From Pseudofrankia inefficax (GTDB taxonomy: Bacteria > Actinomycetota > Actinomycetes > Frankiales > Frankiaceae), in NCBI RefSeq assembly GCF_000166135.1, contig NC_014666.1:5642001-5706000 (forward strand): a stretch of DNA of 64,000 nt, in the 5' to 3' direction. Positions 1 through 64,000 of the stretch are shown here, piece after piece (position 1 is the first letter of the stretch; each line of letters starts with the position of its first letter). Under the pieces are notes generated by a model that saw only the letters and a program-made list of their open reading frames with translations, had not been told where the DNA came from and ran no database searches. A program made the translations under genes and the position numbers.

Positions 1-1178
1 CGGTGATGGAAAGGGCACAGCAGCACGGTGTTGCCGAGGCTGGTATCACCGCGAGCAGACCATGGGACGATGTGGTGGGCGTCGGCCCAGGGCGCTGGCT
101 TCGGGCATTGCGGGAAGGCACATCCGCCGTCCCGGGCGACCAGCGCTCGGCGTAGCCAGGGCGGCACGATGCGACGAGTGCGGCCAAGTTCCAGGGGCAT
201 GCCTTCCTTGGAGAGCAGGATGTGCGTCAGGTCCGCGTCGCAGCCGAGCCGTTCGAGCGCGGCACGGGAAAGCGGCAGCCCGTAGCCCGTGGTGGCCGGC
301 GCGCCGCCCGACCGGCCCAGCAGCCCATCGACCGTCGTGAGGACGGTGAGGTGCGGACGGGTCCCTCTAGACAGCGGCAGGGTGCCCGCAGCCAGAACCC
401 GTTCGATGAGCTCAACCAGGGCATCCGCCCGCAGCTGGGGAACCGTGCGGCGGTCCTCGGGGCTCTCGCCGAGGGGGCGAGGCCTGGCGAGTGGTTCGAG
501 CGCGGCGCGTATCGCCGCTGCGGCCTCGGCGTCCAGGGTTCCGGTGACGCGAGTGGTTCCGTCGGGCTGGTCGGTGAGGTGCAACTCCCGGCGGCGGGCC
601 TGATCGCCGTCGTCGCCAGGGTCGCTGCCAGGAGGGTGCAGCTCGTCGCGGATGCGGGCACGAATGGTCTTGCCGAGAATGGCGAGCTGGCCCGCGTCGA
701 GAGTTTCGGCCTGGGCCAGCAGGAAGGTCTCGACCCAGTCGCGCTGTTCGGTCGGGGTGTCGGCGGGCAGGGAGTTCAGCGCGGCGACGATGGCGTCCGC
801 CTGGCCATGGCTGATCGCGGCCCCGGTCAAGGCTGCGCCGACCCGGGGATAGGTCGTGTCGAGATCGCGGGCCAGGCCGACCGTGCGGCGGGCGTCCACG
901 GCCCGCAGCTTGAGTTGCTGGCGCAGGAGATCTTCGACAGAGGGCAGACACTCGTCGCCGTACACCGGGTGCTGGTCGCGGCCCTGTATTTCGCGGACCG
1001 CGGCCAGCTTCAGCGCGGACAGCACCCGGGAGGCCCGCTCGGCGCGGTCCAGGAACTCCAGCGTCTCGATGTCAGTCAACGCCCACAGGTTCGCGCCAGT
1101 CAGTTTCTCAAGGGCGACGACCAGGTCATCCAACTCGGCGAGCGTGTGGTGTCGCGGACTCCTTACCCCAATCGACAT
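1..1178 (-). CDS. DUF222 / HNH endonuclease (13E12 family), 3' end cut by window edge
   Basis: The minus-strand frame opens at ATG 1178 and runs about 392 codons off the left edge without a stop. An in-frame TAA at 1221-1223 limits the start, leaving ATG 1178 as the only good choice. The first 300 or so residues are the helical DUF222 region; the last visible part is the HNH core, with GGCAFPQC, then ADAHHIVPW and LLCPFHH, so the zinc/nuclease cysteines and histidines are present. Such genes are very common in actinobacteria, often in many copies, and are suspected to be mobile or intron-homing-like nucleases; the substrate is not known. The missing part is probably only the short tail after the HNH fold. 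Confidence 0.9.
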   Translation of the reverse strand, partial: MSIGVRSPRHHTLAELDDLVVALEKLTGANLWALTDIETLEFLDRAERASRVLSALKLAAVREIQGRDQHPVYGDECLPSVEDLLRQQLKLRAVDARRTVGLARDLDTTYPRVGAALTGAAISHGQADAIVAALNSLPADTPTEQRDWVETFLLAQAETLDAGQLAILGKTIRARIRDELHPPGSDPGDDGDQARRRELHLTDQPDGTTRVTGTLDAEAAAAIRAALEPLARPRPLGESPEDRRTVPQLRADALVELIERVLAAGTLPLSRGTRPHLTVLTTVDGLLGRSGGAPATTGYGLPLSRAALERLGCDADLTHILLSKEGMPLELGRTRRIVPPWLRRALVARDGGCAFPQCPKPAPWADAHHIVPWSARGDTSLGNTVLLCPFHH

Positions 1179-1673
1179 GCCACAACGAAAACACAGGGCC
1201 GAACAGCCGTCCAACCCGCATTATCCACAACCCCGTGCACACTATTTGACGGATCCCGAGAAACATGCGTCGCCGGATCGACCGGCTACCGCGGCCATGC
1301 GAAAGAAATATTGATTGACGAGTGGGAAACACCAGGATTCGGAGCACCGACCCTCAGAACCAGAAAACGGTGCCCTTCGACGGCGGGATTCCCGGCCAGC
1401 CCAAGCGCCGCGCAGTGCCGGGCCCCGCCGCCACCGCCGCCACCGCCGCCGCCACCGCCACGACCAGCACCAGCACCAGCACCAGCACCAGCACCGACGA
1501 GCCTGATCGCCTCCGCACAGAGATTTCTCAGCCATCTCCAAGGGTTGAGGCTCACCCTGGTGAGGTAGGCAACCGTTGCACGCGCACCGATGCGCCGACA
1601 GGCCCGGCTGGGCCCGGCGGCCTGGCGGCCTGGCGCGGGGACGGTCCGCGAGCAGCCGACGGAGGGACAGTCC
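1179..1673. other. Intergenic region with DnaA-box-like site and low-complexity tract
   Basis: I see no convincing gene in these 495 bases. A perfect TTATCCACA (1221-1229) lies 43 bases upstream of the HNH start. A CCG/CCAGCA simple-sequence tract covers 1425-1495. A short inverted repeat CTCACC-CT-GGTGAG sits at 1551-1564, about 110 bases before the redox operon, and could be an operator. Open frames through the tract give only Gly, Ala-Thr or Trp-Arg runs and look non-coding. Confidence 0.5.
1425..1495. repeat. CCG/CCAGCA microsatellite
   Basis: A run of CCGCCA/CCG units (about 1425-1460) passes directly into a run of about five CCAGCA hexamers (1463-1495). It lies between the HNH gene and the redox operon. 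Simple hexamer runs of this type slip easily and may vary in length between strains. Confidence 0.85.
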
Positions 1674-1979
1674 ATGGCATCGCGCGACGCGGCGGCCCGG
1701 CCGTCCCGGGAGGACGGGCTGCGCCGGACGGGACGGGTCACGACCGGCGTGGTGGCCGCCAGTGCCGCCGCCGTGGTCACGTTCGGTCTCCTCGCCCACG
1801 AGCACAGCGCCGCCGCGGCCAGTACCTCCGGCACCTCCTCCAGCGACGACCAGACCGGCAGCGGAACCGGGACGACGTCCCAGGACGGGACGCTCCTCGA
1901 CAACAGCGGCGGCTCCGGCCTGGTCTCCGGCGGCAACGGCTCCGGCGGCACCTTTCACGGCCAGACGGGGGGCAGCTGA
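1674..1979 (+). CDS. Small single-pass membrane or exported protein, first gene of redox operon
   Basis: 101 residues from ATG 1674, chosen because GGAGGGA stands just upstream and the longer frame has no ribosome site. Residues about 20-44 form one hydrophobic segment (VVAASAAAVVTFGLLA) after a basic start, so it is a membrane anchor or signal sequence. The rest is Gly/Ser/Thr-rich and low complexity, probably outside the cell. It ends one base before the ApbE start, so the two are surely co-translated. ApbE enzymes attach FMN to Thr/Ser in FMN-binding proteins; this protein has Ser/Thr-Gly stretches but no clear FMN-binding domain, so the idea that it is the flavin carrier is only a guess. 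I do not recognise the family. Confidence 0.75.
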   Translation: MASRDAAARPSREDGLRRTGRVTTGVVAASAAAVVTFGLLAHEHSAAAASTSGTSSSDDQTGSGTGTTSQDGTLLDNSGGSGLVSGGNGSGGTFHGQTGGS

Positions 1980-1980
1980 C

Positions 1981-3054
1981 ATGCCCGACCGAACTCCGCG
2001 CCCCGGCCCAGATCGCAGCCCAGCTCACGCGCCCGAGCCGGCCTCGTCCGAGTGGCCGGTCTGGAGCACGAAGGCCCGCCTCGTCGTCACCGACCCGGCG
2101 GCGCTCGACGAGGCGCACCGGATCGTCGTCGACCAGCTCGCTTCGGTGGACGCGGCCGCCAGCAGGTTCCGGGACGACTCGGAGGTCAGCCGGCTCGCGT
2201 CGGCCGGCGGCGAGCCGCGCCGGGTCAGCCCGGTGCTCGCCGAGCTGATCGGCGTCGCGCTGACCGCGGCCGCGTCGACCAACGGGGATGTCGACCCCAC
2301 GCTCGGCGGGCCGCTCGCGGCGCTCGGCTACGACCGGGACATCGCCCTGATCCCCGTCGACCGCCGCCGCCCGGCCCATCGCCGCGGGCCGGATCACCGC
2401 GAGGAGCCCGCCGCCGGCGGCGCGACCGTCGCCGCGGCGGTCCGGCGCGGGCCGGCCTGGCGGCGGATCACGCTCGACGGTGACCAGGTCACCGTCCCGG
2501 CGGGCATCCAGCTGGACCTGGGCGCGACGGCGAAGGCGCACACCGCCGACCGCTGCGCCGCCCTCGTCGCGGACCGGCTCGGCACCGGCGCGCTGGTCAG
2601 CCTGGGAGGCGACCTGGCCACCGCGGGCGCGCCACCGGCCGGAGGGTGGCGGGTGTACGTCCAGGACCGGCCGGGCGAGCCGGCCGGTTCGGTGACGCTC
2701 GCCGCCGGCGGCGCGCTGGCCACGTCGAGCACGATCGGCCGGCGCTGGCGGCGCGATGGCCGCGTCCTGCACCACATCCTCGACCCGCGTACCTGCCGGC
2801 CCGCGCCGGTCGTCTGGCGGACGGTCACCGTCGCCGCGACCAGCTGCCTGGCCGCGAACACGGCGACGACCGCCGCGCTGGTCCGGGGCCGTGGCGCCGT
2901 CGGCTGGCTGAACGCCCTCGGTCTGCCGGCCCGACTGGTCGGCGCGGACGGCGCCGTCGTCACCGTCAACGGCTGGCCCGACGACGACCCGACGCCGACC
3001 GACTGGCTGCGCACCGGCCCGCTGGCGCTGTCGCGCTCCGAGGCGGCCCGATGA
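1981..3054 (+). CDS. apbE: FAD:protein FMN transferase (ApbE family)
   Basis: 357 residues. ApbE enzymes cleave FAD and link FMN covalently to extracytoplasmic or membrane redox proteins. Family landmarks in order are GDVDPTLGG (about residue 104), LDLGATAKAHTADR (the usual iDLGG.aKG block, with A for G), VSLGGDLATAG, and HHILDPRTCRP where the usual HIiDPrTG has Cys for Gly. Length fits the family. There is no lipobox or signal peptide, unlike many Gram-negative ApbE, so it may work inside. It overlaps the next gene by four bases (ATGA), placing it in one operon with a heme membrane protein, a NuoF-like protein and a ferredoxin. Confidence 0.88.
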   Translation: MPDRTPRPGPDRSPAHAPEPASSEWPVWSTKARLVVTDPAALDEAHRIVVDQLASVDAAASRFRDDSEVSRLASAGGEPRRVSPVLAELIGVALTAAASTNGDVDPTLGGPLAALGYDRDIALIPVDRRRPAHRRGPDHREEPAAGGATVAAAVRRGPAWRRITLDGDQVTVPAGIQLDLGATAKAHTADRCAALVADRLGTGALVSLGGDLATAGAPPAGGWRVYVQDRPGEPAGSVTLAAGGALATSSTIGRRWRRDGRVLHHILDPRTCRPAPVVWRTVTVAATSCLAANTATTAALVRGRGAVGWLNALGLPARLVGADGAVVTVNGWPDDDPTPTDWLRTGPLALSRSEAAR

Positions 3055-3713
3055 GCCAGAACGTGCTCTGGTACACCGCTCGCGGTACCGGGCTGACGCT
3101 CCTGCTGGTGCTGACGCTGACACTCGTGCTCGGGATCGTCGCCAGGAGGGGCCAGCCGGCGGCGGGGCTGCCGGGCTTCGCGCTCGCGGCCGTGCACCGC
3201 AACGCGAGCCTGCTGGCACTGGCCCTGCTGGTGATCCACGTGACCACGCTGGTGCTCGACCCGCTGGCCCACATCGCGGTGATCGACACGGTGGTGCCCT
3301 TCGCCGCCGGGTACCGGCCGCTGTGGGTCGGGCTCGGCACCTGCGCCGCCGACCTGCTGCTCGCGGTGGTCGTCACCAGCCTGCTGCGCCAGCGGATCGG
3401 CGCGCGGGTCTGGCGCGGCGTCCACTGGGCCGCCTACGCCGCGTGGCCGGTGGCATTCCTCCACTCGCTCGGGACAGGCACCGACGTCGGCACCTGGTGG
3501 CAGCTCACCGTCGCGGTGGTGTGTGCGCTCGCGGTCGCGGTCGCCGCCGGCTGGCGCTGCTCGGCGTCCTTCCAGGCCGACCGGGCCGGCGCCGCCCGGC
3601 CAGCCGCGACCGGCCCGGCCCAGCCGCTGCCCCGCCCGCTCGGCCAGCTCTACCAGCCGGCGGTGCCACGGCAGAACGCCACGGACCCCGCCGACGGGGA
3701 GCTGGCCCGATGA
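3051..3713 (+). CDS. Ferric-reductase-like bis-heme transmembrane protein
   Basis: 220 residues with about five membrane helices. Two histidine pairs sit in helices 2 and 4: HX13H (AVHRN...VIHVT) and HX12H (GVHWA...FLHSL). This is the ligand pattern of the ferric reductase / NADPH oxidase / MsrQ membrane domain, which carries two b hemes and moves electrons across the membrane. No flavin or NAD domain is fused, so the flavoprotein partner is probably the NuoF-like protein encoded next, whose start overlaps this stop (ATGA). The C-terminal 40 residues are soluble and Pro/Ala-rich. What it reduces outside cannot be told. Confidence 0.82.
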   Translation: MSQNVLWYTARGTGLTLLLVLTLTLVLGIVARRGQPAAGLPGFALAAVHRNASLLALALLVIHVTTLVLDPLAHIAVIDTVVPFAAGYRPLWVGLGTCAADLLLAVVVTSLLRQRIGARVWRGVHWAAYAAWPVAFLHSLGTGTDVGTWWQLTVAVVCALAVAVAAGWRCSASFQADRAGAARPAATGPAQPLPRPLGQLYQPAVPRQNATDPADGELAR

Positions 3714-5017
3714 CCACCCCGACCGAGTCCGGCCCGGCTCCGGCGACAGCGTCGTCGCCGGAGCCGGGATACGGCGGTCGACTGCTCGCCGCGGGCGCGG
3801 CGAGCCTCGCCGACCACGTGGCCCGGCTCGGGCCGGTCCCCTACCGCGGCCGGCCGGCACAGCTCGTGGACGAGCTGCGCGCCGCCGGCCTGACCGGCCG
3901 GGGCGGGGCCGGCTTCCCGATGTGGCGCAAGCTCGCCGCCGCCCTCGGTCCGGACACCTCCGGCGGCCAGGCGTGGAGCGGGCCGGCGAGCGTCGTCGCG
4001 AACGCGGCCGAGAGCGAGCCGGAGAGCGCCAAGGACGCCTGGCTGCTCACGCACGCTCCACACCTGGTGCTCGACGGGCTCGCGCTGGTCGCCGAAGCGG
4101 TCTCCGCCGCCGACGCCTACGTGTACGTGAAGCCCGGCCCCGGGGCGGAGTCCGCCGGCCGGGCGCTGGCGGAACGCCGCGCCGCCCGCGTCGACCGGCG
4201 GCCGGCCGAGGTCAGGCTGGCGCCGCCGGGCGTCTTCGTCGCCGGCGAGGCCTCCGCCGCGGCGGCGGTCGTCGACGGCGGCGCGGCGAAACCGTTTCCC
4301 CAGTTCGTGCCGCTCGCCGCGCCGGCACCCCGCGGCGCCGGACGCCAGGGCCGGTCGCGCAGGTCGCTGGTCGTCTGCAACGCCGAGACGCTGGCCCATC
4401 TGGCGCTGCTGGCCCGCCACGGCGCGGCCTGGTTCCGGGAGCGGGGCACCGTCGACGAGCCGGGCACGATGCTCGTCACGGTCGGCGGGGCGGTCGTGTC
4501 CCCCGGGCTGGTCGAGGTACCGATCGGCGCGACGCTCGCCGAGGTCGTCGGCCTGGCCGGTGGAGCGGCCGAGCGGCCGGGCGCGATCCGGGTCGGCGGG
4601 TACGGCGGATCCTGGCTGTCGGCGGACCGGACACCCGACGTGCCCTTGTCCCGTGCGGGCCTCTCCGCCTGGGACGCCGCCCCGGGGCCTGGCCTCGTCC
4701 ACGTGCTGCCGGCGCGGGCCTGCGGCCTGGCGGAGACCGCCCGCCTCGCCGGCTACCTTGCCGCGCAGAGCGCCGGCCAGTGCGGCCCGTGCCGCGCGGG
4801 GCTGCCGGAGCTGGCCGCGGCCGCCGGGCAGCTGGCCGGCGGCGGCCTGACCGGCTCCTGGGCACGGCAGGCGGCCGAGGTGGCCGAGCTCGTCGACGGC
4901 CGTGGCGCCTGCCGCCACCCCGACGGCGCGGCCCGGCTGGTCCGCTCCGCGCTGCGCGTGTTCGCCGCCGACCTGCACGCCCACGCCGCCGGCCGCTGCG
5001 CCGGCTCCGGCAGCTGA
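3710..5017 (+). CDS. NuoF-like NADH-binding flavoprotein with [4Fe-4S] site
   Basis: 435 residues, related to the 51-kDa subunit of complex I and to RnfC/HydB flavoproteins. GRGGAGFPMWRK (about residue 63) is the FMN/NADH glycine loop and NAAESEPESAKDA is the second nucleotide-binding block. A SLBB-like segment follows near 250-320. The C-terminal iron-sulfur motif is SAGQCGPCRAG plus ACRHPDG, giving Cys-X2-Cys and a distant Cys; a fourth ligand is less obvious. It probably takes electrons from NAD(P)H and passes them to the ferredoxin gene product that follows and to the heme membrane protein before it. No nuo genes are nearby, so this is a stand-alone module. Confidence 0.85.
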   Translation: MTTPTESGPAPATASSPEPGYGGRLLAAGAASLADHVARLGPVPYRGRPAQLVDELRAAGLTGRGGAGFPMWRKLAAALGPDTSGGQAWSGPASVVANAAESEPESAKDAWLLTHAPHLVLDGLALVAEAVSAADAYVYVKPGPGAESAGRALAERRAARVDRRPAEVRLAPPGVFVAGEASAAAAVVDGGAAKPFPQFVPLAAPAPRGAGRQGRSRRSLVVCNAETLAHLALLARHGAAWFRERGTVDEPGTMLVTVGGAVVSPGLVEVPIGATLAEVVGLAGGAAERPGAIRVGGYGGSWLSADRTPDVPLSRAGLSAWDAAPGPGLVHVLPARACGLAETARLAGYLAAQSAGQCGPCRAGLPELAAAAGQLAGGGLTGSWARQAAEVAELVDGRGACRHPDGAARLVRSALRVFAADLHAHAAGRCAGSGS

Positions 5018-5043
5018 TCTCTCCCGTCCGGAAAGGACCGACC

Positions 5044-5355
5044 ATGCAGTCAGCCTCCTCCCGCACGTCCGGGCCCAGTCTGGTGCCGACCGGGTGGATG
5101 CTCGGCGTGGACTGGTCCGTGTGCGACGGCCGCGGCTGGTGCGTCGAGCTGCTGCCGGAGCTGCTGGTCCAGGACCGCTGGGGCTACCCGCTCGCCCAGT
5201 CCGACGCGGACCGGGCCGCGGCAGCCCGCGACGGGGCGCCCGGCACCGGTCGGCCAGCCCGCGAGATCCCGGTCCCCGACCACCTGGCTCCGCACGCGCG
5301 GCGCGCCGTCGAGACGTGCCCCCGGTTGGCACTGCGCCTGCGTCGCGCCTCCTGA
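5044..5355 (+). CDS. [3Fe-4S]-type ferredoxin
   Basis: 103 residues. The cysteines are CX5C (VCDGRGWC) near residue 27 and a single Cys-Pro (ETCPRLAL) near the end: three ligands, the pattern of actinobacterial 3Fe-4S ferredoxins that often serve P450s. It lies 26 bases after the NuoF-like gene, behind GGAAAGGA, and is the last gene of the redox operon. It could be the soluble electron partner of the flavoprotein. No P450 is in the window. Confidence 0.85.
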   Translation: MQSASSRTSGPSLVPTGWMLGVDWSVCDGRGWCVELLPELLVQDRWGYPLAQSDADRAAAARDGAPGTGRPAREIPVPDHLAPHARRAVETCPRLALRLRRAS

Positions 5356-5396
5356 CGGGTCGCTGACGGTCCGCACCACCACCCGACGAGAGTCTT

Positions 5397-5422
5397 GCGT
5401 TAAGTTCTAACGCGATATATCG
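5397..5422. promoter_or_regulatory. Two overlapping palindromes upstream of padR (operator candidate)
   Basis: GCGTTA-AGTTC-TAACGC (5397-5413) is a perfect 6-base inverted repeat with five-base spacer, and CGATATATCG (5413-5422) is a perfect 10-base palindrome that shares its first base with it. The site is AT-rich in a GC-rich setting and lies about 170 bases before the PadR start. Winged-helix PadR proteins bind such dyads and usually repress their own gene. The redox operon ends just upstream, so control of padR alone is the simplest reading. Confidence 0.6.
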
Positions 5423-5589
5423 TGAGCGTGTCGCTGGAAGACCGGCCCGCTCGGATGGGCCGAGGCCGGATGGCCGGCGGCACCCGCGGTCCGGCGTCCC
5501 GGTCGCGCTGACGGCCCACCGGCCGCCCGCCACCCACCGCACACCTTCATCACGCGCGCCTCGCGCGCATCTCATCAAGGAGAAACCCC

Positions 5590-6393
5590 ATGAGGTCCCA
5601 CCACCACGGACCAGCTCCGGACGACTCCGGCGCTGACCCACGGCTGCACCACGGCCCGTTCCGCCGGCACGGTCACTGGCACGGGCATCACCCTGGTCCG
5701 GGCATGGGCCCGGTTCCGGGCGACCTGGGCCCGATTCCCGGCCCGCCGCCCATGGGCCCCGGCCCCGGCGCGGGTCCCTGGGGGCCTGGCCCCTGGGGGC
5801 CGCGGCTGCGGGCCGGGCACCGCGGCGGCGGAGGCGGCCGTGGCCGCGCCGGTCGCGGTGACGTGCGCGCCGCCGTCCTGCTGCTGCTGGCCGACGGCCC
5901 GCGGCACGGCTACCAGCTGATGCAGGCGATCGCGGAGCGCACCGGCGGCGCCTGGCAGCCCAGCCCCGGCGCGGTCTACCCGACGATCAGCCAGCTCGAG
6001 GACGAGGGCCTGGTCACGGTCACGGCCGACGGCGGGCGCCGGCTGGTCACGATCACCGAGGCCGGGCAGGCCTACCTCGCCAAGAACCGGGACACGATCG
6101 GCGACCCGTTCGCGGCGTTCACCGCCAGGGCCGGCCGCGCCGGCGGCGTCGACCTGCTCGGCGCCGTGCAGGAACTGTCCGGTGCCGTCTGGCAGGTGGC
6201 CCGAGCCGGCGACGCGGGCCAGACCGCCGCCGCTCACAAGGTGCTCACCGACGCCCGGCGCGCCCTCTACCTGCTGCTCGCCGGCGAGCCGTCCGACGCT
6301 GCCGAGACCGGAGCCACCGGCTCCACGGCCACGGCGTCCGAGGCCCCCGCCGCGGCGCAGGAGCCACCGGCGACCGAGGCTCCGGCCGAGTAG
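5590..6393 (+). CDS. PadR-family regulator with His/Gly/Pro-rich N-terminal tail
   Basis: 267 residues; ATG 5590 has AAGGAG seven bases upstream. Residues 1-95 are unusual: ten histidines fall within the first 34 residues, followed by Gly/Pro-rich sequence. Residues about 96-175 are the PadR winged helix (LLLLADGPRHGYQLM, then SPGAVYPTISQLEDEGLV and RRLVTITEAGQ). The C-terminal part is helical (dimer arm) and ends in an Ala/Glu/Pro-rich tail. PadR proteins repress transcription and respond to small molecules; here the histidine cluster suggests metal sensing, which would suit the metalloprotein operon next door, but that is inference. An operator candidate lies at 5397-5422. Confidence 0.88.
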   Translation: MRSHHHGPAPDDSGADPRLHHGPFRRHGHWHGHHPGPGMGPVPGDLGPIPGPPPMGPGPGAGPWGPGPWGPRLRAGHRGGGGGRGRAGRGDVRAAVLLLLADGPRHGYQLMQAIAERTGGAWQPSPGAVYPTISQLEDEGLVTVTADGGRRLVTITEAGQAYLAKNRDTIGDPFAAFTARAGRAGGVDLLGAVQELSGAVWQVARAGDAGQTAAAHKVLTDARRALYLLLAGEPSDAAETGATGSTATASEAPAAAQEPPATEAPAE

Positions 6394-6399
6394 CCGCCA

Positions 6400-6427
6400 G
6401 CCGGCCCGGCCGCACGGCCGGGCCGGC
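6400..6427. terminator. Strong GC hairpin after padR
   Basis: A perfect 13-base inverted repeat (GCCGGCCCGGCCG / CGGCCGGGCCGGC) with a two-base loop starts six bases after the padR stop. There is no T run, as is usual for actinobacterial terminators. Confidence 0.7.
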
Positions 6428-6674
6428 CCGCCGGCCGCCGGGCCGTATGGCACCGATTGGCGCGACAAAGGACCGGTATCCGGCGCGGGACAGGTCACCA
6501 AACCGCCGCGTTGTCACGAATTCCCAAGCGGGTTCCCCGCTCCGCGCGCGGCTTACCTCGTGATTGTCGGCGCACGAGACCGGTGTCGCTGGAAACCACA
6601 GGACATCCGGGCGGCCCGCCGGCCCGGATTGTGTGGCGCGACCCGCGCACCATCAAGGCCGTATAAAGGACACC

Positions 6675-7412
6675 ATGACCTCCGCCGGGCCCATACCTCT
6701 CCTGATCGTTGGCGCCGGCGGACTGTCACGGGAGGCGGCCGAGGCCGCCCGCGCGTCCGGCGATCACCACGTCGTCGGCTTCCTGGACGACAACCCGTCG
6801 CTGTGGGGCGCGCCGATCGGCGGTGCCCAGGTGCTCGGCGGGATGGACCGGGTCGCCCAGTACCCGCGGGCCCGGCTGTTGCTCGGCCCGGGAACCGGCC
6901 GCTCGCGCGCGGTGCTGCGCCACCGGCTGGAGGAGATGGGGGTGACGGGCGACCGGTACACCAGCGTGATCCACCCGCGGGCCGTGATCCCACCGTCCTG
7001 CGCGGTCGGCCAGGGCTCGATCCTGCTCGCCGGCGTGGTGCTGACCGCGGACGTCACCCTCGGGGAGCACGTCGTGGTGATGCCGAACGTCGTGCTCACC
7101 CATGATGTCGTCGTCGAGGACTACGCGACCGTGTGCGCCAACGCGTCACTGGCCGGCAGCGTGCGGGTCCGGGCCGGGTCCTACATCGGCCAGAACTGCA
7201 CGATCCGCGAGGGCCTGACCATCGGCGCCTGGTCGCTGGTCGGGATGGGCGCGGCCGTCACCCGGGACGTCGGCGACGCGGAGGTCTGGGCCGGAGTGCC
7301 CGCCGAGCTGATCCGTCCGTCCGCCGGGCCGCCGCCGGTCTGGACCGGCCCCGCGCCGGCCCGGGCCAGGGGCCGGTACGCGCTGCCCGGGCCGCCGAGC
7401 CGGGGCGTGTGA
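6675..7412 (+). CDS. PglD/NeuD-like sugar O/N-acyltransferase (left-handed beta-helix)
   Basis: 245 residues. The N-terminal third is a Rossmann-like sugar-binding domain (LLIVGAGGLSREAAE, then VVGFLDDNP), as in PglD and NeuD. The rest is made of hexapeptide repeats of the left-handed beta-helix ([LIV]-G-x4), for example AVGQGSILLAGVVL and TLGEHVVVMPNVV, ending in WAGVPAELIRP. Such trimers acetylate nucleotide-linked or free sugars. The histidine in LTHDVVVEDYA is a good match for the catalytic base. The gene lies before a kinase, a cellulose-synthase-like glycosyltransferase and a GH26 hydrolase, so it may decorate the polysaccharide they make. GGA lies just upstream of ATG 6675. Confidence 0.85.
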   Translation: MTSAGPIPLLIVGAGGLSREAAEAARASGDHHVVGFLDDNPSLWGAPIGGAQVLGGMDRVAQYPRARLLLGPGTGRSRAVLRHRLEEMGVTGDRYTSVIHPRAVIPPSCAVGQGSILLAGVVLTADVTLGEHVVVMPNVVLTHDVVVEDYATVCANASLAGSVRVRAGSYIGQNCTIREGLTIGAWSLVGMGAAVTRDVGDAEVWAGVPAELIRPSAGPPPVWTGPAPARARGRYALPGPPSRGV

Positions 7413-7435
7413 CGCGGCTCCGGCCGTTGATCTCG

Positions 7436-7509
7436 CGCGCGGCCGTACGCAGCAATTCGTGACTCAGCGCATTGAAACAATGACGCTGCGCGAAGCATTG
7501 GGCCGCGCG
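7436..7509 (+). promoter_or_regulatory. Structured leader upstream of the kinase gene
   Basis: An outer stem pairs 7436-7444 with 7501-7509 (9 bp), and inside it a long hairpin forms: CAGCGCATTG (7465-7474), loop AAA, then CAATG-A-CGCTG (7478-7488) with one bulged A. The whole lies 180 bases before the TTG start of the kinase. It may be a terminator after the acyltransferase gene, a protein operator, or a leader RNA. It matches no riboswitch class I know. Confidence 0.4.
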
Positions 7510-7689
7510 AGGAATGCGTTCCGCTAGGTGCCGGCGGCGTCGCCTTTGGCTACCACAGCACCCGGCGGCGCAGTTATCGGATTCTTGACCAGGCACGGGC
7601 CCGGGGGACGTTCGCCCCGCCGATCCGCGCAGGTAGAGTCTCGACAGGGCCTAGGAGTCGTGGTCCGTGGCGCGCGGGAGGGAGCGGCC

Positions 7690-9888
7690 TTGGAAGCATT
7701 GGGGCCGAACGACCCGACGACCGTTGGTAACTATCAACTCGCGGCCGTATTGGGCAGCGGCGGTATGGGACGAGTCTATCTGGCCTTCTCGCCGAGCGGG
7801 CGCCGGGTAGCGATCAAGATTATCCGCCCTGATCTCGTCCAGCAACGACACATTCGGCTGCGGTTCGCCCGCGAGGTGGCCGCTTCCCGGGCCGTGAACG
7901 GTTTCTTCGCGGCGGGTGTCATCGACGCCGATCTGGAAGCCAATCCGCCCTGGCTCGCCACGGCCTTCATTCCGGGCCCGTCTCTCAACGCCGCCGTGCG
8001 TGACGCCGGGTCGCTTCCGGTCGCGTCGGTGCGTGCCCTCGGCGCCGCTCTGGCGGAGGCCCTTTCCGCCGTCCATTCCGCCGGACTGATCCATCGGGAC
8101 CTGAAGCCGGCGAACGTGCTGCTGGCCCCCGACGGTCCCCGGCTGATCGATTTCGGAATATCGGCACTCGAGGACTCGGGATCGCTCACCCATGCCGGCG
8201 CGGTGATGGGCTCCCCCGGTTACATGTCGCCGGAACAGATAAACGGCGAGACGGTGACAACAGCCACCGACATCTTCGCGTTCGGCGCCGTCCTCACGTT
8301 CGCGGTCACCGGCACCGGCCCGTTCGGGGTCGGATCGCTGCCGTCGATGCTCTACCGCAGCGTGCACAACCCACCGGACCTCACCAAGGTCCCGGACGAA
8401 CTGCGCCCCCTGCTCGCTCGCTGCCTGGACAAGGATCCCGCGCGGCGGCCAGACCTGAACACGATTCTGCGGGAGCTGACCGGGGGCCGGCCGGCCGCCG
8501 ACATGTTCCCGCCGGGCTGGCTGCCCGCCGCCCTCTCGAAGACGCCGATCCCGACCGGGCCGATGCCGATACCGGCGGTAGGCCCGACGCCGACGCCGAT
8601 CGGCACCACGCCCGTCCCGATGCCCTGGCTGGAAGACAGCCCGGTTCCGTCGGCGGCGCGTGAGTCCGGTCGGCCGCCGAACGAGGCCACCCGGGAACTG
8701 ACCATCCCGTCCACGCCGCCGGTGCGGACGAGCGGACTGCCGACCCAGCTCGCGCCGGTGCCGTCCGTGCCGTCCCTGGGCAGCACCACTCCCGAGCCGG
8801 CCTCGGAGCCGGCCAGGCAGGGGCCGAGCCGCCGCCTGCTCCTGGGCGGGGCGATCGGTGTCGTCGCGGCCGCCGCGGCCGGGACGACGGCCTGGCGCCT
8901 GCTCGACGACGGCGGCCAGCCGTCCACCCCCGCGAGCCCGCCCGGGACCGTCCGCTGGCGGCTGTCCACGACGGGGACCGTGCTGGGCCGTCCCCGCGTC
9001 GCCGGCGACCTGGTGTACGCGGGCAGCAACGACGGAACCCTTTACGCGGCCCAGATCTCCAGCGGCAGGCAGGTCTGGAAGTTCACCACCGGCGGCGCGA
9101 TCGGTTCCACCCCGCTGGCCCTCGGCGGCATCGTCTACCTCGGCGGCGACGACGGCTACCTGTACGCCTTCGACGCCGCCACCGGCCGCACGCGCTGGAA
9201 GTACCACACCGACGGGATCGTGCACTCCCCCGCTGCCGGCGGCGGCCTGGTGTACGTCGGAAGCGCCGACGCCCACCTTTACGCGCTGGACGCGACCAGC
9301 GGTGCGTTCCGGTGGAAGTTCAAGGCCCAGAACGACACCCATTCACCGGCCCTGGCCGGCGAGACCGTGTACGTCGGGAGCAGCGACACCAACCTCTACG
9401 CCGTGGACGCCTTCTCGGGAAACCCGCGCTGGGCGTTCCCCACCAAGGGCGCGGTCTCCGGCACGCCGGCCGTTCTCGGCGGAATGGTCTACTTCGGCAG
9501 CACCGACGGAAGTCTCTACGCGGCCGACATCGGCGGCGGGAACCGGGCCTGGCAGTTCGACCACGCCGCCGTCGGCGCCGGGCCGGCCATCGCGAACGGC
9601 ACGGTCTACGTCGGCGGCGCCCAGAGCAGCCTGTACGCGCTCAGCGCCACGACCGGCCAGAAGGTGTGGACGTTCGCTGCCTCAGGGGACGTCGGCGCAC
9701 CCGTGGTGGTGGACGGCACCGTCTACTTCGGCACCAGCGACGCCAATCTCTACGCGGTCGACGCGGTCAAGGGCACCCTGCGCTGGAAGGTCACCGCGTC
9801 CAGCGGCGTGCACTCGGTCGCGGTCGCCGACGGCACCGCGTACTTCGGGACCGACGACAACAACCTGTACGCGGTCAGCGTCCGCTGA
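7690..9888 (+). CDS. Membrane Ser/Thr protein kinase with C-terminal PQQ beta-propeller
   Basis: 732 residues from TTG 7690, chosen because GGGAGGGAG stands five bases upstream and the kinase fold starts at residue 14. Kinase landmarks are GSGGMGRVY (22-30), K43 in VAIKI, HRDLKPANV (135-143) and DFG (154-156), so it should be active. A Pro/Thr-rich linker (about 270-375) leads to one membrane helix (about 381-405). Outside are eight repeats of about 40 residues with the signature VYxGSxDxxLYAxDAxxGxxxWxF, a PQQ-type eight-bladed propeller that senses a ligand, as in PknD-like kinases. It stands 15 bases before a glycosyltransferase and probably controls polysaccharide synthesis in response to a cell-surface signal. 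Confidence 0.93.
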   Translation: MEALGPNDPTTVGNYQLAAVLGSGGMGRVYLAFSPSGRRVAIKIIRPDLVQQRHIRLRFAREVAASRAVNGFFAAGVIDADLEANPPWLATAFIPGPSLNAAVRDAGSLPVASVRALGAALAEALSAVHSAGLIHRDLKPANVLLAPDGPRLIDFGISALEDSGSLTHAGAVMGSPGYMSPEQINGETVTTATDIFAFGAVLTFAVTGTGPFGVGSLPSMLYRSVHNPPDLTKVPDELRPLLARCLDKDPARRPDLNTILRELTGGRPAADMFPPGWLPAALSKTPIPTGPMPIPAVGPTPTPIGTTPVPMPWLEDSPVPSAARESGRPPNEATRELTIPSTPPVRTSGLPTQLAPVPSVPSLGSTTPEPASEPARQGPSRRLLLGGAIGVVAAAAAGTTAWRLLDDGGQPSTPASPPGTVRWRLSTTGTVLGRPRVAGDLVYAGSNDGTLYAAQISSGRQVWKFTTGGAIGSTPLALGGIVYLGGDDGYLYAFDAATGRTRWKYHTDGIVHSPAAGGGLVYVGSADAHLYALDATSGAFRWKFKAQNDTHSPALAGETVYVGSSDTNLYAVDAFSGNPRWAFPTKGAVSGTPAVLGGMVYFGSTDGSLYAADIGGGNRAWQFDHAAVGAGPAIANGTVYVGGAQSSLYALSATTGQKVWTFAASGDVGAPVVVDGTVYFGTSDANLYAVDAVKGTLRWKVTASSGVHSVAVADGTAYFGTDDNNLYAVSVR

Positions 9889-9903
9889 AAAGGGGGAGGA
9901 CGC

Positions 9904-11781
9904 TTGGCGGTCGCCAGGCACAGAGCCGCGCGGCGGCTGGTGAGAGGCACCCGTCGTAGCACCGCGGTCCGGGTCGCCTATGCCCGCTGCGCCGAGGCCT
10001 GTGGGCCGCTGACCACGCCGCGGGGCGACAACCCGCGGGTGGAGTTCCGCTCCGTCGTGCCACCGGGCCGCCGGTTGGCACTGACCCTGTTGTTCCTGTT
10101 CACCGCGCTGGTGAACCTGATCTTCGTCGGCTGGCTGCTGCTGCCGGCGCATGTGCCCGGTGCCGGCGTCGCCGGCACGGGCGACTGGCGGCTGTTCCTG
10201 GCCCGCGTGAGCTTCTGCCTCGTAGTCCTCGTCGAGGTCATCAGGATCGTCCAGGTCTCCATCATCGGGATACTCGCCTGGCACGCCCGGGACCCGGTGC
10301 CCCTCGTCGCGCCGCCCGGGCTGCGGGTCGCGGTGCTCACGACGATCGTCCCCTCGAAGGAGCCCGTCTCCGTCGTGGCGAGAACGCTGGGCGCGATGCG
10401 GGAGATCGCCTATCCGGACGGCTTCCTGACCGCCTGGATCCTGGACGAGGAGAACGATCCCGAGGTTCAGCGAGTCGCCGAGGACCTGGGTGTCCTGCAT
10501 TTCAGCCGCCGCGGCCGCCCGGAGTACAACCAGCCGGCCGGGGAGTTCCGGGCCAGGAGCAAGGCGGGAAACCACAACGCCTGGCGTGCCGAGCACGAGA
10601 GCCACTACGACGTGGTCGCCCAGATGGACCCCGACCACGTCCCGCTCACCTGTTTCCTGGAACGCACCCTGGGCTATTTCCGTGACCCGGACGTCGCCTT
10701 CGTCGTCGCTCCCCAGGTCTACGGGAACATGCTGGAGAACCTGGTGGCACAGGGCGCCTCGATGCAGCAGTACCTGTTCAACGGGGTGATCGAGCGCGGC
10801 GGGAACGGCCTCGACGCGCCGCTGCTCATCGGCACGAACCACCTGTACCGGCCGGCGGCCTGGCGACAGATCGGTGGCTACCAGGACTCGATCATCGAGG
10901 ACCACCTGACCAGCATGCGCGTCCAGGGGACGATCAACCCGGCGACCGGGAACCCCTGGAAGGGCGTCTACACCCCCGACGTGATCGCGATCGGTGAGGC
11001 GCCCACCACCTGGACCGACTACTTCAACCAGCAGAAACGGTGGGCGTACGGCGTCTGGGACGTCAAGCTGCGCCGCCGGGCGAAGGCCGGGATCAGGCTG
11101 CGGGCCCGCCAGCGGCTGCTGTACGGAATGGTGCAGTTCTACTACCCGAGCGTCGCGACGAGCCTGCTGTTCGGCAGCCTGGCGACGGTCGGCTACCTCG
11201 TTTTCGGCGCCTCAGCGGTCCACCTGCGCGGGGGATCGTGGCTCACGCTGTGGACGGCCGCCCTGGGCAGCTGGGTCAGCATGTGGCTGTGGCTGCGCCG
11301 GTTCAACCTCGCCGAGCACGAGAGGCGTGAGATCGGCCTACCGGGCATGGCGCTCGCCCTGTTCGCCGGTCCGATCTACCTGTCCGCCGCGTGCGCGGCG
11401 GTGCTGCGCCGGCGCCTGGCCTACGCGGTGACCGCGAAGGGCGAGCTGCGCAGCACCGAGTCGCTCCGGACCTTCCGGCTGCACCTGGCCTGGGCCGTCG
11501 TCGCCGCGACGCTGCTGTGCGTCAACCTCACCGTGAACCACGGCCGCTTCGCCCCGCCGCAGCTCTGGGCGCTGCTCGCGCTGCTGATCGGGCTGTCGCC
11601 ACCGTTGCTGTCCGTGCGCCGGACGATCGCCGCGCGGCGCAGGGACCCGGCGGCCGGTGGCCCGGCCGGGACGGTCCCGCCCCCCGCCCGCGTGCATGTC
11701 GCGGCTGAACCGAGGGAGTCCCAGCTCCTGCTGACGGCTCGGCTCGCCGAGGAGAGCTCCGTCACGGAGAACGGCCCGTGA
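9904..11781 (+). CDS. Cellulose-synthase-like family 2 glycosyltransferase (membrane)
   Basis: 625 residues from TTG 9904 behind GGGGGAGGA. Two membrane helices (about 60-125) precede a GT-A domain with the processive GT2 motifs: DEEND near D181, MDPDH near D242, TNHLYRP, IIEDH (D333, the base) and QQKRW (376-380, the QxxRW acceptor motif). About four or five more helices follow. These are the marks of BcsA-like synthases that build a beta-linked chain from UDP- or GDP-sugars and push it out of the cell. No PilZ domain is fused. It overlaps the GH26 hydrolase gene by four bases (GTGA), like bcs operons that include a cellulase. Confidence 0.9.
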   Translation: MAVARHRAARRLVRGTRRSTAVRVAYARCAEACGPLTTPRGDNPRVEFRSVVPPGRRLALTLLFLFTALVNLIFVGWLLLPAHVPGAGVAGTGDWRLFLARVSFCLVVLVEVIRIVQVSIIGILAWHARDPVPLVAPPGLRVAVLTTIVPSKEPVSVVARTLGAMREIAYPDGFLTAWILDEENDPEVQRVAEDLGVLHFSRRGRPEYNQPAGEFRARSKAGNHNAWRAEHESHYDVVAQMDPDHVPLTCFLERTLGYFRDPDVAFVVAPQVYGNMLENLVAQGASMQQYLFNGVIERGGNGLDAPLLIGTNHLYRPAAWRQIGGYQDSIIEDHLTSMRVQGTINPATGNPWKGVYTPDVIAIGEAPTTWTDYFNQQKRWAYGVWDVKLRRRAKAGIRLRARQRLLYGMVQFYYPSVATSLLFGSLATVGYLVFGASAVHLRGGSWLTLWTAALGSWVSMWLWLRRFNLAEHERREIGLPGMALALFAGPIYLSAACAAVLRRRLAYAVTAKGELRSTESLRTFRLHLAWAVVAATLLCVNLTVNHGRFAPPQLWALLALLIGLSPPLLSVRRTIAARRRDPAAGGPAGTVPPPARVHVAAEPRESQLLLTARLAEESSVTENGP

Positions 11782-12878
11782 GGCTGACGGTGCCCCGGGT
11801 GGTCGCGGTGGTCCTGGTCGTCGTGCTCGCCGGCTACGTCTTCCGGGTGGCCCCGCACCTGTCCGGGCCTCGCCGGCCCGGGGCGTCGGTTCCAGCCGAG
11901 CTCCTGGCGCCGTCGACCGAGCTGGCCGCGGCGCCGAGCCAGTTCCCGGATCCGGGAAAGACGTTCGTCGGCATCATGACCACCGCCGGGGTCCACGACT
12001 TCACCAATCTCCTGAACTTCACCCAGAAGACGAGCTACAAGCCGAGGGCCTACCAGTTCTCCGAGGGCTGGGCCGAGGACAAGTTCAATGCCAGTGACCT
12101 GAACAAGGTCGCGAGTCTGGGCATGATGCCGATCGTCGCCTGGGAGCCGTGGGACTTCTCCAACAAACCGCAGAGTGACAAGCTGCGCGGCGCCCAGCCG
12201 AAATACCGGCTCAGCAACATCATCGACGGCTCGTTCGACTCGTACATCCGCTCCTGGGCCCGCGGGGTCAAGACGCTCGACTACACGATCGGCCTGCGGT
12301 TCGCGCACGAGATGAACGGCTACTGGTACCCCTGGGCCGAACAGGCCAACGGCAACCAGCCTGGACAGTACGTCCAGGCCTGGCGCCACGTGCACGACAT
12401 CTTCGCGCAGGAGGGCGCGACCAATGTCGTGTGGATCTGGAGCCCCAACGTCACCTACCCGAACTCCACCCCGCTCGCCGAGCTCTACCCGGGCGACGCG
12501 TACGTGGACTGGATTGGTTTCTCCGGCTACTACGGCACCGTGGGCAACGAGACCTACAAGTCCTTTGACGAGATCTTCGCCAGCAGCATCGCCGAGGTCC
12601 AGACCATCACCGAGAAACCGATCGTGATCACGGAGACCGGTGCGGCCGACAACGCGGGACTGAAGGCCGCGTGGATCGCCCAGCTCTTCGCCTCGCTGCC
12701 GCGCTACCCGGAGATCATCGGGGTGATCTGGCAGGAGTCGACGAAGGAGGTCGACTGGCGGGTCGCCGTGTCCCCGGCGGCCTCCCGGGCCTTCGCCGTC
12801 GGCGCGGCCAACCCGCGCTACGACACGACCTGGCGCTGGACGAGCAGACCCGAGCTGACCCTGCCACTGCGCCCCTGA
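11778..12878 (+). CDS. GH26-family glycoside hydrolase (beta-mannanase-like), membrane anchored or secreted
   Basis: 366 residues. GTG 11778 overlaps the glycosyltransferase stop. A hydrophobic stretch at residues 7-20 is a signal anchor. The TIM barrel shows the GH26 acid/base glutamate E178 in RFAHEMNG and the nucleophile E286 in VITETGA. GH26 enzymes cut beta-1,4-mannan or beta-1,3/1,4-glucans. Being coupled to the synthase, it more likely trims or releases the exported chain than digests plant mannan, as cellulases do in bcs operons. This also hints that the polymer is a mannan or mixed beta-glucan rather than cellulose. Confidence 0.88.
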   Translation: MRLTVPRVVAVVLVVVLAGYVFRVAPHLSGPRRPGASVPAELLAPSTELAAAPSQFPDPGKTFVGIMTTAGVHDFTNLLNFTQKTSYKPRAYQFSEGWAEDKFNASDLNKVASLGMMPIVAWEPWDFSNKPQSDKLRGAQPKYRLSNIIDGSFDSYIRSWARGVKTLDYTIGLRFAHEMNGYWYPWAEQANGNQPGQYVQAWRHVHDIFAQEGATNVVWIWSPNVTYPNSTPLAELYPGDAYVDWIGFSGYYGTVGNETYKSFDEIFASSIAEVQTITEKPIVITETGAADNAGLKAAWIAQLFASLPRYPEIIGVIWQESTKEVDWRVAVSPAASRAFAVGAANPRYDTTWRWTSRPELTLPLRP

Positions 12879-12887
12879 CCAGCCGAA

Positions 12888-12918
12888 AGCCCGGGAACCC
12901 CGATGGGGCTCCCGGGCT
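12888..12918. terminator. Bidirectional terminator hairpin between GH26 gene and lon
   Basis: AGCCCGGGA (12888-12896) pairs with TCCCGGGCT (12910-12918), and inside, after one mismatch, CCCC pairs with GGGG around a GAT loop. It sits between two converging genes and can serve both. Confidence 0.8.
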
Positions 12919-12926
12919 GATTCGCC

Positions 12927-15347
12927 TTAGGCGGCGAGGACCGCGTCCCGGCTGGAGTCGTAAGCCGGCTCCAGGGCCAGGTCGAGGACCTCACGGACGT
13001 CCGAGACCAGGTGGACGGTGAGCGCGTCACGCACCGCCGCCGGCACGTCGTCCAGGTCCGGCCCGTTGCGGCTCGGCAGCAGGACCGTGGTGATGCCGGC
13101 CCGGTGCGCGGCGAGCAGCTTCTGCTTCACCCCGCCGATCGGCAGCACCCGCCCGGTCAGCGACACCTCGCCGGTCATCGCCACCTCGGCCCGGACCGGC
13201 CGGCCCGACAGCAGCGACGCGAGCGCGGTCGTCATCGTGACGCCGGCGCTCGGCCCGTCCTTGGGCACCGCTCCGGCCGGGACGTGGACGTGGACCCCGC
13301 GCTTGGCCAGGTCACCGACCGGCAGCTCCAGCTCGGCGCCGCGTGACCGCAGGTAGGACAGCGCGATCTGCGCCGACTCCTTCATCACGTCGCCCAGCTG
13401 GCCGGTCAGGGTCAGGCCGGAGGCGCCGGTCTCCGCGTCGGCCAGCGACGCCTCGATGAACAGCACGTCGCCGCCGGCGCCGGTCACCGCGAGGCCGGTC
13501 GCCACGCCGGGCAGCGCCGTGCGCTCGGCCGACTCGGGGGTGTGCCGCGGCCGGCCCAGGTAGCCGACCAGGTCCCCGGCGCCGACCGTGACCGGCTCGC
13601 GGGTGCCCGTCCCGTCAAGCGCGACCTGCGCGGCGATCTTGCGCAGCACCCTGGCGATCGCGCGCTCCAGGTCACGCACGCCCGCCTCGCGGGTGTACTC
13701 GCCGGCCAGCAGCCGCAGCGTGTCGTCGTCGAAGGTGACCTCGCCCTCGGCGAAGCCGGCCCGCTCACGCTGGCGGGGCAACAGGTGGTCCCGGGCGATG
13801 ACGACCTTCTCGTCCTCGGTGTAGCCGTCGAGGCGGACCAGCTCCATCCGGTCCAGCAGCGGCCCGGGGATCGACTCGATCACGTTCGCGGTCGCCAGGA
13901 ACAGCACGTCGGACAGGTCCAGCTCGACCTCGAGGTAGTGGTCGCGGAACGTGTGGTTCTGCGCCGGGTCGAGCACCTCCAGCAGGGCCGCGGTCGGGTC
14001 GCCGCGGTAGTCGGCGCCGACCTTGTCGACCTCGTCGAGCAGGACGACGGGGTTCATCGTGCCGGCCTCGGTGATCGCCCGGACGATCCGGCCGGGCATC
14101 GCGCCGACGTAGGTGCGCCGGTGGCCGCGGATCTCCGCCTCGTCCCGGACGCCGCCGAGGGCGACGCGGACGAACTTACGGCCCATCGCGCGGGCCACCG
14201 ACTCGCCGAGCGAGGTCTTGCCGACCCCGGGCGGGCCGGCCAGCGCCAGCACGGCGCCGCTGCGCCGCCCGCCCACGACGCCCAGCCCGGCGTCCGCGCG
14301 CTGGCGGCGAACGGCCAGGTACTCGATGATCCGGTCCTTCACGTCGTCGAGGCCGGCGTGGTCGGCGTCCAGCACCGCGCGGGCGCCGGCGATGTCATAG
14401 GAGTCCTCGGTCCTGGAGCTCCACGGCAGGTCGAGGACCGTGTCGAGCCAGGTGCGGATCCAGCCGCCCTCCGGTGACTGGTCGGAGGTCCGCTCCAGCT
14501 TGTCGACCTCCTTGAGCGCCGCCGCGCGGACCTTCTCGGGCAGGTCGGCCGCCTCGACGCGGGCCCGGTAGTCGTCGGTGTTCTCGCCGTCGCCGCCCTC
14601 GCCGCCGCCGGAGAGCTCGCGCAGCTCCTTGCGGACGGCCTCCAGCTGGCGGCGCAGCAGGAACTCGCGCTGCTGGCGGTCCATCCCCTCCTGGACGTCC
14701 TTGCGGATCGTCTCGGCGACGTCCAGCTCGGCGAGGTGCTCCCTGGTCCAGGCCAGCACCTTCTCCAGCCGGGTGGTGACGTCGGCGGCCTCCAGCAGCT
14801 CCAGCTTCTGGGCCGGCGTCAGGTAGGGGGCGTAGCCGGCGGTGTCGGCCAGCGCGGACGGGTCGTCGATCGAGGTCACCGAGTCGACCACCTGCCAGGC
14901 GCCGCGCTGCTGCAGCAGGGTGGTGACGAGGGCCTTGTACTCGCGGGCCAGCTCGGAGAGCTTCCCGGTCGGGGTCGTTCCGGTCGGCTCGAGGATCGTC
15001 GCCTCGACCCACAGGGCGGCGCCGGGGCCGGTCGAGCCGGTGCCGATCCGGGCGCGCCCGACGGCGCGCACGACGGCGGCGGGCTCGCCCCCGGGCAGCC
15101 GGCCGACCTGCTCGATCACGCCGAGCGCGGCGACGGCGGCGTACTTCCCGTCGAGCCGCGGGACGAGCAGCACCTCAGCCTTGCGGCCCGCGTCGGCTCC
15201 GGCCGGAGCGCGCGACTGGGTCGCCGCGCGGGCCGCGTCCACGGCGGCACGTGTCTCGGCGTCGGACAGGGCAAGCGGAACGACCATGCCGGGGAGCACG
15301 ACCACGTCGTCGATCGGCAGGACGGGCAGCACACGGTTCTGAGTCAC
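12927..15347 (-). CDS. lon: ATP-dependent protease Lon
   Basis: 806 residues from GTG 15347, where the family start (TQNRVLPVLPIDDVVVLPG) begins; a longer frame to 15392 adds 15 residues of no similarity. N-terminal LAN substrate domain, coiled region about 180-290, then the AAA+ module with GPPGVGKT (Walker A) and VVLLDEVDK (Walker B), and the protease domain with the catalytic dyad S700 (DGPSAG) and K743 (GGVKQK). It degrades misfolded and regulatory proteins in the cytoplasm. A HAIR operator upstream (15397-15417) puts it under HspR, as known for Streptomyces lon. Confidence 0.96.
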   Translation of the reverse strand: MTQNRVLPVLPIDDVVVLPGMVVPLALSDAETRAAVDAARAATQSRAPAGADAGRKAEVLLVPRLDGKYAAVAALGVIEQVGRLPGGEPAAVVRAVGRARIGTGSTGPGAALWVEATILEPTGTTPTGKLSELAREYKALVTTLLQQRGAWQVVDSVTSIDDPSALADTAGYAPYLTPAQKLELLEAADVTTRLEKVLAWTREHLAELDVAETIRKDVQEGMDRQQREFLLRRQLEAVRKELRELSGGGEGGDGENTDDYRARVEAADLPEKVRAAALKEVDKLERTSDQSPEGGWIRTWLDTVLDLPWSSRTEDSYDIAGARAVLDADHAGLDDVKDRIIEYLAVRRQRADAGLGVVGGRRSGAVLALAGPPGVGKTSLGESVARAMGRKFVRVALGGVRDEAEIRGHRRTYVGAMPGRIVRAITEAGTMNPVVLLDEVDKVGADYRGDPTAALLEVLDPAQNHTFRDHYLEVELDLSDVLFLATANVIESIPGPLLDRMELVRLDGYTEDEKVVIARDHLLPRQRERAGFAEGEVTFDDDTLRLLAGEYTREAGVRDLERAIARVLRKIAAQVALDGTGTREPVTVGAGDLVGYLGRPRHTPESAERTALPGVATGLAVTGAGGDVLFIEASLADAETGASGLTLTGQLGDVMKESAQIALSYLRSRGAELELPVGDLAKRGVHVHVPAGAVPKDGPSAGVTMTTALASLLSGRPVRAEVAMTGEVSLTGRVLPIGGVKQKLLAAHRAGITTVLLPSRNGPDLDDVPAAVRDALTVHLVSDVREVLDLALEPAYDSSRDAVLAA

Positions 15348-15396
15348 GTAGGCACATCCACTCAAGGTCGGAACGGTGGTCGGCAGACCCAATGAA

Positions 15397-15417
15397 CTTG
15401 AGCCTGACCGACTAAAG
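15397..15417. promoter_or_regulatory. HAIR element (HspR-binding site) upstream of lon
   Basis: The sequence CTTGAGC-N7-ACTAAAG matches the HspR consensus CTTGAGT-N7-ACTCAAG at 12 of 14 positions with the exact spacing. An extra perfect half-site ACTCAAG lies at 15360-15366, between this and the lon start. lon is an established member of the HAIR/HspR heat-shock regulon in Streptomyces, so position and target agree. Confidence 0.8.
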
Positions 15418-15486
15418 TCACCGGAGCCGCCTGTTGTTCCTCCCGCCCGCCCATCCCGCGTTCGCCCAGAGGCGAACGGCGAACGC

Positions 15487-16530
15487 CTAGATCGTCGCGG
15501 CGTCGATCACGAACCGGTAGCGGACGTCGCTGGCCACCACGCGGTCGTAGGCGACGTTGACGTCGGCGGCGGTGATCAGCTCGATCTCGGCCGCGAGGCC
15601 GTGCTCGGCGCAGAAGTCGAGCATCTCCTGGGTCTCTCGGATGCCACCGATGTTGGAGCCGGTGAGGCTGCGCCGGGCCGCGATCAACGAGAACGCCCGG
15701 TACGCGCCGGGGTCGGCCGGGCCGCCGACGTTGCACATCGTGCCGTCGAGCCGCAGCAGCGACAGGTAGGCGTCGAGGTCCAGGTTCGCCGAGACCGTGT
15801 TGAGGATGAAGTCCAGGCTGCCGCGCAGCTCCTCGAAGGTCGCCGGGTCGCTGGTCGCCCGGTATCGGTCGGCGCCGAGGCGCAGGCCGTCCTTCTCCTT
15901 GGCCAGCGACTGGCTGAGCACGGTGACGTCGGCGCCCAGCGCGTGCGCGAGCTGCACGCCCATGTGACCGAGCCCGCCGAGGCCGACGACGGCGACCTTC
16001 GAGCCGGGGCCGATCTTCCAGTGGCGTAGCGGCGAGTAGGTCGTGATCCCGGCGCACAGCAGCGGCGCGGCGGCGTCGAGCGCCAGGGCGTCGGGGATCC
16101 GGAGCACGTAGGCCTCGCGGACCACGATCTGCTGGCTGTAGCCGCCGTAGGTGGGTTCACCGTCGTATTCGGTGCCGTTGTAGGTGAACACCGGGTTCGG
16201 GCCCGTGCAGTACTGCTCCTCCCCCGCGACGCAGGCGTCGCACCGCTGGCAGGAGCTCACGAAGCAGCCGACGCCCACCCGGTCCCCGACCGCGAACCGG
16301 GTGACGTCCGCGCCGACGGCCGCCACCACGCCGGTGATCTCGTGGCCGGGCACCATCGGGAAGATCGCCGGGCCCCATTCCTGGCGGGCCTGGTGGATGT
16401 CGCTGTGGCAGACCCCGGCGAACCTGATGTCGATCAGGACGTCGTCCGGGCGCGGGTCACGCCGGGAGATCGTGGTCGGCGCGAGGGCCGCACCGGCGGC
16501 GGGGACGGAAAGCGCCCGTACGGTGGCCAT
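15487..16530 (-). CDS. Zinc-dependent NAD(P) alcohol dehydrogenase (cinnamyl/AdhC-YahK type)
   Basis: 347 residues. Catalytic zinc ligands appear in GVCHSD and PGHE, and the structural zinc lobe is CX2CX2CX7C ([17 protein letters not shown]). The Rossmann turn is GLGGLGHMG near residue 182. This is the medium-chain dehydrogenase branch that reduces aldehydes to alcohols with NADPH (cinnamyl alcohol dehydrogenase, YahK, mycobacterial AdhC). The gene stands alone between lon and the SGNH hydrolase, 24 bases from the latter, all on one strand. Confidence 0.92.
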
Positions 16531-16554
16531 GTCTCTCCTTGGATGATCGTGGTC

Positions 16555-17349
16555 TCAGGTCGCGGGCGGTGGTGGCCCGGACGGGGTGGTGGACGGCAGG
16601 GGCCCGAGCAGCGCCACCGCGGCCGCGGCCATCGCGTGGGCATACCGGGTAGCGCCGGCGGACGGGACCGGGCAGCGCGTCATCGGCGGCTGCTCGACCG
16701 GGCAGAAGTGCACGCCGTCGGGGCTGCGCACCGTCACCTGACCGCCCGCCGGGCACACGTCGCCCGGGCCGCAGGGCACGGTCTGCGCGAACCGCCCAGC
16801 AGGGTCGGTCACGGCCCGGCCGGCGGGCACCACCGTCGTGTTCGGCACCTGGCCGGCGATCTTCTGCCAGAGCTGATCCAGCGAGGTGAGCCCCTGCGGG
16901 TCGACGGTCTGGTCCCGTCTCGGTGGGGCCTCGACGAGCACCACGTGGGCACCGTCGCGGGTGAGCCTGACGGCAGCGGCCAGGACGTCCGAGCGGTACG
17001 CGCTGGTCAGGTCCCGGCCCTTCATGCACTTCGTGCCCGTGTTGCCGGAGAAGGCCAGCACGGCGACGGTCGGGCGCCACTTGCGCGACTGCTTGCGGAT
17101 GTCGGAGAGCCAGTCGCAGGGCGCGGTGCCGCCGTAGGTGTGCAGCAGCGACGTGCCACCGGCGGCCGCCACGTCCGCCGCGAAGTCGTCCTGCGCCTCC
17201 CACGCCATCGAGTCACCCCAGAGCGCGACCCGCCGCCCGCCGGAGCTGTGGTGCGTGTTGTGGCCCAGGACTCCCACCAGCGCGACCACGACCGCGACGA
17301 TCAACAGCCAGCCGATCGGCCCCGGGCGGCCGGCCGGTCCGCGGCTCAA
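16555..17349 (-). CDS. SGNH/GDSL-type hydrolase, membrane anchored
   Basis: 264 residues if TTG 17349 is used, which overlaps the TGA of the M20 peptidase gene (TTGA); longer frames only run antisense to nothing and through the peptidase. One hydrophobic helix (about 12-29) anchors it. SGNH blocks: VALWGDSMAW (nucleophile Ser), the glycine block, FSGNTG and a C-terminal DGVHFC with the Asp-X2-His pair. Fold members are esterases or acetylhydrolases working on lipids or polysaccharides; this one probably acts outside the membrane. Four or more cysteines in the outer domain may form disulfides. The tail is Pro-rich. Confidence 0.8.
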   Translation of the reverse strand: MSRGPAGRPGPIGWLLIVAVVVALVGVLGHNTHHSSGGRRVALWGDSMAWEAQDDFAADVAAAGGTSLLHTYGGTAPCDWLSDIRKQSRKWRPTVAVLAFSGNTGTKCMKGRDLTSAYRSDVLAAAVRLTRDGAHVVLVEAPPRRDQTVDPQGLTSLDQLWQKIAGQVPNTTVVPAGRAVTDPAGRFAQTVPCGPGDVCPAGGQVTVRSPDGVHFCPVEQPPMTRCPVPSAGATRYAHAMAAAAVALLGPLPSTTPSGPPPPAT

Positions 17350-18725
17350 CTGGCGGCGAGGAAGCGGTCCAGGACGCGGGTGCCGAACTTCAGCGCCTCG
17401 GTCGGGACACGCTCGTCGACGCCGTGGAACATGCCGGAGAAGTCCAGGTCGGGCGGCAGCTTCAGCGGCGAGAAGCCGAAGCAGCGGATGCCCAGCTGGG
17501 AGAACGACTTCGCGTCCGTGCCGCCGGAGAGCATGTACGGGACGGCGCGGGCGCCGGGGTCCTCGGCGCGCAGCGCGGCGGCCATCGCGTCCACCATCGG
17601 CCCGTCGAACGGCGTCTCGACCGCGCGGTCCAGCACCACCCACTCGCGCTGGATGTCCGGGCCGATCAGCTCGTCGATCTGGCGGACGAACTCGTCCTCG
17701 CGCCCGGGGAGGAACCGGCCGTCGACACCGGCCGTCGCCTCGCCGGGGATCACGTTCACCTTGTGCCCGGCGTTGAGCTGGGTCGGGTTGGCCGTGTCGC
17801 TGATCGTCGCGCCGATCATCCGGGCCAGCCCGCCGAGCTTGGCGACCGTCGCCTCCAGGTTGTCGTAGTCCATCTCGATGCCGAGGGCGTCGCCGAGGGA
17901 GTCGAGGAACTGGTGGACGGTCGGGGTGAGCACGACCGGGAACCTGTGCTGGCCGATCCGGGTGACGGCCTCGACAAGCTTCGTGACGGCGTTGTCCGTG
18001 GAGAGCATCGAGCCGTGGCCGGCCCGGCCGCGGGCGGTCAGCTTCATCCAGGCCATGCCCTTCTCGGCGGTCTGGATCAGGTAGAGCCGCAGGTCGTCGC
18101 GGACCGTGTAGGAGAATCCGCCGACCTCGCTGATCGCCTCGGTGCAGTCGGCGAACAGGTCGGTGTGGTTGTCCACCAGCCAGTGCGCGCCGAGCGGCCC
18201 GCCGGCCTCCTCGTCGGCGACGAACGCGACGACCAGGTCGCGCGGGGGCTTGCGGCCGGTCCTGGCCCGGTCGCGGACGACCGCCAGGGTCATCGCGTCC
18301 ATGTCCTTCATGTCGATCGCGCCGCGCCCCCACAGGCAGCCGTCGGCCTCCTCGCCGCCGAACGGGTGGTGGCGCCACTCCGCCGGGTCGGCCGCGACGA
18401 CGTCGAGATGCCCGTGGATGAGCAGCGGCGGCCGGCTCGGGTCGGTGCCCTCGATCCGGGTGATCACGCTGGTCCGGCCCGGCCGCGACTCCAGCAGCGT
18501 CGGTTCGAGGCCGACGTCGGCGAGCTTCGCCGCGACGTACTCGGCGGCGGCCCGCTCGAAACCGTCCCCGTTGCCCCGGTTCGTCGAGTCGATCATCAGG
18601 AGCTCCCGGCAGAGCTCGACGACCTCGTCCTGCGCCCCCGTCGACGGCAGCGCCCGCGTCGCCGCCGCGACGTCGCCCGCCTGCCTCGTCTGGGTTCCGG
18701 AGAAGGTCGTCGATTCGCTCGCCAT
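17346..18725 (-). CDS. M20-family metallopeptidase (dipeptidase/deacylase)
   Basis: 459 residues from ATG 18725. Di-zinc ligands of the M20 clan can be seen in order: LLIHGHLDVV, WGRGAIDMKD, FVADEEAGG (the Glu-Glu base and ligand) and GMFHGVDERV near the C-terminus. The dimerisation domain lies between. Family members cut dipeptides, acyl-amino acids or acetylornithine-like substrates in the cytoplasm; the true substrate is unknown. Its stop overlaps the start of the SGNH hydrolase gene, so the two are co-transcribed. Confidence 0.92.
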   Translation of the reverse strand: MASESTTFSGTQTRQAGDVAAATRALPSTGAQDEVVELCRELLMIDSTNRGNGDGFERAAAEYVAAKLADVGLEPTLLESRPGRTSVITRIEGTDPSRPPLLIHGHLDVVAADPAEWRHHPFGGEEADGCLWGRGAIDMKDMDAMTLAVVRDRARTGRKPPRDLVVAFVADEEAGGPLGAHWLVDNHTDLFADCTEAISEVGGFSYTVRDDLRLYLIQTAEKGMAWMKLTARGRAGHGSMLSTDNAVTKLVEAVTRIGQHRFPVVLTPTVHQFLDSLGDALGIEMDYDNLEATVAKLGGLARMIGATISDTANPTQLNAGHKVNVIPGEATAGVDGRFLPGREDEFVRQIDELIGPDIQREWVVLDRAVETPFDGPMVDAMAAALRAEDPGARAVPYMLSGGTDAKSFSQLGIRCFGFSPLKLPPDLDFSGMFHGVDERVPTEALKFGTRVLDRFLAAS

Positions 18726-18901
18726 GGCAGTAAGTCTGCCCCGGGCTTCGTCCGCGTGCCGGATCGGCCACGTATCCGGCCAGGCCTCGGTAACCTGCTG
18801 GCAACAATCAGAAAGGTAAGGCGGCGAGACCCGCCAGGTCCGCGCGGCTTCGGCCACGTGCCGCACGGGTAGAGGGCCTTCGCCAGCATGGGGGAGGGCT
18901 G

Positions 18902-19207
18902 ATGATCGTCTACCGGTGTCCGCGCGCCGACCTGGGCTGCGACGGCGACTTCGCCTCATCGAGCGACCTGGACAACCACCTGCGCTGGCAGCACGGCTAC
19001 CGGCGCTCGTCGCGGTACGCCGCCGCGTTCCGGCCGGCGCAGCTGCCGCCCGTCGGCGGGAAGGCCGCCGTGGCCGCGCTCGAGGCCAGACGGGCCGCCC
19101 GGGCGAGGCGAGCCGCGGCCGGCGCCCGCGGCTTCCGGCCGGCCGCGACGACGGGAGCCACCCGTGCGGCCGCCGGCCGCCTGCGCCGGCTCGCCCGCCG
19201 CGGCTGA
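18902..19207 (+). CDS. Small protein with classical C2H2 zinc finger
   Basis: 101 residues; ATG 18902 follows GGGGGAGGG. Residues 6-31 fit a C2H2 finger: C6, C13, F17, L23, H26, H31, which is C-X6-C-X3-F-X5-L-X2-H-X4-H, the eukaryotic-type core spacing apart from the longer Cys-Cys loop. The rest is rich in Ala and Arg (ARRAARARRAAAGARG), basic enough to bind DNA or RNA. It lies divergent from the M20 gene, alone. Bacterial single-finger proteins such as Ros are transcription regulators, but there is no other similarity. Function unknown. Confidence 0.72.
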   Translation: MIVYRCPRADLGCDGDFASSSDLDNHLRWQHGYRRSSRYAAAFRPAQLPPVGGKAAVAALEARRAARARRAAAGARGFRPAATTGATRAAAGRLRRLARRG

Positions 19208-19395
19208 CCGCCACCGGCCACCTAACCTGACAATGTCGTAAGATTCGCAGGTGTTGCCTTCCCGTCGACCAAACTTTTCACCACGATCGTTCTGCACCGG
19301 GGGGTGGGCGGCTCACGCTGTTCGCCGCCCGCTGATCAGCTCCGCGGCTGGCCCGCAGCCGTCCGGCCGGGTATGCCGGCGAGGTGACTAGTCCG

Positions 19396-19728
19396 ATGGC
19401 CACCCCGCTCTACGAGCTCAAGGCCCAGTTCTTCCGTTCCCTCGCCCATCCGGCCCGGATCCGTGTGCTCGAGCTGCTGCGCGAGGGAGAACGGTCTGTC
19501 GGGGAGCTGGTCGGTGACGTCGGCCTGGAGGCCTCGCACCTGTCCCAGCAGCTGGGGGTGCTGCGCCGGGCCGGGCTCGTGACGACCCGCAAGCAGGGCA
19601 CCACCGTCTACTACGCCCTGTCGACACCGCTGCTCGCCGACCTGCTCGACCAGACCCGCCTGATCCTCACCGGCGTGCTGAACGAACAGGCGGAGATCCT
19701 GCGGGACCTGCTCGACGCCCATCGCTGA
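19396..19728 (+). CDS. ArsR/SmtB-family transcriptional regulator
   Basis: 110 residues from ATG 19396, which has GAGG nine bases upstream; GTG 19384 in the same frame is an alternative (114 residues). The whole protein is one winged helix: FFRSLAHPARIRVLELL, then VGELVGDVGLEASHLSQQL as recognition helix and TTRKQGTTVYYAL as wing. There is no Cys and no ELCV(C)D metal motif, so it is probably not a classical metal sensor. No gene that it obviously controls is adjacent. Confidence 0.88.
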   Translation: MATPLYELKAQFFRSLAHPARIRVLELLREGERSVGELVGDVGLEASHLSQQLGVLRRAGLVTTRKQGTTVYYALSTPLLADLLDQTRLILTGVLNEQAEILRDLLDAHR

Positions 19729-19729
19729 C

Positions 19730-19758
19730 CCGGCCGGCGGCGCCGCGCCGCCGGCCGG
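19730..19758. terminator. Terminator hairpin after the arsR-type gene
   Basis: CCGGCCGGCGGCG (19730-19742) and CGCCGCCGGCCGG (19746-19758) are perfect 13-base arms around a three-base loop, beginning two bases after the stop. Confidence 0.75.
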
Positions 19759-19790
19759 CGCACGCCGGTCAACGTAACTCCAGGCAGACG

Positions 19791-19820
19791 AAACCCGGGC
19801 GTCCTGGGACGCCCGGGTTT
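19791..19820. terminator. Bidirectional intrinsic terminator
   Basis: AAACCCGGGCGTC and GACGCCCGGGTTT are perfect 13-base arms with a CTGG loop. The A run on one side and T run on the other make it usable from both strands, between the converging ArsR gene and DUF3073 gene. Confidence 0.85.
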
Positions 19821-19844
19821 CGCCGCCAGCTGATCGGCGGGAAC

Positions 19845-20057
19845 TCAGTAGGACGAGGCGCGCGCCTCGTCCTCCTCGTCCTCGTACTGGTCGCCCCAGC
19901 CGGCGTGGCCGTCCACGCCGTCCGTCTGGTCGCCGAAGCCGTCGTCCGACACGGCCCCGAGGTCGGCGCGCAGCCGGTCGAGATCGATGTTCGGCGACTG
20001 GTACTTGAGCTCCCGAGCGACCCTCGTCTGCTTCGCCTTGGCCCGACCCCGCCCCAT
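19845..20057 (-). CDS. DUF3073 protein
   Basis: 70 residues from ATG 20057. MGRGRAKAKQTKVAR-like start, then ELKYQSPNIDLDRLRADL, followed by a very acidic tail (DQYEDEEDEARASSY). This is the conserved actinobacterial DUF3073 family, basic at the start and acidic at the end; the function is unknown. The longer frame to 20135 adds low-complexity residues and is not used. Confidence 0.9.
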   Translation of the reverse strand: MGRGRAKAKQTRVARELKYQSPNIDLDRLRADLGAVSDDGFGDQTDGVDGHAGWGDQYEDEEDEARASSY

Positions 20058-20360
20058 GGCCCGACTCCCTTCCGCGGCGCGGGGGCCCCGCCGCCGCGCG
20101 TCGTGCTTGTCGCCCGTGCCTGCCGAACGTCCCACGAGCCGCCACCCGCGCGCCGTCGCGTCGTCAGTGGCCGACCGCTGAATACCTTACAACCTTCTCA
20201 GATTGTGAGCGTTGCGGTGACCGGCGTTGCGGCCTGTGCCACCTCCGGCGCCGCCGGTATTTCCCGGCCCGCCGCCACGCCGCGCCACCACCTGCCCGGC
20301 GGCGGGTCAACCGGCGGGATCGGCGGTGGCCGAGTGCGGTGAAGATGCCACACTGAGGGC

Positions 20361-20753
20361 GTGACGGACGAGCGCAACGTCCTCGGCGGCCCGCTGGAGC
20401 CGTGCGGGACTGACCCGATGACCGGTTTCTCCCGGGATGGCTGCTGCAGCAGCGGGCCGGAGGATCTCGGCAGCCACACCGTCTGCGCCGTGGTCACCAA
20501 GGAGTTCCTGGATCACCAGCGCGAGGTCGGCAACGACCTGTCCACGCCGCGGCCGGAGTGGGCCTTCCCTGGCCTGCGGCCGGGCGACCGGTGGTGCGTG
20601 GTCGCCGCCCGCTGGCTGCAGGCCTACCGGGCCGGCGTCGCCGCCCCGGTGGTCCTCGCGTCCACCAACGCCCGCGCCCTGGAGCTCGTCCCGCTCGACG
20701 CCCTGCGCGAGCACGCCGTCGACGTTCCCGCCGACCCCCGGTCGCTCACCTGA
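20361..20753 (+). CDS. DUF2237 family protein
   Basis: 130 residues from GTG 20361. The family blocks are complete: PMTGFSRDGCCSSGPEDLG, HTVCAVVTKEFL, GNDLSTPRPE and FPGLRPGDRWC, then a helix and APVVLAST. The Cys-Cys pair and Trp-Cys are conserved and suggest metal or redox chemistry, but no activity is established. It stands alone between two opposite-strand genes. Confidence 0.88.
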   Translation: MTDERNVLGGPLEPCGTDPMTGFSRDGCCSSGPEDLGSHTVCAVVTKEFLDHQREVGNDLSTPRPEWAFPGLRPGDRWCVVAARWLQAYRAGVAAPVVLASTNARALELVPLDALREHAVDVPADPRSLT

Positions 20754-20784
20754 CCGGCGGGCGCTCGGCGCGCTCCCAGGCCGG

Positions 20785-21213
20785 CTAGCCCTCGATCCAG
20801 CCGTTCTTCTCAGCCAGCCGGGTCATGCCACGCCTGATGGCGAGGATCTGGGCGCCGGTCAGGGTCGGCTCGGTCTGCAGAAGGATCTCGGTGACCTCCC
20901 GGGAGAACTCCTTCGCCGACGGGACGTAGAAGAAGTCCTCGCCCTCGTCACCGGGCTCCCGCGCGGCAGCGCCCTCGACCGGCGCGCCGGGCGTGGCGGC
21001 ACCGGGCGCGGACCGCACCAGCCGGGCACCGGTCGCCTTCGGCCCGCGGTCACCCTGCTCAACCTCGAACTCCATCGTCACGCCCGCGGTCACGAGATGC
21101 TTGTCGACCAGCAGGTCGTTGGCGTGCAGAAAGATGTCCTCTCCGCCGCCGGTAGGCGCGATGAACCCGTAGCCCCGAACCTGATCGAACCTCAACACCC
21201 TGCCTGTACGCAC
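20785..21213 (-). CDS. Cold-shock-domain protein with C-terminal extension
   Basis: 142 residues from GTG 21213. Residues 1-65 are a cold-shock OB fold: GRVLRFDQVRGYGFIAP is the RNP1 region and EDIFLHANDL is RNP2 (F and H kept). Instead of ending at about 67 residues it has 75 more, with a low-complexity link and a conserved helical part (DFFYVPSAKEFSREV...). This longer form is common in actinobacteria. It probably binds single-stranded RNA; the role of the extension is unknown. Confidence 0.9.
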   Translation of the reverse strand: MRTGRVLRFDQVRGYGFIAPTGGGEDIFLHANDLLVDKHLVTAGVTMEFEVEQGDRGPKATGARLVRSAPGAATPGAPVEGAAAREPGDEGEDFFYVPSAKEFSREVTEILLQTEPTLTGAQILAIRRGMTRLAEKNGWIEG

Positions 21214-21386
21214 ACATCACCCCGTAAAGCACCGAACACCGGACCGCTGACTGTGCCTCCAGCTCGGACGTCTCCAGCTCCGACATCCCAGCTTCGAGGT
21301 CACGCGCTCGGCTGCGCGCCGGCCGTCGCACGGTCAACGCACGAGTCTAGCCGGTTTGCCCGTCGGGCCACGGGTACCCACCGTGC

Positions 21387-23588
21387 GTGTGCAGCCAGGG
21401 TGGAACCCAGGAGCGTGCCGGCCTGGTCGCCGGGCTGCTCCAGGACGTCAGCGAGCTGACCGAGGCGCACCACCGCCTCCAGCTGCTCCTCGACAACGCG
21501 CCGGTCGGGCTGGCCCTGTTCGACGAGGACGGCCAGGTGCTGGCCTCCGGCGGCTCGGTTCCGGCGGCGACCACGGCGGCGCTGGCGGTGGCCAAGCGCT
21601 CGTCCGCGTTCGTGGCACTGCGCCGCCAGCCCGACGCCCTGGCCCTGCTCAGACAGGCCCTGGACGGCACCCGGGGCCACGACGTGCTCAGCATCGCCGG
21701 GCGCTGGCACTTCGCCGACCTGATCCCGGTGTCCGACGGGTCGGGCCGGCCGCGCGTCGTCGGCGTCGTCGCGGACGTCAACGACCTGCACACGGCGATG
21801 GCGGAGCTGCGCACGCAGACGGACCGACAGACCGCGATGGCCGACCTCGCGCAGCGTGTTCTGGAGATCTCCGACGAGCAGGCCCTCTGGGACCTCGGCG
21901 TCCGGACACTCGCCGAACAGCTCGACGCCGACGAGGTCACCATCGTGCCCCTCCGGGCGGCGGCGGCCGGGCCGCCTGACCCGGCGCAGGCGGCGGACGG
22001 CCCGGACCATCCGTTCGGCCAGGCCCCGCCCGGCGCCCGGGCCCCCGGCCGCCCGCGTGACGACGCCCAGGACCTGCGCGCCATGTTGTGGCGCACCGAC
22101 GCGGCCGGGCGGGTACCCGCGCGGCCGTGTCCCGACGAGGGCTGGCTGCCGCGGGAGATGCGGGTGTCGGCGGGCCGCGTGGACGCGCCGACCGGCACGG
22201 TTGTCGTGCGGCGAGGGCGCGGGCTCGCCGCCGACGAGCAGGCGTTCGTCCGTTCCGCGGCGGCGCTGCTCGGCGCGGCCTCGATCCGGATCAGGATGGA
22301 GGAGGCCGCGCGCCACGCCTCCCTGCACGACGCGCTCACCGGGCTGCCCAACCGGGACGCGTTGCTGCGCCGGCTGCGGCGCGACCTGCGCCGGGAGCGG
22401 GCCGACGGCTGCCGGGTCGGCGTGCTGTTCATCGACCTCGACGGCTTCAAGGCGGTGAACGACACGCTCGGCCACCAGGCCGGCGACGAGCTGCTGCGCA
22501 CGATCGGCCACCGGCTGGCCCACGGGGTCCGCCCCGGCGACGTGGTCGGACGGCTCTCCGGCGACGAGTTCGCGGTGCTGTGCGAAGGGGTCCGGGACGT
22601 CGACGACCTGGCCGTCATCGCGGAGCGGGTCCGCCACTGCCTGTCCAGGCCGGTCGAGCTGCGCCACGCGGTGAGCGTCGGCGGCAGCGTGGGCCTGGCC
22701 GTCTCCGGGCCCGACCTCGACGACGCGGAGGACCTGCTGAACGCCGCCGACATGGCGATGTACGAGGCGAAGCGACTGGGGCGCGGTGGCAGCGCCGCGT
22801 TCGACGGGCGGATTCGCGCGAGCCTGGCCACCCGCCTGCGGGACACCTCCGACCTGCGGCGCGCCCTGTCCGGCGACGCCCTGATTCTGCTGTACGCGCC
22901 GGTCGCCGCCCGCGACGGCACGATCGTCGGCGCCGAGGCGCTCCCCTGCTGGCCCCGCGCGGACGACGGCCTGGTCGGGCTGGACGCGATCGGCCCCATC
23001 GCGGCCGAGGCGGGCCTCACCGTCGATCTCGACCACTGGCTGGTCCACGCCGTCGGTCGCATGGCGGGACCCGCGCGAGCCGGCGGCCCCCTCGGCCAGC
23101 GCCCACCGCGGCTCTACCTGCGGATCTCCGAGCGCGGCGCCGCCGACCCCGATCTGCGGCACGCGCTCGCCGCGCTGGCGGCCCGGGCCGATCCGGGCGC
23201 CGCGATCCCGCACGTCCTGCTGCCCGACCAGTTCATCGAGCACGACCGGGGCCGGGCCGGCGAGGCGGTCGCCGAGCTGGTCGACGCGGGCGCGGCCGTC
23301 TGGTTCGACTTCACCGAGAACGGGCCGGTGCGGGCGGCGTCGAGACACACCCTGCCCTCGGCCGTCGCCGGGATCAGGCTCGGAGACCGTCAGGTCCGCG
23401 ACGCGGACAGCGACGTCAGGGTCGAGGCGATCCTCGCCGGGATCGTGCGGTTCGCGCACGGGATGAGGCTGGAGGTCGCGGCGAACGAGGTCAACCGGCC
23501 GGCCGAGCTGGCCGCCGTGCGCGCGGTGGGGTGCGACGTCGTCGAGGGCGCGGCGGTGGGTCCGCCGGCGCCCGACCCACCCTGGTGA
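21387..23588 (+). CDS. PAS-GGDEF protein with degenerate EAL domain
   Basis: 733 residues from GTG 21387; an in-frame TAG at 21348 fixes the upstream limit. The first 30 residues look like the tail of a PAS/PAC unit (VAGLLQDVSELTEA), then a PAS domain (about 30-135), a GAF-like linker and GGDEF at about 320-470 with active-site S391-GDEF, a tolerated GGDEF variant. The EAL part keeps E517-A-L but lacks most catalytic residues: the Asn strand reads LYLRISERG, the DDFG block reads FDFTENG and the lysine strand reads IRLGDR. So it likely makes c-di-GMP while the EAL part is dead or a sensor. The short PAC remnant suggests N-terminal loss. Confidence 0.88.
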   Translation: MCSQGGTQERAGLVAGLLQDVSELTEAHHRLQLLLDNAPVGLALFDEDGQVLASGGSVPAATTAALAVAKRSSAFVALRRQPDALALLRQALDGTRGHDVLSIAGRWHFADLIPVSDGSGRPRVVGVVADVNDLHTAMAELRTQTDRQTAMADLAQRVLEISDEQALWDLGVRTLAEQLDADEVTIVPLRAAAAGPPDPAQAADGPDHPFGQAPPGARAPGRPRDDAQDLRAMLWRTDAAGRVPARPCPDEGWLPREMRVSAGRVDAPTGTVVVRRGRGLAADEQAFVRSAAALLGAASIRIRMEEAARHASLHDALTGLPNRDALLRRLRRDLRRERADGCRVGVLFIDLDGFKAVNDTLGHQAGDELLRTIGHRLAHGVRPGDVVGRLSGDEFAVLCEGVRDVDDLAVIAERVRHCLSRPVELRHAVSVGGSVGLAVSGPDLDDAEDLLNAADMAMYEAKRLGRGGSAAFDGRIRASLATRLRDTSDLRRALSGDALILLYAPVAARDGTIVGAEALPCWPRADDGLVGLDAIGPIAAEAGLTVDLDHWLVHAVGRMAGPARAGGPLGQRPPRLYLRISERGAADPDLRHALAALAARADPGAAIPHVLLPDQFIEHDRGRAGEAVAELVDAGAAVWFDFTENGPVRAASRHTLPSAVAGIRLGDRQVRDADSDVRVEAILAGIVRFAHGMRLEVAANEVNRPAELAAVRAVGCDVVEGAAVGPPAPDPPW

Positions 23589-23594
23589 CCGGCC

Positions 23595-23637
23595 GGCCCT
23601 CGGCGTCACCGGCCCTCGGCGTCACCGGCCCTCGGAG

Positions 23638-23640
<3 letters not shown>
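23595..23640. repeat. Three tandem 16-bp repeats between converging genes
   Basis: Unit GGCCCTCGGCGTCACC at 23595-23610 and 23611-23626 is exact; a third copy from 23627 is diverged and runs into the stop codon of the esterase gene. The array fills nearly the entire space between the two stops. Confidence 0.85.
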
Positions 23641-26316
<2,676 letters not shown>

Positions 26317-26360
26317 GCCGCCCGCCTGCCACTCGCCACACGGGCCTGACGGGCTGACTG

Positions 26361-26392
26361 CCCGCCGCCGGACCATCGCGTCCGGCGGCGGG
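26361..26392 (+). terminator. Terminator after mdh
   Basis: CCCGCCGCCGGAC (26361-26373) and GTCCGGCGGCGGG (26380-26392) are perfect 13-base arms with loop CATCGC, 45 bases after the mdh stop. Confidence 0.85.
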
Positions 26393-26457
26393 GAGCGCCG
26401 CCCGGTGGCGGCGCGGCGGCCGGCCGGGTAGACCTCCAGGCACGACGGAGGTGGGCG

Positions 26458-28083
26458 ATGGACGCGATCACGACCGTTCCGGTGCCGGTCAACGAGCCGG
26501 TGCGGACGTATCCGGCCGGGAGCGCGGCGCGGGCGGCGCTGGTCGCGCGCTGCGACGAGCTGGCCGCCGGGCCCACCGAGCTGACCGCCGCGATCGGCGG
26601 GGAGCGCCGGCCCGGTGGCGGCCCGGCCGTCGACGTCGTCCTGCCGCACGACCACAAGCACGCCCTCGGCACCTTCCACGCGGCCACCGAGGACGACACC
26701 CGAGCGGCGCTGGACGCGGCGCGGGCGGCGGCGCCGGACTGGCGGGCGCTGGGCCTCGACGGCCGGGCCGCCGTGTTCCTGCGCGCGGCCGAGCTGCTGG
26801 CCGGGCCCTGGCGGGACACGTTGAACGCGGCGACCATGCTCGGGCAGAGCAAGATCGCGCACGAGGCCGAGATCGACGCCGCCTGCGAGCTGATCGACTT
26901 CTGGCGGTTCAACGTCACGTTCGCCCGCCAGATCCTGGCCGAACAGCCGGCCTCGTCGCCGGGGGTCTGGAACCGGGCCGACTACCGGCCGCTGGAGGGC
27001 TTCGTCTACGCGATCACCCCGTTCAACTTCACCTCGATCGCCGGGAACCTGCCGACCGCTCCCGCGCTGATGGGCAACGTCGTCCTCTGGAAGCCCTCCC
27101 CCACCCAGCAGCTCGCCGCGCACTTCCTGATGGGCCTGCTGGAGGCCGCCGGGCTGCCGCCCGGGGTGATCTCGATGCTCCCGGGCGACGGCCGGGCCGT
27201 CTCCGCGGTCGCGCTGACCGAGCCCGACCTCGCCGGCATCCACTTCACCGGCTCCACGGCGACCTTCCAGCAGCTCTGGCGCCAGGTCGGCGAACGGATC
27301 GGGCAGTACCGCGGCTATCCGCGCCTGGTCGGCGAGACCGGCGGCAAGGACTTCGTGCTGGCGCACCCGTCGGCCGACCCGGCGGTGCTGCGCGCGGCGC
27401 TGCTGCGCGGCGCGTTCGAGTACCAGGGCCAGAAGTGCAGCGCCGCGTCCCGCGCCTACGTGCCCCGCTCGGTGTGGGAGCGGGTCCGCGACGACCTCGC
27501 CGACGCCACCGAGGCGCTGCGGCAGGGCGACGTCCTGGACCCGGCGGTCTTCCTCGGCGCGCTCATCGACGCCCGGTCCTTCGCCCGGGTGACGGCGGCC
27601 CTGGAACGCGCCCGGCGGGTCGACTCGCTGACGGTGCTGGCCGGCGGGCAGGCCGACGACAGCCGCGGCTGGTTCGTCCGCCCGACGGTTCTCGTCGGTT
27701 CGGACCCGGCGGACGAGGCGTTCACGACGGAGTACTTCGGCCCGGTGCTCGCCGTCCACGTGTATGCCGATTCCGACTATGACCGCGTGGTAGCCGGCCT
27801 GGCCGAGCCGGCCACCCAGCGTTATGCGCTGACCGGCGCGGTCATCGCCGAGGACCGGGCGGCCGCCGTCGCGGCGGCCGAGGCGCTGCGGTTCGCGGCC
27901 GGCAACTTCTACGTCAACGACAAGCCGACCGGAGCCGTCGTCGGCCAGCAGCCGTTCGGCGGCGCCCGCGCCTCCGGCACCGACGACAAGGCCGGCTCGC
28001 CGCTGAACCTGCTGCGCTGGACCGCTCCTCGGGCGCTCAAGGAGAACCTGCGCCCACCCACGGACCACCACTACCCGACCTGA
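26458..28083 (+). CDS. pruA: L-glutamate gamma-semialdehyde dehydrogenase (P5C dehydrogenase)
   Basis: 541 residues, the single-domain PruA length. Aldehyde dehydrogenase landmarks: ITPFNFTSIAGN, HFTGSTATF, the base E293 in GETGGKD and the nucleophile C327 in YQGQKCSA. The C-terminal PFGGARASGTDDKAGS is typical of P5C dehydrogenases. It turns glutamate semialdehyde from proline into glutamate with NAD. No proline dehydrogenase gene is seen here; glutamate dehydrogenase and GABA aminotransferase lie 16-20 kb away. A 26-27-base stretch just upstream of the start is repeated inside the gene (see findings). Confidence 0.95.
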   Translation: MDAITTVPVPVNEPVRTYPAGSAARAALVARCDELAAGPTELTAAIGGERRPGGGPAVDVVLPHDHKHALGTFHAATEDDTRAALDAARAAAPDWRALGLDGRAAVFLRAAELLAGPWRDTLNAATMLGQSKIAHEAEIDAACELIDFWRFNVTFARQILAEQPASSPGVWNRADYRPLEGFVYAITPFNFTSIAGNLPTAPALMGNVVLWKPSPTQQLAAHFLMGLLEAAGLPPGVISMLPGDGRAVSAVALTEPDLAGIHFTGSTATFQQLWRQVGERIGQYRGYPRLVGETGGKDFVLAHPSADPAVLRAALLRGAFEYQGQKCSAASRAYVPRSVWERVRDDLADATEALRQGDVLDPAVFLGALIDARSFARVTAALERARRVDSLTVLAGGQADDSRGWFVRPTVLVGSDPADEAFTTEYFGPVLAVHVYADSDYDRVVAGLAEPATQRYALTGAVIAEDRAAAVAAAEALRFAAGNFYVNDKPTGAVVGQQPFGGARASGTDDKAGSPLNLLRWTAPRALKENLRPPTDHHYPT

Positions 28084-28160
28084 CCGCGCCATTCCCGCCG
28101 TCCTATTGGCGCAGCACGGGGTCGCGGCCACGGAAAGCGGCGGTGTGAGTCCGGTCTGAA

Positions 28161-28189
28161 ACTCAGTTTTGATAACTCCGAAACCGAGT
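28161..28189. promoter_or_regulatory. AT-rich inverted repeat upstream of the folate-protein gene
   Basis: ACTCAGTTT (28161-28169) and AAACCGAGT (28181-28189) form a dyad with one mismatch over nine bases and an AT-rich centre. Base composition is unlike the surroundings. It lies 33 bases before the start of the MetV/MetF-like gene and is a promoter/operator candidate for the catabolic locus. Confidence 0.45.
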
Positions 28190-28221
28190 ACGGCGGGAGC
28201 TGCAGCACCCTTGTTCGTGTG

Positions 28222-29481
28222 ATGGACATTGGGCCGCACGGAACCGCCGCCTGGCGAGACGCCGCTGCCCGATGCCCGAAGACGATGGCGCACGGTCCCT
28301 GCGCCGGCGTCGACGCCGAAGGCGCCTGTGAGGTGCCCGGCTTTGGGGCCTGCACGTTCCTCGACGTCCGCGCCGCCGACTGGCCGTACGCGCGAAGCCT
28401 CGGCGCCACGCCGCCCAGCCCGAACGGCGTCGCGACCGCCCGCCCGCACCCGACGGTCGCCGCCTTCCGCGCGGCGGCGGCGACCCGGCCGGTCGTCGTC
28501 GCGGACCTGCCGGCGGCGCCGCTGTCGGCGGCCAGCCTGCGGGCGAGCGCCGCGATGCTCGCCGGTGCGGCCGACGCCTGCCTGCTCGGCGATCACGGCG
28601 GCGCCCGGGTCCAGTTCCCGCCGTCCTACCGGGCGCGGCTGCTCGCCGACGAGGGCGTGGCTGCCTGGGTGGGCCTCAACTGCCGGGACCGCAACCGGGT
28701 CGCGATCGAGGGGGAGATCGCCGCCTGCCTCGACGCCGGGGCGGTCGCGGTCCACTGCGTGACCGGCGACCACCCGGCCCTCGGCCACCGCCCGGACGCG
28801 GCGGCGGTGTTCGACCTGGACAGCGTCGACCTCGTGGCCCTGGCCGCCGCGGCGGCGGCCCGCGACGGCGGCGCGCTGTGCTCGGTGGCGCACGCCCCGG
28901 CCACCCCGCCGACCGACCGGCGGCTGGCCCGGCTGCTCACCAAGATCGACGCGGGCGCCGACGTGGTGTTCGTCGACCACTGCGGCGGGGCCGGGCCGGT
29001 CGCGGACGCCGTCGGCGAGCTGCGCGCGGCCGGGTTCGGCGGGCTGGTGCTCGCCTGCGTCCCGGTCGTCACGAGCGCGGCGTCGGCGGCCGTCGTCGCC
29101 TCGTTCGCGGGCGACCGGCTGCCGGCCGGCTACCTCGACCGGATCACGGGCGGGACCGCCGCCGACTGGACGCCCGGCGCGGCCGGCCACAGCGCGAACG
29201 GGAGCGGCCCGAACGGCCTGACGGCGGCCGAGGTGGCCGAGATCGAGACCGCCGGGATCGCGGAGGGCACCGAGCTCGCCGAACGGATGCTGGAGATCCC
29301 CGGCGTCGACGGCGTCAACCTCTCCGGCGGCGCCCCGCCCGGCCAGGAGGTGGCGCTCGCCGCCGCCATGGCCGAGATCGCGCGCCGGGTGCTGGGCGGC
29401 TCCGGGCCGCCCTCCCGCCGCCGGTCCCGCCCGACGGCCGCGAGGGTGGGGACTGGTGCACCTGGGGCAACCGGCGCATGA
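28222..29481 (+). CDS. MetV/MetF-like methylenetetrahydrofolate reductase family protein
   Basis: About 419 residues; ATG 28222 or GTG 28219. Residues 15-50 are a cysteine zinc-ribbon-like block (CPKTMAHGPCAG, GACEVPGFGAC), the MTHFR C-terminal/MetV signature, here at the front. Then comes a TIM barrel with MetF blocks: NCRDRNRVAIEGE, CVTGDHPALG and VFDLDSVDL. The MetF TQ-FD block reads VFVDHCGG, and the N-terminal catalytic Glu strand is not obvious, so activity is uncertain. It probably binds folate and FMN and may take one-carbon units released by the neighbouring catabolic enzymes. The amidohydrolase follows after a repeat array. The tail is Arg/Pro-rich. Confidence 0.75.
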   Translation: MDIGPHGTAAWRDAAARCPKTMAHGPCAGVDAEGACEVPGFGACTFLDVRAADWPYARSLGATPPSPNGVATARPHPTVAAFRAAAATRPVVVADLPAAPLSAASLRASAAMLAGAADACLLGDHGGARVQFPPSYRARLLADEGVAAWVGLNCRDRNRVAIEGEIAACLDAGAVAVHCVTGDHPALGHRPDAAAVFDLDSVDLVALAAAAAARDGGALCSVAHAPATPPTDRRLARLLTKIDAGADVVFVDHCGGAGPVADAVGELRAAGFGGLVLACVPVVTSAASAAVVASFAGDRLPAGYLDRITGGTAADWTPGAAGHSANGSGPNGLTAAEVAEIETAGIAEGTELAERMLEIPGVDGVNLSGGAPPGQEVALAAAMAEIARRVLGGSGPPSRRRSRPTAARVGTGAPGATGA

Positions 29482-29514
29482 GTGAATAGGAACGAAACGC
29501 CTACGGACGGACAC

Positions 29515-29578
29515 AGCCACCAAGCGAGACAGCCACCAAGCGAGACAGTCACCAAGCGAGACAGTCACCAGGCGGGAC
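29515..29578. repeat. Four tandem 16-bp repeats
   Basis: Unit AGCCACCAAGCGAGAC at 29515, 29531, 29547 and 29563. Copies 1 and 2 are identical; copy 3 has one change and copy 4 three. It lies 34 bases after the folate-protein stop and ends 63 bases before the amidohydrolase start. There are no spacers, so it is not a CRISPR array. Confidence 0.95.
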
Positions 29579-29641
29579 AACAGGCCAGACGGGAGACACG
29601 GTGGTCGGACGGCGACGCGGCACCGGCGGACGGAAGCTCGC

Positions 29642-30919
29642 ATGAGCTGGTTGCGTTCCGCGCGGAGGACGATGGGCGAGACCGTCGACGTCGAGCTGGC
29701 GGACGGGGTGATCGCGCAGGTCGTGCCCGCCAGCGCGGCCGGCGCGATCACGGCGGCCGGGGTCGGCCCCGGCGATGTCGACCTGTCCGGCCACGTGCTG
29801 ATGGCGTCGTTCGTCGAGCCCCACGCGCACCTGGACAAGGCGCTGACCGCGTCGCTGGTCCCCAACCTCACCGGGGACCTGCTCGGCGCGGTCGCCGCGA
29901 TGGACACGCTGCGGCCGATGACGACGCGGGCGGACATCATCGCCCGCGCCGAGGCGGCCCTGCGCATCCACCTCGCGTTCGGCACCACCCACATCCGCAC
30001 CCACGTCAACGTGCTGACCGGGGTGGGCCTCGAAGGGCTCGAGGCGCTCATCGAGGTCAGGGAACGCTGGCGCGGGGTCGTCGACCTGCAGCTGGCCGCC
30101 CTCGTCAACGACACGTCCGGGCCGCTGCTGCGGGCGGCGCTGCGCCTGGGCGCGGACGTCGCCGGCGGCTGCCCGCACATGGAGGACGACCCGGACCGGG
30201 CCGTCGCCGCGTGCCTGGACGCGGCCGGCGAGGCCGGGGTGCCGATCGACCTGCACACCGACGAGACCCTCGACCCGGCGGCGCTGAGCCTGGTGACGAT
30301 GGCCGATCTGGTCAGCCGCACCGGCTTCCCGCACCCGGTGACGGCGAGCCACTGCGTCAGCCTCTCGATGCAGCCGGTCGACCGGCAGGAGGAGATCGCC
30401 GAGCAGGTCGCCGCCGCCGGCATCGCCGTCGTCGCGCTCCCACAGACCAACCTGTTCCTGCAGGGCCGCGGCCACCCGGTCGCGACACCGCGCGGGCTCA
30501 CCGCCGTCGCGCCGCTGCTGCGGGCCGGGGCGACGGTCGCGGCCGGCGGTGACAACCTGCGCGACCCGTTCCACCTGGTCGGCCGAGGCGACGCCCTGGA
30601 GGTCGCGGCGCTGATGGTCATCGCCGGCCATCTCGACCCGGCCCGCGCGCTGTACACGGTCACCGAGGCGCCCCGCGCGGCGCTGGGCCTGCCGGCGGTC
30701 GACCTCTCCCCCGGCGCGCCCGCCGACCTCGTCGCGATTCCGGGGGCCGACGCCCTCGACGCCCTCGGCGCCGCAGGCGTCGCCCGCACCGTCTGGCGGG
30801 ACGGGCGGATCGTCGCCCACACCGTCGTGCACTCCGAGCTCGCCGTGCCGCCGACGGTCCTGGGCGGGCCGGGGCCGGCACGTTCGCTGGCGAGTGTCTC
30901 CTCCGGACCGAAGGCCTAG
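29642..30919 (+). CDS. Cytosine-deaminase-like amidohydrolase
   Basis: 425 residues. Start ATG 29642 is kept although ATG 29672 has a closer GGAGGA, because the family N-terminus (WLRSARRTMGETVDV) begins before it. Metal and active-site blocks of the CodA branch: EPHAHLDKAL, GTTHIRTHVN, DLHTDETLD, ASHCVSLS and GGDNLRDPF. These enzymes hydrolyse C-N bonds in cytosine, creatinine or related ring compounds. It is followed after three bases by ABC transporter genes, so the substrate is probably the imported compound. Which one cannot be said from sequence. Confidence 0.85.
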   Translation: MSWLRSARRTMGETVDVELADGVIAQVVPASAAGAITAAGVGPGDVDLSGHVLMASFVEPHAHLDKALTASLVPNLTGDLLGAVAAMDTLRPMTTRADIIARAEAALRIHLAFGTTHIRTHVNVLTGVGLEGLEALIEVRERWRGVVDLQLAALVNDTSGPLLRAALRLGADVAGGCPHMEDDPDRAVAACLDAAGEAGVPIDLHTDETLDPAALSLVTMADLVSRTGFPHPVTASHCVSLSMQPVDRQEEIAEQVAAAGIAVVALPQTNLFLQGRGHPVATPRGLTAVAPLLRAGATVAAGGDNLRDPFHLVGRGDALEVAALMVIAGHLDPARALYTVTEAPRAALGLPAVDLSPGAPADLVAIPGADALDALGAAGVARTVWRDGRIVAHTVVHSELAVPPTVLGGPGPARSLASVSSGPKA

Positions 30920-30922
30920 CCG

Positions 30923-31681
30923 ATGACGATGACGACCGAGCCCCCACCCGCGACCACCGCGGCGCTGCGCTTCGCCGGGGTCAGCAAGAGGTTCAAGGAC
31001 GGGACGGTCGCGCTCGCGGCAGCCGACCTGACCGTCGCGCCCGGCGAGTTCGTCTCCGTCGTCGGCCCGTCCGGCTGCGGCAAGTCGACCCTGCTGCGCC
31101 TGGCCAGCGGCCTGGACGACGTGACCGACGGCACGGTCGACGTCCAGTCGAAGTCCGTCGGCTACGTGTTCCAGGACGCCACCCTGCTGCCCTGGCGCAG
31201 CGTGCGGGACAACGTCCGGCTGCTCGCCGAGCTGGAGGGCCTGCCCAAGGCCGAGCGCGAGCAGCGGGTGGCCGCGGCGATCGAGCTCGTCGGGCTCGCC
31301 GGCTTCGAGAAGCACCTGCCGCACGAGCTGTCCGGTGGCATGCGGATGCGCACGTCGCTGGCCCGGTCGATGGTGCTCGCCCCGGACGTCTTCCTGTTCG
31401 ACGAGCCGTTCGGCGCGCTGGACGAGATCACCCGGGAACGACTCAACGACGAGCTCCTGCGGATGTTCACCCAGCAGCGGTTCGCGGCGCTGTTCATCAC
31501 CCACTCGGTGGCCGAGGCGGTGTTCATGTCCAGCCGGGTGCTGGTGATGACCGCCCGGCCGGGCCGGATCAAGGCCGAGGTCGGCGTCCCGTTCGCCTAC
31601 CCGCGCGTCCCGGAGATCCGGTACAGCGCCGAGTTCGCCGCGCTCTGCGGCGAGGTCTCCCGCCATCTCAGGGACGAGTGA
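30923..31681 (+). CDS. ABC transporter ATPase (SsuB/TauB/ThiZ type)
   Basis: 252 residues. Walker A GPSGCGKST, Q-loop FQDATLLPW, signature LSGGM, Walker B FLFDEPFGALD and switch THSVAEA. The Q-loop and D-loop forms are those of the nitrate/sulfonate/pyrimidine-precursor uptake branch. It powers the permease encoded next, whose start touches this stop. Confidence 0.93.
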   Translation: MTMTTEPPPATTAALRFAGVSKRFKDGTVALAAADLTVAPGEFVSVVGPSGCGKSTLLRLASGLDDVTDGTVDVQSKSVGYVFQDATLLPWRSVRDNVRLLAELEGLPKAEREQRVAAAIELVGLAGFEKHLPHELSGGMRMRTSLARSMVLAPDVFLFDEPFGALDEITRERLNDELLRMFTQQRFAALFITHSVAEAVFMSSRVLVMTARPGRIKAEVGVPFAYPRVPEIRYSAEFAALCGEVSRHLRDE

Positions 31682-32616
31682 GGATCATGTCGCTTGACTC
31701 CGTGACGCCGGCGGGCCCCGCCGGGCCGGTCGTGACCGCCGCTCCACCGGGGCCCGATGGCCTGCTCGTGCCGCACGCGGCTGACTTCGCCGTGCTCCAC
31801 GGGCAGGCGGGAGCCTTCCGGCTGCGCGGGGCGGTCGGGTTCGTCAACAGGTTCCTGCTGCCGCTTGTCGTGTTCGCGGTGTTCATCGGCGGCTGGTATC
31901 TGGTGACGTGGCTGGCGCTGACCCCGCAGCAGCGTTTCATGCTGCCGTTCCCGCACGAGGTCGTCCGGGTCGGCTTCTTCGACTGGTCGAACCTCAAGGC
32001 CATCCTGGAGGCCCTGAAGTACACCTGCATCGTCACGTTCATAGGTCTCGGGATCTCGATCGTGCTGGGTGTGCTCGCGGCGATCCTGATGAACCAGGCG
32101 AAGTGGCTGGAGAACGGGCTCTACCCGTGGGCGGTCGTCCTGCAGACGGTGCCGATCCTCGCGCTGACCCCGGTACTCAGCTTCTTCTTCGGGTTCGCGC
32201 TGACCAGCCGGACGATCGTCTGCGTCATCATCGCGTTCTTCCCGATCGTGTCGAACACGTTGTTCGGCCTGCAGTCCGTCGACCGCGGCATGCACGAGCT
32301 CTTCTCGCTGCACCGGACCGGTCGCCTGACCCGGCTGTGGAAACTGCAGCTGCCCGCCGCGATGCCGGCGATGTTTGCCGGTTTCCGGGTCGCCGCCGGC
32401 CTCTCGGTAATCGGCGCGATCGTCGGGGAGTTCTTCTTCAAGCAGGGCAATGCCGGGCTCGGCACCAACCTGTCCGTGTACAGCTCGCGGCTGGAGGGCG
32501 AGCGGCTGTGGGCGACGACCATTGTCGCCAGCCTGCTCGGGATAGCTGTCTTCGTGTTCTTCGGCTGGCTCTCCCGCCGCGTCGTCGGCCGGTGGTACCA
32601 GCCCAAGCGAGGCTGA
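31678..32616 (+). CDS. ABC transporter permease (SsuC type)
   Basis: 312 residues from GTG 31678, which overlaps the ATPase stop; ATG 31687 is an alternative. About six membrane helices. The cytoplasmic EAA loop is near FRVAAGLSVIGAIVGEF, preceded by LPAAMPAMFAGF, as in the SsuC/TauC family. The N-terminal 60 residues are soluble. It forms the channel for the lipoprotein-bound substrate. Confidence 0.9.
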   Translation: MRIMSLDSVTPAGPAGPVVTAAPPGPDGLLVPHAADFAVLHGQAGAFRLRGAVGFVNRFLLPLVVFAVFIGGWYLVTWLALTPQQRFMLPFPHEVVRVGFFDWSNLKAILEALKYTCIVTFIGLGISIVLGVLAAILMNQAKWLENGLYPWAVVLQTVPILALTPVLSFFFGFALTSRTIVCVIIAFFPIVSNTLFGLQSVDRGMHELFSLHRTGRLTRLWKLQLPAAMPAMFAGFRVAAGLSVIGAIVGEFFFKQGNAGLGTNLSVYSSRLEGERLWATTIVASLLGIAVFVFFGWLSRRVVGRWYQPKRG

Positions 32617-32626
32617 ACCCCTCGTC

Positions 32627-32658
32627 TTCTCGCGGCGCGAGCATTCGCGGCGCGAGAA
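32627..32658. promoter_or_regulatory. Intercistronic hairpin between permease and binding-protein genes
   Basis: TTCTCGCG-G-CGCGA, loop GCAT, TCGCG-G-CGCGAGAA: a 13-pair stem with one internal G-G mismatch, ten bases after the permease stop. Such hairpins often act as partial terminators or protect the RNA end, letting binding protein be made at a level different from the membrane parts. Confidence 0.65.
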
Positions 32659-32737
32659 CCCGCATCACCGCACCACAGCTCCACGTCCATCAACGCCATC
32701 CCAGGCCGCAGCGCCTGAGGACGCAGGGGGAGACTCG

Positions 32738-33967
32738 TTGACCGTCTCATCTAGGTCCATTAGCGGGATCGCGCGCCTGGGCCGCGGCCGGCTCGTCGCG
32801 GCCACGGCGGCCGCCGCCACCGTCGCCCTGGTCGCCGCCGCCTGTGGCGGCAGCACCACCGGCGGCTCGTCCGGCACACCGGCCTCCGCCGCCGCCGGCG
32901 GCGCGGTGCCAGCCCAGTACGACCTGAAGGCAGCCGGCTGCCCGAGCACGATCGTGCTCCAGTCCGACTGGAACCCGGAGTCGGAGCACGGCGGCCAGTA
33001 CCAGCTGCTCGGCCCGAACCCGTCGATCGACACCAAGAAGAAGTCCGTCACCAGCGAGCTGGTGGCCCATGGCGGCGTCGACACCGGGGTGAAGCTGCAG
33101 ATCCGCGCCGGCGGCCCGGCGATCGGCTTCCAGACCGTCACCTCGCAGCTGTATGCCGACAACAGCATCACGATCGGCTACGTCTCCACCGACGAGCAGA
33201 TCCAGCTGTCGAAGACCCAGCCGACCGTCGCGCTGCTGGCCGGGCTGGAGAAGAGCCCGCAGATCATCCAGTGGGACCCGGCCTCGCACCCGGACTTCAA
33301 GACCATCGCCGACATCGGCAAGACCGACACCAAGGTCCTGTACTTCCAGGGCGCCGCCTACATGGACTACTTCACCGGTGCCGGCATCCTGAAGAAGAGC
33401 CAGATCGACGGCTCCTATGACGGCACGCCGACGAACTTCGTCGCCTCCGGCGGCAAGTACGCCGTCCAGGGCTTCGCGACCTCCGAGCCGTACACCTGGT
33501 CGCACGAGGTCCGGTCCTGGGACAAGCCGCTGAAGTACCAGCTGGTCGCCGACGCGGGCTTCAACTTCTACCAGCAGGCCATCGGCGTGCGGGCCGACAA
33601 GGAAGCCGCGCTCAAGCCCTGCCTGACGAAGCTGATCCCGATCATGCAGCAGGCGATCGTCGACTTCGTGGGCAACCCGGGCGCGACCAACAAGCTCATC
33701 GTCGACCTGGTGAACAAGTACAACAACGGCTGGACGTACTCGGACGGCGTCGCGGACTACGCCGTCTCGACGATGAAGTCGCTGGGCATCATCGGCGACG
33801 GCGCCACCCCGACCCTCGGTGACTTCGACAGCGCCCGCGTCCAGCAGCTGATCGGCATTCTCACGCCGATCTACGACAAGGAAGGCAAGCCGGCCAAGGC
33901 TGGCCTCGTGCCGACCGACCTGTACGACAACTCCTTCCTCGACACGAAGATCGGCCTGACCTCCTAG
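32738..33967 (+). CDS. ABC transporter substrate-binding lipoprotein (NMT1/THI5-like)
   Basis: 409 residues from TTG 32738 behind GGGGGAG. A lipoprotein signal ends at the lipobox Cys C36 (LVAAACGG). The mature part is a type-II periplasmic binding fold, with IGYVSTDEQIQL in the first lobe and YFQGAAYMDYFTGAGILKK at the hinge. This family binds pyrimidine precursors, sulfonates, nitrate or aromatic acids. It is the capture protein of the three-gene transporter. A strong terminator follows. Confidence 0.88.
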   Translation: MTVSSRSISGIARLGRGRLVAATAAAATVALVAAACGGSTTGGSSGTPASAAAGGAVPAQYDLKAAGCPSTIVLQSDWNPESEHGGQYQLLGPNPSIDTKKKSVTSELVAHGGVDTGVKLQIRAGGPAIGFQTVTSQLYADNSITIGYVSTDEQIQLSKTQPTVALLAGLEKSPQIIQWDPASHPDFKTIADIGKTDTKVLYFQGAAYMDYFTGAGILKKSQIDGSYDGTPTNFVASGGKYAVQGFATSEPYTWSHEVRSWDKPLKYQLVADAGFNFYQQAIGVRADKEAALKPCLTKLIPIMQQAIVDFVGNPGATNKLIVDLVNKYNNGWTYSDGVADYAVSTMKSLGIIGDGATPTLGDFDSARVQQLIGILTPIYDKEGKPAKAGLVPTDLYDNSFLDTKIGLTS

Positions 33968-33994
33968 GTCTGCTCGTCTTCAGGAGAAAGGCCC

Positions 33995-34034
33995 GGTCCC
34001 GGTGGCCGCCCCTGCCAGGGCGGCCACCGGGACC
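33995..34034 (+). terminator. Very strong terminator after the transporter operon
   Basis: Perfect 17-base arms, GGTCCCGGTGGCCGCCC (33995-34011) and its complement (34018-34034), around a six-base loop, 28 bases after the stop. The next gene starts 58 bases later and must have a promoter of its own or depend on readthrough. Confidence 0.9.
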
Positions 34035-34092
34035 TCCCGTATCGCGCTGGACGGCCGCATCGCCGGACGGCCGCTTCGCTGGAAGGAAGGGA

Positions 34093-35457
34093 ATGGCGGA
34101 ACCCACGGTCCGCCCCCGCTTCGAACAGGCACGGCTGCCCGAGCCGACGCCGGTCGATCCGGAGGCGCTCAAGAGCCTCGACGCCGAGCTGAGCCGGATC
34201 CTCGGCGCGGACGCCGTCGCCCGGGACGACGCCGCGCGGCTGACCGCGTCGGCCGACTGGGCGCACATGAGCCCGGTGCTGGCGCCGATGCTGCCCGGCG
34301 GCGTGGCGGACCTCGTCGTCCGCCCGCCGGACGCCGACGGGATCGCGGCCGCGGTCGGCGCGGCGCACCGCCACCGGATCCCGGTGACCGTCCGCGGGCA
34401 GGGCACCGGGAACTACGGCCAGGGCATCCCGCTGTTCGGCGGGCTGGTGATCGACACGTCCCGGGCGACGAAGGTGCTCGCCGTCGAGGACGGCTGGATC
34501 ACCGCCGAGGCCGGCGCGTCGTTCGTCCTGATGGAGAAGGCGGCGCTGGCCACCGGCCAGGAGCTGGCCATCATGCCGTCGACCGTGGGCTCCACGATCG
34601 GCGGCTTCATCGCGGGCGGCGCCGGCGGTACCGGCTCGATCGCGAACGGCGCCATCTGGGACGGCTACATCCGCTCGCTGCGGGTCGTGCCGTGCACCGA
34701 CGACGCCATCCCGGTCGACGTCGGCTACCCGGACAACATCGCCCAGTCACACGCCTACGGCGTCAGCGGGGTCATCTCGACCGCCACCGTCGCCCTGCGC
34801 CCGGCGCGGCAGTGGACCGCGCTGTTCACCTCGTTCCCCGCGCTGGACGGCGCCGTGGCCGCCGGCCTGGAGCTGTTCGACCTGGCGCCGACGCCCCGGC
34901 TGCTGTCCCTGGACGAGGCGGGCGTCGTAGCCACCTACCGGCCGGCCGACCCGGCGATGCCGGCCGACCGCCTGTCGGTGCGCGGGATCGTCACCGAGGA
35001 CAGCGTCGACGCGGCGACCGCGATCGTCGAACGCCACGGCGGCCGGGTCGAGGCCGTCCGGCCGAAGGGCCCGGCGCTGGTGACGTCGCTGTCCTACAAC
35101 CACACCACCTACCGGGTCCGGAAGGTGCGCCCCGAGCTCACCCACCTGCAGTGCTCGGGTCCCGGGCTGACCGGGCGGCGCGCCGAGGTGGCCGAGATCG
35201 CCCCCGAGTCGCTGCTGCACCTGGAGGGCTTCTACCAGCCGGACACCGGCCGCCCCGACTGGGCGTCGATGCTGTTCCTGCGCTTCGACGACGTCGACAC
35301 CCTCTACGACCGGATGGCCCGGCTGGCCGACGTCGAGGTCTACGTCAACGACCCGCACACCTGGATGCTGCACTACAACCTCGACCTCATCCGGGCGGCC
35401 GCGGCCCGCTTCGACCCCGACGGCCTGCTCAACCCCGGCAAGCTGCCGGCGGCCTGA
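34093..35457 (+). CDS. FAD-binding (PCMH/VAO-type) oxidase
   Basis: 454 residues; GGAAGGAAGGG precedes ATG 34093. The N-terminal FAD domain reads VRPPDADGIAAAV, RIPVTVRGQGTGNYGQG and STVGSTIGGFIAGGAGG, with HAYGVSGVI later. No histidine sits at the usual covalent FAD site of the first block (Asn is there), so FAD is likely not bound covalently by that residue. Family enzymes oxidise alcohols, hydroxy acids or amines, giving peroxide or feeding a carrier. It follows the transporter and may act on the imported compound. Confidence 0.85.
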   Translation: MAEPTVRPRFEQARLPEPTPVDPEALKSLDAELSRILGADAVARDDAARLTASADWAHMSPVLAPMLPGGVADLVVRPPDADGIAAAVGAAHRHRIPVTVRGQGTGNYGQGIPLFGGLVIDTSRATKVLAVEDGWITAEAGASFVLMEKAALATGQELAIMPSTVGSTIGGFIAGGAGGTGSIANGAIWDGYIRSLRVVPCTDDAIPVDVGYPDNIAQSHAYGVSGVISTATVALRPARQWTALFTSFPALDGAVAAGLELFDLAPTPRLLSLDEAGVVATYRPADPAMPADRLSVRGIVTEDSVDAATAIVERHGGRVEAVRPKGPALVTSLSYNHTTYRVRKVRPELTHLQCSGPGLTGRRAEVAEIAPESLLHLEGFYQPDTGRPDWASMLFLRFDDVDTLYDRMARLADVEVYVNDPHTWMLHYNLDLIRAAAARFDPDGLLNPGKLPAA

Positions 35458-35537
35458 CTGTCGCCCCTCCCCCAGCCGGGTCGCGTTCCCGACAAGGATC
35501 GCGGAACCGGGCCGGTTGGGGCCGCGTCCAACCGGCC

Positions 35538-36842
35538 ATGCTTGCGCGACGTGAGTTCCTGCGAGGCGCGGTCCTGGCCGCGGCCGGTCTCGGGGTGGGC
35601 ACGCTGGCCACCGGATGCGGATCGAACGGCTCCCCCAGCGGGACGGTGGCGACGGCAGGGGACCGGAGCCGCGCGGCCGCGGACGGCGCCGACCTCCCCG
35701 GGGCAGCCGCCGCCGTCAGCGCCTTCAGCGCCGAGCTGTACCGGCGGCTCTCGGCGGCCGCCACGGGCAACCTGATCTGCTCGCCGTACTCGGCGGTCAT
35801 GGCCCTGGCCATGGCGCGCGCCGGCGCCGTCGGACGCACGGCCACGGAGCTGGACACCGTGCTGCACGCCCCGACGGCCGGTGGCGGCGACCCGCTGGGC
35901 CCCGGGTTGAACGCGCTGGCCCTGACGCTGGACGCCCGAGCCGGCGCGCGCAAGGACATGCACGGCGCGAAGGCGACGATCACCCTCGACGTGGCGAACG
36001 CGCTCTGGGGCCAGGACGGCGAGAAGTGGGAGGCGCCGTTCCTGACCACCCTGGCCCGGCACTACGGCGCGGGCATGCGGCTCGTCGACTACCGCGCCGA
36101 CTCGGCCGGCGCCGCGAAGGCGATCAACGCCTGGACCTCGCAGCAGACCAAGGGCCGCATACCCAAGATCGTCGACGGCCTGGACCCGTCCACCCGCCTG
36201 GTACTCGCCAACGCGCTCTACCTGCGTGCCCCCTGGAACTCGCCGTTCGGCGACGCCCAGCCCGCCCCGTTCACCCGCCTCGACGGCTCGGTCGTCCAGG
36301 CCCAGCTGATGAGCGTCGACGCCTACGACGCGGGTTACGCGACCGGGCCGGACTGGCAGGCGGTCGACGTCCCGTACGCCGGCGGCGAGCTGGCGATGGC
36401 GGTGATCCTGCCCGACCAGGGCCGGTTCGAGGCGGTCCGCGCCGCCCTCGACGGGACCGCGCTACGCCGCCTGCTGACCGGCCTGCAGGTGACCGGCGTC
36501 CAGCTGGACCTGCCGAAGTGGACGACGCGCACCCGCGTCCGCCTCGACGACGCGCTGGTCGCGCTGGGCATGCCGACCGCGTTCGGCGACAGCGCCGACT
36601 TCAGCGGCATGACCACCACCGAGAGGCTGTCCATCGCCTCGGTCCCACAGGAGGCCTTCGTCGCCGTAGACGAGCACGGCACCGAGGCCGCGGCCGCCAC
36701 CGCCGTCGTCATGGGCGTCTCGGCGATCGTGGCACCGAGGCGCAAACTGACCGTCGACCGCCCCTACCTGTACGTCATCCACGACCGCCCCACCGGAACG
36801 CCACTCTTCCTCGGCCACGTAACCGACCCGACCGCCGTCTGA
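35538..36842 (+). CDS. Serpin, Tat-exported lipoprotein
   Basis: 434 residues from ATG 35538. The start MLARREFLRG is a twin-arginine signal ending in lipobox LATGC (C27), so the protein folds in the cytoplasm and is then anchored outside. The serpin body follows, with NLICSPYSAVMALAM, NALYLRAPW and the hinge E379-HGTEAAAATAVV of the reactive loop. The alanine-rich hinge fits an inhibitory serpin. Counting from P15 Gly381 puts P1-P1' near Ser395-Ala396, which would suit elastase- or subtilisin-like proteases. Bacterial serpins are uncommon. Possible roles are protection from secreted proteases of self, host or rivals. Confidence 0.92.
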   Translation: MLARREFLRGAVLAAAGLGVGTLATGCGSNGSPSGTVATAGDRSRAAADGADLPGAAAAVSAFSAELYRRLSAAATGNLICSPYSAVMALAMARAGAVGRTATELDTVLHAPTAGGGDPLGPGLNALALTLDARAGARKDMHGAKATITLDVANALWGQDGEKWEAPFLTTLARHYGAGMRLVDYRADSAGAAKAINAWTSQQTKGRIPKIVDGLDPSTRLVLANALYLRAPWNSPFGDAQPAPFTRLDGSVVQAQLMSVDAYDAGYATGPDWQAVDVPYAGGELAMAVILPDQGRFEAVRAALDGTALRRLLTGLQVTGVQLDLPKWTTRTRVRLDDALVALGMPTAFGDSADFSGMTTTERLSIASVPQEAFVAVDEHGTEAAAATAVVMGVSAIVAPRRKLTVDRPYLYVIHDRPTGTPLFLGHVTDPTAV

Positions 36843-36904
36843 GCCCGCGGGCCGCCGAGCCTCTCGGACCTTTGCACCGCGCGCCTGCCCCGGGCTCGCT
36901 CCGC

Positions 36905-37369
36905 TCAGACGCCAGCGCCATGTTCGAGGTATGTGGGGCCGGCCGAGGAGCGGACAGCGATGGCGGCTAGAACACGCCGGCTGAGGCGGGGCGGCAGGAC
37001 AGCCGGTATATCGGCGACGGCCGTGAAGCTCCAGCCTGTCAGTTCCTCTGCCTGGAGCGCGATGTCGCGTTGCCAGCTTCGAGCCAGGGTGCCGCCGTCG
37101 AAGAGAAAGAGGATCTTGTCACCTTCGTCCGCGGCCGGTGCCCAGTCGACGACGAGGAGTCCGCCGATGGGCGGTTCAATCCCGAGTTCTTCGCGTACTT
37201 CGCGGACGCAGGCTGCTCGGGGCGACTCGCCAGGCTCGACATAGCCGCCGGGTACCTCAAAGCCCCGTTTATAGGAGGGGTCGACAAGAAGCACCTGGCC
37301 GTCATCGTCGAAGAACAGTACTCCAGCCGCGACCCGGGGTGTCGCGATCGGCGGGGTTGCACTATTCAT
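36905..37369 (-). CDS. Nudix hydrolase A
   Basis: 154 residues. The Nudix box is complete: [18 protein letters not shown] then REELGI, matching GX5EX7REUXEEXGU. Its start overlaps the end of the GntR gene by eight bases, so both are made from one message. Nudix enzymes cleave nucleoside diphosphates linked to another group. The partner genes suggest a nucleotide-like metabolite. Base composition is less GC-rich than in the flanks. Confidence 0.92.
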
Positions 37370-38111
37370 AGCGGTAGACCACCGGGCTTCGGTCGGAACG
37401 GATCGCGCGCCGGGTCGCTTCCAGGATGCGCTGGTCCTGGTTGTAGCAGCGGCGCCAGATCAACAGGACATGGGCGCCCCTCGAAAGACCGAGTCGCGAC
37501 CGTTCGTCGGAGGTGGCTACGCGTTCGGTGACAGTATCTTCCCAGCGGAGCACGTGGCCGGCGTCTGTCATCCGCGAGTACATCCCGCCCGGACCTGTGC
37601 TGAGTTGCCGGAGGATGGGCAGTTCGCCGGTGATCTGCGGAGAAAACCACGTGGTGGCGATCTGGAGCGGCTCGCGCTGACCGTCGACCATCTGCCCCTG
37701 TGTGCGGTCGCGTTCCACAACGGTCGTGCCGATCGGCACCGCGAGCCAAGAAGCGATCTCAGCCGTGGCGCCGGTGTCGCGGATGACCGTGTCAGTGAAA
37801 GGCTCGGCCCCTGCCTCGACGACGCTGAGCAGAAAGCCTCGCCAGGCGCCCTCCTGCCGTGTGACATCGGAAGCCTGACGAGTCATGCCCGCTGACGGGC
37901 CAACGATGGCGCCCCGGCCGGGCACCAACTCGATCAGGTCGCGGTCGGCGAGCATCGCCAACGCGCGCCGCACGGTCGAGATCACAACGCCGTGTTGGGC
38001 AGCCAGGTTGGCCCACGACGGCAGCCAGGTGCCTGGCTTGAGGGTGCCATTCTCGATCTGGAGCGCGAGAGCGTCCGCGAGTTGGGTTGCCTTCGCGGGC
38101 TGGCGCGGCAT
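37362..38111 (-). CDS. GntR-family (HutC/UTRA) transcriptional regulator
   Basis: 249 residues. Residues 8-75 are the GntR winged helix ([22 protein letters not shown], read in two parts as a helix-turn-helix). Residues about 95-240 form a UTRA ligand domain with the typical [13 protein letters not shown] and a late [11 protein letters not shown]. Such proteins repress until a small metabolite binds. It is divergent from the SAHH-like operon; dyads at 38158-38167 and 38215-38250 are the likely operators. Confidence 0.9.
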
Positions 38112-38157
38112 GAACGGTAGTCCCTTCTGTAACCCGTGGTCGGGTCCTTGATCGCTC

Positions 38158-38252
38158 GTCTACAGACTACGGTTCGCCTACCCGCCTGGTGGTCCTGGCA
38201 CGCCAGCTATGCATCGTAAGGGCTTGACGAGTCCCTACGATCCCCTTACGGT
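38158..38252. promoter_or_regulatory. Divergent control region: GntR operators and promoter
   Basis: GTCTACAGAC (38158-38167) is a GT-N-GAC dyad of the HutC kind, 47 bases before the GntR start. CGTAAGGG (38215-38222) and CCCTTACG (38243-38250) are a perfect 8-base inverted repeat. Between and over them lies a promoter for the plus strand, TTGACG (38224-38229), 17 bases, TACGGT (38247-38252). A repressor on the dyad would block this promoter. The plus-strand leader to ATG 38336 would be about 75 bases. Confidence 0.6.
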
Positions 38253-38335
38253 TGCCTAGACGGCAATCGGGATGGCGGACGGTCGGCCAGAGCCTGGCGC
38301 GTCACTCGCGGCTAGCCCCTCGCGAAGGGACGATC

Positions 38336-39601
38336 ATGGTCGAAGCACCTGCCCATGCAGCCCAGGAGGCGTGTGCCCCCGCCATGGGCAGGGTGTCTGC
38401 CCATGGTTCCGGACTGGTGAGCCGAGAGCCCTTGCAGGGGGCCAACGCGGCGCTGAGTTCGGAGCCAGCGGCGCGGAAACGCATTGAAGGATACTTCCGT
38501 TCGGTCGGGCTACATTTCAGCGCAAGACCGGATGTGGCGGCAATGGTCGTGACGCATATGCTGCCGGACCGACCATATTTTCTCGATGGGCTGGCAGGGC
38601 TCACCAGCGTGGGAGCGGTGCTGCCGAAGCCGCGATCGTGTGATGCCGCCACAATGGAGGCCATTGCATCGCGGTACCGCTGCGATTCCTTAGATCGGGA
38701 GCGGTTCCTTGACCGGAGCCTCGTTCTCGACTATCTAGAGAGTCGCGTTGGCGGCCGAGACGTCGTTCTTCTAGACATTGGCGGCTATTTTGCTCCGACT
38801 CTCCGGTATGTGGTGGGCCGGTTCAGCGGCCACATCCTCGGTGTCGTCGAGGATACAGAGAACGGATACCAGAAGTACGTAGCGGCCGGGAAGCCTCCAT
38901 GCCCGGTGGTGTCCGTGGCTCGCAGCCCTCTCAAGCTGCCGGAAGACTACCTCGTCGGCCAGTCGATTGTCTTTTCGACAGAATCGCTCCTTCGGTTGCA
39001 CGGCGATATTCTTCACGGTGGCGAGACGTGCGTCATCGGCTATGGGAAGATCGGCCGTAGTGTCGCGAACACCCTGCGGGCAAAGTCTGTCCGGACGACC
39101 GTCTACGAGACTGATCCCGTACGAGCTGTGGAGGCGATGTCGCACGGCTTCTCAGTGAGCGGGTCCAAGGCGGCGGCGCTGAGGAGGGCGCACCTAGTGG
39201 TCTGCGCGACCGGGCAGCGTGCCCTGGTCGGCGACGACTTCGCTCGGCTGCGGCCAGGTGCGTACGTGGCATCGGTGACGTCGTCGGATGACGAGCTTGA
39301 TCTTACAAACGTCGTCCTGTCCTATGAAGAAAGAATCCTTGGCCCGCACGTCACTCGCCTGTCGGCCGGTGGGCACTATTTCTACCTTCTGAACCACGGA
39401 AATGCCGTGAACTTCGTGCACGGCGCGGCCGTCGGCCCCTTCATCTTTCTGGTACAGGGGGAGATTCTGGCGGCGGTGGCACTGCTCACCTCGGGCCACC
39501 TGATCGAACCGGGACTACACCAAGTCAACCGACAGATCCGCGAGACCATCGCGCGGGACTGGCTCAACGCCTTCAACGGCGAAGGAGAGACCGACCAATG
39601 A
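38336..39601 (+). CDS. S-adenosylhomocysteine-hydrolase-like protein
   Basis: 421 residues from ATG 38336, five bases after GAAGGGA. The fold order is that of SAHH: a substrate domain, then a Rossmann domain with VIGYGKIGRSVANTL (for GYGDVGKG), a TVYETDPVRAVEA strand and NHGNAVNFVHGAAVG. Some catalytic spots are kept: the Asp of LLDIGG, Glu in VVEDTENG, and Lys and Asp in LKLPEDYLVG, spaced as in real SAHH. Others are changed: the histidine before FDVEID is Ser (VTSSDDELD) and the GHPSF histidine is missing. So it binds NAD but probably handles another nucleoside-like substrate. It is the first gene of a three-gene overlapping operon. Confidence 0.85.
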   Translation: MVEAPAHAAQEACAPAMGRVSAHGSGLVSREPLQGANAALSSEPAARKRIEGYFRSVGLHFSARPDVAAMVVTHMLPDRPYFLDGLAGLTSVGAVLPKPRSCDAATMEAIASRYRCDSLDRERFLDRSLVLDYLESRVGGRDVVLLDIGGYFAPTLRYVVGRFSGHILGVVEDTENGYQKYVAAGKPPCPVVSVARSPLKLPEDYLVGQSIVFSTESLLRLHGDILHGGETCVIGYGKIGRSVANTLRAKSVRTTVYETDPVRAVEAMSHGFSVSGSKAAALRRAHLVVCATGQRALVGDDFARLRPGAYVASVTSSDDELDLTNVVLSYEERILGPHVTRLSAGGHYFYLLNHGNAVNFVHGAAVGPFIFLVQGEILAAVALLTSGHLIEPGLHQVNRQIRETIARDWLNAFNGEGETDQ

Positions 39602-40161
39602 ACAGTCTGATCGCCGCATCGGTCCGTAACTACCTCGGGCAGTACCCTGCCGAAGAAACTGCACTCGCGCCGCTACTGGAACTGGCAGAGAAACCCGCGC
39701 CCATAGCGTCACGATCCACTACCCCCGGGCATGTCACATGCGGCGCGCTGGTCGTGAATGAAGACGGAAGGATACTCCAGATTCATCACAAGACGCTCAA
39801 CCGGTGGCTCCTGCCAGGCGGTCACGTGGAGCCCGGTGACGCAACGCCACTTGTGGCGGCCATCCGGGAGCTAGCGGAGGAGACTGGGATCGATGCATCG
39901 CAGGTGATACCGATCGGCGGCGGCCCTGTCGACATCGATGCGCATGAGATACCAGCCAATCCCGGGAATGGTGAGCCCATCCACGTGCATTACGACTTCC
40001 GTTTCGCCATGAGGATCGCCGTACGCGAAGGTCTGCACCGAGTGGCCCTCCAACTCGACGAGGTAACGGACTACAGGTGGGTCGAACCCAGCGGGCTTGC
40101 CGGACGGCTCGCGGCGAAAGTCCCGACGTTCCTGGAAACACAGCACCAGGCCTGGACGTGA
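39598..40161 (+). CDS. Nudix hydrolase B
   Basis: 187 residues; ATG overlaps the SAHH-like stop by four bases. The Nudix box reads GGHVEPGDATPLVAAI then RELAEETGI, with Asp for the first Glu, otherwise complete. About 45 residues precede the fold. It differs clearly from Nudix A, so it is not a recent copy. Tight coupling with the SAHH-like gene points to one pathway. Confidence 0.9.
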   Translation: MNSLIAASVRNYLGQYPAEETALAPLLELAEKPAPIASRSTTPGHVTCGALVVNEDGRILQIHHKTLNRWLLPGGHVEPGDATPLVAAIRELAEETGIDASQVIPIGGGPVDIDAHEIPANPGNGEPIHVHYDFRFAMRIAVREGLHRVALQLDEVTDYRWVEPSGLAGRLAAKVPTFLETQHQAWT

Positions 40162-40349
40162 CGACCGGTGGCGCTGCCGGCATCACGATGCTCGCCGCGC
40201 GTCAGGAGGGGCCCTACCGGCTCGTACCCCACGAGTCGGGCCTAGGGCCGGGATTCGAGGTGACCAGCCTCAACCGACTCGCCGGCGAGTTCGAAGAAGA
40301 CGAGATCATCGACAGGCTGCACCGCGCTTCGCGATCACCCTCGCTGTAA
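40158..40349 (+). CDS. 63-residue hypothetical protein
   Basis: GTG 40158 overlaps the Nudix B stop (GTGA). The product has a short basic-aromatic start (QEGPYRLVPHE) and an acidic helix (GEFEEDEIIDRLHRA). No known domain. The overlap and similar base use suggest that it is a true third gene of the operon. Confidence 0.6.
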   Translation: MTTGGAAGITMLAARQEGPYRLVPHESGLGPGFEVTSLNRLAGEFEEDEIIDRLHRASRSPSL

Positions 40350-40371
40350 GCGAAGTAGCCGGCTCAGTCTG

Positions 40372-41985
40372 TCAGTGCCTGCCGAGGATGGTGCGGGCGG
40401 TGTTGCGGCCGGAGGCGCCCCAGACGCCGGCGCCGGGGAAGGTGGCGCCGCCGGTGAGGTAGAGGCCGGCTACGGGGGTCTTGTAGCGGGAGAGTTCGCG
40501 GCGGCGGCCAAGCAGGGCCGACATCACGCCGTCGGGGAAACTTGGGACGTAGCCGCGGGTCAGGTAGAACTCGCGTTCGTAGTCGGGCGGGGTCATCGCG
40601 CGCCAGTCGCGGACCGAGGCCAGCAGCTCGGGGCCGTTCTCGCAGATCGAGGCGTACTGCTCCAGCCAGCCCCAGGGCAGCGCTCGGCCGCCCCAGCCGC
40701 CCGCCAGTGCCCAGGGCGTCCAGAGGATCTCCTGGCTCAGCACGTGCGCGCCGGGCCCGGGGCTCATCGTCTGGTCCAGGACCGACGGGAGGTTCAGGAA
40801 GAACATCGGCCGCTCGGCGATCAGGCCTCGTTTCAGGCCGGCGGACGCGGCGATCTGCTGGTCGGGGGTGGGGCTGACGATCGTCGTCGGGACGTGGCGC
40901 AGGGCCTCGGGCAGCACGTCCTCGGGCAGCGCCGCGACGGCGCGGGGCGTCGGCAGCGCGGTGACGACCGCGTCGAGCTTCGACTCGTAACCGTCCTCGG
41001 CCGGGGCGGCGGCCCAGCGGCGGCGCAGCCGGGCGGCGGCGTGCTCGCCGGCGAGCCAGTCGACCAGCAGGGTCCGCGGGTCGGTGGCGTTGACGATGGT
41101 GTGCGCGGTGACCCGCCGGCCGTCGGCGAGGCGCACGCCGTGGACCCGGCCACCGTTGGCGTCGAGGCCGGTCACCCGCGCGCCGGTGACGACCCGACCG
41201 CCGTGGGCCCGCACGTACCGTTCGAGGGCGGCGGGCACCGCGCCGCTGCCACCGACCGGTCGGCCGACGCCGACAAGGTGGCGGATCGCGAGGCCCAGGG
41301 CGCCGAGGCCGGTGCCCGGCGCGTCCGGGCCCAGGCCCCAGACCGCAGGGCCGACGGTGTGGGTCGCCGCGACCACCCAGGAGGGCAGGCCGAACGACGT
41401 GAGCACGTCGACCAGGCTGCGGCGTGGCCAGTCGAGCAGCACGTTCGCGCCGCGCAGCCGTTGGCGGGCGACGACGGTGGCGACGATCGACGGCGTGGTC
41501 GGCCGGCCGCCCTGTACGGCCAGCACGAGCTTCGCCGCGGGCAGCGCGACGTCCAGGTAGCGCCGGTAGGCGTCGGCCGCGGCCGGGTCGACGCGGGCGA
41601 GGCCGTCGACGGTCCGCTCGATCGAGCGCCACTGGATGAAGACGGGCTCGTCGGCCCAGCCGACGCCGATGAGCATCGGGTCGACGTCGAGATAGCGCAG
41701 GCCGTGGGCGGCGAGGTCGAGCTCCTCCACGATCCCGCTCGCCCGGATCATCGTGTGGTCGCAGTTGCAGATGTTGACGCGGGCGCCGATCGCGTCGACG
41801 GTCGACGCGCACCCGCCGGCCTGCCCGCGGGCCTCCAGGACGACGACCGAGCGCCCGGCCCGGGCCAGGTAGGCCGCGCAGGCAAGCCCGTTGTGCCCGC
41901 CGCCGATGACGACGACGTCGGCCCGAGGGGGCAGCGAGTCCGGGACCGGGAGCCGCACGCCCGCGGCCGTGACGTCGGCCGTCAC
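40372..41985 (-). CDS. PYROXD2/phytoene-desaturase-like FAD oxidoreductase
   Basis: 537 residues from GTG 41985, which overlaps the creatininase stop. The N-terminal FAD fingerprint is VVVIGGGHNGLACAAYLARAG with VVVLEARGQAGG (given in two parts); the C-terminal FAD block is GLYLTGGATFPGAGVWGASG. This matches the PYROXD2/CrtI-like flavoprotein group. No carotenoid genes are nearby, so phytoene is unlikely. Coupling with a creatininase-type amidase suggests a shared catabolic route. Confidence 0.88.
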   Translation of the reverse strand: MTADVTAAGVRLPVPDSLPPRADVVVIGGGHNGLACAAYLARAGRSVVVLEARGQAGGCASTVDAIGARVNICNCDHTMIRASGIVEELDLAAHGLRYLDVDPMLIGVGWADEPVFIQWRSIERTVDGLARVDPAAADAYRRYLDVALPAAKLVLAVQGGRPTTPSIVATVVARQRLRGANVLLDWPRRSLVDVLTSFGLPSWVVAATHTVGPAVWGLGPDAPGTGLGALGLAIRHLVGVGRPVGGSGAVPAALERYVRAHGGRVVTGARVTGLDANGGRVHGVRLADGRRVTAHTIVNATDPRTLLVDWLAGEHAAARLRRRWAAAPAEDGYESKLDAVVTALPTPRAVAALPEDVLPEALRHVPTTIVSPTPDQQIAASAGLKRGLIAERPMFFLNLPSVLDQTMSPGPGAHVLSQEILWTPWALAGGWGGRALPWGWLEQYASICENGPELLASVRDWRAMTPPDYEREFYLTRGYVPSFPDGVMSALLGRRRELSRYKTPVAGLYLTGGATFPGAGVWGASGRNTARTILGRH

Positions 41986-42755
41986 CGACTGGTCTTGGGG
42001 TCGAAGCGGGCGATCTCCCGCAGCGACGCGGCCGCGGTCTCGACCATCGCCTCGTAGCGCTGCTTGCCGTGCTCGGCGGTGGCGCCGGTCGGGTCGCCGA
42101 TCGTGCCGTCGGTGCCGAAGTCGTCGGACAGCCAGCCGAACGACACCGACCGGCCGAAGCCGACCCGCTCGTACGACGCCAGGTGCTCGGGTACGGACCG
42201 GGTGCCCAGCTCGAGACGGACCAGCTCGGGACGCAGGTGCATCATGACCGACGTCTCCTCGATGCCGGCATGGATGCCCATGCCCAGCTCGGTGGCCGGC
42301 GAGGTCCCGCCCTGGTCCGGTGGCACCGACGGGTGCATCACGAACGTGCGCAGGCCGTGCGCGAGCCGCAGGTCACGGCTGGCGACCTGGAGCAGGGCGC
42401 TGTTGCCGCCGTGGCCGTTGAGGAACACCAGCCGCTGGATCGGCGTCGTCGCGAGGCAGCGGCCCAGGTCGTCGAGCATCGCCAGCATCGTCGTCGCGGA
42501 CAGCCACATCGTGCCAGCCGACCAGGCGTGCTCGTTGGACTTGCTGTAGGCCAGGGTCGGCAGCAGCAGCAGGTCGATCTCGTCGCCGTAGGTCGCCACG
42601 ACGTCGCGGCCCAGGGTGTCGGCGACGACCAGGTCCGTCGACAGCGGGAGATGTGGGCCGTGCTGCTCCACCGAGCCGACCGGCAGGACCGCGATCGCCC
42701 CCGGCGACAGGTCCGCGATCTCGGGAGCCCTCAGGTCGGCAAAGATCCGGGTCAT
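41982..42755 (-). CDS. Creatininase-family amidohydrolase
   Basis: 257 residues. The metal motifs of the family can be read: LPVGSVEQHGPHLPLSTD (Glu, His, Asp ligands), SNEHAWSAGTMWLS, NGHGGN and GIHAGIEETS. Members include creatininase, FAPy deformylase and MftE. No mycofactocin genes are seen. It is the first gene of a two-gene unit with the FAD oxidoreductase. Confidence 0.88.
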   Translation of the reverse strand: MTRIFADLRAPEIADLSPGAIAVLPVGSVEQHGPHLPLSTDLVVADTLGRDVVATYGDEIDLLLLPTLAYSKSNEHAWSAGTMWLSATTMLAMLDDLGRCLATTPIQRLVFLNGHGGNSALLQVASRDLRLAHGLRTFVMHPSVPPDQGGTSPATELGMGIHAGIEETSVMMHLRPELVRLELGTRSVPEHLASYERVGFGRSVSFGWLSDDFGTDGTIGDPTGATAEHGKQRYEAMVETAAASLREIARFDPKTSR

Positions 42756-42820
42756 GCTGCCTCCAGCCGCCGAGCGCCACCGCGGCGGATGGAGGCACCC
42801 CCGCCCGCCGCCTCACCACA

Positions 42821-42877
42821 ATGTTCGCCTGGCCAATATGTTCGCCTGGCCAACACTGCGCCTGGCCAACACTGTGG
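42821..42877. repeat. Imperfect 15-17-bp tandem repeats
   Basis: Three units share CGCCTGGCCA, with ATGTTCGCCTGGCCA twice (42821, 42838) and ACACTGCGCCTGGCCA once (42853), then a partial ACACTG (42869). The array is in the leader region of the creatininase gene. Confidence 0.8.
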
Positions 42878-42951
42878 CGACCCGACATGACGAGCCCGTC
42901 AGCGCCAAATTTCCCGATCGTGAAGTCGCTGGCCGGTCGAGGACGAGCCGG

Positions 42952-43350
42952 TCAGCCGCTCGGCCGCACTCGGGTAGCCGCGAAGGTGACGACGACCCGC
43001 GGTTCGAGGCCGGGGGCGCCGAACTGCTCCAGCGTCCGGCCGTAGGTGGCGAGCAGGCTGGTCAGGAACGTCTTGTCGCTGTCGTCCTCGATCGTGGCCG
43101 TCGCGCGGATCTCGATGAACCGGAACGGGTTGTCCGCCGCGAGCGCGAAGACGGTCGCGGTCGGGTTCGCCAGCAGGTTCCGGTACTTCTGCCGGTTCTT
43201 CGACAGCGACGTGCGCAGCACGCCGTCCTCGCCGAGCAGGGACCAGACCGCCGACGTCTGGATCGACCCGTCGGGGTTGACCGTACTCAGCATGATCGTG
43301 GTGCCCGTGAACAGGTCCCGGTGCGACTCGGGCACCAGAAGGTCCGCCAT
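42952..43350 (-). CDS. PPOX-class (F420/FMN-binding split-barrel) protein
   Basis: 132 residues from ATG 43350. Split-barrel signs: GTTIMLSTVNPDGSIQTSAV, LRTSLSKNRQKYRNLLANP (phosphate-binding RxxK region) and FIEIRATATIEDD. This is the size and pattern of actinobacterial F420-dependent PPOX proteins, which reduce small quinone- or biliverdin-like molecules. A longer frame to 43407 lacks family support. Confidence 0.85.
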   Translation of the reverse strand: MADLLVPESHRDLFTGTTIMLSTVNPDGSIQTSAVWSLLGEDGVLRTSLSKNRQKYRNLLANPTATVFALAADNPFRFIEIRATATIEDDSDKTFLTSLLATYGRTLEQFGAPGLEPRVVVTFAATRVRPSG

Positions 43351-43442
43351 GTCCGCAATCTCCTCAGCGTCGATCCAAGGCGTGCACCAGTTCGCAACCC
43401 AGACCAACTAACCGGGTGTTCCGCCGGACGGCGGTTATGCCC

Positions 43443-43925
43443 TCAGGGCATCTCCATGGTCTGGGCGACCCGCAACTCGTCGAACGTCCGTGCCAGCTCC
43501 GGGCCGAGCCGGGCGCCTAGCCGGCGCAGCAGCTCGTCGACGACGAGGGCACAGGCGATCGGGAGCGCGTCCTGGTCGAGGCTGGGCCGCGGCGCGTCGT
43601 CCGGCGGGTGCACGCCCAGCGCGCCGGCGAGCACGATCAGGACCGCGTCCGGGTCGAGTCCGCCCAGCCAGGGGGCCGCCGGCCGGGCCACCTCGCCGAA
43701 CAGCGTCCGGATGTCGTCCCCGTCCAGCCCGTCCGGGTAGGCCCGTTCGACCAGGCCGAGGGTGAGCCGGTGCAGCACCTCGCGGACCAGCACCTCGTCG
43801 TGGCCCCGCAGCCGTTCGCACCCGTCCCGCAGCGCCGCCTCGTCCCGTCCCGTGACGGCCCGCGCAAGGTCGGTCACCGCCCGTTCGATGGCCCGCCCGG
43901 CCGGCGGCAGCGCGTCGGAGGTCAT
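43443..43925 (-). CDS. Hypothetical helical protein
   Basis: 160 residues. Composition and spacing suggest an all-helical soluble protein (AIERAVTDLARAV, LVREVLHRLTLGLVERA, ALVVDELLRRLGARL). I recognise no domain. It begins 57 bases after the glutamate dehydrogenase stop on the same strand and may be co-transcribed with it. Confidence 0.65.
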   Translation of the reverse strand: MTSDALPPAGRAIERAVTDLARAVTGRDEAALRDGCERLRGHDEVLVREVLHRLTLGLVERAYPDGLDGDDIRTLFGEVARPAAPWLGGLDPDAVLIVLAGALGVHPPDDAPRPSLDQDALPIACALVVDELLRRLGARLGPELARTFDELRVAQTMEMP

Positions 43926-43981
43926 CGCGGCCAGCCACTCTGCACCCGGTTCATAGGCCCATAGTGGCCCGGCCGGTCCGG

Positions 43982-46900
43982 TCAGCGGTCACGCAGGCGG
44001 GGGCCGACCCCGGCGGGGTCGAACTGCGCGCGTTCGACCAGGACTCGCAGTTCGTGCAGGGCGACGGTCGCCGCGGCGATGTCGATCGGCCCGGTGCCAA
44101 CCTGCGGCTGCGTCGCCTCGGCGGCCCGGGTCAGGCGCCGGCGGGGCTCGCCCGACGGCGGCGCGCCGGCCAGCTCGGCGAGGACCGCCCGCAATGGCCC
44201 GACGGCGGCGCGGCGGGCGTCGAGCCAGCGGGCCGTGATCGCGCGCGGCCCCTCGGCCAGCCAGTCCGCCGCGTCCTCGGTCGGCGGGTCCGACGGGTCC
44301 ACCCCCGTCACGGCGTCGGCCCGGGTCGTCGCGATGACCTGCCAGTCGAGAATCGCCCACAGCTCGGTGAGCTGCGCGCGCAGCGCGGCCTTCGCGCCCA
44401 GGTTCCAGTGCGGGTCCCCGGCCACGTCGTCGAGGCGGTCGTAGAGGCCGGCGAGACCCAGCCGCTCTCCGAGTGCGGCGTGCACGCCGGCCGCGTCCTC
44501 GATCGGCCCGGGCGCGGGCGTCGGCGTGGTGACGAGCAGGTCCAGGGCCGTGCCGAGCTGCCCGAGCCCGACGATGCGGGCTATCAGGTCCTCTCCGGCG
44601 CTGACGCCGAAGGACGCGGCCAGGTCCGCGGCGCTGGCCCGCAGCCGCCGGGTGGCCGTCGCGGTGCCCTCCCGGCCGCGGGCGTGGCGCAGCAGCCACT
44701 CCGTCGCCAACTCGTGGAAGTCACGGGCAGCCCGCCGGGCCGCCAGTTCCTCGGCGGCCGGCAGGGCCCGGCCGCGCCGGTCGAGGTCGGACCACAGCTC
44801 GTCGAGCCCGAACAGCACGACCGCGGCCGCGCACGCCCGGACGGCGTCCGCTGTCGCCACGCCCACCTGCTCCTCCAGGCGGAACACGAAGCCCGGTCCC
44901 AGCCGGTTCACCAGCTCGTTCGCCAGGTGGGTCGCGATGATCTCGCGGACCAGCGGGTGGGTGCTGATCCGCCGGGCGAACCGGGACCGCACGGCCGGCG
45001 GGAAGTAGCGCTGCGCGACCACGTCGAGCGCCGGCTCGTCGGGCAGCGTCGAGTCGAGCAGCTCCTGGCGGACCAGCGTCTTCGCCTTCGCCTGGAGCAC
45101 CGCGAGCTCCGGGCGGGTCAGCCCTGCCCCGGCGGCGCGCAGCTCCTCCAGCCGGGCCTCGGAGGGGAGGTGCTCCAGCGACCGGACCAGCCCGGACCGG
45201 GCCTCCAGGTTGCGCAGCAGCCGCCGGTGCCGGTCCAGGTAGAAGGACGCGTAGGTGCTCGACAGGCTCACCGCGACCGCCTGCTGCGCGCTGTCGTCGA
45301 GCACCGCGGCGGCGACGTCCGCGGTCAGCGACCGCAGCAGCTCGTCGCGGTCGGTCCTGGTCAGCTCGCCGTCGTCCACCGCGCCGGCGAGCAGGATCTT
45401 CAGGTTGACCTCGTGGTCCGAGGTGTCCACCCCGGCCGAGTTGTCCAGGAAGTCGGTGTTGATCCGCACCCCGTGGTGGGCGGCCTCGACCCGGCCGGCC
45501 TGGGTGACGCCGAGGTTCCCGCCCTCGACCACGACCTTCGCCCGCAGCTCGGCGGCGTCGACGCGGACGGGGTCGTTCGCGTGGTCGGCGGCGTCGTCCT
45601 GGCTCTCGGTGCTCGCCTTGACGTAGGTGCCGATGCCGCCGTTGTAGAGCAGGTCGACGGGAGCGCGCAGCAGGGCGCGGATCAGCTCGACCGGCGAGAT
45701 CCCGCCGTCGTCGCCCGCCGTGGCCGCGGGCAGGCCGAGGACCTCGCGCGCCCGCGCGGACAGCTCGACCCGCCTGGCGTCGCGGCGGAACACGCCGCCG
45801 CCGGCCGAGAGGACCTTCGGGTCGTAGTCGGCCCAGGACGAGCCAGGCTGGTCATAGAGCCGCTGGCGCTCGGCGAACGACGCCGCCGGGTCCGGGTCGG
45901 GATCGACGAAGACGTGGCGGTGGTCGAACGCGCCCACCAGCCGCATCGAGCGCGAGCGCAGCATCCCGTTGCCGAAGACGTCGCCGGACATGTCGCCGAC
46001 CCCGACGACGGTGAACGGGTCGCTCTCGGCGTCGACGCCGAGCTCACGCAGGTGCTGGCGGGCCGATTCCCAGGCGCCTCGGGCCGTGATCCCCATCGCC
46101 TTGTGGTCGTAGCCGACCGACCCGCCGGAGGCGAACGCGTCCCCCAGCCAGTAGCCGTGCTCGGCGGCGATCTCGTTCGCCAGGTCGGAGAAGGACGCGG
46201 TGCCCTTGTCCGCGGCGACGACCAGGTAGGGGTCGGGCTCGTCGTAGACGACGGTCCGCGCCGGGCCGACGGGCTTGCCTGCGACCAGGTTGTCGGTGAC
46301 GTCGAGCAGCGCCGAGACGAAGGTCCGGTAGGCCGCCCGCACCCGTGCCGGGTCCGGCCGCCCACTACCGGTGGCCTGGCCGGGAAGCGCCTGGGAGTGC
46401 AGGACGAACGCGCCCTTGGCCCCGTCGGGCACGATCACCACGTTCTTGGTGACCTGCGCGCGGAACAGGCCATGGACCTCGGTCCGGTAGTCCTCGGGCC
46501 GGTCGGAGAACCGCAGGCCGCCGCGGGCGACCCGGCCGCCGCGCAGGTGCACGCCCTCGACCTCGGGTGACGTCACGAAGACCTCGACCCACGGCCGCGG
46601 CGGCGCCAGCAGCGCGAGCCGGCTGGAAGCGATCTTCAGCGCCAGCGCGCGACGAGGCGCGCCGTTCTCGTCTCGCTGGTAGAAGCTGGTGCGCACGACG
46701 GCGGCGAGCACGTCGCGCAGCCCGCGCAGAATCCGGTCCTCGTCCAGGCTGGCGATGTTCCCGAGCAGGTCGTCGAGCGTGGCCGAGGCCTGTTGGGCCG
46801 CCGGCTCTCGGCCGGCCGGATCGCGGTCCGGGTCGAACCGGGCTCGGAAGTACTCCAGCAGGGCCTGCGCGAACGCCGGGTGCGCGAGCACCGTCCGCTC

Positions 46901-47422
46901 CGCGTAGCCATGGCTGAGCGTGACGCCGGTCTGGTGCAGGAACCGCCAGGCGGCGCGGATGACGGCGACCTCCCGCCAGGGCAGCCCGGCCGTCAGCGCC
47001 AGCCTGGTGAAACCGTCCAGCTCCGCCTGCCCCGCCCAGACCGCCACGAACAGCTGCCCGAACGCGTCGAGGGTCCGCCGCGCCGGCCGGTCCGGATCGG
47101 CGCCGGCGACGTCGGGCAGCCGCAGCAGGTACTCGTCCCGCTCCTGGGCGGGCCCGCCCAGGCCCGAGACCGCCGGGCGGCCGTGGTCGAGCACCTCCAC
47201 ACCGAGGCGGCCGAACACGTCGACCACCGCGGCCAGCGGCGGGCGCCCGGAGTCCGGTGGCCAGGTCAGCACGCACCGCGTGGTGCCCGCCGCGGCCGTG
47301 TCGTCGTCGACGAACCTGACGAGCGGGGCCGCCCCGGCACCGCCGCTCCCGACGGTCCCTGCAAGGACCCCTGTATCGGCCTTCGTGACGGCCTCCGTGG
47401 CCACACTGCCACCCATGTTCAC
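43982..47422 (-). CDS. gdh: NAD-specific glutamate dehydrogenase, short form
   Basis: 1146 residues from GTG 47422 (ATG 47416 also possible). Catalytic-core blocks of the large NAD-GDH family: GGLRFSDRPEDYRTEVHGL, QVTKNVVIVPDGAKG (Lys), GVGDMSGDVFGNG and RINTDFLDNSAGVDTSDHE. Large bacterial NAD-GDHs have about 1600 residues; some 450 at the N-terminus, which hold ACT-like regulatory parts, are absent here and are not encoded upstream, where gabT begins 120 bases away. It deaminates glutamate to 2-oxoglutarate. It may lack the usual allosteric control. Confidence 0.92.
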   Translation of the reverse strand: MNMGGSVATEAVTKADTGVLAGTVGSGGAGAAPLVRFVDDDTAAAGTTRCVLTWPPDSGRPPLAAVVDVFGRLGVEVLDHGRPAVSGLGGPAQERDEYLLRLPDVAGADPDRPARRTLDAFGQLFVAVWAGQAELDGFTRLALTAGLPWREVAVIRAAWRFLHQTGVTLSHGYAERTVLAHPAFAQALLEYFRARFDPDRDPAGREPAAQQASATLDDLLGNIASLDEDRILRGLRDVLAAVVRTSFYQRDENGAPRRALALKIASSRLALLAPPRPWVEVFVTSPEVEGVHLRGGRVARGGLRFSDRPEDYRTEVHGLFRAQVTKNVVIVPDGAKGAFVLHSQALPGQATGSGRPDPARVRAAYRTFVSALLDVTDNLVAGKPVGPARTVVYDEPDPYLVVAADKGTASFSDLANEIAAEHGYWLGDAFASGGSVGYDHKAMGITARGAWESARQHLRELGVDAESDPFTVVGVGDMSGDVFGNGMLRSRSMRLVGAFDHRHVFVDPDPDPAASFAERQRLYDQPGSSWADYDPKVLSAGGGVFRRDARRVELSARAREVLGLPAATAGDDGGISPVELIRALLRAPVDLLYNGGIGTYVKASTESQDDAADHANDPVRVDAAELRAKVVVEGGNLGVTQAGRVEAAHHGVRINTDFLDNSAGVDTSDHEVNLKILLAGAVDDGELTRTDRDELLRSLTADVAAAVLDDSAQQAVAVSLSSTYASFYLDRHRRLLRNLEARSGLVRSLEHLPSEARLEELRAAGAGLTRPELAVLQAKAKTLVRQELLDSTLPDEPALDVVAQRYFPPAVRSRFARRISTHPLVREIIATHLANELVNRLGPGFVFRLEEQVGVATADAVRACAAAVVLFGLDELWSDLDRRGRALPAAEELAARRAARDFHELATEWLLRHARGREGTATATRRLRASAADLAASFGVSAGEDLIARIVGLGQLGTALDLLVTTPTPAPGPIEDAAGVHAALGERLGLAGLYDRLDDVAGDPHWNLGAKAALRAQLTELWAILDWQVIATTRADAVTGVDPSDPPTEDAADWLAEGPRAITARWLDARRAAVGPLRAVLAELAGAPPSGEPRRRLTRAAEATQPQVGTGPIDIAAATVALHELRVLVERAQFDPAGVGPRLRDR

Positions 47423-47542
47423 AGCTCACCGGCTCCGCGCGTAGTGCTGACGGCCCGACCGCTCCACGCCGCAGGTCGTCCGTATGCCTTCGACCGTAGA
47501 ACGCCCCGCACCGCTCAGTTCCTCCCCGGGCCTCGCGGCCCG

Positions 47543-48955
47543 TCAACCGGCGAGGGACTCCAGGGCTGTGACGAGGACGGCGAGGCCGTCGTCCAGCAGT
47601 TCGTCGCCGATGGCGAGCGGCGGCAGCAGGCGCAGGACGTTGCCGTCGGTGCCGCAGGTGAGCACGACGACGCCCTCGGCGTGGCAGCGGCGGGCGACCG
47701 CGCCGGCCGCGGCGCCGTCGGGCCGGCCGGTGGCGGGGTCGACGATCTCGACGGCGAGCATGGCGCCCCGGCCGCGCACGTCGCCGAGGGCCGGGACCCG
47801 CGCGGCGACGGCCCGCAGCCTCGGCAGCACCCGCGCGCCGATGGCACGGGCCCGCTCGACGAGCCCGTCGCGCTCGATGGTCTCGATGGCGCCGAGGGCG
47901 GCGGCGCAGGCCAGCGGGTTGCCGCCGTAGGTCCCGCCGAGGCCGCCGGGGTGCGCCGAGTCCATGATCTCGGCCCGGCCGGTCACGGCGGACAGCGGCA
48001 GCCCGCCGGCGATGCCCTTGGCGGTGGCGATCAGGTCGGGGACGACGCCCTCGTGCTCGCAGCCGAACATCGCCCCGGTGCGGGCGAACCCGGTCTGCAC
48101 CTCGTCGGCGACGAAGACCGCGCCGGCCGCCTTCGACCAGGCCGCCAGCGCGGGCAGGAAACCCTCGGCCGGGACGACGAAGCCGCCCTCGCCCTGGATC
48201 GGCTCGATGAGGACCGCCGCGACGTTGTGGGCGCCGATCTGGCTCTCGATGACGCGGATCGCCCTGGCCGCCGCCTCGGCCCCGGACAGCCCGTCGCGGT
48301 ACGGGTACGACAGCGGGACGCGGTAGATCTCCGGGGCGAACGGGCCGAACCCGTTCTTGTAGGGGTGGTTCTTCGCCGTCAGGGCCATCGTCAGGTTGGT
48401 GCGGCCGTGGTAGGCGTGGTCGAACACGACGACGGCCTGCCGCCCGGTGTGGATGCGGGCGATCTTGACGGCGTTCTCGACGGCCTCGGCGCCGGAGTTG
48501 AACAGCGCGGAGCGCTTCTCGTGGTCGCCGGGCGTGAGCCGGGCCAGCTGCTCACAGACCGCGACGTAGCCCTCATAGGGCGTGATCATGAAGCAGGTGT
48601 GGGTGAACGCCTGGACCTGGCGAATCACGTTGTCGACGACGGCCGGGGCGCTGTTGCCGACGGTCGTCACGGCGATACCGGAGCCGAGGTCGATCAGCGC
48701 GTTGCCGTCGACGTCGACCAGGATGCCGCCGCCGGCCGCCACGACGAACACCGGGAAGGTGATCGAGACGCCCCGGGCGACCGCGGCCTCCCGGCGGGCC
48801 AGCAGCTCCCGGGACCGGGGCCCCGGGAGCTCGGTGACCAGCTGACGCCGCTGTGGCAGGCCCGGCCCGCCGGTCACCGCGCGCGGGCCGGGGGTCTCCC
48901 CCGTCGCGGCCAACACTGCGGAGACCGGCGTCGACGGGCCGGCGGTCGTCGTCAT
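47543..48955 (-). CDS. gabT: 4-aminobutyrate (GABA) aminotransferase
   Basis: 470 residues. Class-III aminotransferase blocks: NSGAEAVENAVKIAR, HAYHGRTN, EPIQGEGGF, VADEVQTGFARTG and the PLP lysine in TAKGIAGGLP. The long N-terminal part and PGPRSRELLARR match actinobacterial GabT. It moves the GABA amino group to 2-oxoglutarate, giving succinate semialdehyde and glutamate. The downstream glutamate dehydrogenase would recover 2-oxoglutarate. FabG stands upstream, 24 bases away. Confidence 0.93.
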   Translation of the reverse strand: MTTTAGPSTPVSAVLAATGETPGPRAVTGGPGLPQRRQLVTELPGPRSRELLARREAAVARGVSITFPVFVVAAGGGILVDVDGNALIDLGSGIAVTTVGNSAPAVVDNVIRQVQAFTHTCFMITPYEGYVAVCEQLARLTPGDHEKRSALFNSGAEAVENAVKIARIHTGRQAVVVFDHAYHGRTNLTMALTAKNHPYKNGFGPFAPEIYRVPLSYPYRDGLSGAEAAARAIRVIESQIGAHNVAAVLIEPIQGEGGFVVPAEGFLPALAAWSKAAGAVFVADEVQTGFARTGAMFGCEHEGVVPDLIATAKGIAGGLPLSAVTGRAEIMDSAHPGGLGGTYGGNPLACAAALGAIETIERDGLVERARAIGARVLPRLRAVAARVPALGDVRGRGAMLAVEIVDPATGRPDGAAAGAVARRCHAEGVVVLTCGTDGNVLRLLPPLAIGDELLDDGLAVLVTALESLAG

Positions 48956-48978
48956 TCCTCTACGGTAGGCCGCCCGGC

Positions 48979-49731
48979 TCAGGCGCGCGGGCCGCCGGCG
49001 ACGTACAGGACCTGGCCGGTGACGAAGCCGGCGCCCTCGCTGACGAAGAACGACGCCGCGTGGGCGATGTCGGCCGGCTGGCCGACCCGGGCGACCGGGA
49101 TCTCCTTGGCGCGGCGGGCCTCGTAGTGCTCCCACGTCTCGCCCAGGCGCTCGGCGGTCTTGTGGGTCATCTCGGACTCGATGAGGCCCGGGGCGATCGC
49201 GTTCGCGGTCACGCCGAACTTGCCGAGCTCGACCGCGAGGGTCTTGGTGAAGCCCTGCAGGCCGGCCTTGGCCGCGGAGTAGTTGACCTGGCCGCGGTTG
49301 CCGAGCGCCGAGGTGCTGGACAGGTTGACCACCCGGCCGAACTTGGCCTCGACCATGTACTTCTGCGTCGCCTTGGTCATCAGGAACGCGCCGCGCAGGT
49401 GCACGCCCATGACCTGGTCCCAGTCGGACTCCGACATCTTGAAGATGAGGTTGTCGCGGGTGATGCCGGCGTTGTTGATCAGGACGGTCGGCGGGCCGAG
49501 CTCGGCCACCACCTTCGCGACCGCCGCCTCGACGGCCGCCGCGTCGCTCACGTCCGCGCCGACACCGATCGCCTTGCCACCGGCCGCGACGATCTGGTCG
49601 ACGACCGGCTTGGTGGCCTGCTCCTCGAGGTCGAGCACCGCGACGGCCAGGCCGTCCTGCGCCAGTCGCTGGGCGATGGCCGCGCCCAGGCCACGCGCCG
49701 CCCCCGTCACGATCGCCACCCGTTCGGTCAT
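48979..49731 (-). CDS. fabG: 3-oxoacyl-ACP reductase (FabG-type SDR)
   Basis: 250 residues. Short-chain dehydrogenase: TGAARGLG cofactor loop, NNAG, catalytic Ser in NLSSTSA and YSAAK. The ending FVTGQVLYVAGGPRA is usual for FabG. Many actinobacterial FabG-like enzymes serve beta-oxidation or other ketoacyl reductions, so the exact role is open. First gene of the fabG-gabT-gdh run on the minus strand. Confidence 0.9.
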   Translation of the reverse strand: MTERVAIVTGAARGLGAAIAQRLAQDGLAVAVLDLEEQATKPVVDQIVAAGGKAIGVGADVSDAAAVEAAVAKVVAELGPPTVLINNAGITRDNLIFKMSESDWDQVMGVHLRGAFLMTKATQKYMVEAKFGRVVNLSSTSALGNRGQVNYSAAKAGLQGFTKTLAVELGKFGVTANAIAPGLIESEMTHKTAERLGETWEHYEARRAKEIPVARVGQPADIAHAASFFVSEGAGFVTGQVLYVAGGPRA

Positions 49732-49953
49732 GCTGACGTTCTCCCGTCCTCCGGCCGGCTCACGGCCACTGATGTCCAGATGATGCAGCTCATGCAGATG
49801 ATGCAGCGGGTCGCGGCCGGTTCCCCCGCGGCCGGCCCGCTACGTGTCGTCGCCGTCATACTGCCGAACCCGCCGGTCCGGGGTCGCCCCGAGACGGCGG
49901 ATCTCACGTGCCAGCGCGCTTGACGCGGTGGCGACAGGCGCGGCGTCCGCGGC

Positions 49954-49994
49954 CCCTGGCCGGTTGTGTCAGGTTCCGTAAAGGCCGGCCAGGG
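49954..49994. promoter_or_regulatory. Inverted repeat in the fabG/membrane-protein divergent region
   Basis: CCCTGGCCGG (49954-49963) and CCGGCCAGGG (49985-49994) are perfect 10-base arms with a 21-base loop, about 60 bases before ATG 50057. The 325-base divergent region also carries CAGATGATGCAG twice (49777-49788, 49795-49806). Either could be a regulatory site; nothing else is recognised there. Confidence 0.4.
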
Positions 49995-50056
49995 TGCCGG
50001 AGGGTTGATGTCAGGCGGCCGAGCGGCCGTCCGAGACAGTCCCTGGGAGGGGCCCG

Positions 50057-50458
50057 ATGTCAACCCTGACCGACGAGATCACCACCGAGCAGGCGCACGA
50101 GCTGGTCCAGCGCGCGGCCTTCCTCATCCGCAGCCGTCCGTTCGAGGGCTCGGACCCGCTGCAGGCCGCCGGTTGGAAGCGGTCCGTCGAGGAGTTCCTG
50201 GAGGACCTGGTCTTCGAGCGCGCGATCGGGCAGGTGGGCGCCACCGCGCCGGCGGGTGCGCCGAAGGCCACCAGCGACGTGAGCGCCTTCCTCCAGGGCC
50301 TCGATCACGCCCTCGACGCCCACAAGGACAACCCGGTCGCGATCGCGATCGCGGTCATCGTCGTGACCGTCGTGGGCGGGATGATCATCTCCTACGTCGC
50401 CGGCGAGGACGCCGGTACGCCCCCGCCCCCGCCGGTCGTCGTCAACGCCGGCGGATGA
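50057..50458 (+). CDS. Small tail-anchored membrane protein
   Basis: 133 residues, ATG 50057 behind GGGAGGGG. An acidic helical N-terminal part (TTEQAHELVQRAAFLIRS, WKRSVEEFLEDL) is followed by one membrane helix (about 95-115, IAIAVIVVTVVGGMIISYV) and a short Pro-rich tail. Unknown family. It is the first of four closely spaced genes with a subtilase. Confidence 0.75.
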   Translation: MSTLTDEITTEQAHELVQRAAFLIRSRPFEGSDPLQAAGWKRSVEEFLEDLVFERAIGQVGATAPAGAPKATSDVSAFLQGLDHALDAHKDNPVAIAIAVIVVTVVGGMIISYVAGEDAGTPPPPPVVVNAGG

Positions 50459-50536
50459 TCAGGATCTGAGCCGATGCCCGCTCGGCCGGGCGGCGCGAAC
50501 CGCCTGGCCGCGCGGCCTGCCACCCGCGGGGGAACC

Positions 50537-52519
50537 ATGACCGAGCCGTCGAGGCCGCTGACGGTCACTGTCAACGGCCACACCTTCGATCCCGTCGCCG
50601 GGCCACCGGCGCCTGTTCCCGACGACGCCTTCGGGGGGGCCGCCGGGGCCGGCGTACGACTGATCGTCCAGGTGCACCAGCCGTTGCGGCGAGCCGAGCG
50701 CGACCGGCTGCGCGACGAGCTCGGCCTGGCGCTGACCGACTATCTGCCCGAGCTGGCCTACGTCGAGTCGATCCCGGCCGCGTCGGTCGCGCGGGTGGCC
50801 GCGGACCCGCTGGTCCGCGCGGTGACGCCGTTCGCGCCCGCGTTCCGGCTGTCCACCGGGATCGGCACGCGGACGTTCCGCACCGACGCGGCCCGCGGCC
50901 GGACCGGGCCTCGGCTGGAGGCGGTGCTCTTCGGGGACGCGGACCCGGACACGGCGCTCGCCGCGGTGCGCGAGCACGGCGGGGGCGACGCGGTCGTCCT
51001 CGACGAACGCGCCCACGGTGGGGCGGTGAAGATCCGTTTCACCATGGCGAGCGACGACCTGGCCGCGCTGGCCACCATCGACGACATCCGCTGGCTGGAC
51101 GAGGTCGGCGAGGCGAAGCACGACGCGACCGAGACGCCCGCCTTGCCCGGCCCGGCGGCCGTTCCCGTCGAGCTCGCCCGGGGCTGGGCCGCTCCCCTGT
51201 GGGACGCGGGACTGCACGGCGAGGGCCAGATCATCGGGATGATGGACAGTCCCGTCGACCTGGGCCACTGCTTCTTCGCCGACGCCGCGAACCCGGTCGG
51301 CCCGCTGCACCGCAAGGTCGTCGGGTTCCGGGACGCCGCGGGCGGCCCGCCGGGGCGGCACGGCACGTTCGTCGCCGGGATCGCGGCCGGGGACGATCCG
51401 GCGGCGCCCGGCGGGCATCCCGACCGCGGGGTGGCCTGGGCGGCGCGGCTGACCTTTGGCAACGCCGACGACATCGAGAGCACCGGGGTGCTCGGCTACC
51501 TCGGCGCGGCCGCGGCCGACGGTGCCCGCGTGCACACGAACAGCTGGCACGACGAGCCGACGCCGCAGTACAACCAGCTCGCCGCCGACCTCGACGCCTT
51601 CGCCTGGCACAACGAGGACCACCTCATCCTCGGCTCGTCCGGCAACACGGGCGAGGCGATGGGGCCGCCCGGCACGGCGAAGAACGCCCTGTCGGTGTCC
51701 GCCTCCCGGGGTGGCGCCCTGGACGGCTTCGGCGACGGCACGACCGGGCCGAGCGAGGACGGCCGGCACAAGCCGGAGCTCGTCGCGCCCGGCTGCTCGA
51801 TCAGGTCCGCCGCGGTCGGCTCCGGCTGCGCCGTGAAGCTCGACCGCGTCGTGTTCGGCTCGGCCGGGCCGATCTGCGCGACGAGCTGGGCGACGCCGGC
51901 CGTCGCCGGGCTCGCCGCGCTGGCCCGGCAGTACTACGTCGACGGCTACCACCCGAGCGGGACGCCGTCGCCACCCGACGCCCTGGTGCCCTCGGGCGCC
52001 CTGCTCAAGGCGACCCTGCTGGCCGGCTGCGTCGACCTCACCAGCCCGGCCACCTACCCGAGCGACACGACGGGCTGGGGGCGGGTCCGGCTGGAGAACG
52101 TCCTGGCCCTCCCGGGGTCGGGCCGCCGGCCGCGGGTCTGGGACCGGCGCAACGCCGACGGGATCGCCACCGGGGAAAGCACCGAGCACCCGGTCGACGT
52201 GGCCGGGCCGGGCGAGCCGTTGACGATCACGCTGGTCTGGACCGAGCCGCCAGGCGCGGCCGGGGCACCGGTCGCGGCCGTCAACGTCCTGGAGCTGACG
52301 GCGCTGCCGCCGGACGGCGGGCCGGCGCTGCGGGCGAACGTGTTCGCGGGCGGCTTCTCCGTCCCCGGGGACGCCACCGACCGGCTGAACAACGTGCGCC
52401 GCGTCCTCGTGCGCGCTCCGGCCGCCGGGCGCTGGACCGTCGTCGTCTCCGGGGTCGCCGTCAACGTCGGCGACCCGGGCCAGGGCTACGCGCTCGTCGC
52501 CGCCGGCGACCTGAGCTGA
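50537..52519 (+). CDS. Subtilisin-like S8 serine protease without signal peptide
   Basis: 660 residues from ATG 50537 (GGGGGAA upstream); ATG 50474 would add 21 residues. The triad is complete: D237 (GMMDSPVD), H275 (GRHGTFVAG), S450 (ATSWATPAVAG), with oxyanion N370 (SSGNTG). Residues 1-220 form an inhibitor-I9-like pro-region or adaptor. After the protease domain comes a beta-rich P/PPC-like domain (about 555-660). No signal peptide is seen, so it seems cytoplasmic, unusual for a subtilase. Neighbours are small proteins and an NB-ARC regulator, as in protease-effector conflict modules. Confidence 0.9.
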   Translation: MTEPSRPLTVTVNGHTFDPVAGPPAPVPDDAFGGAAGAGVRLIVQVHQPLRRAERDRLRDELGLALTDYLPELAYVESIPAASVARVAADPLVRAVTPFAPAFRLSTGIGTRTFRTDAARGRTGPRLEAVLFGDADPDTALAAVREHGGGDAVVLDERAHGGAVKIRFTMASDDLAALATIDDIRWLDEVGEAKHDATETPALPGPAAVPVELARGWAAPLWDAGLHGEGQIIGMMDSPVDLGHCFFADAANPVGPLHRKVVGFRDAAGGPPGRHGTFVAGIAAGDDPAAPGGHPDRGVAWAARLTFGNADDIESTGVLGYLGAAAADGARVHTNSWHDEPTPQYNQLAADLDAFAWHNEDHLILGSSGNTGEAMGPPGTAKNALSVSASRGGALDGFGDGTTGPSEDGRHKPELVAPGCSIRSAAVGSGCAVKLDRVVFGSAGPICATSWATPAVAGLAALARQYYVDGYHPSGTPSPPDALVPSGALLKATLLAGCVDLTSPATYPSDTTGWGRVRLENVLALPGSGRRPRVWDRRNADGIATGESTEHPVDVAGPGEPLTITLVWTEPPGAAGAPVAAVNVLELTALPPDGGPALRANVFAGGFSVPGDATDRLNNVRRVLVRAPAAGRWTVVVSGVAVNVGDPGQGYALVAAGDLS

Positions 52520-52570
52520 CCAGCGATCCACCGACGACAACCCACGATCATAAGAAGAAGGAGACTGGAC

Positions 52571-52852
52571 ATGAACGAGGCAACCGGGGTCCGGGTCGTC
52601 GTGCAGGGCGACCTTCCGGACGAGGTCATGATGAGGATCCGCGTCGGCATCCGCTCCGCCGTGCTGGCCGAGCTGGCTCAGACCGACCTCGCGCCCAGGC
52701 AGTTCCCGGTCCCGTTGGAGCCCTTCGAGCTCGACCCCGGCCTGGACCCGTCGCTCGGGCTGCAGATCCCGCAGCTGCTCGGCTGGTGGTTCAAGGAGGG
52801 CCCCGACGGCACGATCGACCCCGGGACGCCGATCCTGGCGACCGACCTGTGA
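52571..52852 (+). CDS. 93-residue hypothetical protein of the subtilase cassette
   Basis: ATG 52571 has AAGAAGGAGA upstream. A beta-strand start (GVRVVVQGDLPDEV), one helix (RIRVGIRSAVLAELAQ) and a Pro/Trp-rich end. No domain is recognised; it could be a protease substrate, inhibitor or adaptor. Its stop overlaps the next start (GTGA). Confidence 0.72.
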   Translation: MNEATGVRVVVQGDLPDEVMMRIRVGIRSAVLAELAQTDLAPRQFPVPLEPFELDPGLDPSLGLQIPQLLGWWFKEGPDGTIDPGTPILATDL

Positions 52853-53316
52853 CCACCGACCCTGCGACCGCCGACCCTGCGACTTCCAACCCCCCGCGGC
52901 CGGCGACGTGCCCGAGCAGCTCGTGCGAGCCCGGCCATCTGTTGATCGGCATCGTGCGCCCGGACGGCACGACCGCGGGGGTCTGGCCTCCGCTGCCGAT
53001 CGACGAGGCGTTCGTCGCCAGCGCGCGGGCCGCCGACCGGGTGCCTGAGGCCCGGCTGCGTTTCGCCGGCCCGTGCGTCACCTCCCAGTGTCACCAGTGG
53101 CACGGGGACCGGTGCCGGATCGGGGACCTCGTCGCCGGGCAGCCGCAGGCCGCCGTCGGGCCGGGGGCCGCGGCCGCGCCGCCGCCCTGCGCGATCCGGG
53201 CCACCTGCCGCTGGTGGTCGCAGAACGGGGTGGCCGCGTGCCGGTCCTGCCCGAAGGTCGTGCACACCCGCGCGGACCAGCCGGACGGTCGGGTGGCCGA
53301 CGATCCGCGAGGGTGA
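52849..53316 (+). CDS. Cysteine-rich protein (nine Cys)
   Basis: 155 residues from GTG 52849. Nine cysteines in pairs: CPSSSC, CVTSQC with a later DRC, CAIRATC and CRSC, plus nearby His (CHQWHGDRC). This looks like a metal- or Fe-S-binding fold. No family is recognised. The overlap with the 93-residue gene shows common expression. The Cys-pair spacing excludes a classical ferredoxin. Confidence 0.72.
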   Translation: MTTDPATADPATSNPPRPATCPSSSCEPGHLLIGIVRPDGTTAGVWPPLPIDEAFVASARAADRVPEARLRFAGPCVTSQCHQWHGDRCRIGDLVAGQPQAAVGPGAAAAPPPCAIRATCRWWSQNGVAACRSCPKVVHTRADQPDGRVADDPRG

Positions 53317-53370
53317 CGGCGGCAGCGCACCGCGTGATACTGGGATCTCCAGTACTCGGGGGAGAACCGC

Positions 53371-56058
53371 GTGAGTCCGTTGCCCCAGCCACCGCTTCCG
53401 CCGGGGCCGGTCGCCGACCTGTTCGGCGCGCTGCACGAGTTACACCACCGCGCCGGCTGGCCCAGCCTGCGCCGGATCGCCGCCGAGGTCGGCTGCAGCC
53501 ACACGACCGTCTCGGTCGCGTTCAGCGAGCCGCGACTACCCCGCTGGGGCCTGCTGGAACTCATCGTCGAAGCGCTCGACGGCGACGTGGAGGGTTTCCG
53601 GGAGCTCTGGCTCGCCGCGAGCGCGGCGGACACCGACCTCGGACCGACCACCTCCGTGCCAGCCCCGGCGGCCTCGACGGCGTCGGGGCCGGCGCCGGCG
53701 GAGCCCGACCAGCGGGAGCGGTTCGCCGCGCCCCGTGAGCTGCCCGCGCCGATCGTCCCGGTCGTCGGCCGCGCCGCGGACCTGGCCCGCCTGGATGACG
53801 CGTTCGAGGCCGCCCAGGCCGGCACCGGGCCGGGCGTCGTGCTGATCACCGGGCCGGCGGGGGTGGGCAAGACCTGCCTCGCGGTCGCGTGGAGCCACAC
53901 GGTCGCGGGCCGGCATCCGGACGGCCAGCTCTACCTGGACCTGCGCGGCTACGACGTGAGCCGGGCCAGGACGCCGGCCGCGGCGGCCGAGTCGGTGCTG
54001 CGCCGCCTCGGGGTGGCCGCCGCGGCGGTACCCCGTGAGCTGGCCGACCGCTCCGCCCTGCTGCGCTCGCTGCTGGCCGGCCGGCGCCTGCTCCTCGTCC
54101 TCGACAACGCCCACTCGGCCGACCAGGTGGCGCCGCTGCTGCCGGGGGCCGCCTCGTGCTTCGTCGTCGTCACCAGCCGCGACGGCCTCCCGTCGCTGGT
54201 CACCCGGGCGGGCGCCCAGCGGATCGGGCTGCGCCGGCTGGACGAGGACGACGCGACGACGTTGCTCGCCCAGCTCATCGGCAAGCCGGCCGCCGCGCGG
54301 CCCGACGCGGTAGCCGAGCTGGCGCGCCGGTGCGCGTACCTGCCGCTCGCGCTGCGCGTCGCCGCCGAGGTCGTCACCCGCGACCCGGACTGGGAGCTGG
54401 CCGAGCAGGTGGCCCGCTTCGAGGGCCGCGCGGCCCGGCTCGACCTGTTGGACGCCGGCGGCGACGAGCGCACCAGCGTGCGCAGCGTGTTCTCGTGGTC
54501 GCGGCGACGGCTCGGCCCGCAGGCCGGCACGTTGTTCGAGCTGCTCGGCTTCAGCCCGTCGCGGGAGCTGGAGACGGCGGCGGCCGCCGCGCTGCTTGGA
54601 GCCGGGCCGGCGGCCGGCGCGGCGGCGGTCGACGAGCTGCTGCGCGCGCATCTGGTCGAGCGGCGGGGCGACGCGATCGGGCTGCACGACCTGCTGCGCG
54701 ACTACGTCGTCGAGCTCGCCGCCCGCCGGCCGGCCGCCGAGCGGCACGCCGCGCGCCAGCGGCTGTTCGACCACCACGTGCGGGCCACCGGGCGCGCAGC
54801 GGCGGCGGCTTTCGCCGACGCGGGGTCGGCCGAGGCCAGGACCTGGCTCGACCGGCACCGGCAGTCCCTGCTCGCGGTCGCCCGGTCGGCCGGCCAGGAC
54901 AGCCCGTCGCACTGCCTGCGGCTGGCCGCCCTGCTGCACCCCTACCTGGAGGTGTCCGGCTACTACGGCGACGCGATCGCCCTGCAGCGCACCGCGATCC
55001 AGACCGCCCAGCGGCCCGGGGGCGACCGGGCCGAGCTCGCCGGAGCGCTGCGCCGCCTGGCCGGCGTGCTGCGCAGGTCCGGGGCGCTGGCCGAGTCGCT
55101 CGCCGCCGCCGAACGCACGATGGCGCTCTACGAGGAGCTCGACGACCGCGCCGGCATCGCGTCCGCGCTCGACGCGCTGACGGCGGTGCACGTCCGCCAG
55201 GGCCGCAACGAGCTGGCCGGCGAGGAGCTGGCGCGCGCGGTCGAGCTGCACCGGGAGCTCGGCGACGGGCCGGGTGAGGCCGCGGCGGCCAACCGGTGGG
55301 GCATCGCCCTGATGCAGCTCGGCCGGTTCGCCGACGCCCTCGCCCGCCACGAGCACGCCTACGCGCTGTACCGGACGCTCGGCCAGCGGGTCGCGCTCGG
55401 CCGCGTGGCGAACAACGTCGGTGTGGTCAGCCTGCGGCTCGGCCGCTACGAAGCCGCCCACGCGGCACTGAGCGAGGCGCTCACCATCGCCACCGAGGTG
55501 GGCAACCGGGCCGGGATGGGCGTCGCGCTGGCCAACCTGGGCGAGGTCGCCGAGCGGCGCGGGCGCTACGCGGACGCCGTCGAGAGCTACCGCCAGGGGA
55601 TCGAGGTCTGCGCCCAGGTCGGCTACCTCGCCGGGCTCGCCGACGCCCGGCGCGGCCTCGGGGTCGTGCTGGCCCGCCAGGGCGCGCACGCGAAGGCGCT
55701 GGAGACCCTGCGCGCGGCGCTGGAGCTCGGCCGCGGCGCCGGCGACGCCGACGTCGAGACCGCCACGCTCAACGACATCGGGCTGGCCGAGCGGCTGGCC
55801 GGCGCGGACGGGGCCGCCAGCCACCGCGCCGCGTACGAGGCGGCGGGCGTCACCGGCGACCTGTTCCAGCGGGCCAAGGCGCTCGACGGGCTGGCCTGGG
55901 CCGCGCTGGCCGGCACCGACGTCCCGCTCGCCCGAAGCCACTGGCTGGAGGCGCTGGGCCTGTTCGACGGGCTCGGGGTGCCCGAGGCGGCCGACGTCCG
56001 GGCCGAGCTGGCGCGGCTGGGCACCGAGGCGCCCAGCACGCTGGCGCCGGTCGAGTAG
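53371..56058 (+). CDS. HTH / NB-ARC / TPR regulator (STAND ATPase)
   Basis: 895 residues from GTG 53371 with GGGGGAGA upstream. Residues about 15-75 are a helix-turn-helix (LRRIAAEVGCSHTTVSVAF). The NB-ARC NTPase has GPAGVGKT (Walker A near 160), LLLVLDNAH (Walker B) and LPLALRVAAE (GxP-like). The C-terminal half holds about six or more tetratricopeptide repeats. Such proteins are signal-driven switches, regulators like AfsR or immune-type sensors. It follows the subtilase cassette by 54 bases on the same strand. Confidence 0.92.
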   Translation: MSPLPQPPLPPGPVADLFGALHELHHRAGWPSLRRIAAEVGCSHTTVSVAFSEPRLPRWGLLELIVEALDGDVEGFRELWLAASAADTDLGPTTSVPAPAASTASGPAPAEPDQRERFAAPRELPAPIVPVVGRAADLARLDDAFEAAQAGTGPGVVLITGPAGVGKTCLAVAWSHTVAGRHPDGQLYLDLRGYDVSRARTPAAAAESVLRRLGVAAAAVPRELADRSALLRSLLAGRRLLLVLDNAHSADQVAPLLPGAASCFVVVTSRDGLPSLVTRAGAQRIGLRRLDEDDATTLLAQLIGKPAAARPDAVAELARRCAYLPLALRVAAEVVTRDPDWELAEQVARFEGRAARLDLLDAGGDERTSVRSVFSWSRRRLGPQAGTLFELLGFSPSRELETAAAAALLGAGPAAGAAAVDELLRAHLVERRGDAIGLHDLLRDYVVELAARRPAAERHAARQRLFDHHVRATGRAAAAAFADAGSAEARTWLDRHRQSLLAVARSAGQDSPSHCLRLAALLHPYLEVSGYYGDAIALQRTAIQTAQRPGGDRAELAGALRRLAGVLRRSGALAESLAAAERTMALYEELDDRAGIASALDALTAVHVRQGRNELAGEELARAVELHRELGDGPGEAAAANRWGIALMQLGRFADALARHEHAYALYRTLGQRVALGRVANNVGVVSLRLGRYEAAHAALSEALTIATEVGNRAGMGVALANLGEVAERRGRYADAVESYRQGIEVCAQVGYLAGLADARRGLGVVLARQGAHAKALETLRAALELGRGAGDADVETATLNDIGLAERLAGADGAASHRAAYEAAGVTGDLFQRAKALDGLAWAALAGTDVPLARSHWLEALGLFDGLGVPEAADVRAELARLGTEAPSTLAPVE

Positions 56059-56064
56059 CGCGGC

Positions 56065-56619
56065 CTAGTTCGGCCCGCGTTCCGGGTCGACCCACTCGTG
56101 CCAGGCCACCGCGGCGAGCAACGCGGCCCGGGGGCCGCCGGCGCCGGGGAGCACCGCGTCCCCGAGCACGCCCGCCAGCGCGACGACGGCTGTCTCGACC
56201 ACGTTCCAGAACCCCGAAAGGCTCGGGTCGGGCAGTGTGGCCGACACCAGCTCGTACACCGACGGGATCGGCTCGCCCGCCGGGGGCACGGTGAAGGAGC
56301 CGGTCCCCACCCCGACCTGGGCGAGGTTCTCCAGCGCTCGGATCCGGGACTGCAGGTCCTCCCGCTGGTCAACCGTGATCACCCCAGCGTCCGTCAGCGC
56401 CTCGACGGACCGGACCGCGAGACCGACCACCGCCGCCGGCGGTATCTGGACCAGGACGGGAATCGCGAGCGGCCCCCAGGCCAGAATCACGCCCGGGAGC
56501 GGCGCGGCCATGTCGGGCCGGGCGAGAAGCTCGGCGACATCCTTGGGATGGACGTCCTTGGGATGGACGTCCTTGCTGTGCACATCTTTCGAGTGGACGT
56601 CCATCGAGTGCGGGCTCAT
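56065..56619 (-). CDS. Hypothetical protein with DVH pentapeptide repeats
   Basis: 184 residues. Residues 5-28 are five 5-residue repeats of the type KDVHP/S, made by a 15-base DNA repeat (56536-56610). Then comes a hydrophobic part (LPGVILAWGPLAIPVLVQIPPAAVVGLAV) read as one or two membrane segments, and a helical part with DQREDLQSRIRALENL. The His and Asp in the repeats could bind metal. Family unknown. It converges with the NB-ARC gene, only six bases between stops. Confidence 0.7.
   Translation of the reverse strand: MSPHSMDVHSKDVHSKDVHPKDVHPKDVAELLARPDMAAPLPGVILAWGPLAIPVLVQIPPAAVVGLAVRSVEALTDAGVITVDQREDLQSRIRALENLAQVGVGTGSFTVPPAGEPIPSVYELVSATLPDPSLSGFWNVVETAVVALAGVLGDAVLPGAGGPRAALLAAVAWHEWVDPERGPN
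56536..56610. repeat. 15-bp coding tandem repeat
   Basis: Unit like GGATGGACGTCCTTG, with about five copies; the two copies near 56547-56576 are identical and the outer ones diverge. Each unit codes for DVH-P/S-K on the minus strand. It keeps the frame, so copy number can change without breaking the gene. Confidence 0.85.
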
Positions 56620-56708
56620 GGTTGCCTCCGGCCGTTGATCCGTCAGGTACCGGATCAGCCTGCGCCCGCCGCGGGCGGGGTTTACAAAACTGGCCAGAAC
56701 CCGCCGGC

Positions 56709-59033
<2,325 letters not shown>

Positions 59034-59123
59034 GGCGCACCTCCCCGCCCGGTGCGACGGTCCGGACGCCTCTCGGACGCTACGCGCCGACCCCCGCCAC
59101 GGGTACCCGCCGGCCGCGGCCGG

Positions 59124-59969
59124 CTAGCCGCACTCGCCCCTGCGGACGAACGGCTCGTCCTCCTCGTCGTAGTCCGGTCCGTCGTCCGCCGCGGGCCGCT
59201 GCTCGGGCAGAGCGGGCGCCTGGACGAACTGGAAGTTGGTGACCGTCCGGGTGACGAAGCCGAGGTGCTCGTAGAGCCGGATGGCGTTGGTGTTCAGCGC
59301 GGAGGCGTGCAGGAACGGCGTCTCGCCCCGGCCGCGGATCCCGGCGGCGACCGCGCGCATCAGCCGGGTGGCCAGGCCCTGGCCCCGCAGGGCCGGGTCG
59401 GTGCAGACCGCGCTGATCTCGGTGTAGCCGGGCGCCCGCAGCCGCTCCCCCGCCATCGCGACGAGCGCGTCCCCCTCGAAGACGCCGAGGTAGGAGCCCA
59501 GCTCGACGGTGCGGGACCGGAACGGCCCCGGCTTGGTGCGCTCCACGAGCTCGATCATCGCGGGCACGTCGGCCGGGCCGAGCGGCCGGGCCGCGGGCTC
59601 GGGCGCGTCGGCGAAGTCCGCGGTCGCGACCATCTGGACGAGCCCGATCCGGTCCAGCACGGTCCAGCCGGCGGGCGGTGCGTCCTCGACGAAGAACAAC
59701 GTCGCGACCCCACCCGGGCCGACGACGGCGGCCAGGTCGTCCCAGGCCCACGCCCCCGGCCCACCGGCCATCGCGGCGAACGGCGCGACCTCGGGCTGGA
59801 ACTGACCGGCCCGCGCGACCCGCCCGGGTCGGTCGGCGAAGCCCGCCTGCCGGCTGGTCAGCGCCGTCCAGATCACGTTGTCCAGCACGTCGTCGCCGCC
59901 GGCCTGGCCGCCCTGCTGGCGCCCGTCGTCGTGCACCCGCGCCCGGGTGGCATCCGTCACCGCGCTCAT
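59124..59969 (-). CDS. GNAT-family N-acetyltransferase
   Basis: 281 residues. The acetyl-CoA loop is RGQGLATRLM (Q/RxxGxG/A), preceded by EISAVCTDPAL and followed by LHASALNTNAIRLYEHLGF. An N-terminal half of about 130 residues resembles the GNAT variants with a second, degenerate domain. Substrate unknown. Confidence 0.88.
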   Translation of the reverse strand: MSAVTDATRARVHDDGRQQGGQAGGDDVLDNVIWTALTSRQAGFADRPGRVARAGQFQPEVAPFAAMAGGPGAWAWDDLAAVVGPGGVATLFFVEDAPPAGWTVLDRIGLVQMVATADFADAPEPAARPLGPADVPAMIELVERTKPGPFRSRTVELGSYLGVFEGDALVAMAGERLRAPGYTEISAVCTDPALRGQGLATRLMRAVAAGIRGRGETPFLHASALNTNAIRLYEHLGFVTRTVTNFQFVQAPALPEQRPAADDGPDYDEEDEPFVRRGECG

Positions 59970-60081
59970 CCCTCCGTCCGCCAGCCCCGTTGGCCACTCT
60001 ATGGGGCGGGTTCGGCCGGGCCCAGGGCCCGCGGCCCACGGCCGGCGCCGCGCGGACGATCGCGACGCCGGCCGGTCCTCG

Positions 60082-60363
60082 CTACCCGGCGTCCCGCCCG
60101 GTACCCGCCCTGGAGACGGGCAGCGGGCGCTGGCCCGCGCCCGGCGCCCTGGCGGGCGGCGCGCTGGGCTGCGCGCGTGGCGCCCGCGCGGGCGGCGCGG
60201 TCGGCGTCCGCGGCTTCGGCGGGCTCGCCGCCGGGGCCCGGCGAGCGGGTCTGGCTGGTCGCGCCAGCCACGACCGCCACTGGGTCAGCGCAACCATCAC
60301 CAGGTCGGCCACGTTCCCGGCGAGGGCCGCGCGCCGCCGCCCGGGCTCGCGTCGGCTGCTCAC
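60082..60363 (-). CDS. Small basic protein coupled to NTF2-like gene
   Basis: 93 residues from GTG 60363, overlapping the NTF2-like stop by four bases (GTGA). An amphipathic start (GNVADLVMVALTQWRSWLARP) leads to an Ala/Pro/Arg-rich tail. No domain. The overlap is the main reason to call it; low-complexity composition makes it uncertain. Confidence 0.4.
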   Translation of the reverse strand: MSSRREPGRRRAALAGNVADLVMVALTQWRSWLARPARPARRAPAASPPKPRTPTAPPARAPRAQPSAPPARAPGAGQRPLPVSRAGTGRDAG

Positions 60364-60881
60364 CGATCCGCGAGCTTCTCGTCGGCGCCGACCGCGCGGC
60401 TGTCGGGGATCGTGACGGCCGCCTGGTCGACGACGCCGCGCCGGACCAGCTCGTCGACCATCCCGAGCAGCCGGGTGATCCGCAGCCGGCAGATGCGCCA
60501 CTGCCCGTCGTCGCACTTGCGGTATTCCTCGTGGTAATGGCCGCTTCCGGCGATCTCCAGCATTCCGTCCGCGCCGTCGAACCGCACGTAGTCGTTCATC
60601 GCCCAGATTCCGCGCGCCGTGTGCGGCCCGGTTATCTCGATTTCCGGCATGTGGGCGTGGTGAACGGTCAGCCCCGCGCCGATGGCCCGGAAGATGAACT
60701 CCATGAACTGCTCACGGGTGTGGAACCGCTCGTCCGGGACGTCCGCGATCCACGCATCGAGATCGGGCGTGAAAACGTCGGCCCACTCGTCCCATTTCTT
60801 CTCGTCGACGAGGCGCAGATAACGCGCCTTGAGCTGCTTGAGCGCCTCGATCTCACAGAGGTCCCCGATCTCCACCAGCAT
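60360..60881 (-). CDS. SnoaL/NTF2-like protein
   Basis: 173 residues from ATG 60881, with AGGGGG just upstream. Cone-shaped NTF2 fold signs: EIEALKQLKARYLRLVDEK, WADVFTPDLDAWI, FIFRAIGAGLTVHHAHMPEI and GHYHEEYRKCDDGQWRI. Family members are steroid-isomerase- or dehydratase-like enzymes or ligand binders. No pathway partner is seen. Confidence 0.88.
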   Translation of the reverse strand: MLVEIGDLCEIEALKQLKARYLRLVDEKKWDEWADVFTPDLDAWIADVPDERFHTREQFMEFIFRAIGAGLTVHHAHMPEIEITGPHTARGIWAMNDYVRFDGADGMLEIAGSGHYHEEYRKCDDGQWRICRLRITRLLGMVDELVRRGVVDQAAVTIPDSRAVGADEKLADR

Positions 60882-61038
60882 CCCCCTATGCCGTTTCGCG
60901 GCGCAGTCAGCCAGCCACACGCGCCGCGCGGGTGTGATACGCCGTCCCGAGAAACCAGGCCCGCCATCCGGGGGCCGGCCGGAGCGTACTGCCGCCCTTT
61001 CTCGAACGCGACGCGGCCGGTGGACCCGACTCGCGGGG

Positions 61039-62265
61039 CTATCCGCCGGTGGTCGCGCCCGGCGAGCCGGTGATGGCCTGGGTGACGACGCGGCTGGCCT
61101 CGCCGGGACCGAAGGTGGGCGGTTTGGGCGCGGCCTCGGGGATGCCGAGCCTGACGACCACGGTGTCGGTCGCGGGGTCGACCTGGACCACCTGGTTGCC
61201 CAGCCCGATCGCCCAGAACATGTCGTCCGGGGCGCCGGCGACGAGCCGGCCCTGCTTCGAGGTCTGGTTCCCGACCTGGGACAGGTCGGTGGCGACCAGC
61301 GGGTTGCCGACCAGCCCCTCATGGTTCAGCCACCACAGGTAGCCTTACGCGGCGTTCAGCTGGGTGGACGAGGTCCCGGTCGCGGCGCGCAGCCAGTCGG
61401 TGGAGACGATCTGCTTGCCGTGCCAGGTGCCGTGGTCGAGCGCCAGCTGCCCGAACCGGGCCAGGTCGCGGCAGGTGCTGTGCACGCCGGTGAACATCTC
61501 GGTGTTGCCCGCGCCGTCGTGGGACATCGACGTGTGGGTCATCCCGAGTGGCGTGAACAGCCGTTGCTGGGCGAACGCCGCCGGGTCCTGGCCGGTCGCG
61601 CCCCGGAGCACCTGGTCCAGGGTCTGGATCGCCGAGTTGTTGTAGGCCCAGACCTGGCCGGGCGCCTCGGCCTGGCCGAGGCCGACGGCGAACGCGGTCT
61701 TGTCCTTGGCCTTGATGAGCTGGCCGTAGTCGAGGCCGACGCTCCACTGGCGGCCGGAGTCGTTGCTCAGCAGGTCGCGGACCGTGACCGCCGCCGACGG
61801 GGTGCCCCGCCAGGCCGGGATCCACGTCGACGCCGGCTGCGTGATCGCCAGGTCGCCGTCATCCTGGGCGATGCCGGTCAGGGTGCTCGTCACCGACTTC
61901 GTCGCCGAGAAGACGTCCTGCTCGGTGTTCGCGTTCGTGCCCCGGAAGTACCACTCGCCGGCGATCTTCCCGTCGCGGACCACCAGCAGGCAGTTCGACT
62001 TGCCAGTCTCGGCGGTCTTCGCGAGGTCGGCGAGGACGCCCGGATTGAGACCGACGGACGCCGGGTCGACGGTCTCCCAGTCGGCCCCCGGCTGGTGCGG
62101 GGCCTGCCCTGGGGTGCCGGAGGCCGGGCTGCCAGAGGCTGGGGGTGGCGTGCTCGCGACCGCGCCGCCCTGGCAGGCGGCGGCGCCGAGCAGCGCTACC
62201 AGGGCGACAGCTGCCGCGACCACACCGCGCGGCCGACGGGGTAACGGAGACCTCAACGCACGCAC
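61039..62265 (-). pseudogene. Beta-lactamase-like serine hydrolase lipoprotein broken by in-frame TAA
   Basis: GTG 62265 opens a lipoprotein signal (Cys31 in LGAAACQGG) and a class-C beta-lactamase/esterase fold with SATK as the SxxK motif and YNN as the YxN motif. At 61345-61347 a TAA stops the frame at codon 307, but the same frame then continues for 101 codons with the expected ending: GYLWWLNHEG, FWAIGLGNQVVQVDP and a stop at 61039. The family has Tyr here (AYGYLWW), so TAC or TAT became TAA. The short product (306 residues) loses the third motif and last strands. It is a recent nonsense mutation, a sequencing error or, less likely, readthrough. Confidence 0.85.
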
Positions 62266-62379
62266 CTCTCGACGGGTGCGCCGATCGTGGCACCCGAAGG
62301 TCAGGCGCCGGTAGGAGAAATGTTCAGCGAATGCAAGGGCTCGGGGTGCGGACGGGGCGGCTGACGGGCCGTGCCGGTC

Positions 62380-62604
62380 CTAGGACGCGTCGGGGCGGGC
62401 GCGGCGGGCGTCCTCGGCGCTGGCCGCCGCCGACGTGCCGTCCGGTGCCGGCGGCGCGTCGCCGCCCGTGAGCCGGCTGTGCAGCCGCTCGCGGATCTCG
62501 TCCGGGGTGTAGGACCGGCGGGCTCGTTCGGCGCGGGCGACCATCGCGCCCGTCGCCGCGACGCCGACGACTCCGGCCAGTCCGAGCACCTTCCACACGC
62601 GCAT
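62380..62604 (-). CDS. Small membrane protein
   Basis: 74 residues, ATG 62604 with TGAGGT upstream. One N-terminal membrane helix (VLGLAGVVGVAATGAMVA), then a basic helical part (RSYTPDEIRERLHSRL) and an acidic tail. Not recognised; many actinobacteria have such single-pass proteins. Confidence 0.7.
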   Translation of the reverse strand: MRVWKVLGLAGVVGVAATGAMVARAERARRSYTPDEIRERLHSRLTGGDAPPAPDGTSAAASAEDARRARPDAS

Positions 62605-62755
62605 ACCTCAGGCTAAGTCGAATCGGCCGGTCTTGCGGGGGCATGCCGGGACGAGTCCGGGTCCGCGGCCCAAAAGTCCGGCCAGGCGCCGTCGCCTGGC
62701 CGGGCCTTCGCCGAGTCGCCCCAGGCATCGCCCAGGTCGGCCTAGTCTGGACGTT

Positions 62756-63679
62756 ATGTGCGCCATGCCCGTCAGCCTGGACGCGGCCGTGGAAGCGAGC
62801 CGGACCGGCGACCTGTGGCTGTTCCGGGGCCGTACCGCGGCCGACCGGGCGATCCAGACGCTCACGAACAGTCCCGTCAACCATGTCGGCATGGCCCTCG
62901 TCCTCGACGACATGCCACCGATGATCTGGCACGCCGAGCTCGGCCGGTCGCTGCCCGACCGGTGGACCGGCGGCCGCCACCGCGGGGTGCAGCTGCACGA
63001 CCTGCGGGCCGCCGTCGAGCAGTGGGGCCAGCGGTACGACCAGCGGGCCTGGCTGCGCCAGCTCGAACCGGAGGTGCCCCGGGAGGCGGAGGACGCCGCA
63101 CTGCGGATCGTCGCGCGGCTCGACGGCACCCCGTTCCCGTCGACCGCCCAGCTCGCCGGCCGGTGGCTGCTGGGCCGGGCGCCGATCCGGCGCCATCAGC
63201 CGGGCGCCGACGACGAGGACGCCGACCAGCTCCCGGACGAGGCCGCGGCCGAACCCTGGTTCGCCGCGTTCCCCTGGCAGCTCGGCACCGACGGCGCCAG
63301 AGCCGACGATCCCGCGCGGCCGGGCCCCGGGCCGGGTTGGCCGGACGACGCGGTTACCGCCGGGCCGGTGGGCCGGGCCGGTCGCTGGCCGCGGCGGCGC
63401 GGCCGGTCACGGCGGGTGCACGCCACCGCGCCGCCGGCCGCCGACCCGCCGGTGACCGGCCCGCCTGACACCGAGATCCTGGGCGCGGCGGGCGGCTCGT
63501 CCCTCGAGACCGCCTACTGCGCCGAGGTCGTCGCGATCACCTACCAGGCGATGGGGCTGCTGCCCGCCGGCCGCCGGCCGAACTGGTACGACCCGGGCCG
63601 GTTCTGGAGCGGCGACGACCTTCCGCTCACGCCCGGGTTCAGCCTCGGCGCCGAGATCGCCGTCGAGATCCCCGACTGA
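62756..63679 (+). CDS. YiiX/YebB-like (permuted NlpC/P60) cysteine hydrolase
   Basis: 307 residues from ATG 62756 (ATG 62765 possible). The permuted papain fold has its His early (H43 in VNHVGMAL, followed by IWHAELG) and the Cys late (C255 in TAYCAEVVAITY). Between is a long Pro/Arg/Asp-rich insert (about 145-240), low in order. Such enzymes cleave amide or ester bonds in lipids or cell-wall peptides. No signal peptide is visible. Confidence 0.82.
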   Translation: MCAMPVSLDAAVEASRTGDLWLFRGRTAADRAIQTLTNSPVNHVGMALVLDDMPPMIWHAELGRSLPDRWTGGRHRGVQLHDLRAAVEQWGQRYDQRAWLRQLEPEVPREAEDAALRIVARLDGTPFPSTAQLAGRWLLGRAPIRRHQPGADDEDADQLPDEAAAEPWFAAFPWQLGTDGARADDPARPGPGPGWPDDAVTAGPVGRAGRWPRRRGRSRRVHATAPPAADPPVTGPPDTEILGAAGGSSLETAYCAEVVAITYQAMGLLPAGRRPNWYDPGRFWSGDDLPLTPGFSLGAEIAVEIPD

Positions 63680-63732
63680 GTCGCGACGGGCCCGTCTGGC
63701 CGGCGGCCGCCGGCGCGTGCTTGGCTGAGGAC

Positions 63733-63978
63733 ATGGACGACAAAGCGATATTCACTCAGATCAACGCTCTCGTCGCCGAGGAGCATGACCTGCGCGCCAA
63801 GCGGGCGGCGGGCGCGATCGACCCGGACGAGGAGCTGGCCCGCCTCCGTCACGTCGAGGCGTCCCTGGACCAGTGCTGGGACCTGCTGCGCCGGCGGGAC
63901 GCCCTGCGCGCCGCCGGGCGGGACCCCGTCGAGGCGAAGCCGGCGTCCCTCACCCAGGTCGAGGGCTACGTCCAGTAG
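63733..63978 (+). CDS. DUF2630 protein
   Basis: 81 residues. ATG 63733; TTG 63721 is a possible earlier start. The family pattern is complete: FTQINALVAEEHDLR, DEELARLRHVEASLDQCWDLL and VEGYVQ. All-helical, conserved in actinobacteria, function unknown. Confidence 0.9.
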   Translation: MDDKAIFTQINALVAEEHDLRAKRAAGAIDPDEELARLRHVEASLDQCWDLLRRRDALRAAGRDPVEAKPASLTQVEGYVQ

Positions 63979-64000
63979 CCCCCGCCGTCAGGGAGGCGCG

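Follow-up and report, generated by a model that had tools for sequence, protein, structure and literature searches.

The conserved core of the low-GC stretch described here is a pair of genes, one for a protein with the fold of adenosylhomocysteinase (SAHH), named SAHHL, and one for a Nudix hydrolase, named Nudix B, and not the five-gene system of the original prediction. Our main reading, with a probability of about 0.42, is that the two form a horizontally moved two-enzyme unit which would act on one nucleotide-like metabolite in consecutive steps. The window, i.e. the whole stretch of DNA analysed, comes from a soil bacterium of Frankia type and has a length of 64,000 nucleotides; the features of the island in it are listed in Table 1.

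Table 1. Features of the accessory island and of the genes it carries, with positions in the window.
Feature	Position	Strand	Evidence
Accessory island	36836-40371		blastn against L152 and L154
Nudix A, 154 aa, partner of the GntR gene	36905-37369	-	PF00293, 68.2 bits
GntR/UTRA regulator, 249 aa	37362-38111	-	PF00392, 50 bits; PF07702, 47.2 bits
Shared divergent control region	38112-38335		Half-site CGTAAGGG at 38215-38222, inverted at 38243-38250
SAHHL, SAHH-fold protein, 421 aa from ATG 38336	38336-39601	+	PF00670 (AdoHcyase_NAD), 58.7 bits
Nudix B, 187 aa, often paired with SAHHL	39598-40161	+	PF00293, 66.5 bits
63-aa ORF, GTG start 40158 overlapping the Nudix B stop	40158-40349	+	No family match

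A Nudix-B-type gene was adjoining SAHHL (within 2.5 kb) or fused to it in 23 of 36 loci. The pairing was found in 18 of the 21 actinobacterial and viral-contig loci, in all 4 Patescibacteria loci, 3 of which were fusions with the Nudix part first, and in the one other Bacilli contig (G860), and it was found in none of the 7 loci of lactic-acid-bacteria type and none of the 3 remaining loci. The 36 loci were obtained from 38 rows because L001/L013 and L003/L048 are probably halves of one gene each; the Nudix match at L001 was Nudix A and Frankia sp. AgB1.9 was counted through L013, and the near-duplicates L042/L043 and the lactic acid rows were counted separately. The Nudix B match in L035 was shorter (171 bits). 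The distance matrices of SAHHL and Nudix B were correlated over 15 loci (r 0.897, reached in 0 of 5000 permutations), a value from which common ancestry is not removed. Pairing and fusion in very distant bacteria suggest a mobile pathway with a nucleotide-like compound as its substrate.

There was no Nudix B within 2.5 kb of SAHHL in 13 of the 36 loci, so the hydrolase may be dispensable or another enzyme may provide the substrate. In L037, L038 and L088, the lactic-acid-type loci whose flanks were inspected, the genes immediately before SAHHL were those for an MFS transporter and an HD protein instead. Among the unpaired loci, the sequence ends 131 bases past the gene in L011 and 646 bases past it in L009. 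Nudix-B-type domains without SAHHL were seen inside multi-Nudix proteins on Streptomyces plasmids.

The original prediction had described five open reading frames with overlapping genes, and these were present where it had placed them, with overlaps of 8 bases (Nudix A and GntR), 4 bases (SAHHL and Nudix B) and 4 bases (Nudix B and the 63-aa ORF); an alternative TTG start at 38252 gives a longer SAHHL. The lower GC that it had noted for 36.9-40.4 kb was borne out by measurement. GC per 1 kb was 0.62-0.67 within 37.0-40.0 kb against 0.73-0.77 at 34.0-36.5 and 40.5-42.5 kb, and the GC3 of the five genes was 0.69-0.80 against a mean of 0.902 (sd 0.077) for the 38 ORFs above 150 aa in a crude gene list of the window, in which Nudix B, Nudix A and SAHHL had the three lowest values. 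Isolated GC dips to 0.65-0.66 occurred elsewhere in the window, at 12-13 kb and 33-34 kb. In blastn, the alignment of two related genomes to the window broke off at 36,835 (or 35,493) and resumed at 40,372, with nothing between. At the same site, the first (G001) lacked the island and carried about 4.4 kb of other DNA instead, and the second (G003) lacked both the island and the serpin gene. These results support the placing of the five genes in a low-GC insertion, an acquired accessory island. The earlier claims of foreign, transferable DNA and of an SAHH-type enzyme joined to a Nudix hydrolase are supported.

The distribution of SAHHL was rare and patchy: it occurred in 16 of 393 genomes of the class, the window's genome included, and 9 of the 16 belong to the same family as that genome. 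Copies were also present on plasmids and viral contigs, and in the tree one Bacilli SAHHL grouped with eight actinobacterial and viral copies, several long rows being placed uncertainly. Plasmids, viral contigs, the insertion and the tree together show a patchy, mobile distribution. SAHHL fragments in G015 and G018 fell below the cut-off and were left out of all counts.

As for the five-gene system, the complete set was seen, among the loci inspected, in the window and in just one other place, the sister strain Frankia sp. AgB1.9, where it was split over two contigs, and a five-gene system was rejected on that ground. Of the expectation that the homologues would be found together elsewhere, the part on SAHHL and Nudix B stands and the part on the whole set nearly fails. 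Neither Nudix A nor the 63-aa ORF had a match among the few flanking genes inspected in further SAHHL loci; outside the window and AgB1.9, Nudix A was not seen beside SAHHL, and the only other loci with a GntR homologue near SAHHL were L035, L078 and L080, with few flanking genes inspected in some loci. The GntR/UTRA regulator and Nudix A seem to form a module of their own. A 66-67% relative of Nudix A adjoined the GntR relative in G011 without SAHHL, and both genes also occurred as fragments in G015. As to a possible origin of the module in an actinobacterial integrative and conjugative element, which would be marked by integrase, replication and FtsK-type transfer genes around it, WhiB and ParA were found in G011, but the scanned ORFs of L139 contained no FtsK domain and one FtsK protein had no match. 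The domain scan of the window near GntR and Nudix A covered the five ORFs, the serpin, an FAD oxidoreductase and a creatininase. The GntR and UTRA domains scored above their gathering scores (27 and 23.8 bits), and both Nudix proteins above that of Pfam NUDIX (21.1). The GntR protein matched phrog_10724 (140.9 bits) and had matches on 263 plasmid records, with at most 34% identity among the 12 matches listed, one of which lies in a plasmid replication and transfer region; Nudix A matched PADLOC PDC-S07 weakly (36.6 bits). Modules of this type also occur on mobile elements. The 63-aa ORF had a counterpart in AgB1.9 with 68% identity over 60 aa, and it had no match in the other compared loci, no family match in profile searches and no plasmid match, and we are unsure of its function and even of its reality as a gene.

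The original prediction also named clear dyads in the shared control region. Perfect inverted repeats (arms of at least 5, loops of at most 14) numbered 5 against 4.1 in shuffles, and the longest arm was equalled in 96% of shuffles; neither number nor arm length exceeded the shuffles, and the dyads were rejected as regulatory evidence. The half-site CGTAAGGG, which forms an inverted pair in this region, was absent from the rest of the window, and 18 of 100 shuffles also yielded at least two copies. An inverted pair of it was also found upstream of the GntR homologue in L139, and in AgB1.9 only one of the two copies was intact. The proposal of a product that serves as a signal and is sensed by the GntR/UTRA protein found no backing besides the domain names.

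SAHH is the enzyme that splits S-adenosylhomocysteine. SAHHL scored below the curated cut-offs for it (89.7 against 275 bits for NF004005, and 82.6 against 497.6 for TIGR00936), and its AlphaFold2 model (pLDDT 88.2) has the full SAHH fold (Z 38.3, 2.9 A over 358 residues, to 7zd9_A). Residues of SAHH are given here in the numbering that we take as reference (H55, D131, E156, N181, K186, D190 and H301). In 17 SAHHL sequences, His74, Lys200, Asp204, G235, G237 and G240 of the GxGxxG motif and Asn359 were invariant and aligned with SAHH, so that the whole fold, the NAD motif and the equivalents of His55, Lys186 and Asp190 are retained. In contrast, D131 is replaced by Ile or Val, E156 mostly by Asp (also G and M), N181 by Ala and H301 by Ser; Lys98, Ser101, Tyr151-Phe152 and Arg196 are new invariant residues, and the C-terminal tail (DHYRY in Frankia SAHH) is missing. 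The comparison assigned no residue to substrate binding. Because D131, H301 and mostly E156 are replaced, SAHHL was not assigned as an adenosylhomocysteinase, and the residue pattern contradicts the public records that name its members adenosylhomocysteinase or S-adenosyl-L-homocysteine hydrolase. An ordinary adenosylhomocysteinase with chance neighbours would be expected to share the fold, as the model of SAHHL predicts, but the scores far under the cut-offs, the replacement of residues throughout the family, the regular SAHH carried elsewhere in the same genome and the recurrence of Nudix B beside SAHHL or fused to it make this explanation scarcely credible. A plain housekeeping SAHH was rejected on the first three of these points, in keeping with the original prediction.

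For the order of steps, the chemistry and the regulation of the two-enzyme unit we infer the following scheme. Nudix B would hydrolyse a nucleoside tri- or diphosphate conjugate to the nucleoside 5'-monophosphate, and SAHHL with NAD+ would oxidise the ribose 3'-hydroxyl, Lys200 and Asp204 standing for Lys186 and Asp190 of SAHH. The oxidation would acidify H-4', leading to loss of the 5' substituent or to epimerisation, and SAHHL would restore the 3' hydroxyl as the last step. As SAHHL is without the equivalents of His301 and Asp131, we guess that phosphate or another good leaving group is likelier than a thiol or water. The divergent GntR and Nudix A module probably regulates the unit in the window strain. 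A more specific and rather doubtful reading is that an undescribed, mobile and self-contained SAHHL-Nudix B pair makes a sugar-modified nucleotide (a signal, toxin or cofactor) through a redox-assisted reaction new to the SAHH fold. The pair would be common to Frankia and other actinobacteria, to plasmids and viral contigs, and to reduced Patescibacteria, in which it can be a single bifunctional protein. No description of an SAHH-like/Nudix pair was found among the literature matches listed, a coverage that largely excludes subscription journals.

The same pair could instead clean house, destroying a damaged or foreign nucleotide (e.g. a nucleoside antibiotic) and spreading as a protective trait. 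The Nudix partner, the patchy, mobile distribution, the Ham1-type pyrophosphatase and nucleotidyltransferase downstream in AgB1.9, the MFS transporter adjoining SAHHL on lactic acid plasmids and the predicted efflux gene mdeA about 5 kb off on the L037 plasmid are consistent with detoxification, but no transporter was noticed adjoining SAHHL among the neighbours listed in other loci, a minority of these neighbours having been domain-scanned, and we consider it unlikely. The transporter beside SAHHL in lactic acid bacteria would also suit biosynthesis of a nucleoside natural product, in which SAHHL would form an exo-glycal as a dehydratase of the AgmF type. AgmF itself gives a precedent (PMC8599513), and the SAHHL locus L042 lies near genes for a nucleotide-kinase-like protein (at or below Pfam cut-offs), a Gfo/Idh/MocA protein and a DegT aminotransferase. 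However, the equivalents of D129 and H299 are replaced in SAHHL and a large pathway fits badly with reduced Patescibacteria genomes of 0.7-1.2 Mb, and no gene set of angustmycin type was noticed among the SAHHL neighbours inspected; we hold biosynthesis to be quite improbable.

Slightly less credence still was given to a system for phage defence or mobile-element conflict, which would work by altering or depleting nucleotides. The viral contigs, plasmids and island would suit it, as would the candidate defence genes found when ten neighbours in five loci were scanned (PDC-M30/M41 close to the SAHHL of the Bacilli, and PDC-S09 in AgB1.9) and the reported part of the Nudix protein Pif in pSAM2 conjugal immunity (PMC3218068). 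Against it, SAHHL matched no PADLOC model at E 0.01 and Nudix B matched only PDC-S07, weakly (24.2 bits), on which results a known phage-defence system was rejected.

Under the two-enzyme reading, the Nudix-SAHHL fusion offers a single natural protein for a direct substrate search, and the great diversity of the hosts that carry the pair suggests a compact and useful nucleotide chemistry. If the reaction is new, the SAHH fold would gain an activity beside SAH hydrolysis and AgmF dehydration.

Comparison with known systems placed Nudix B (model pLDDT 87.9) nearest to Nudix proteins of the 3fcm/3f6a type, its best solved relatives (3fcm 84.6 bits by profile, Foldseek rank 1), whose entry titles name no substrate. 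Relative to the usual Nudix box with its REUxEE pattern, the box of Nudix B has an invariant Asp81 for the first Glu and one extra residue before REUxEE. The SAHH homologue AgmF is reported to be an angustmycin dehydratase that is NAD-dependent, works on a nucleoside and does not act on SAH; H56, D129, K184, D188 and H299 are its five essential residues, the dead mutants include K184A and D188A, and loss of D129 or H299 also kills activity (PMC8599513). SAHHL resembles AgmF, on that description, as an SAHH homologue with another job and NAD-dependent chemistry on a nucleoside sugar. Unlike AgmF, SAHHL has the equivalents of D129 and H299 replaced, an equivalence drawn from motif and spacing with AgmF compared by description, and since their loss is lethal in AgmF the NAD-redox activity of SAHHL is putative. 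AgmF moreover acts with five other pathway enzymes, and SAHHL sits beside a Nudix hydrolase. On actinobacterial integrative and conjugative elements, Pif is reported to act in the conjugal immunity of pSAM2, and some Frankia elements to carry KorSA-related GntR regulators (PMC3218068); matched by description, these KorSA/Pif systems share with the island the combination of a GntR regulator and a Nudix protein.

The island DNA is real and foreign, and it is centred on an uncharacterised enzyme pair, a protein resembling S-adenosylhomocysteine hydrolase (SAHH), here called SAHHL, and the hydrolase Nudix B. All five open reading frames (ORFs) of the original prediction were present where it had placed them, with overlaps of 8, 4 and 4 bases. 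Pfam searches showed a NUDIX domain in both Nudix A and Nudix B, GntR and UTRA domains in the regulator and an AdoHcyase_NAD domain in SAHHL, and no family match for the 63-aa ORF. The start of SAHHL was taken as the ATG at 38336; the alignment of most family members begins well downstream of it. The predicted low GC content relative to the surroundings was confirmed, and third-position GC was likewise lower. The DNA at 36.8-40.4 kb is inserted: the related genome G001 (89-91% identical here) matched the window as far as 36,835 and from 40,372 onwards, the space between being filled by about 4.4 kb of different DNA, while the match of G003 stopped at 35,493 and restarted at 40,372 across a gap of only 13 bases. 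The serpin gene and the island were both absent at this place in G003, so the 35.5-40.4 kb spot is variable. Coordinates are shown in the table.

Features of the window and of the loci compared
Feature	Location	Strand	Observation
Serpin gene	window 35553-36839		PF00079, 285 bits; borders the island
Island	window 36836-40371		
Nudix A	window 36905-37369	-	
GntR/UTRA regulator	window 37362-38111	-	
SAHHL	window 38336-39601	+	
Nudix B	window 39598-40161	+	
63-aa ORF	window 40158-40349	+	
FAD-dependent oxidoreductase, then creatininase-family gene	window 40375-42755		oxidoreductase matched in 8/8 genus genomes
SAHHL fragment	G015:C80:57587-57808		53% identical
SAHHL fragment	G018:C33:9777-9911		49% identical
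ORF pair in two tandem copies	L039 (Rhizobium sp. CB3171 plasmid) 6577-9898		by eye resembles transposases; immediately upstream of SAHHL
Nucleotidyltransferase (PDC-S09-like) and Ham1-type pyrophosphatase	L046:7384-8643 (Frankia sp. AgB1.9)		downstream of 63-aa ORF; lacking at corresponding place in window
Contig junction	L046:9379-10879 (AgB1.9)		last SAHHL codons followed by low-complexity sequence plus another ORF; probably assembly error or rearrangement
Candidate defence genes PDC-M30/M41	L090:11731-13581 (G860)		near Bacilli SAHHL/Nudix B copy
Proteins of ~490 aa	L157:5989-7458, L160:5989-7476 (Streptomyces plasmids)		Nudix-B-like first part, further weak Nudix-like matches behind; genes adjoin transporter, phosphotransferase and methyltransferase genes
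Second SAHH-like group	L045:7238-8803 (G001), L044:7534-9084 (G022)		Frankia-type genomes

The island genes form two modules and not one five-gene system. Relatives of the GntR regulator (64% identical) and of Nudix A (66-67%) lay side by side in genome G011, which had WhiB and ParA genes in the neighbourhood but gave no family-level match to SAHHL; both also recurred as fragments in G015. GntR matches were carried by 263 plasmid records, with identities of at most 34% among the 12 matches listed; one adjoined a primase gene and was divergent to a gene series ending in an FtsK/SpoIIIE gene. PMC3218068 describes Nudix genes as often carried by actinobacterial integrative and conjugative elements, and KorSA-related GntR regulators in some of those of Frankia. 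A recruited control module fits these observations, which do not prove its origin. The window and G011 had the upstream half-site CGTAAGGG in common; inverted repeats as such, predicted as clear dyads, were not above chance.

In the second module, a Nudix-B-type gene adjoined or was fused to SAHHL in 23/36 loci, and the distances of the two proteins agreed over 15 loci. In three Patescibacteria loci (L004, L005, L089) the two formed a single protein of 551-561 aa, its Nudix part preceding SAHHL, whereas the genes elsewhere stand in the opposite order. The remaining 13 loci had SAHHL without Nudix B, namely L014, L042 and L043 (actinobacterial), seven of lactic-acid type, L011, L036 and L039; an MFS transporter and an HD protein preceded the lactic-acid-type SAHHL in 3/3 loci with flanks examined. 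The predicted pathway for a nucleoside-type metabolite survives for the pair; the five-gene set was not borne out and a signal role was unsupported. No description of the pair was found in literature searches.

SAHHL is a clear family (33 invariant alignment columns across 17 sequences) and rare: counted at E up to 1e-40, seeds included, it occurred in 16/393 genomes of the window's class, 2/286 of the phylum of G393 (Moranbacteria), 2/250 of the class of G396 (Lactiplantibacillus) and 1/97 of the class of G399. Its named relatives in Frankia sp. AgB1.9 (97%) and in further Frankia and Parafrankia mark the window as part of a Frankia-type genome; other hosts include Pseudonocardia, Streptomycetaceae, lactic acid bacteria, Rhizobium, Aeromonas, Moranbacteria and another patescibacterium. 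Two more genomes of the window's taxonomic family (G015, G018) held short fragments, likely remnants. Four viral contigs carried SAHHL, and three phage records matched it only weakly (26-27% identical across roughly half of the length). The Aeromonas caviae copy (L036, NZ_AP026896.1) is not evidence for plasmid carriage because its record, though titled a plasmid, lists 18 features over 4.94 Mb and is probably a chromosome. In the tree, a Bacilli copy, L090, fell into one group (98/95) with eight copies from actinobacteria and viral contigs, away from other actinobacterial copies; L041, from the window's family, was joined (99/96) by three copies carried in other actinobacterial genomes.

Nudix B retained the whole metal-binding REUxEE part; an invariant Asp stood in place of the Nudix box's first Glu. 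No substrate was named in the titles of its closest solved structures. The domain is not exclusive to SAHHL, since it also occurred without it within multi-Nudix proteins of Streptomyces plasmids.

The predicted SAHHL model was confident (pLDDT 88.2) and superposed on SAHH almost full-length (Z 38.3, 358 residues, 20% identity). Alignment with the regular SAHH of the same genome showed that the HMT-motif histidine, the NAD motif and the lysine/aspartate pair equivalent to K186/D190 were kept, while D131 was replaced by Ile/Val, N181 by Ala, H301 by Ser and E156 mostly by Asp; K98, S101, Y151-F152 and R196 were invariant gains. The second SAHH-like group, by eye, also had Thr-Ser at the SAHH Gly-His301; it adjoined a P-loop kinase-like gene, a methyltransferase gene and an HTH regulator similar by eye to that near SAHHL in L006 and L040. 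At a guess, the basic residues among the gains of SAHHL could serve to bind a phosphate, as would suit a nucleotide produced by a Nudix enzyme. An SAHHL reaction starting with oxidation is plausible, and its ending would have to differ. According to PMC8599513, the angustmycin dehydratase AgmF is an SAHH homologue that dehydrates a nucleoside without using SAH, and alanine mutants of its H56, D129, K184, D188 and H299 were all inactive. Set against these five positions, the residues kept and replaced in SAHHL indicate that it retains 3/5, on presumed equivalence.
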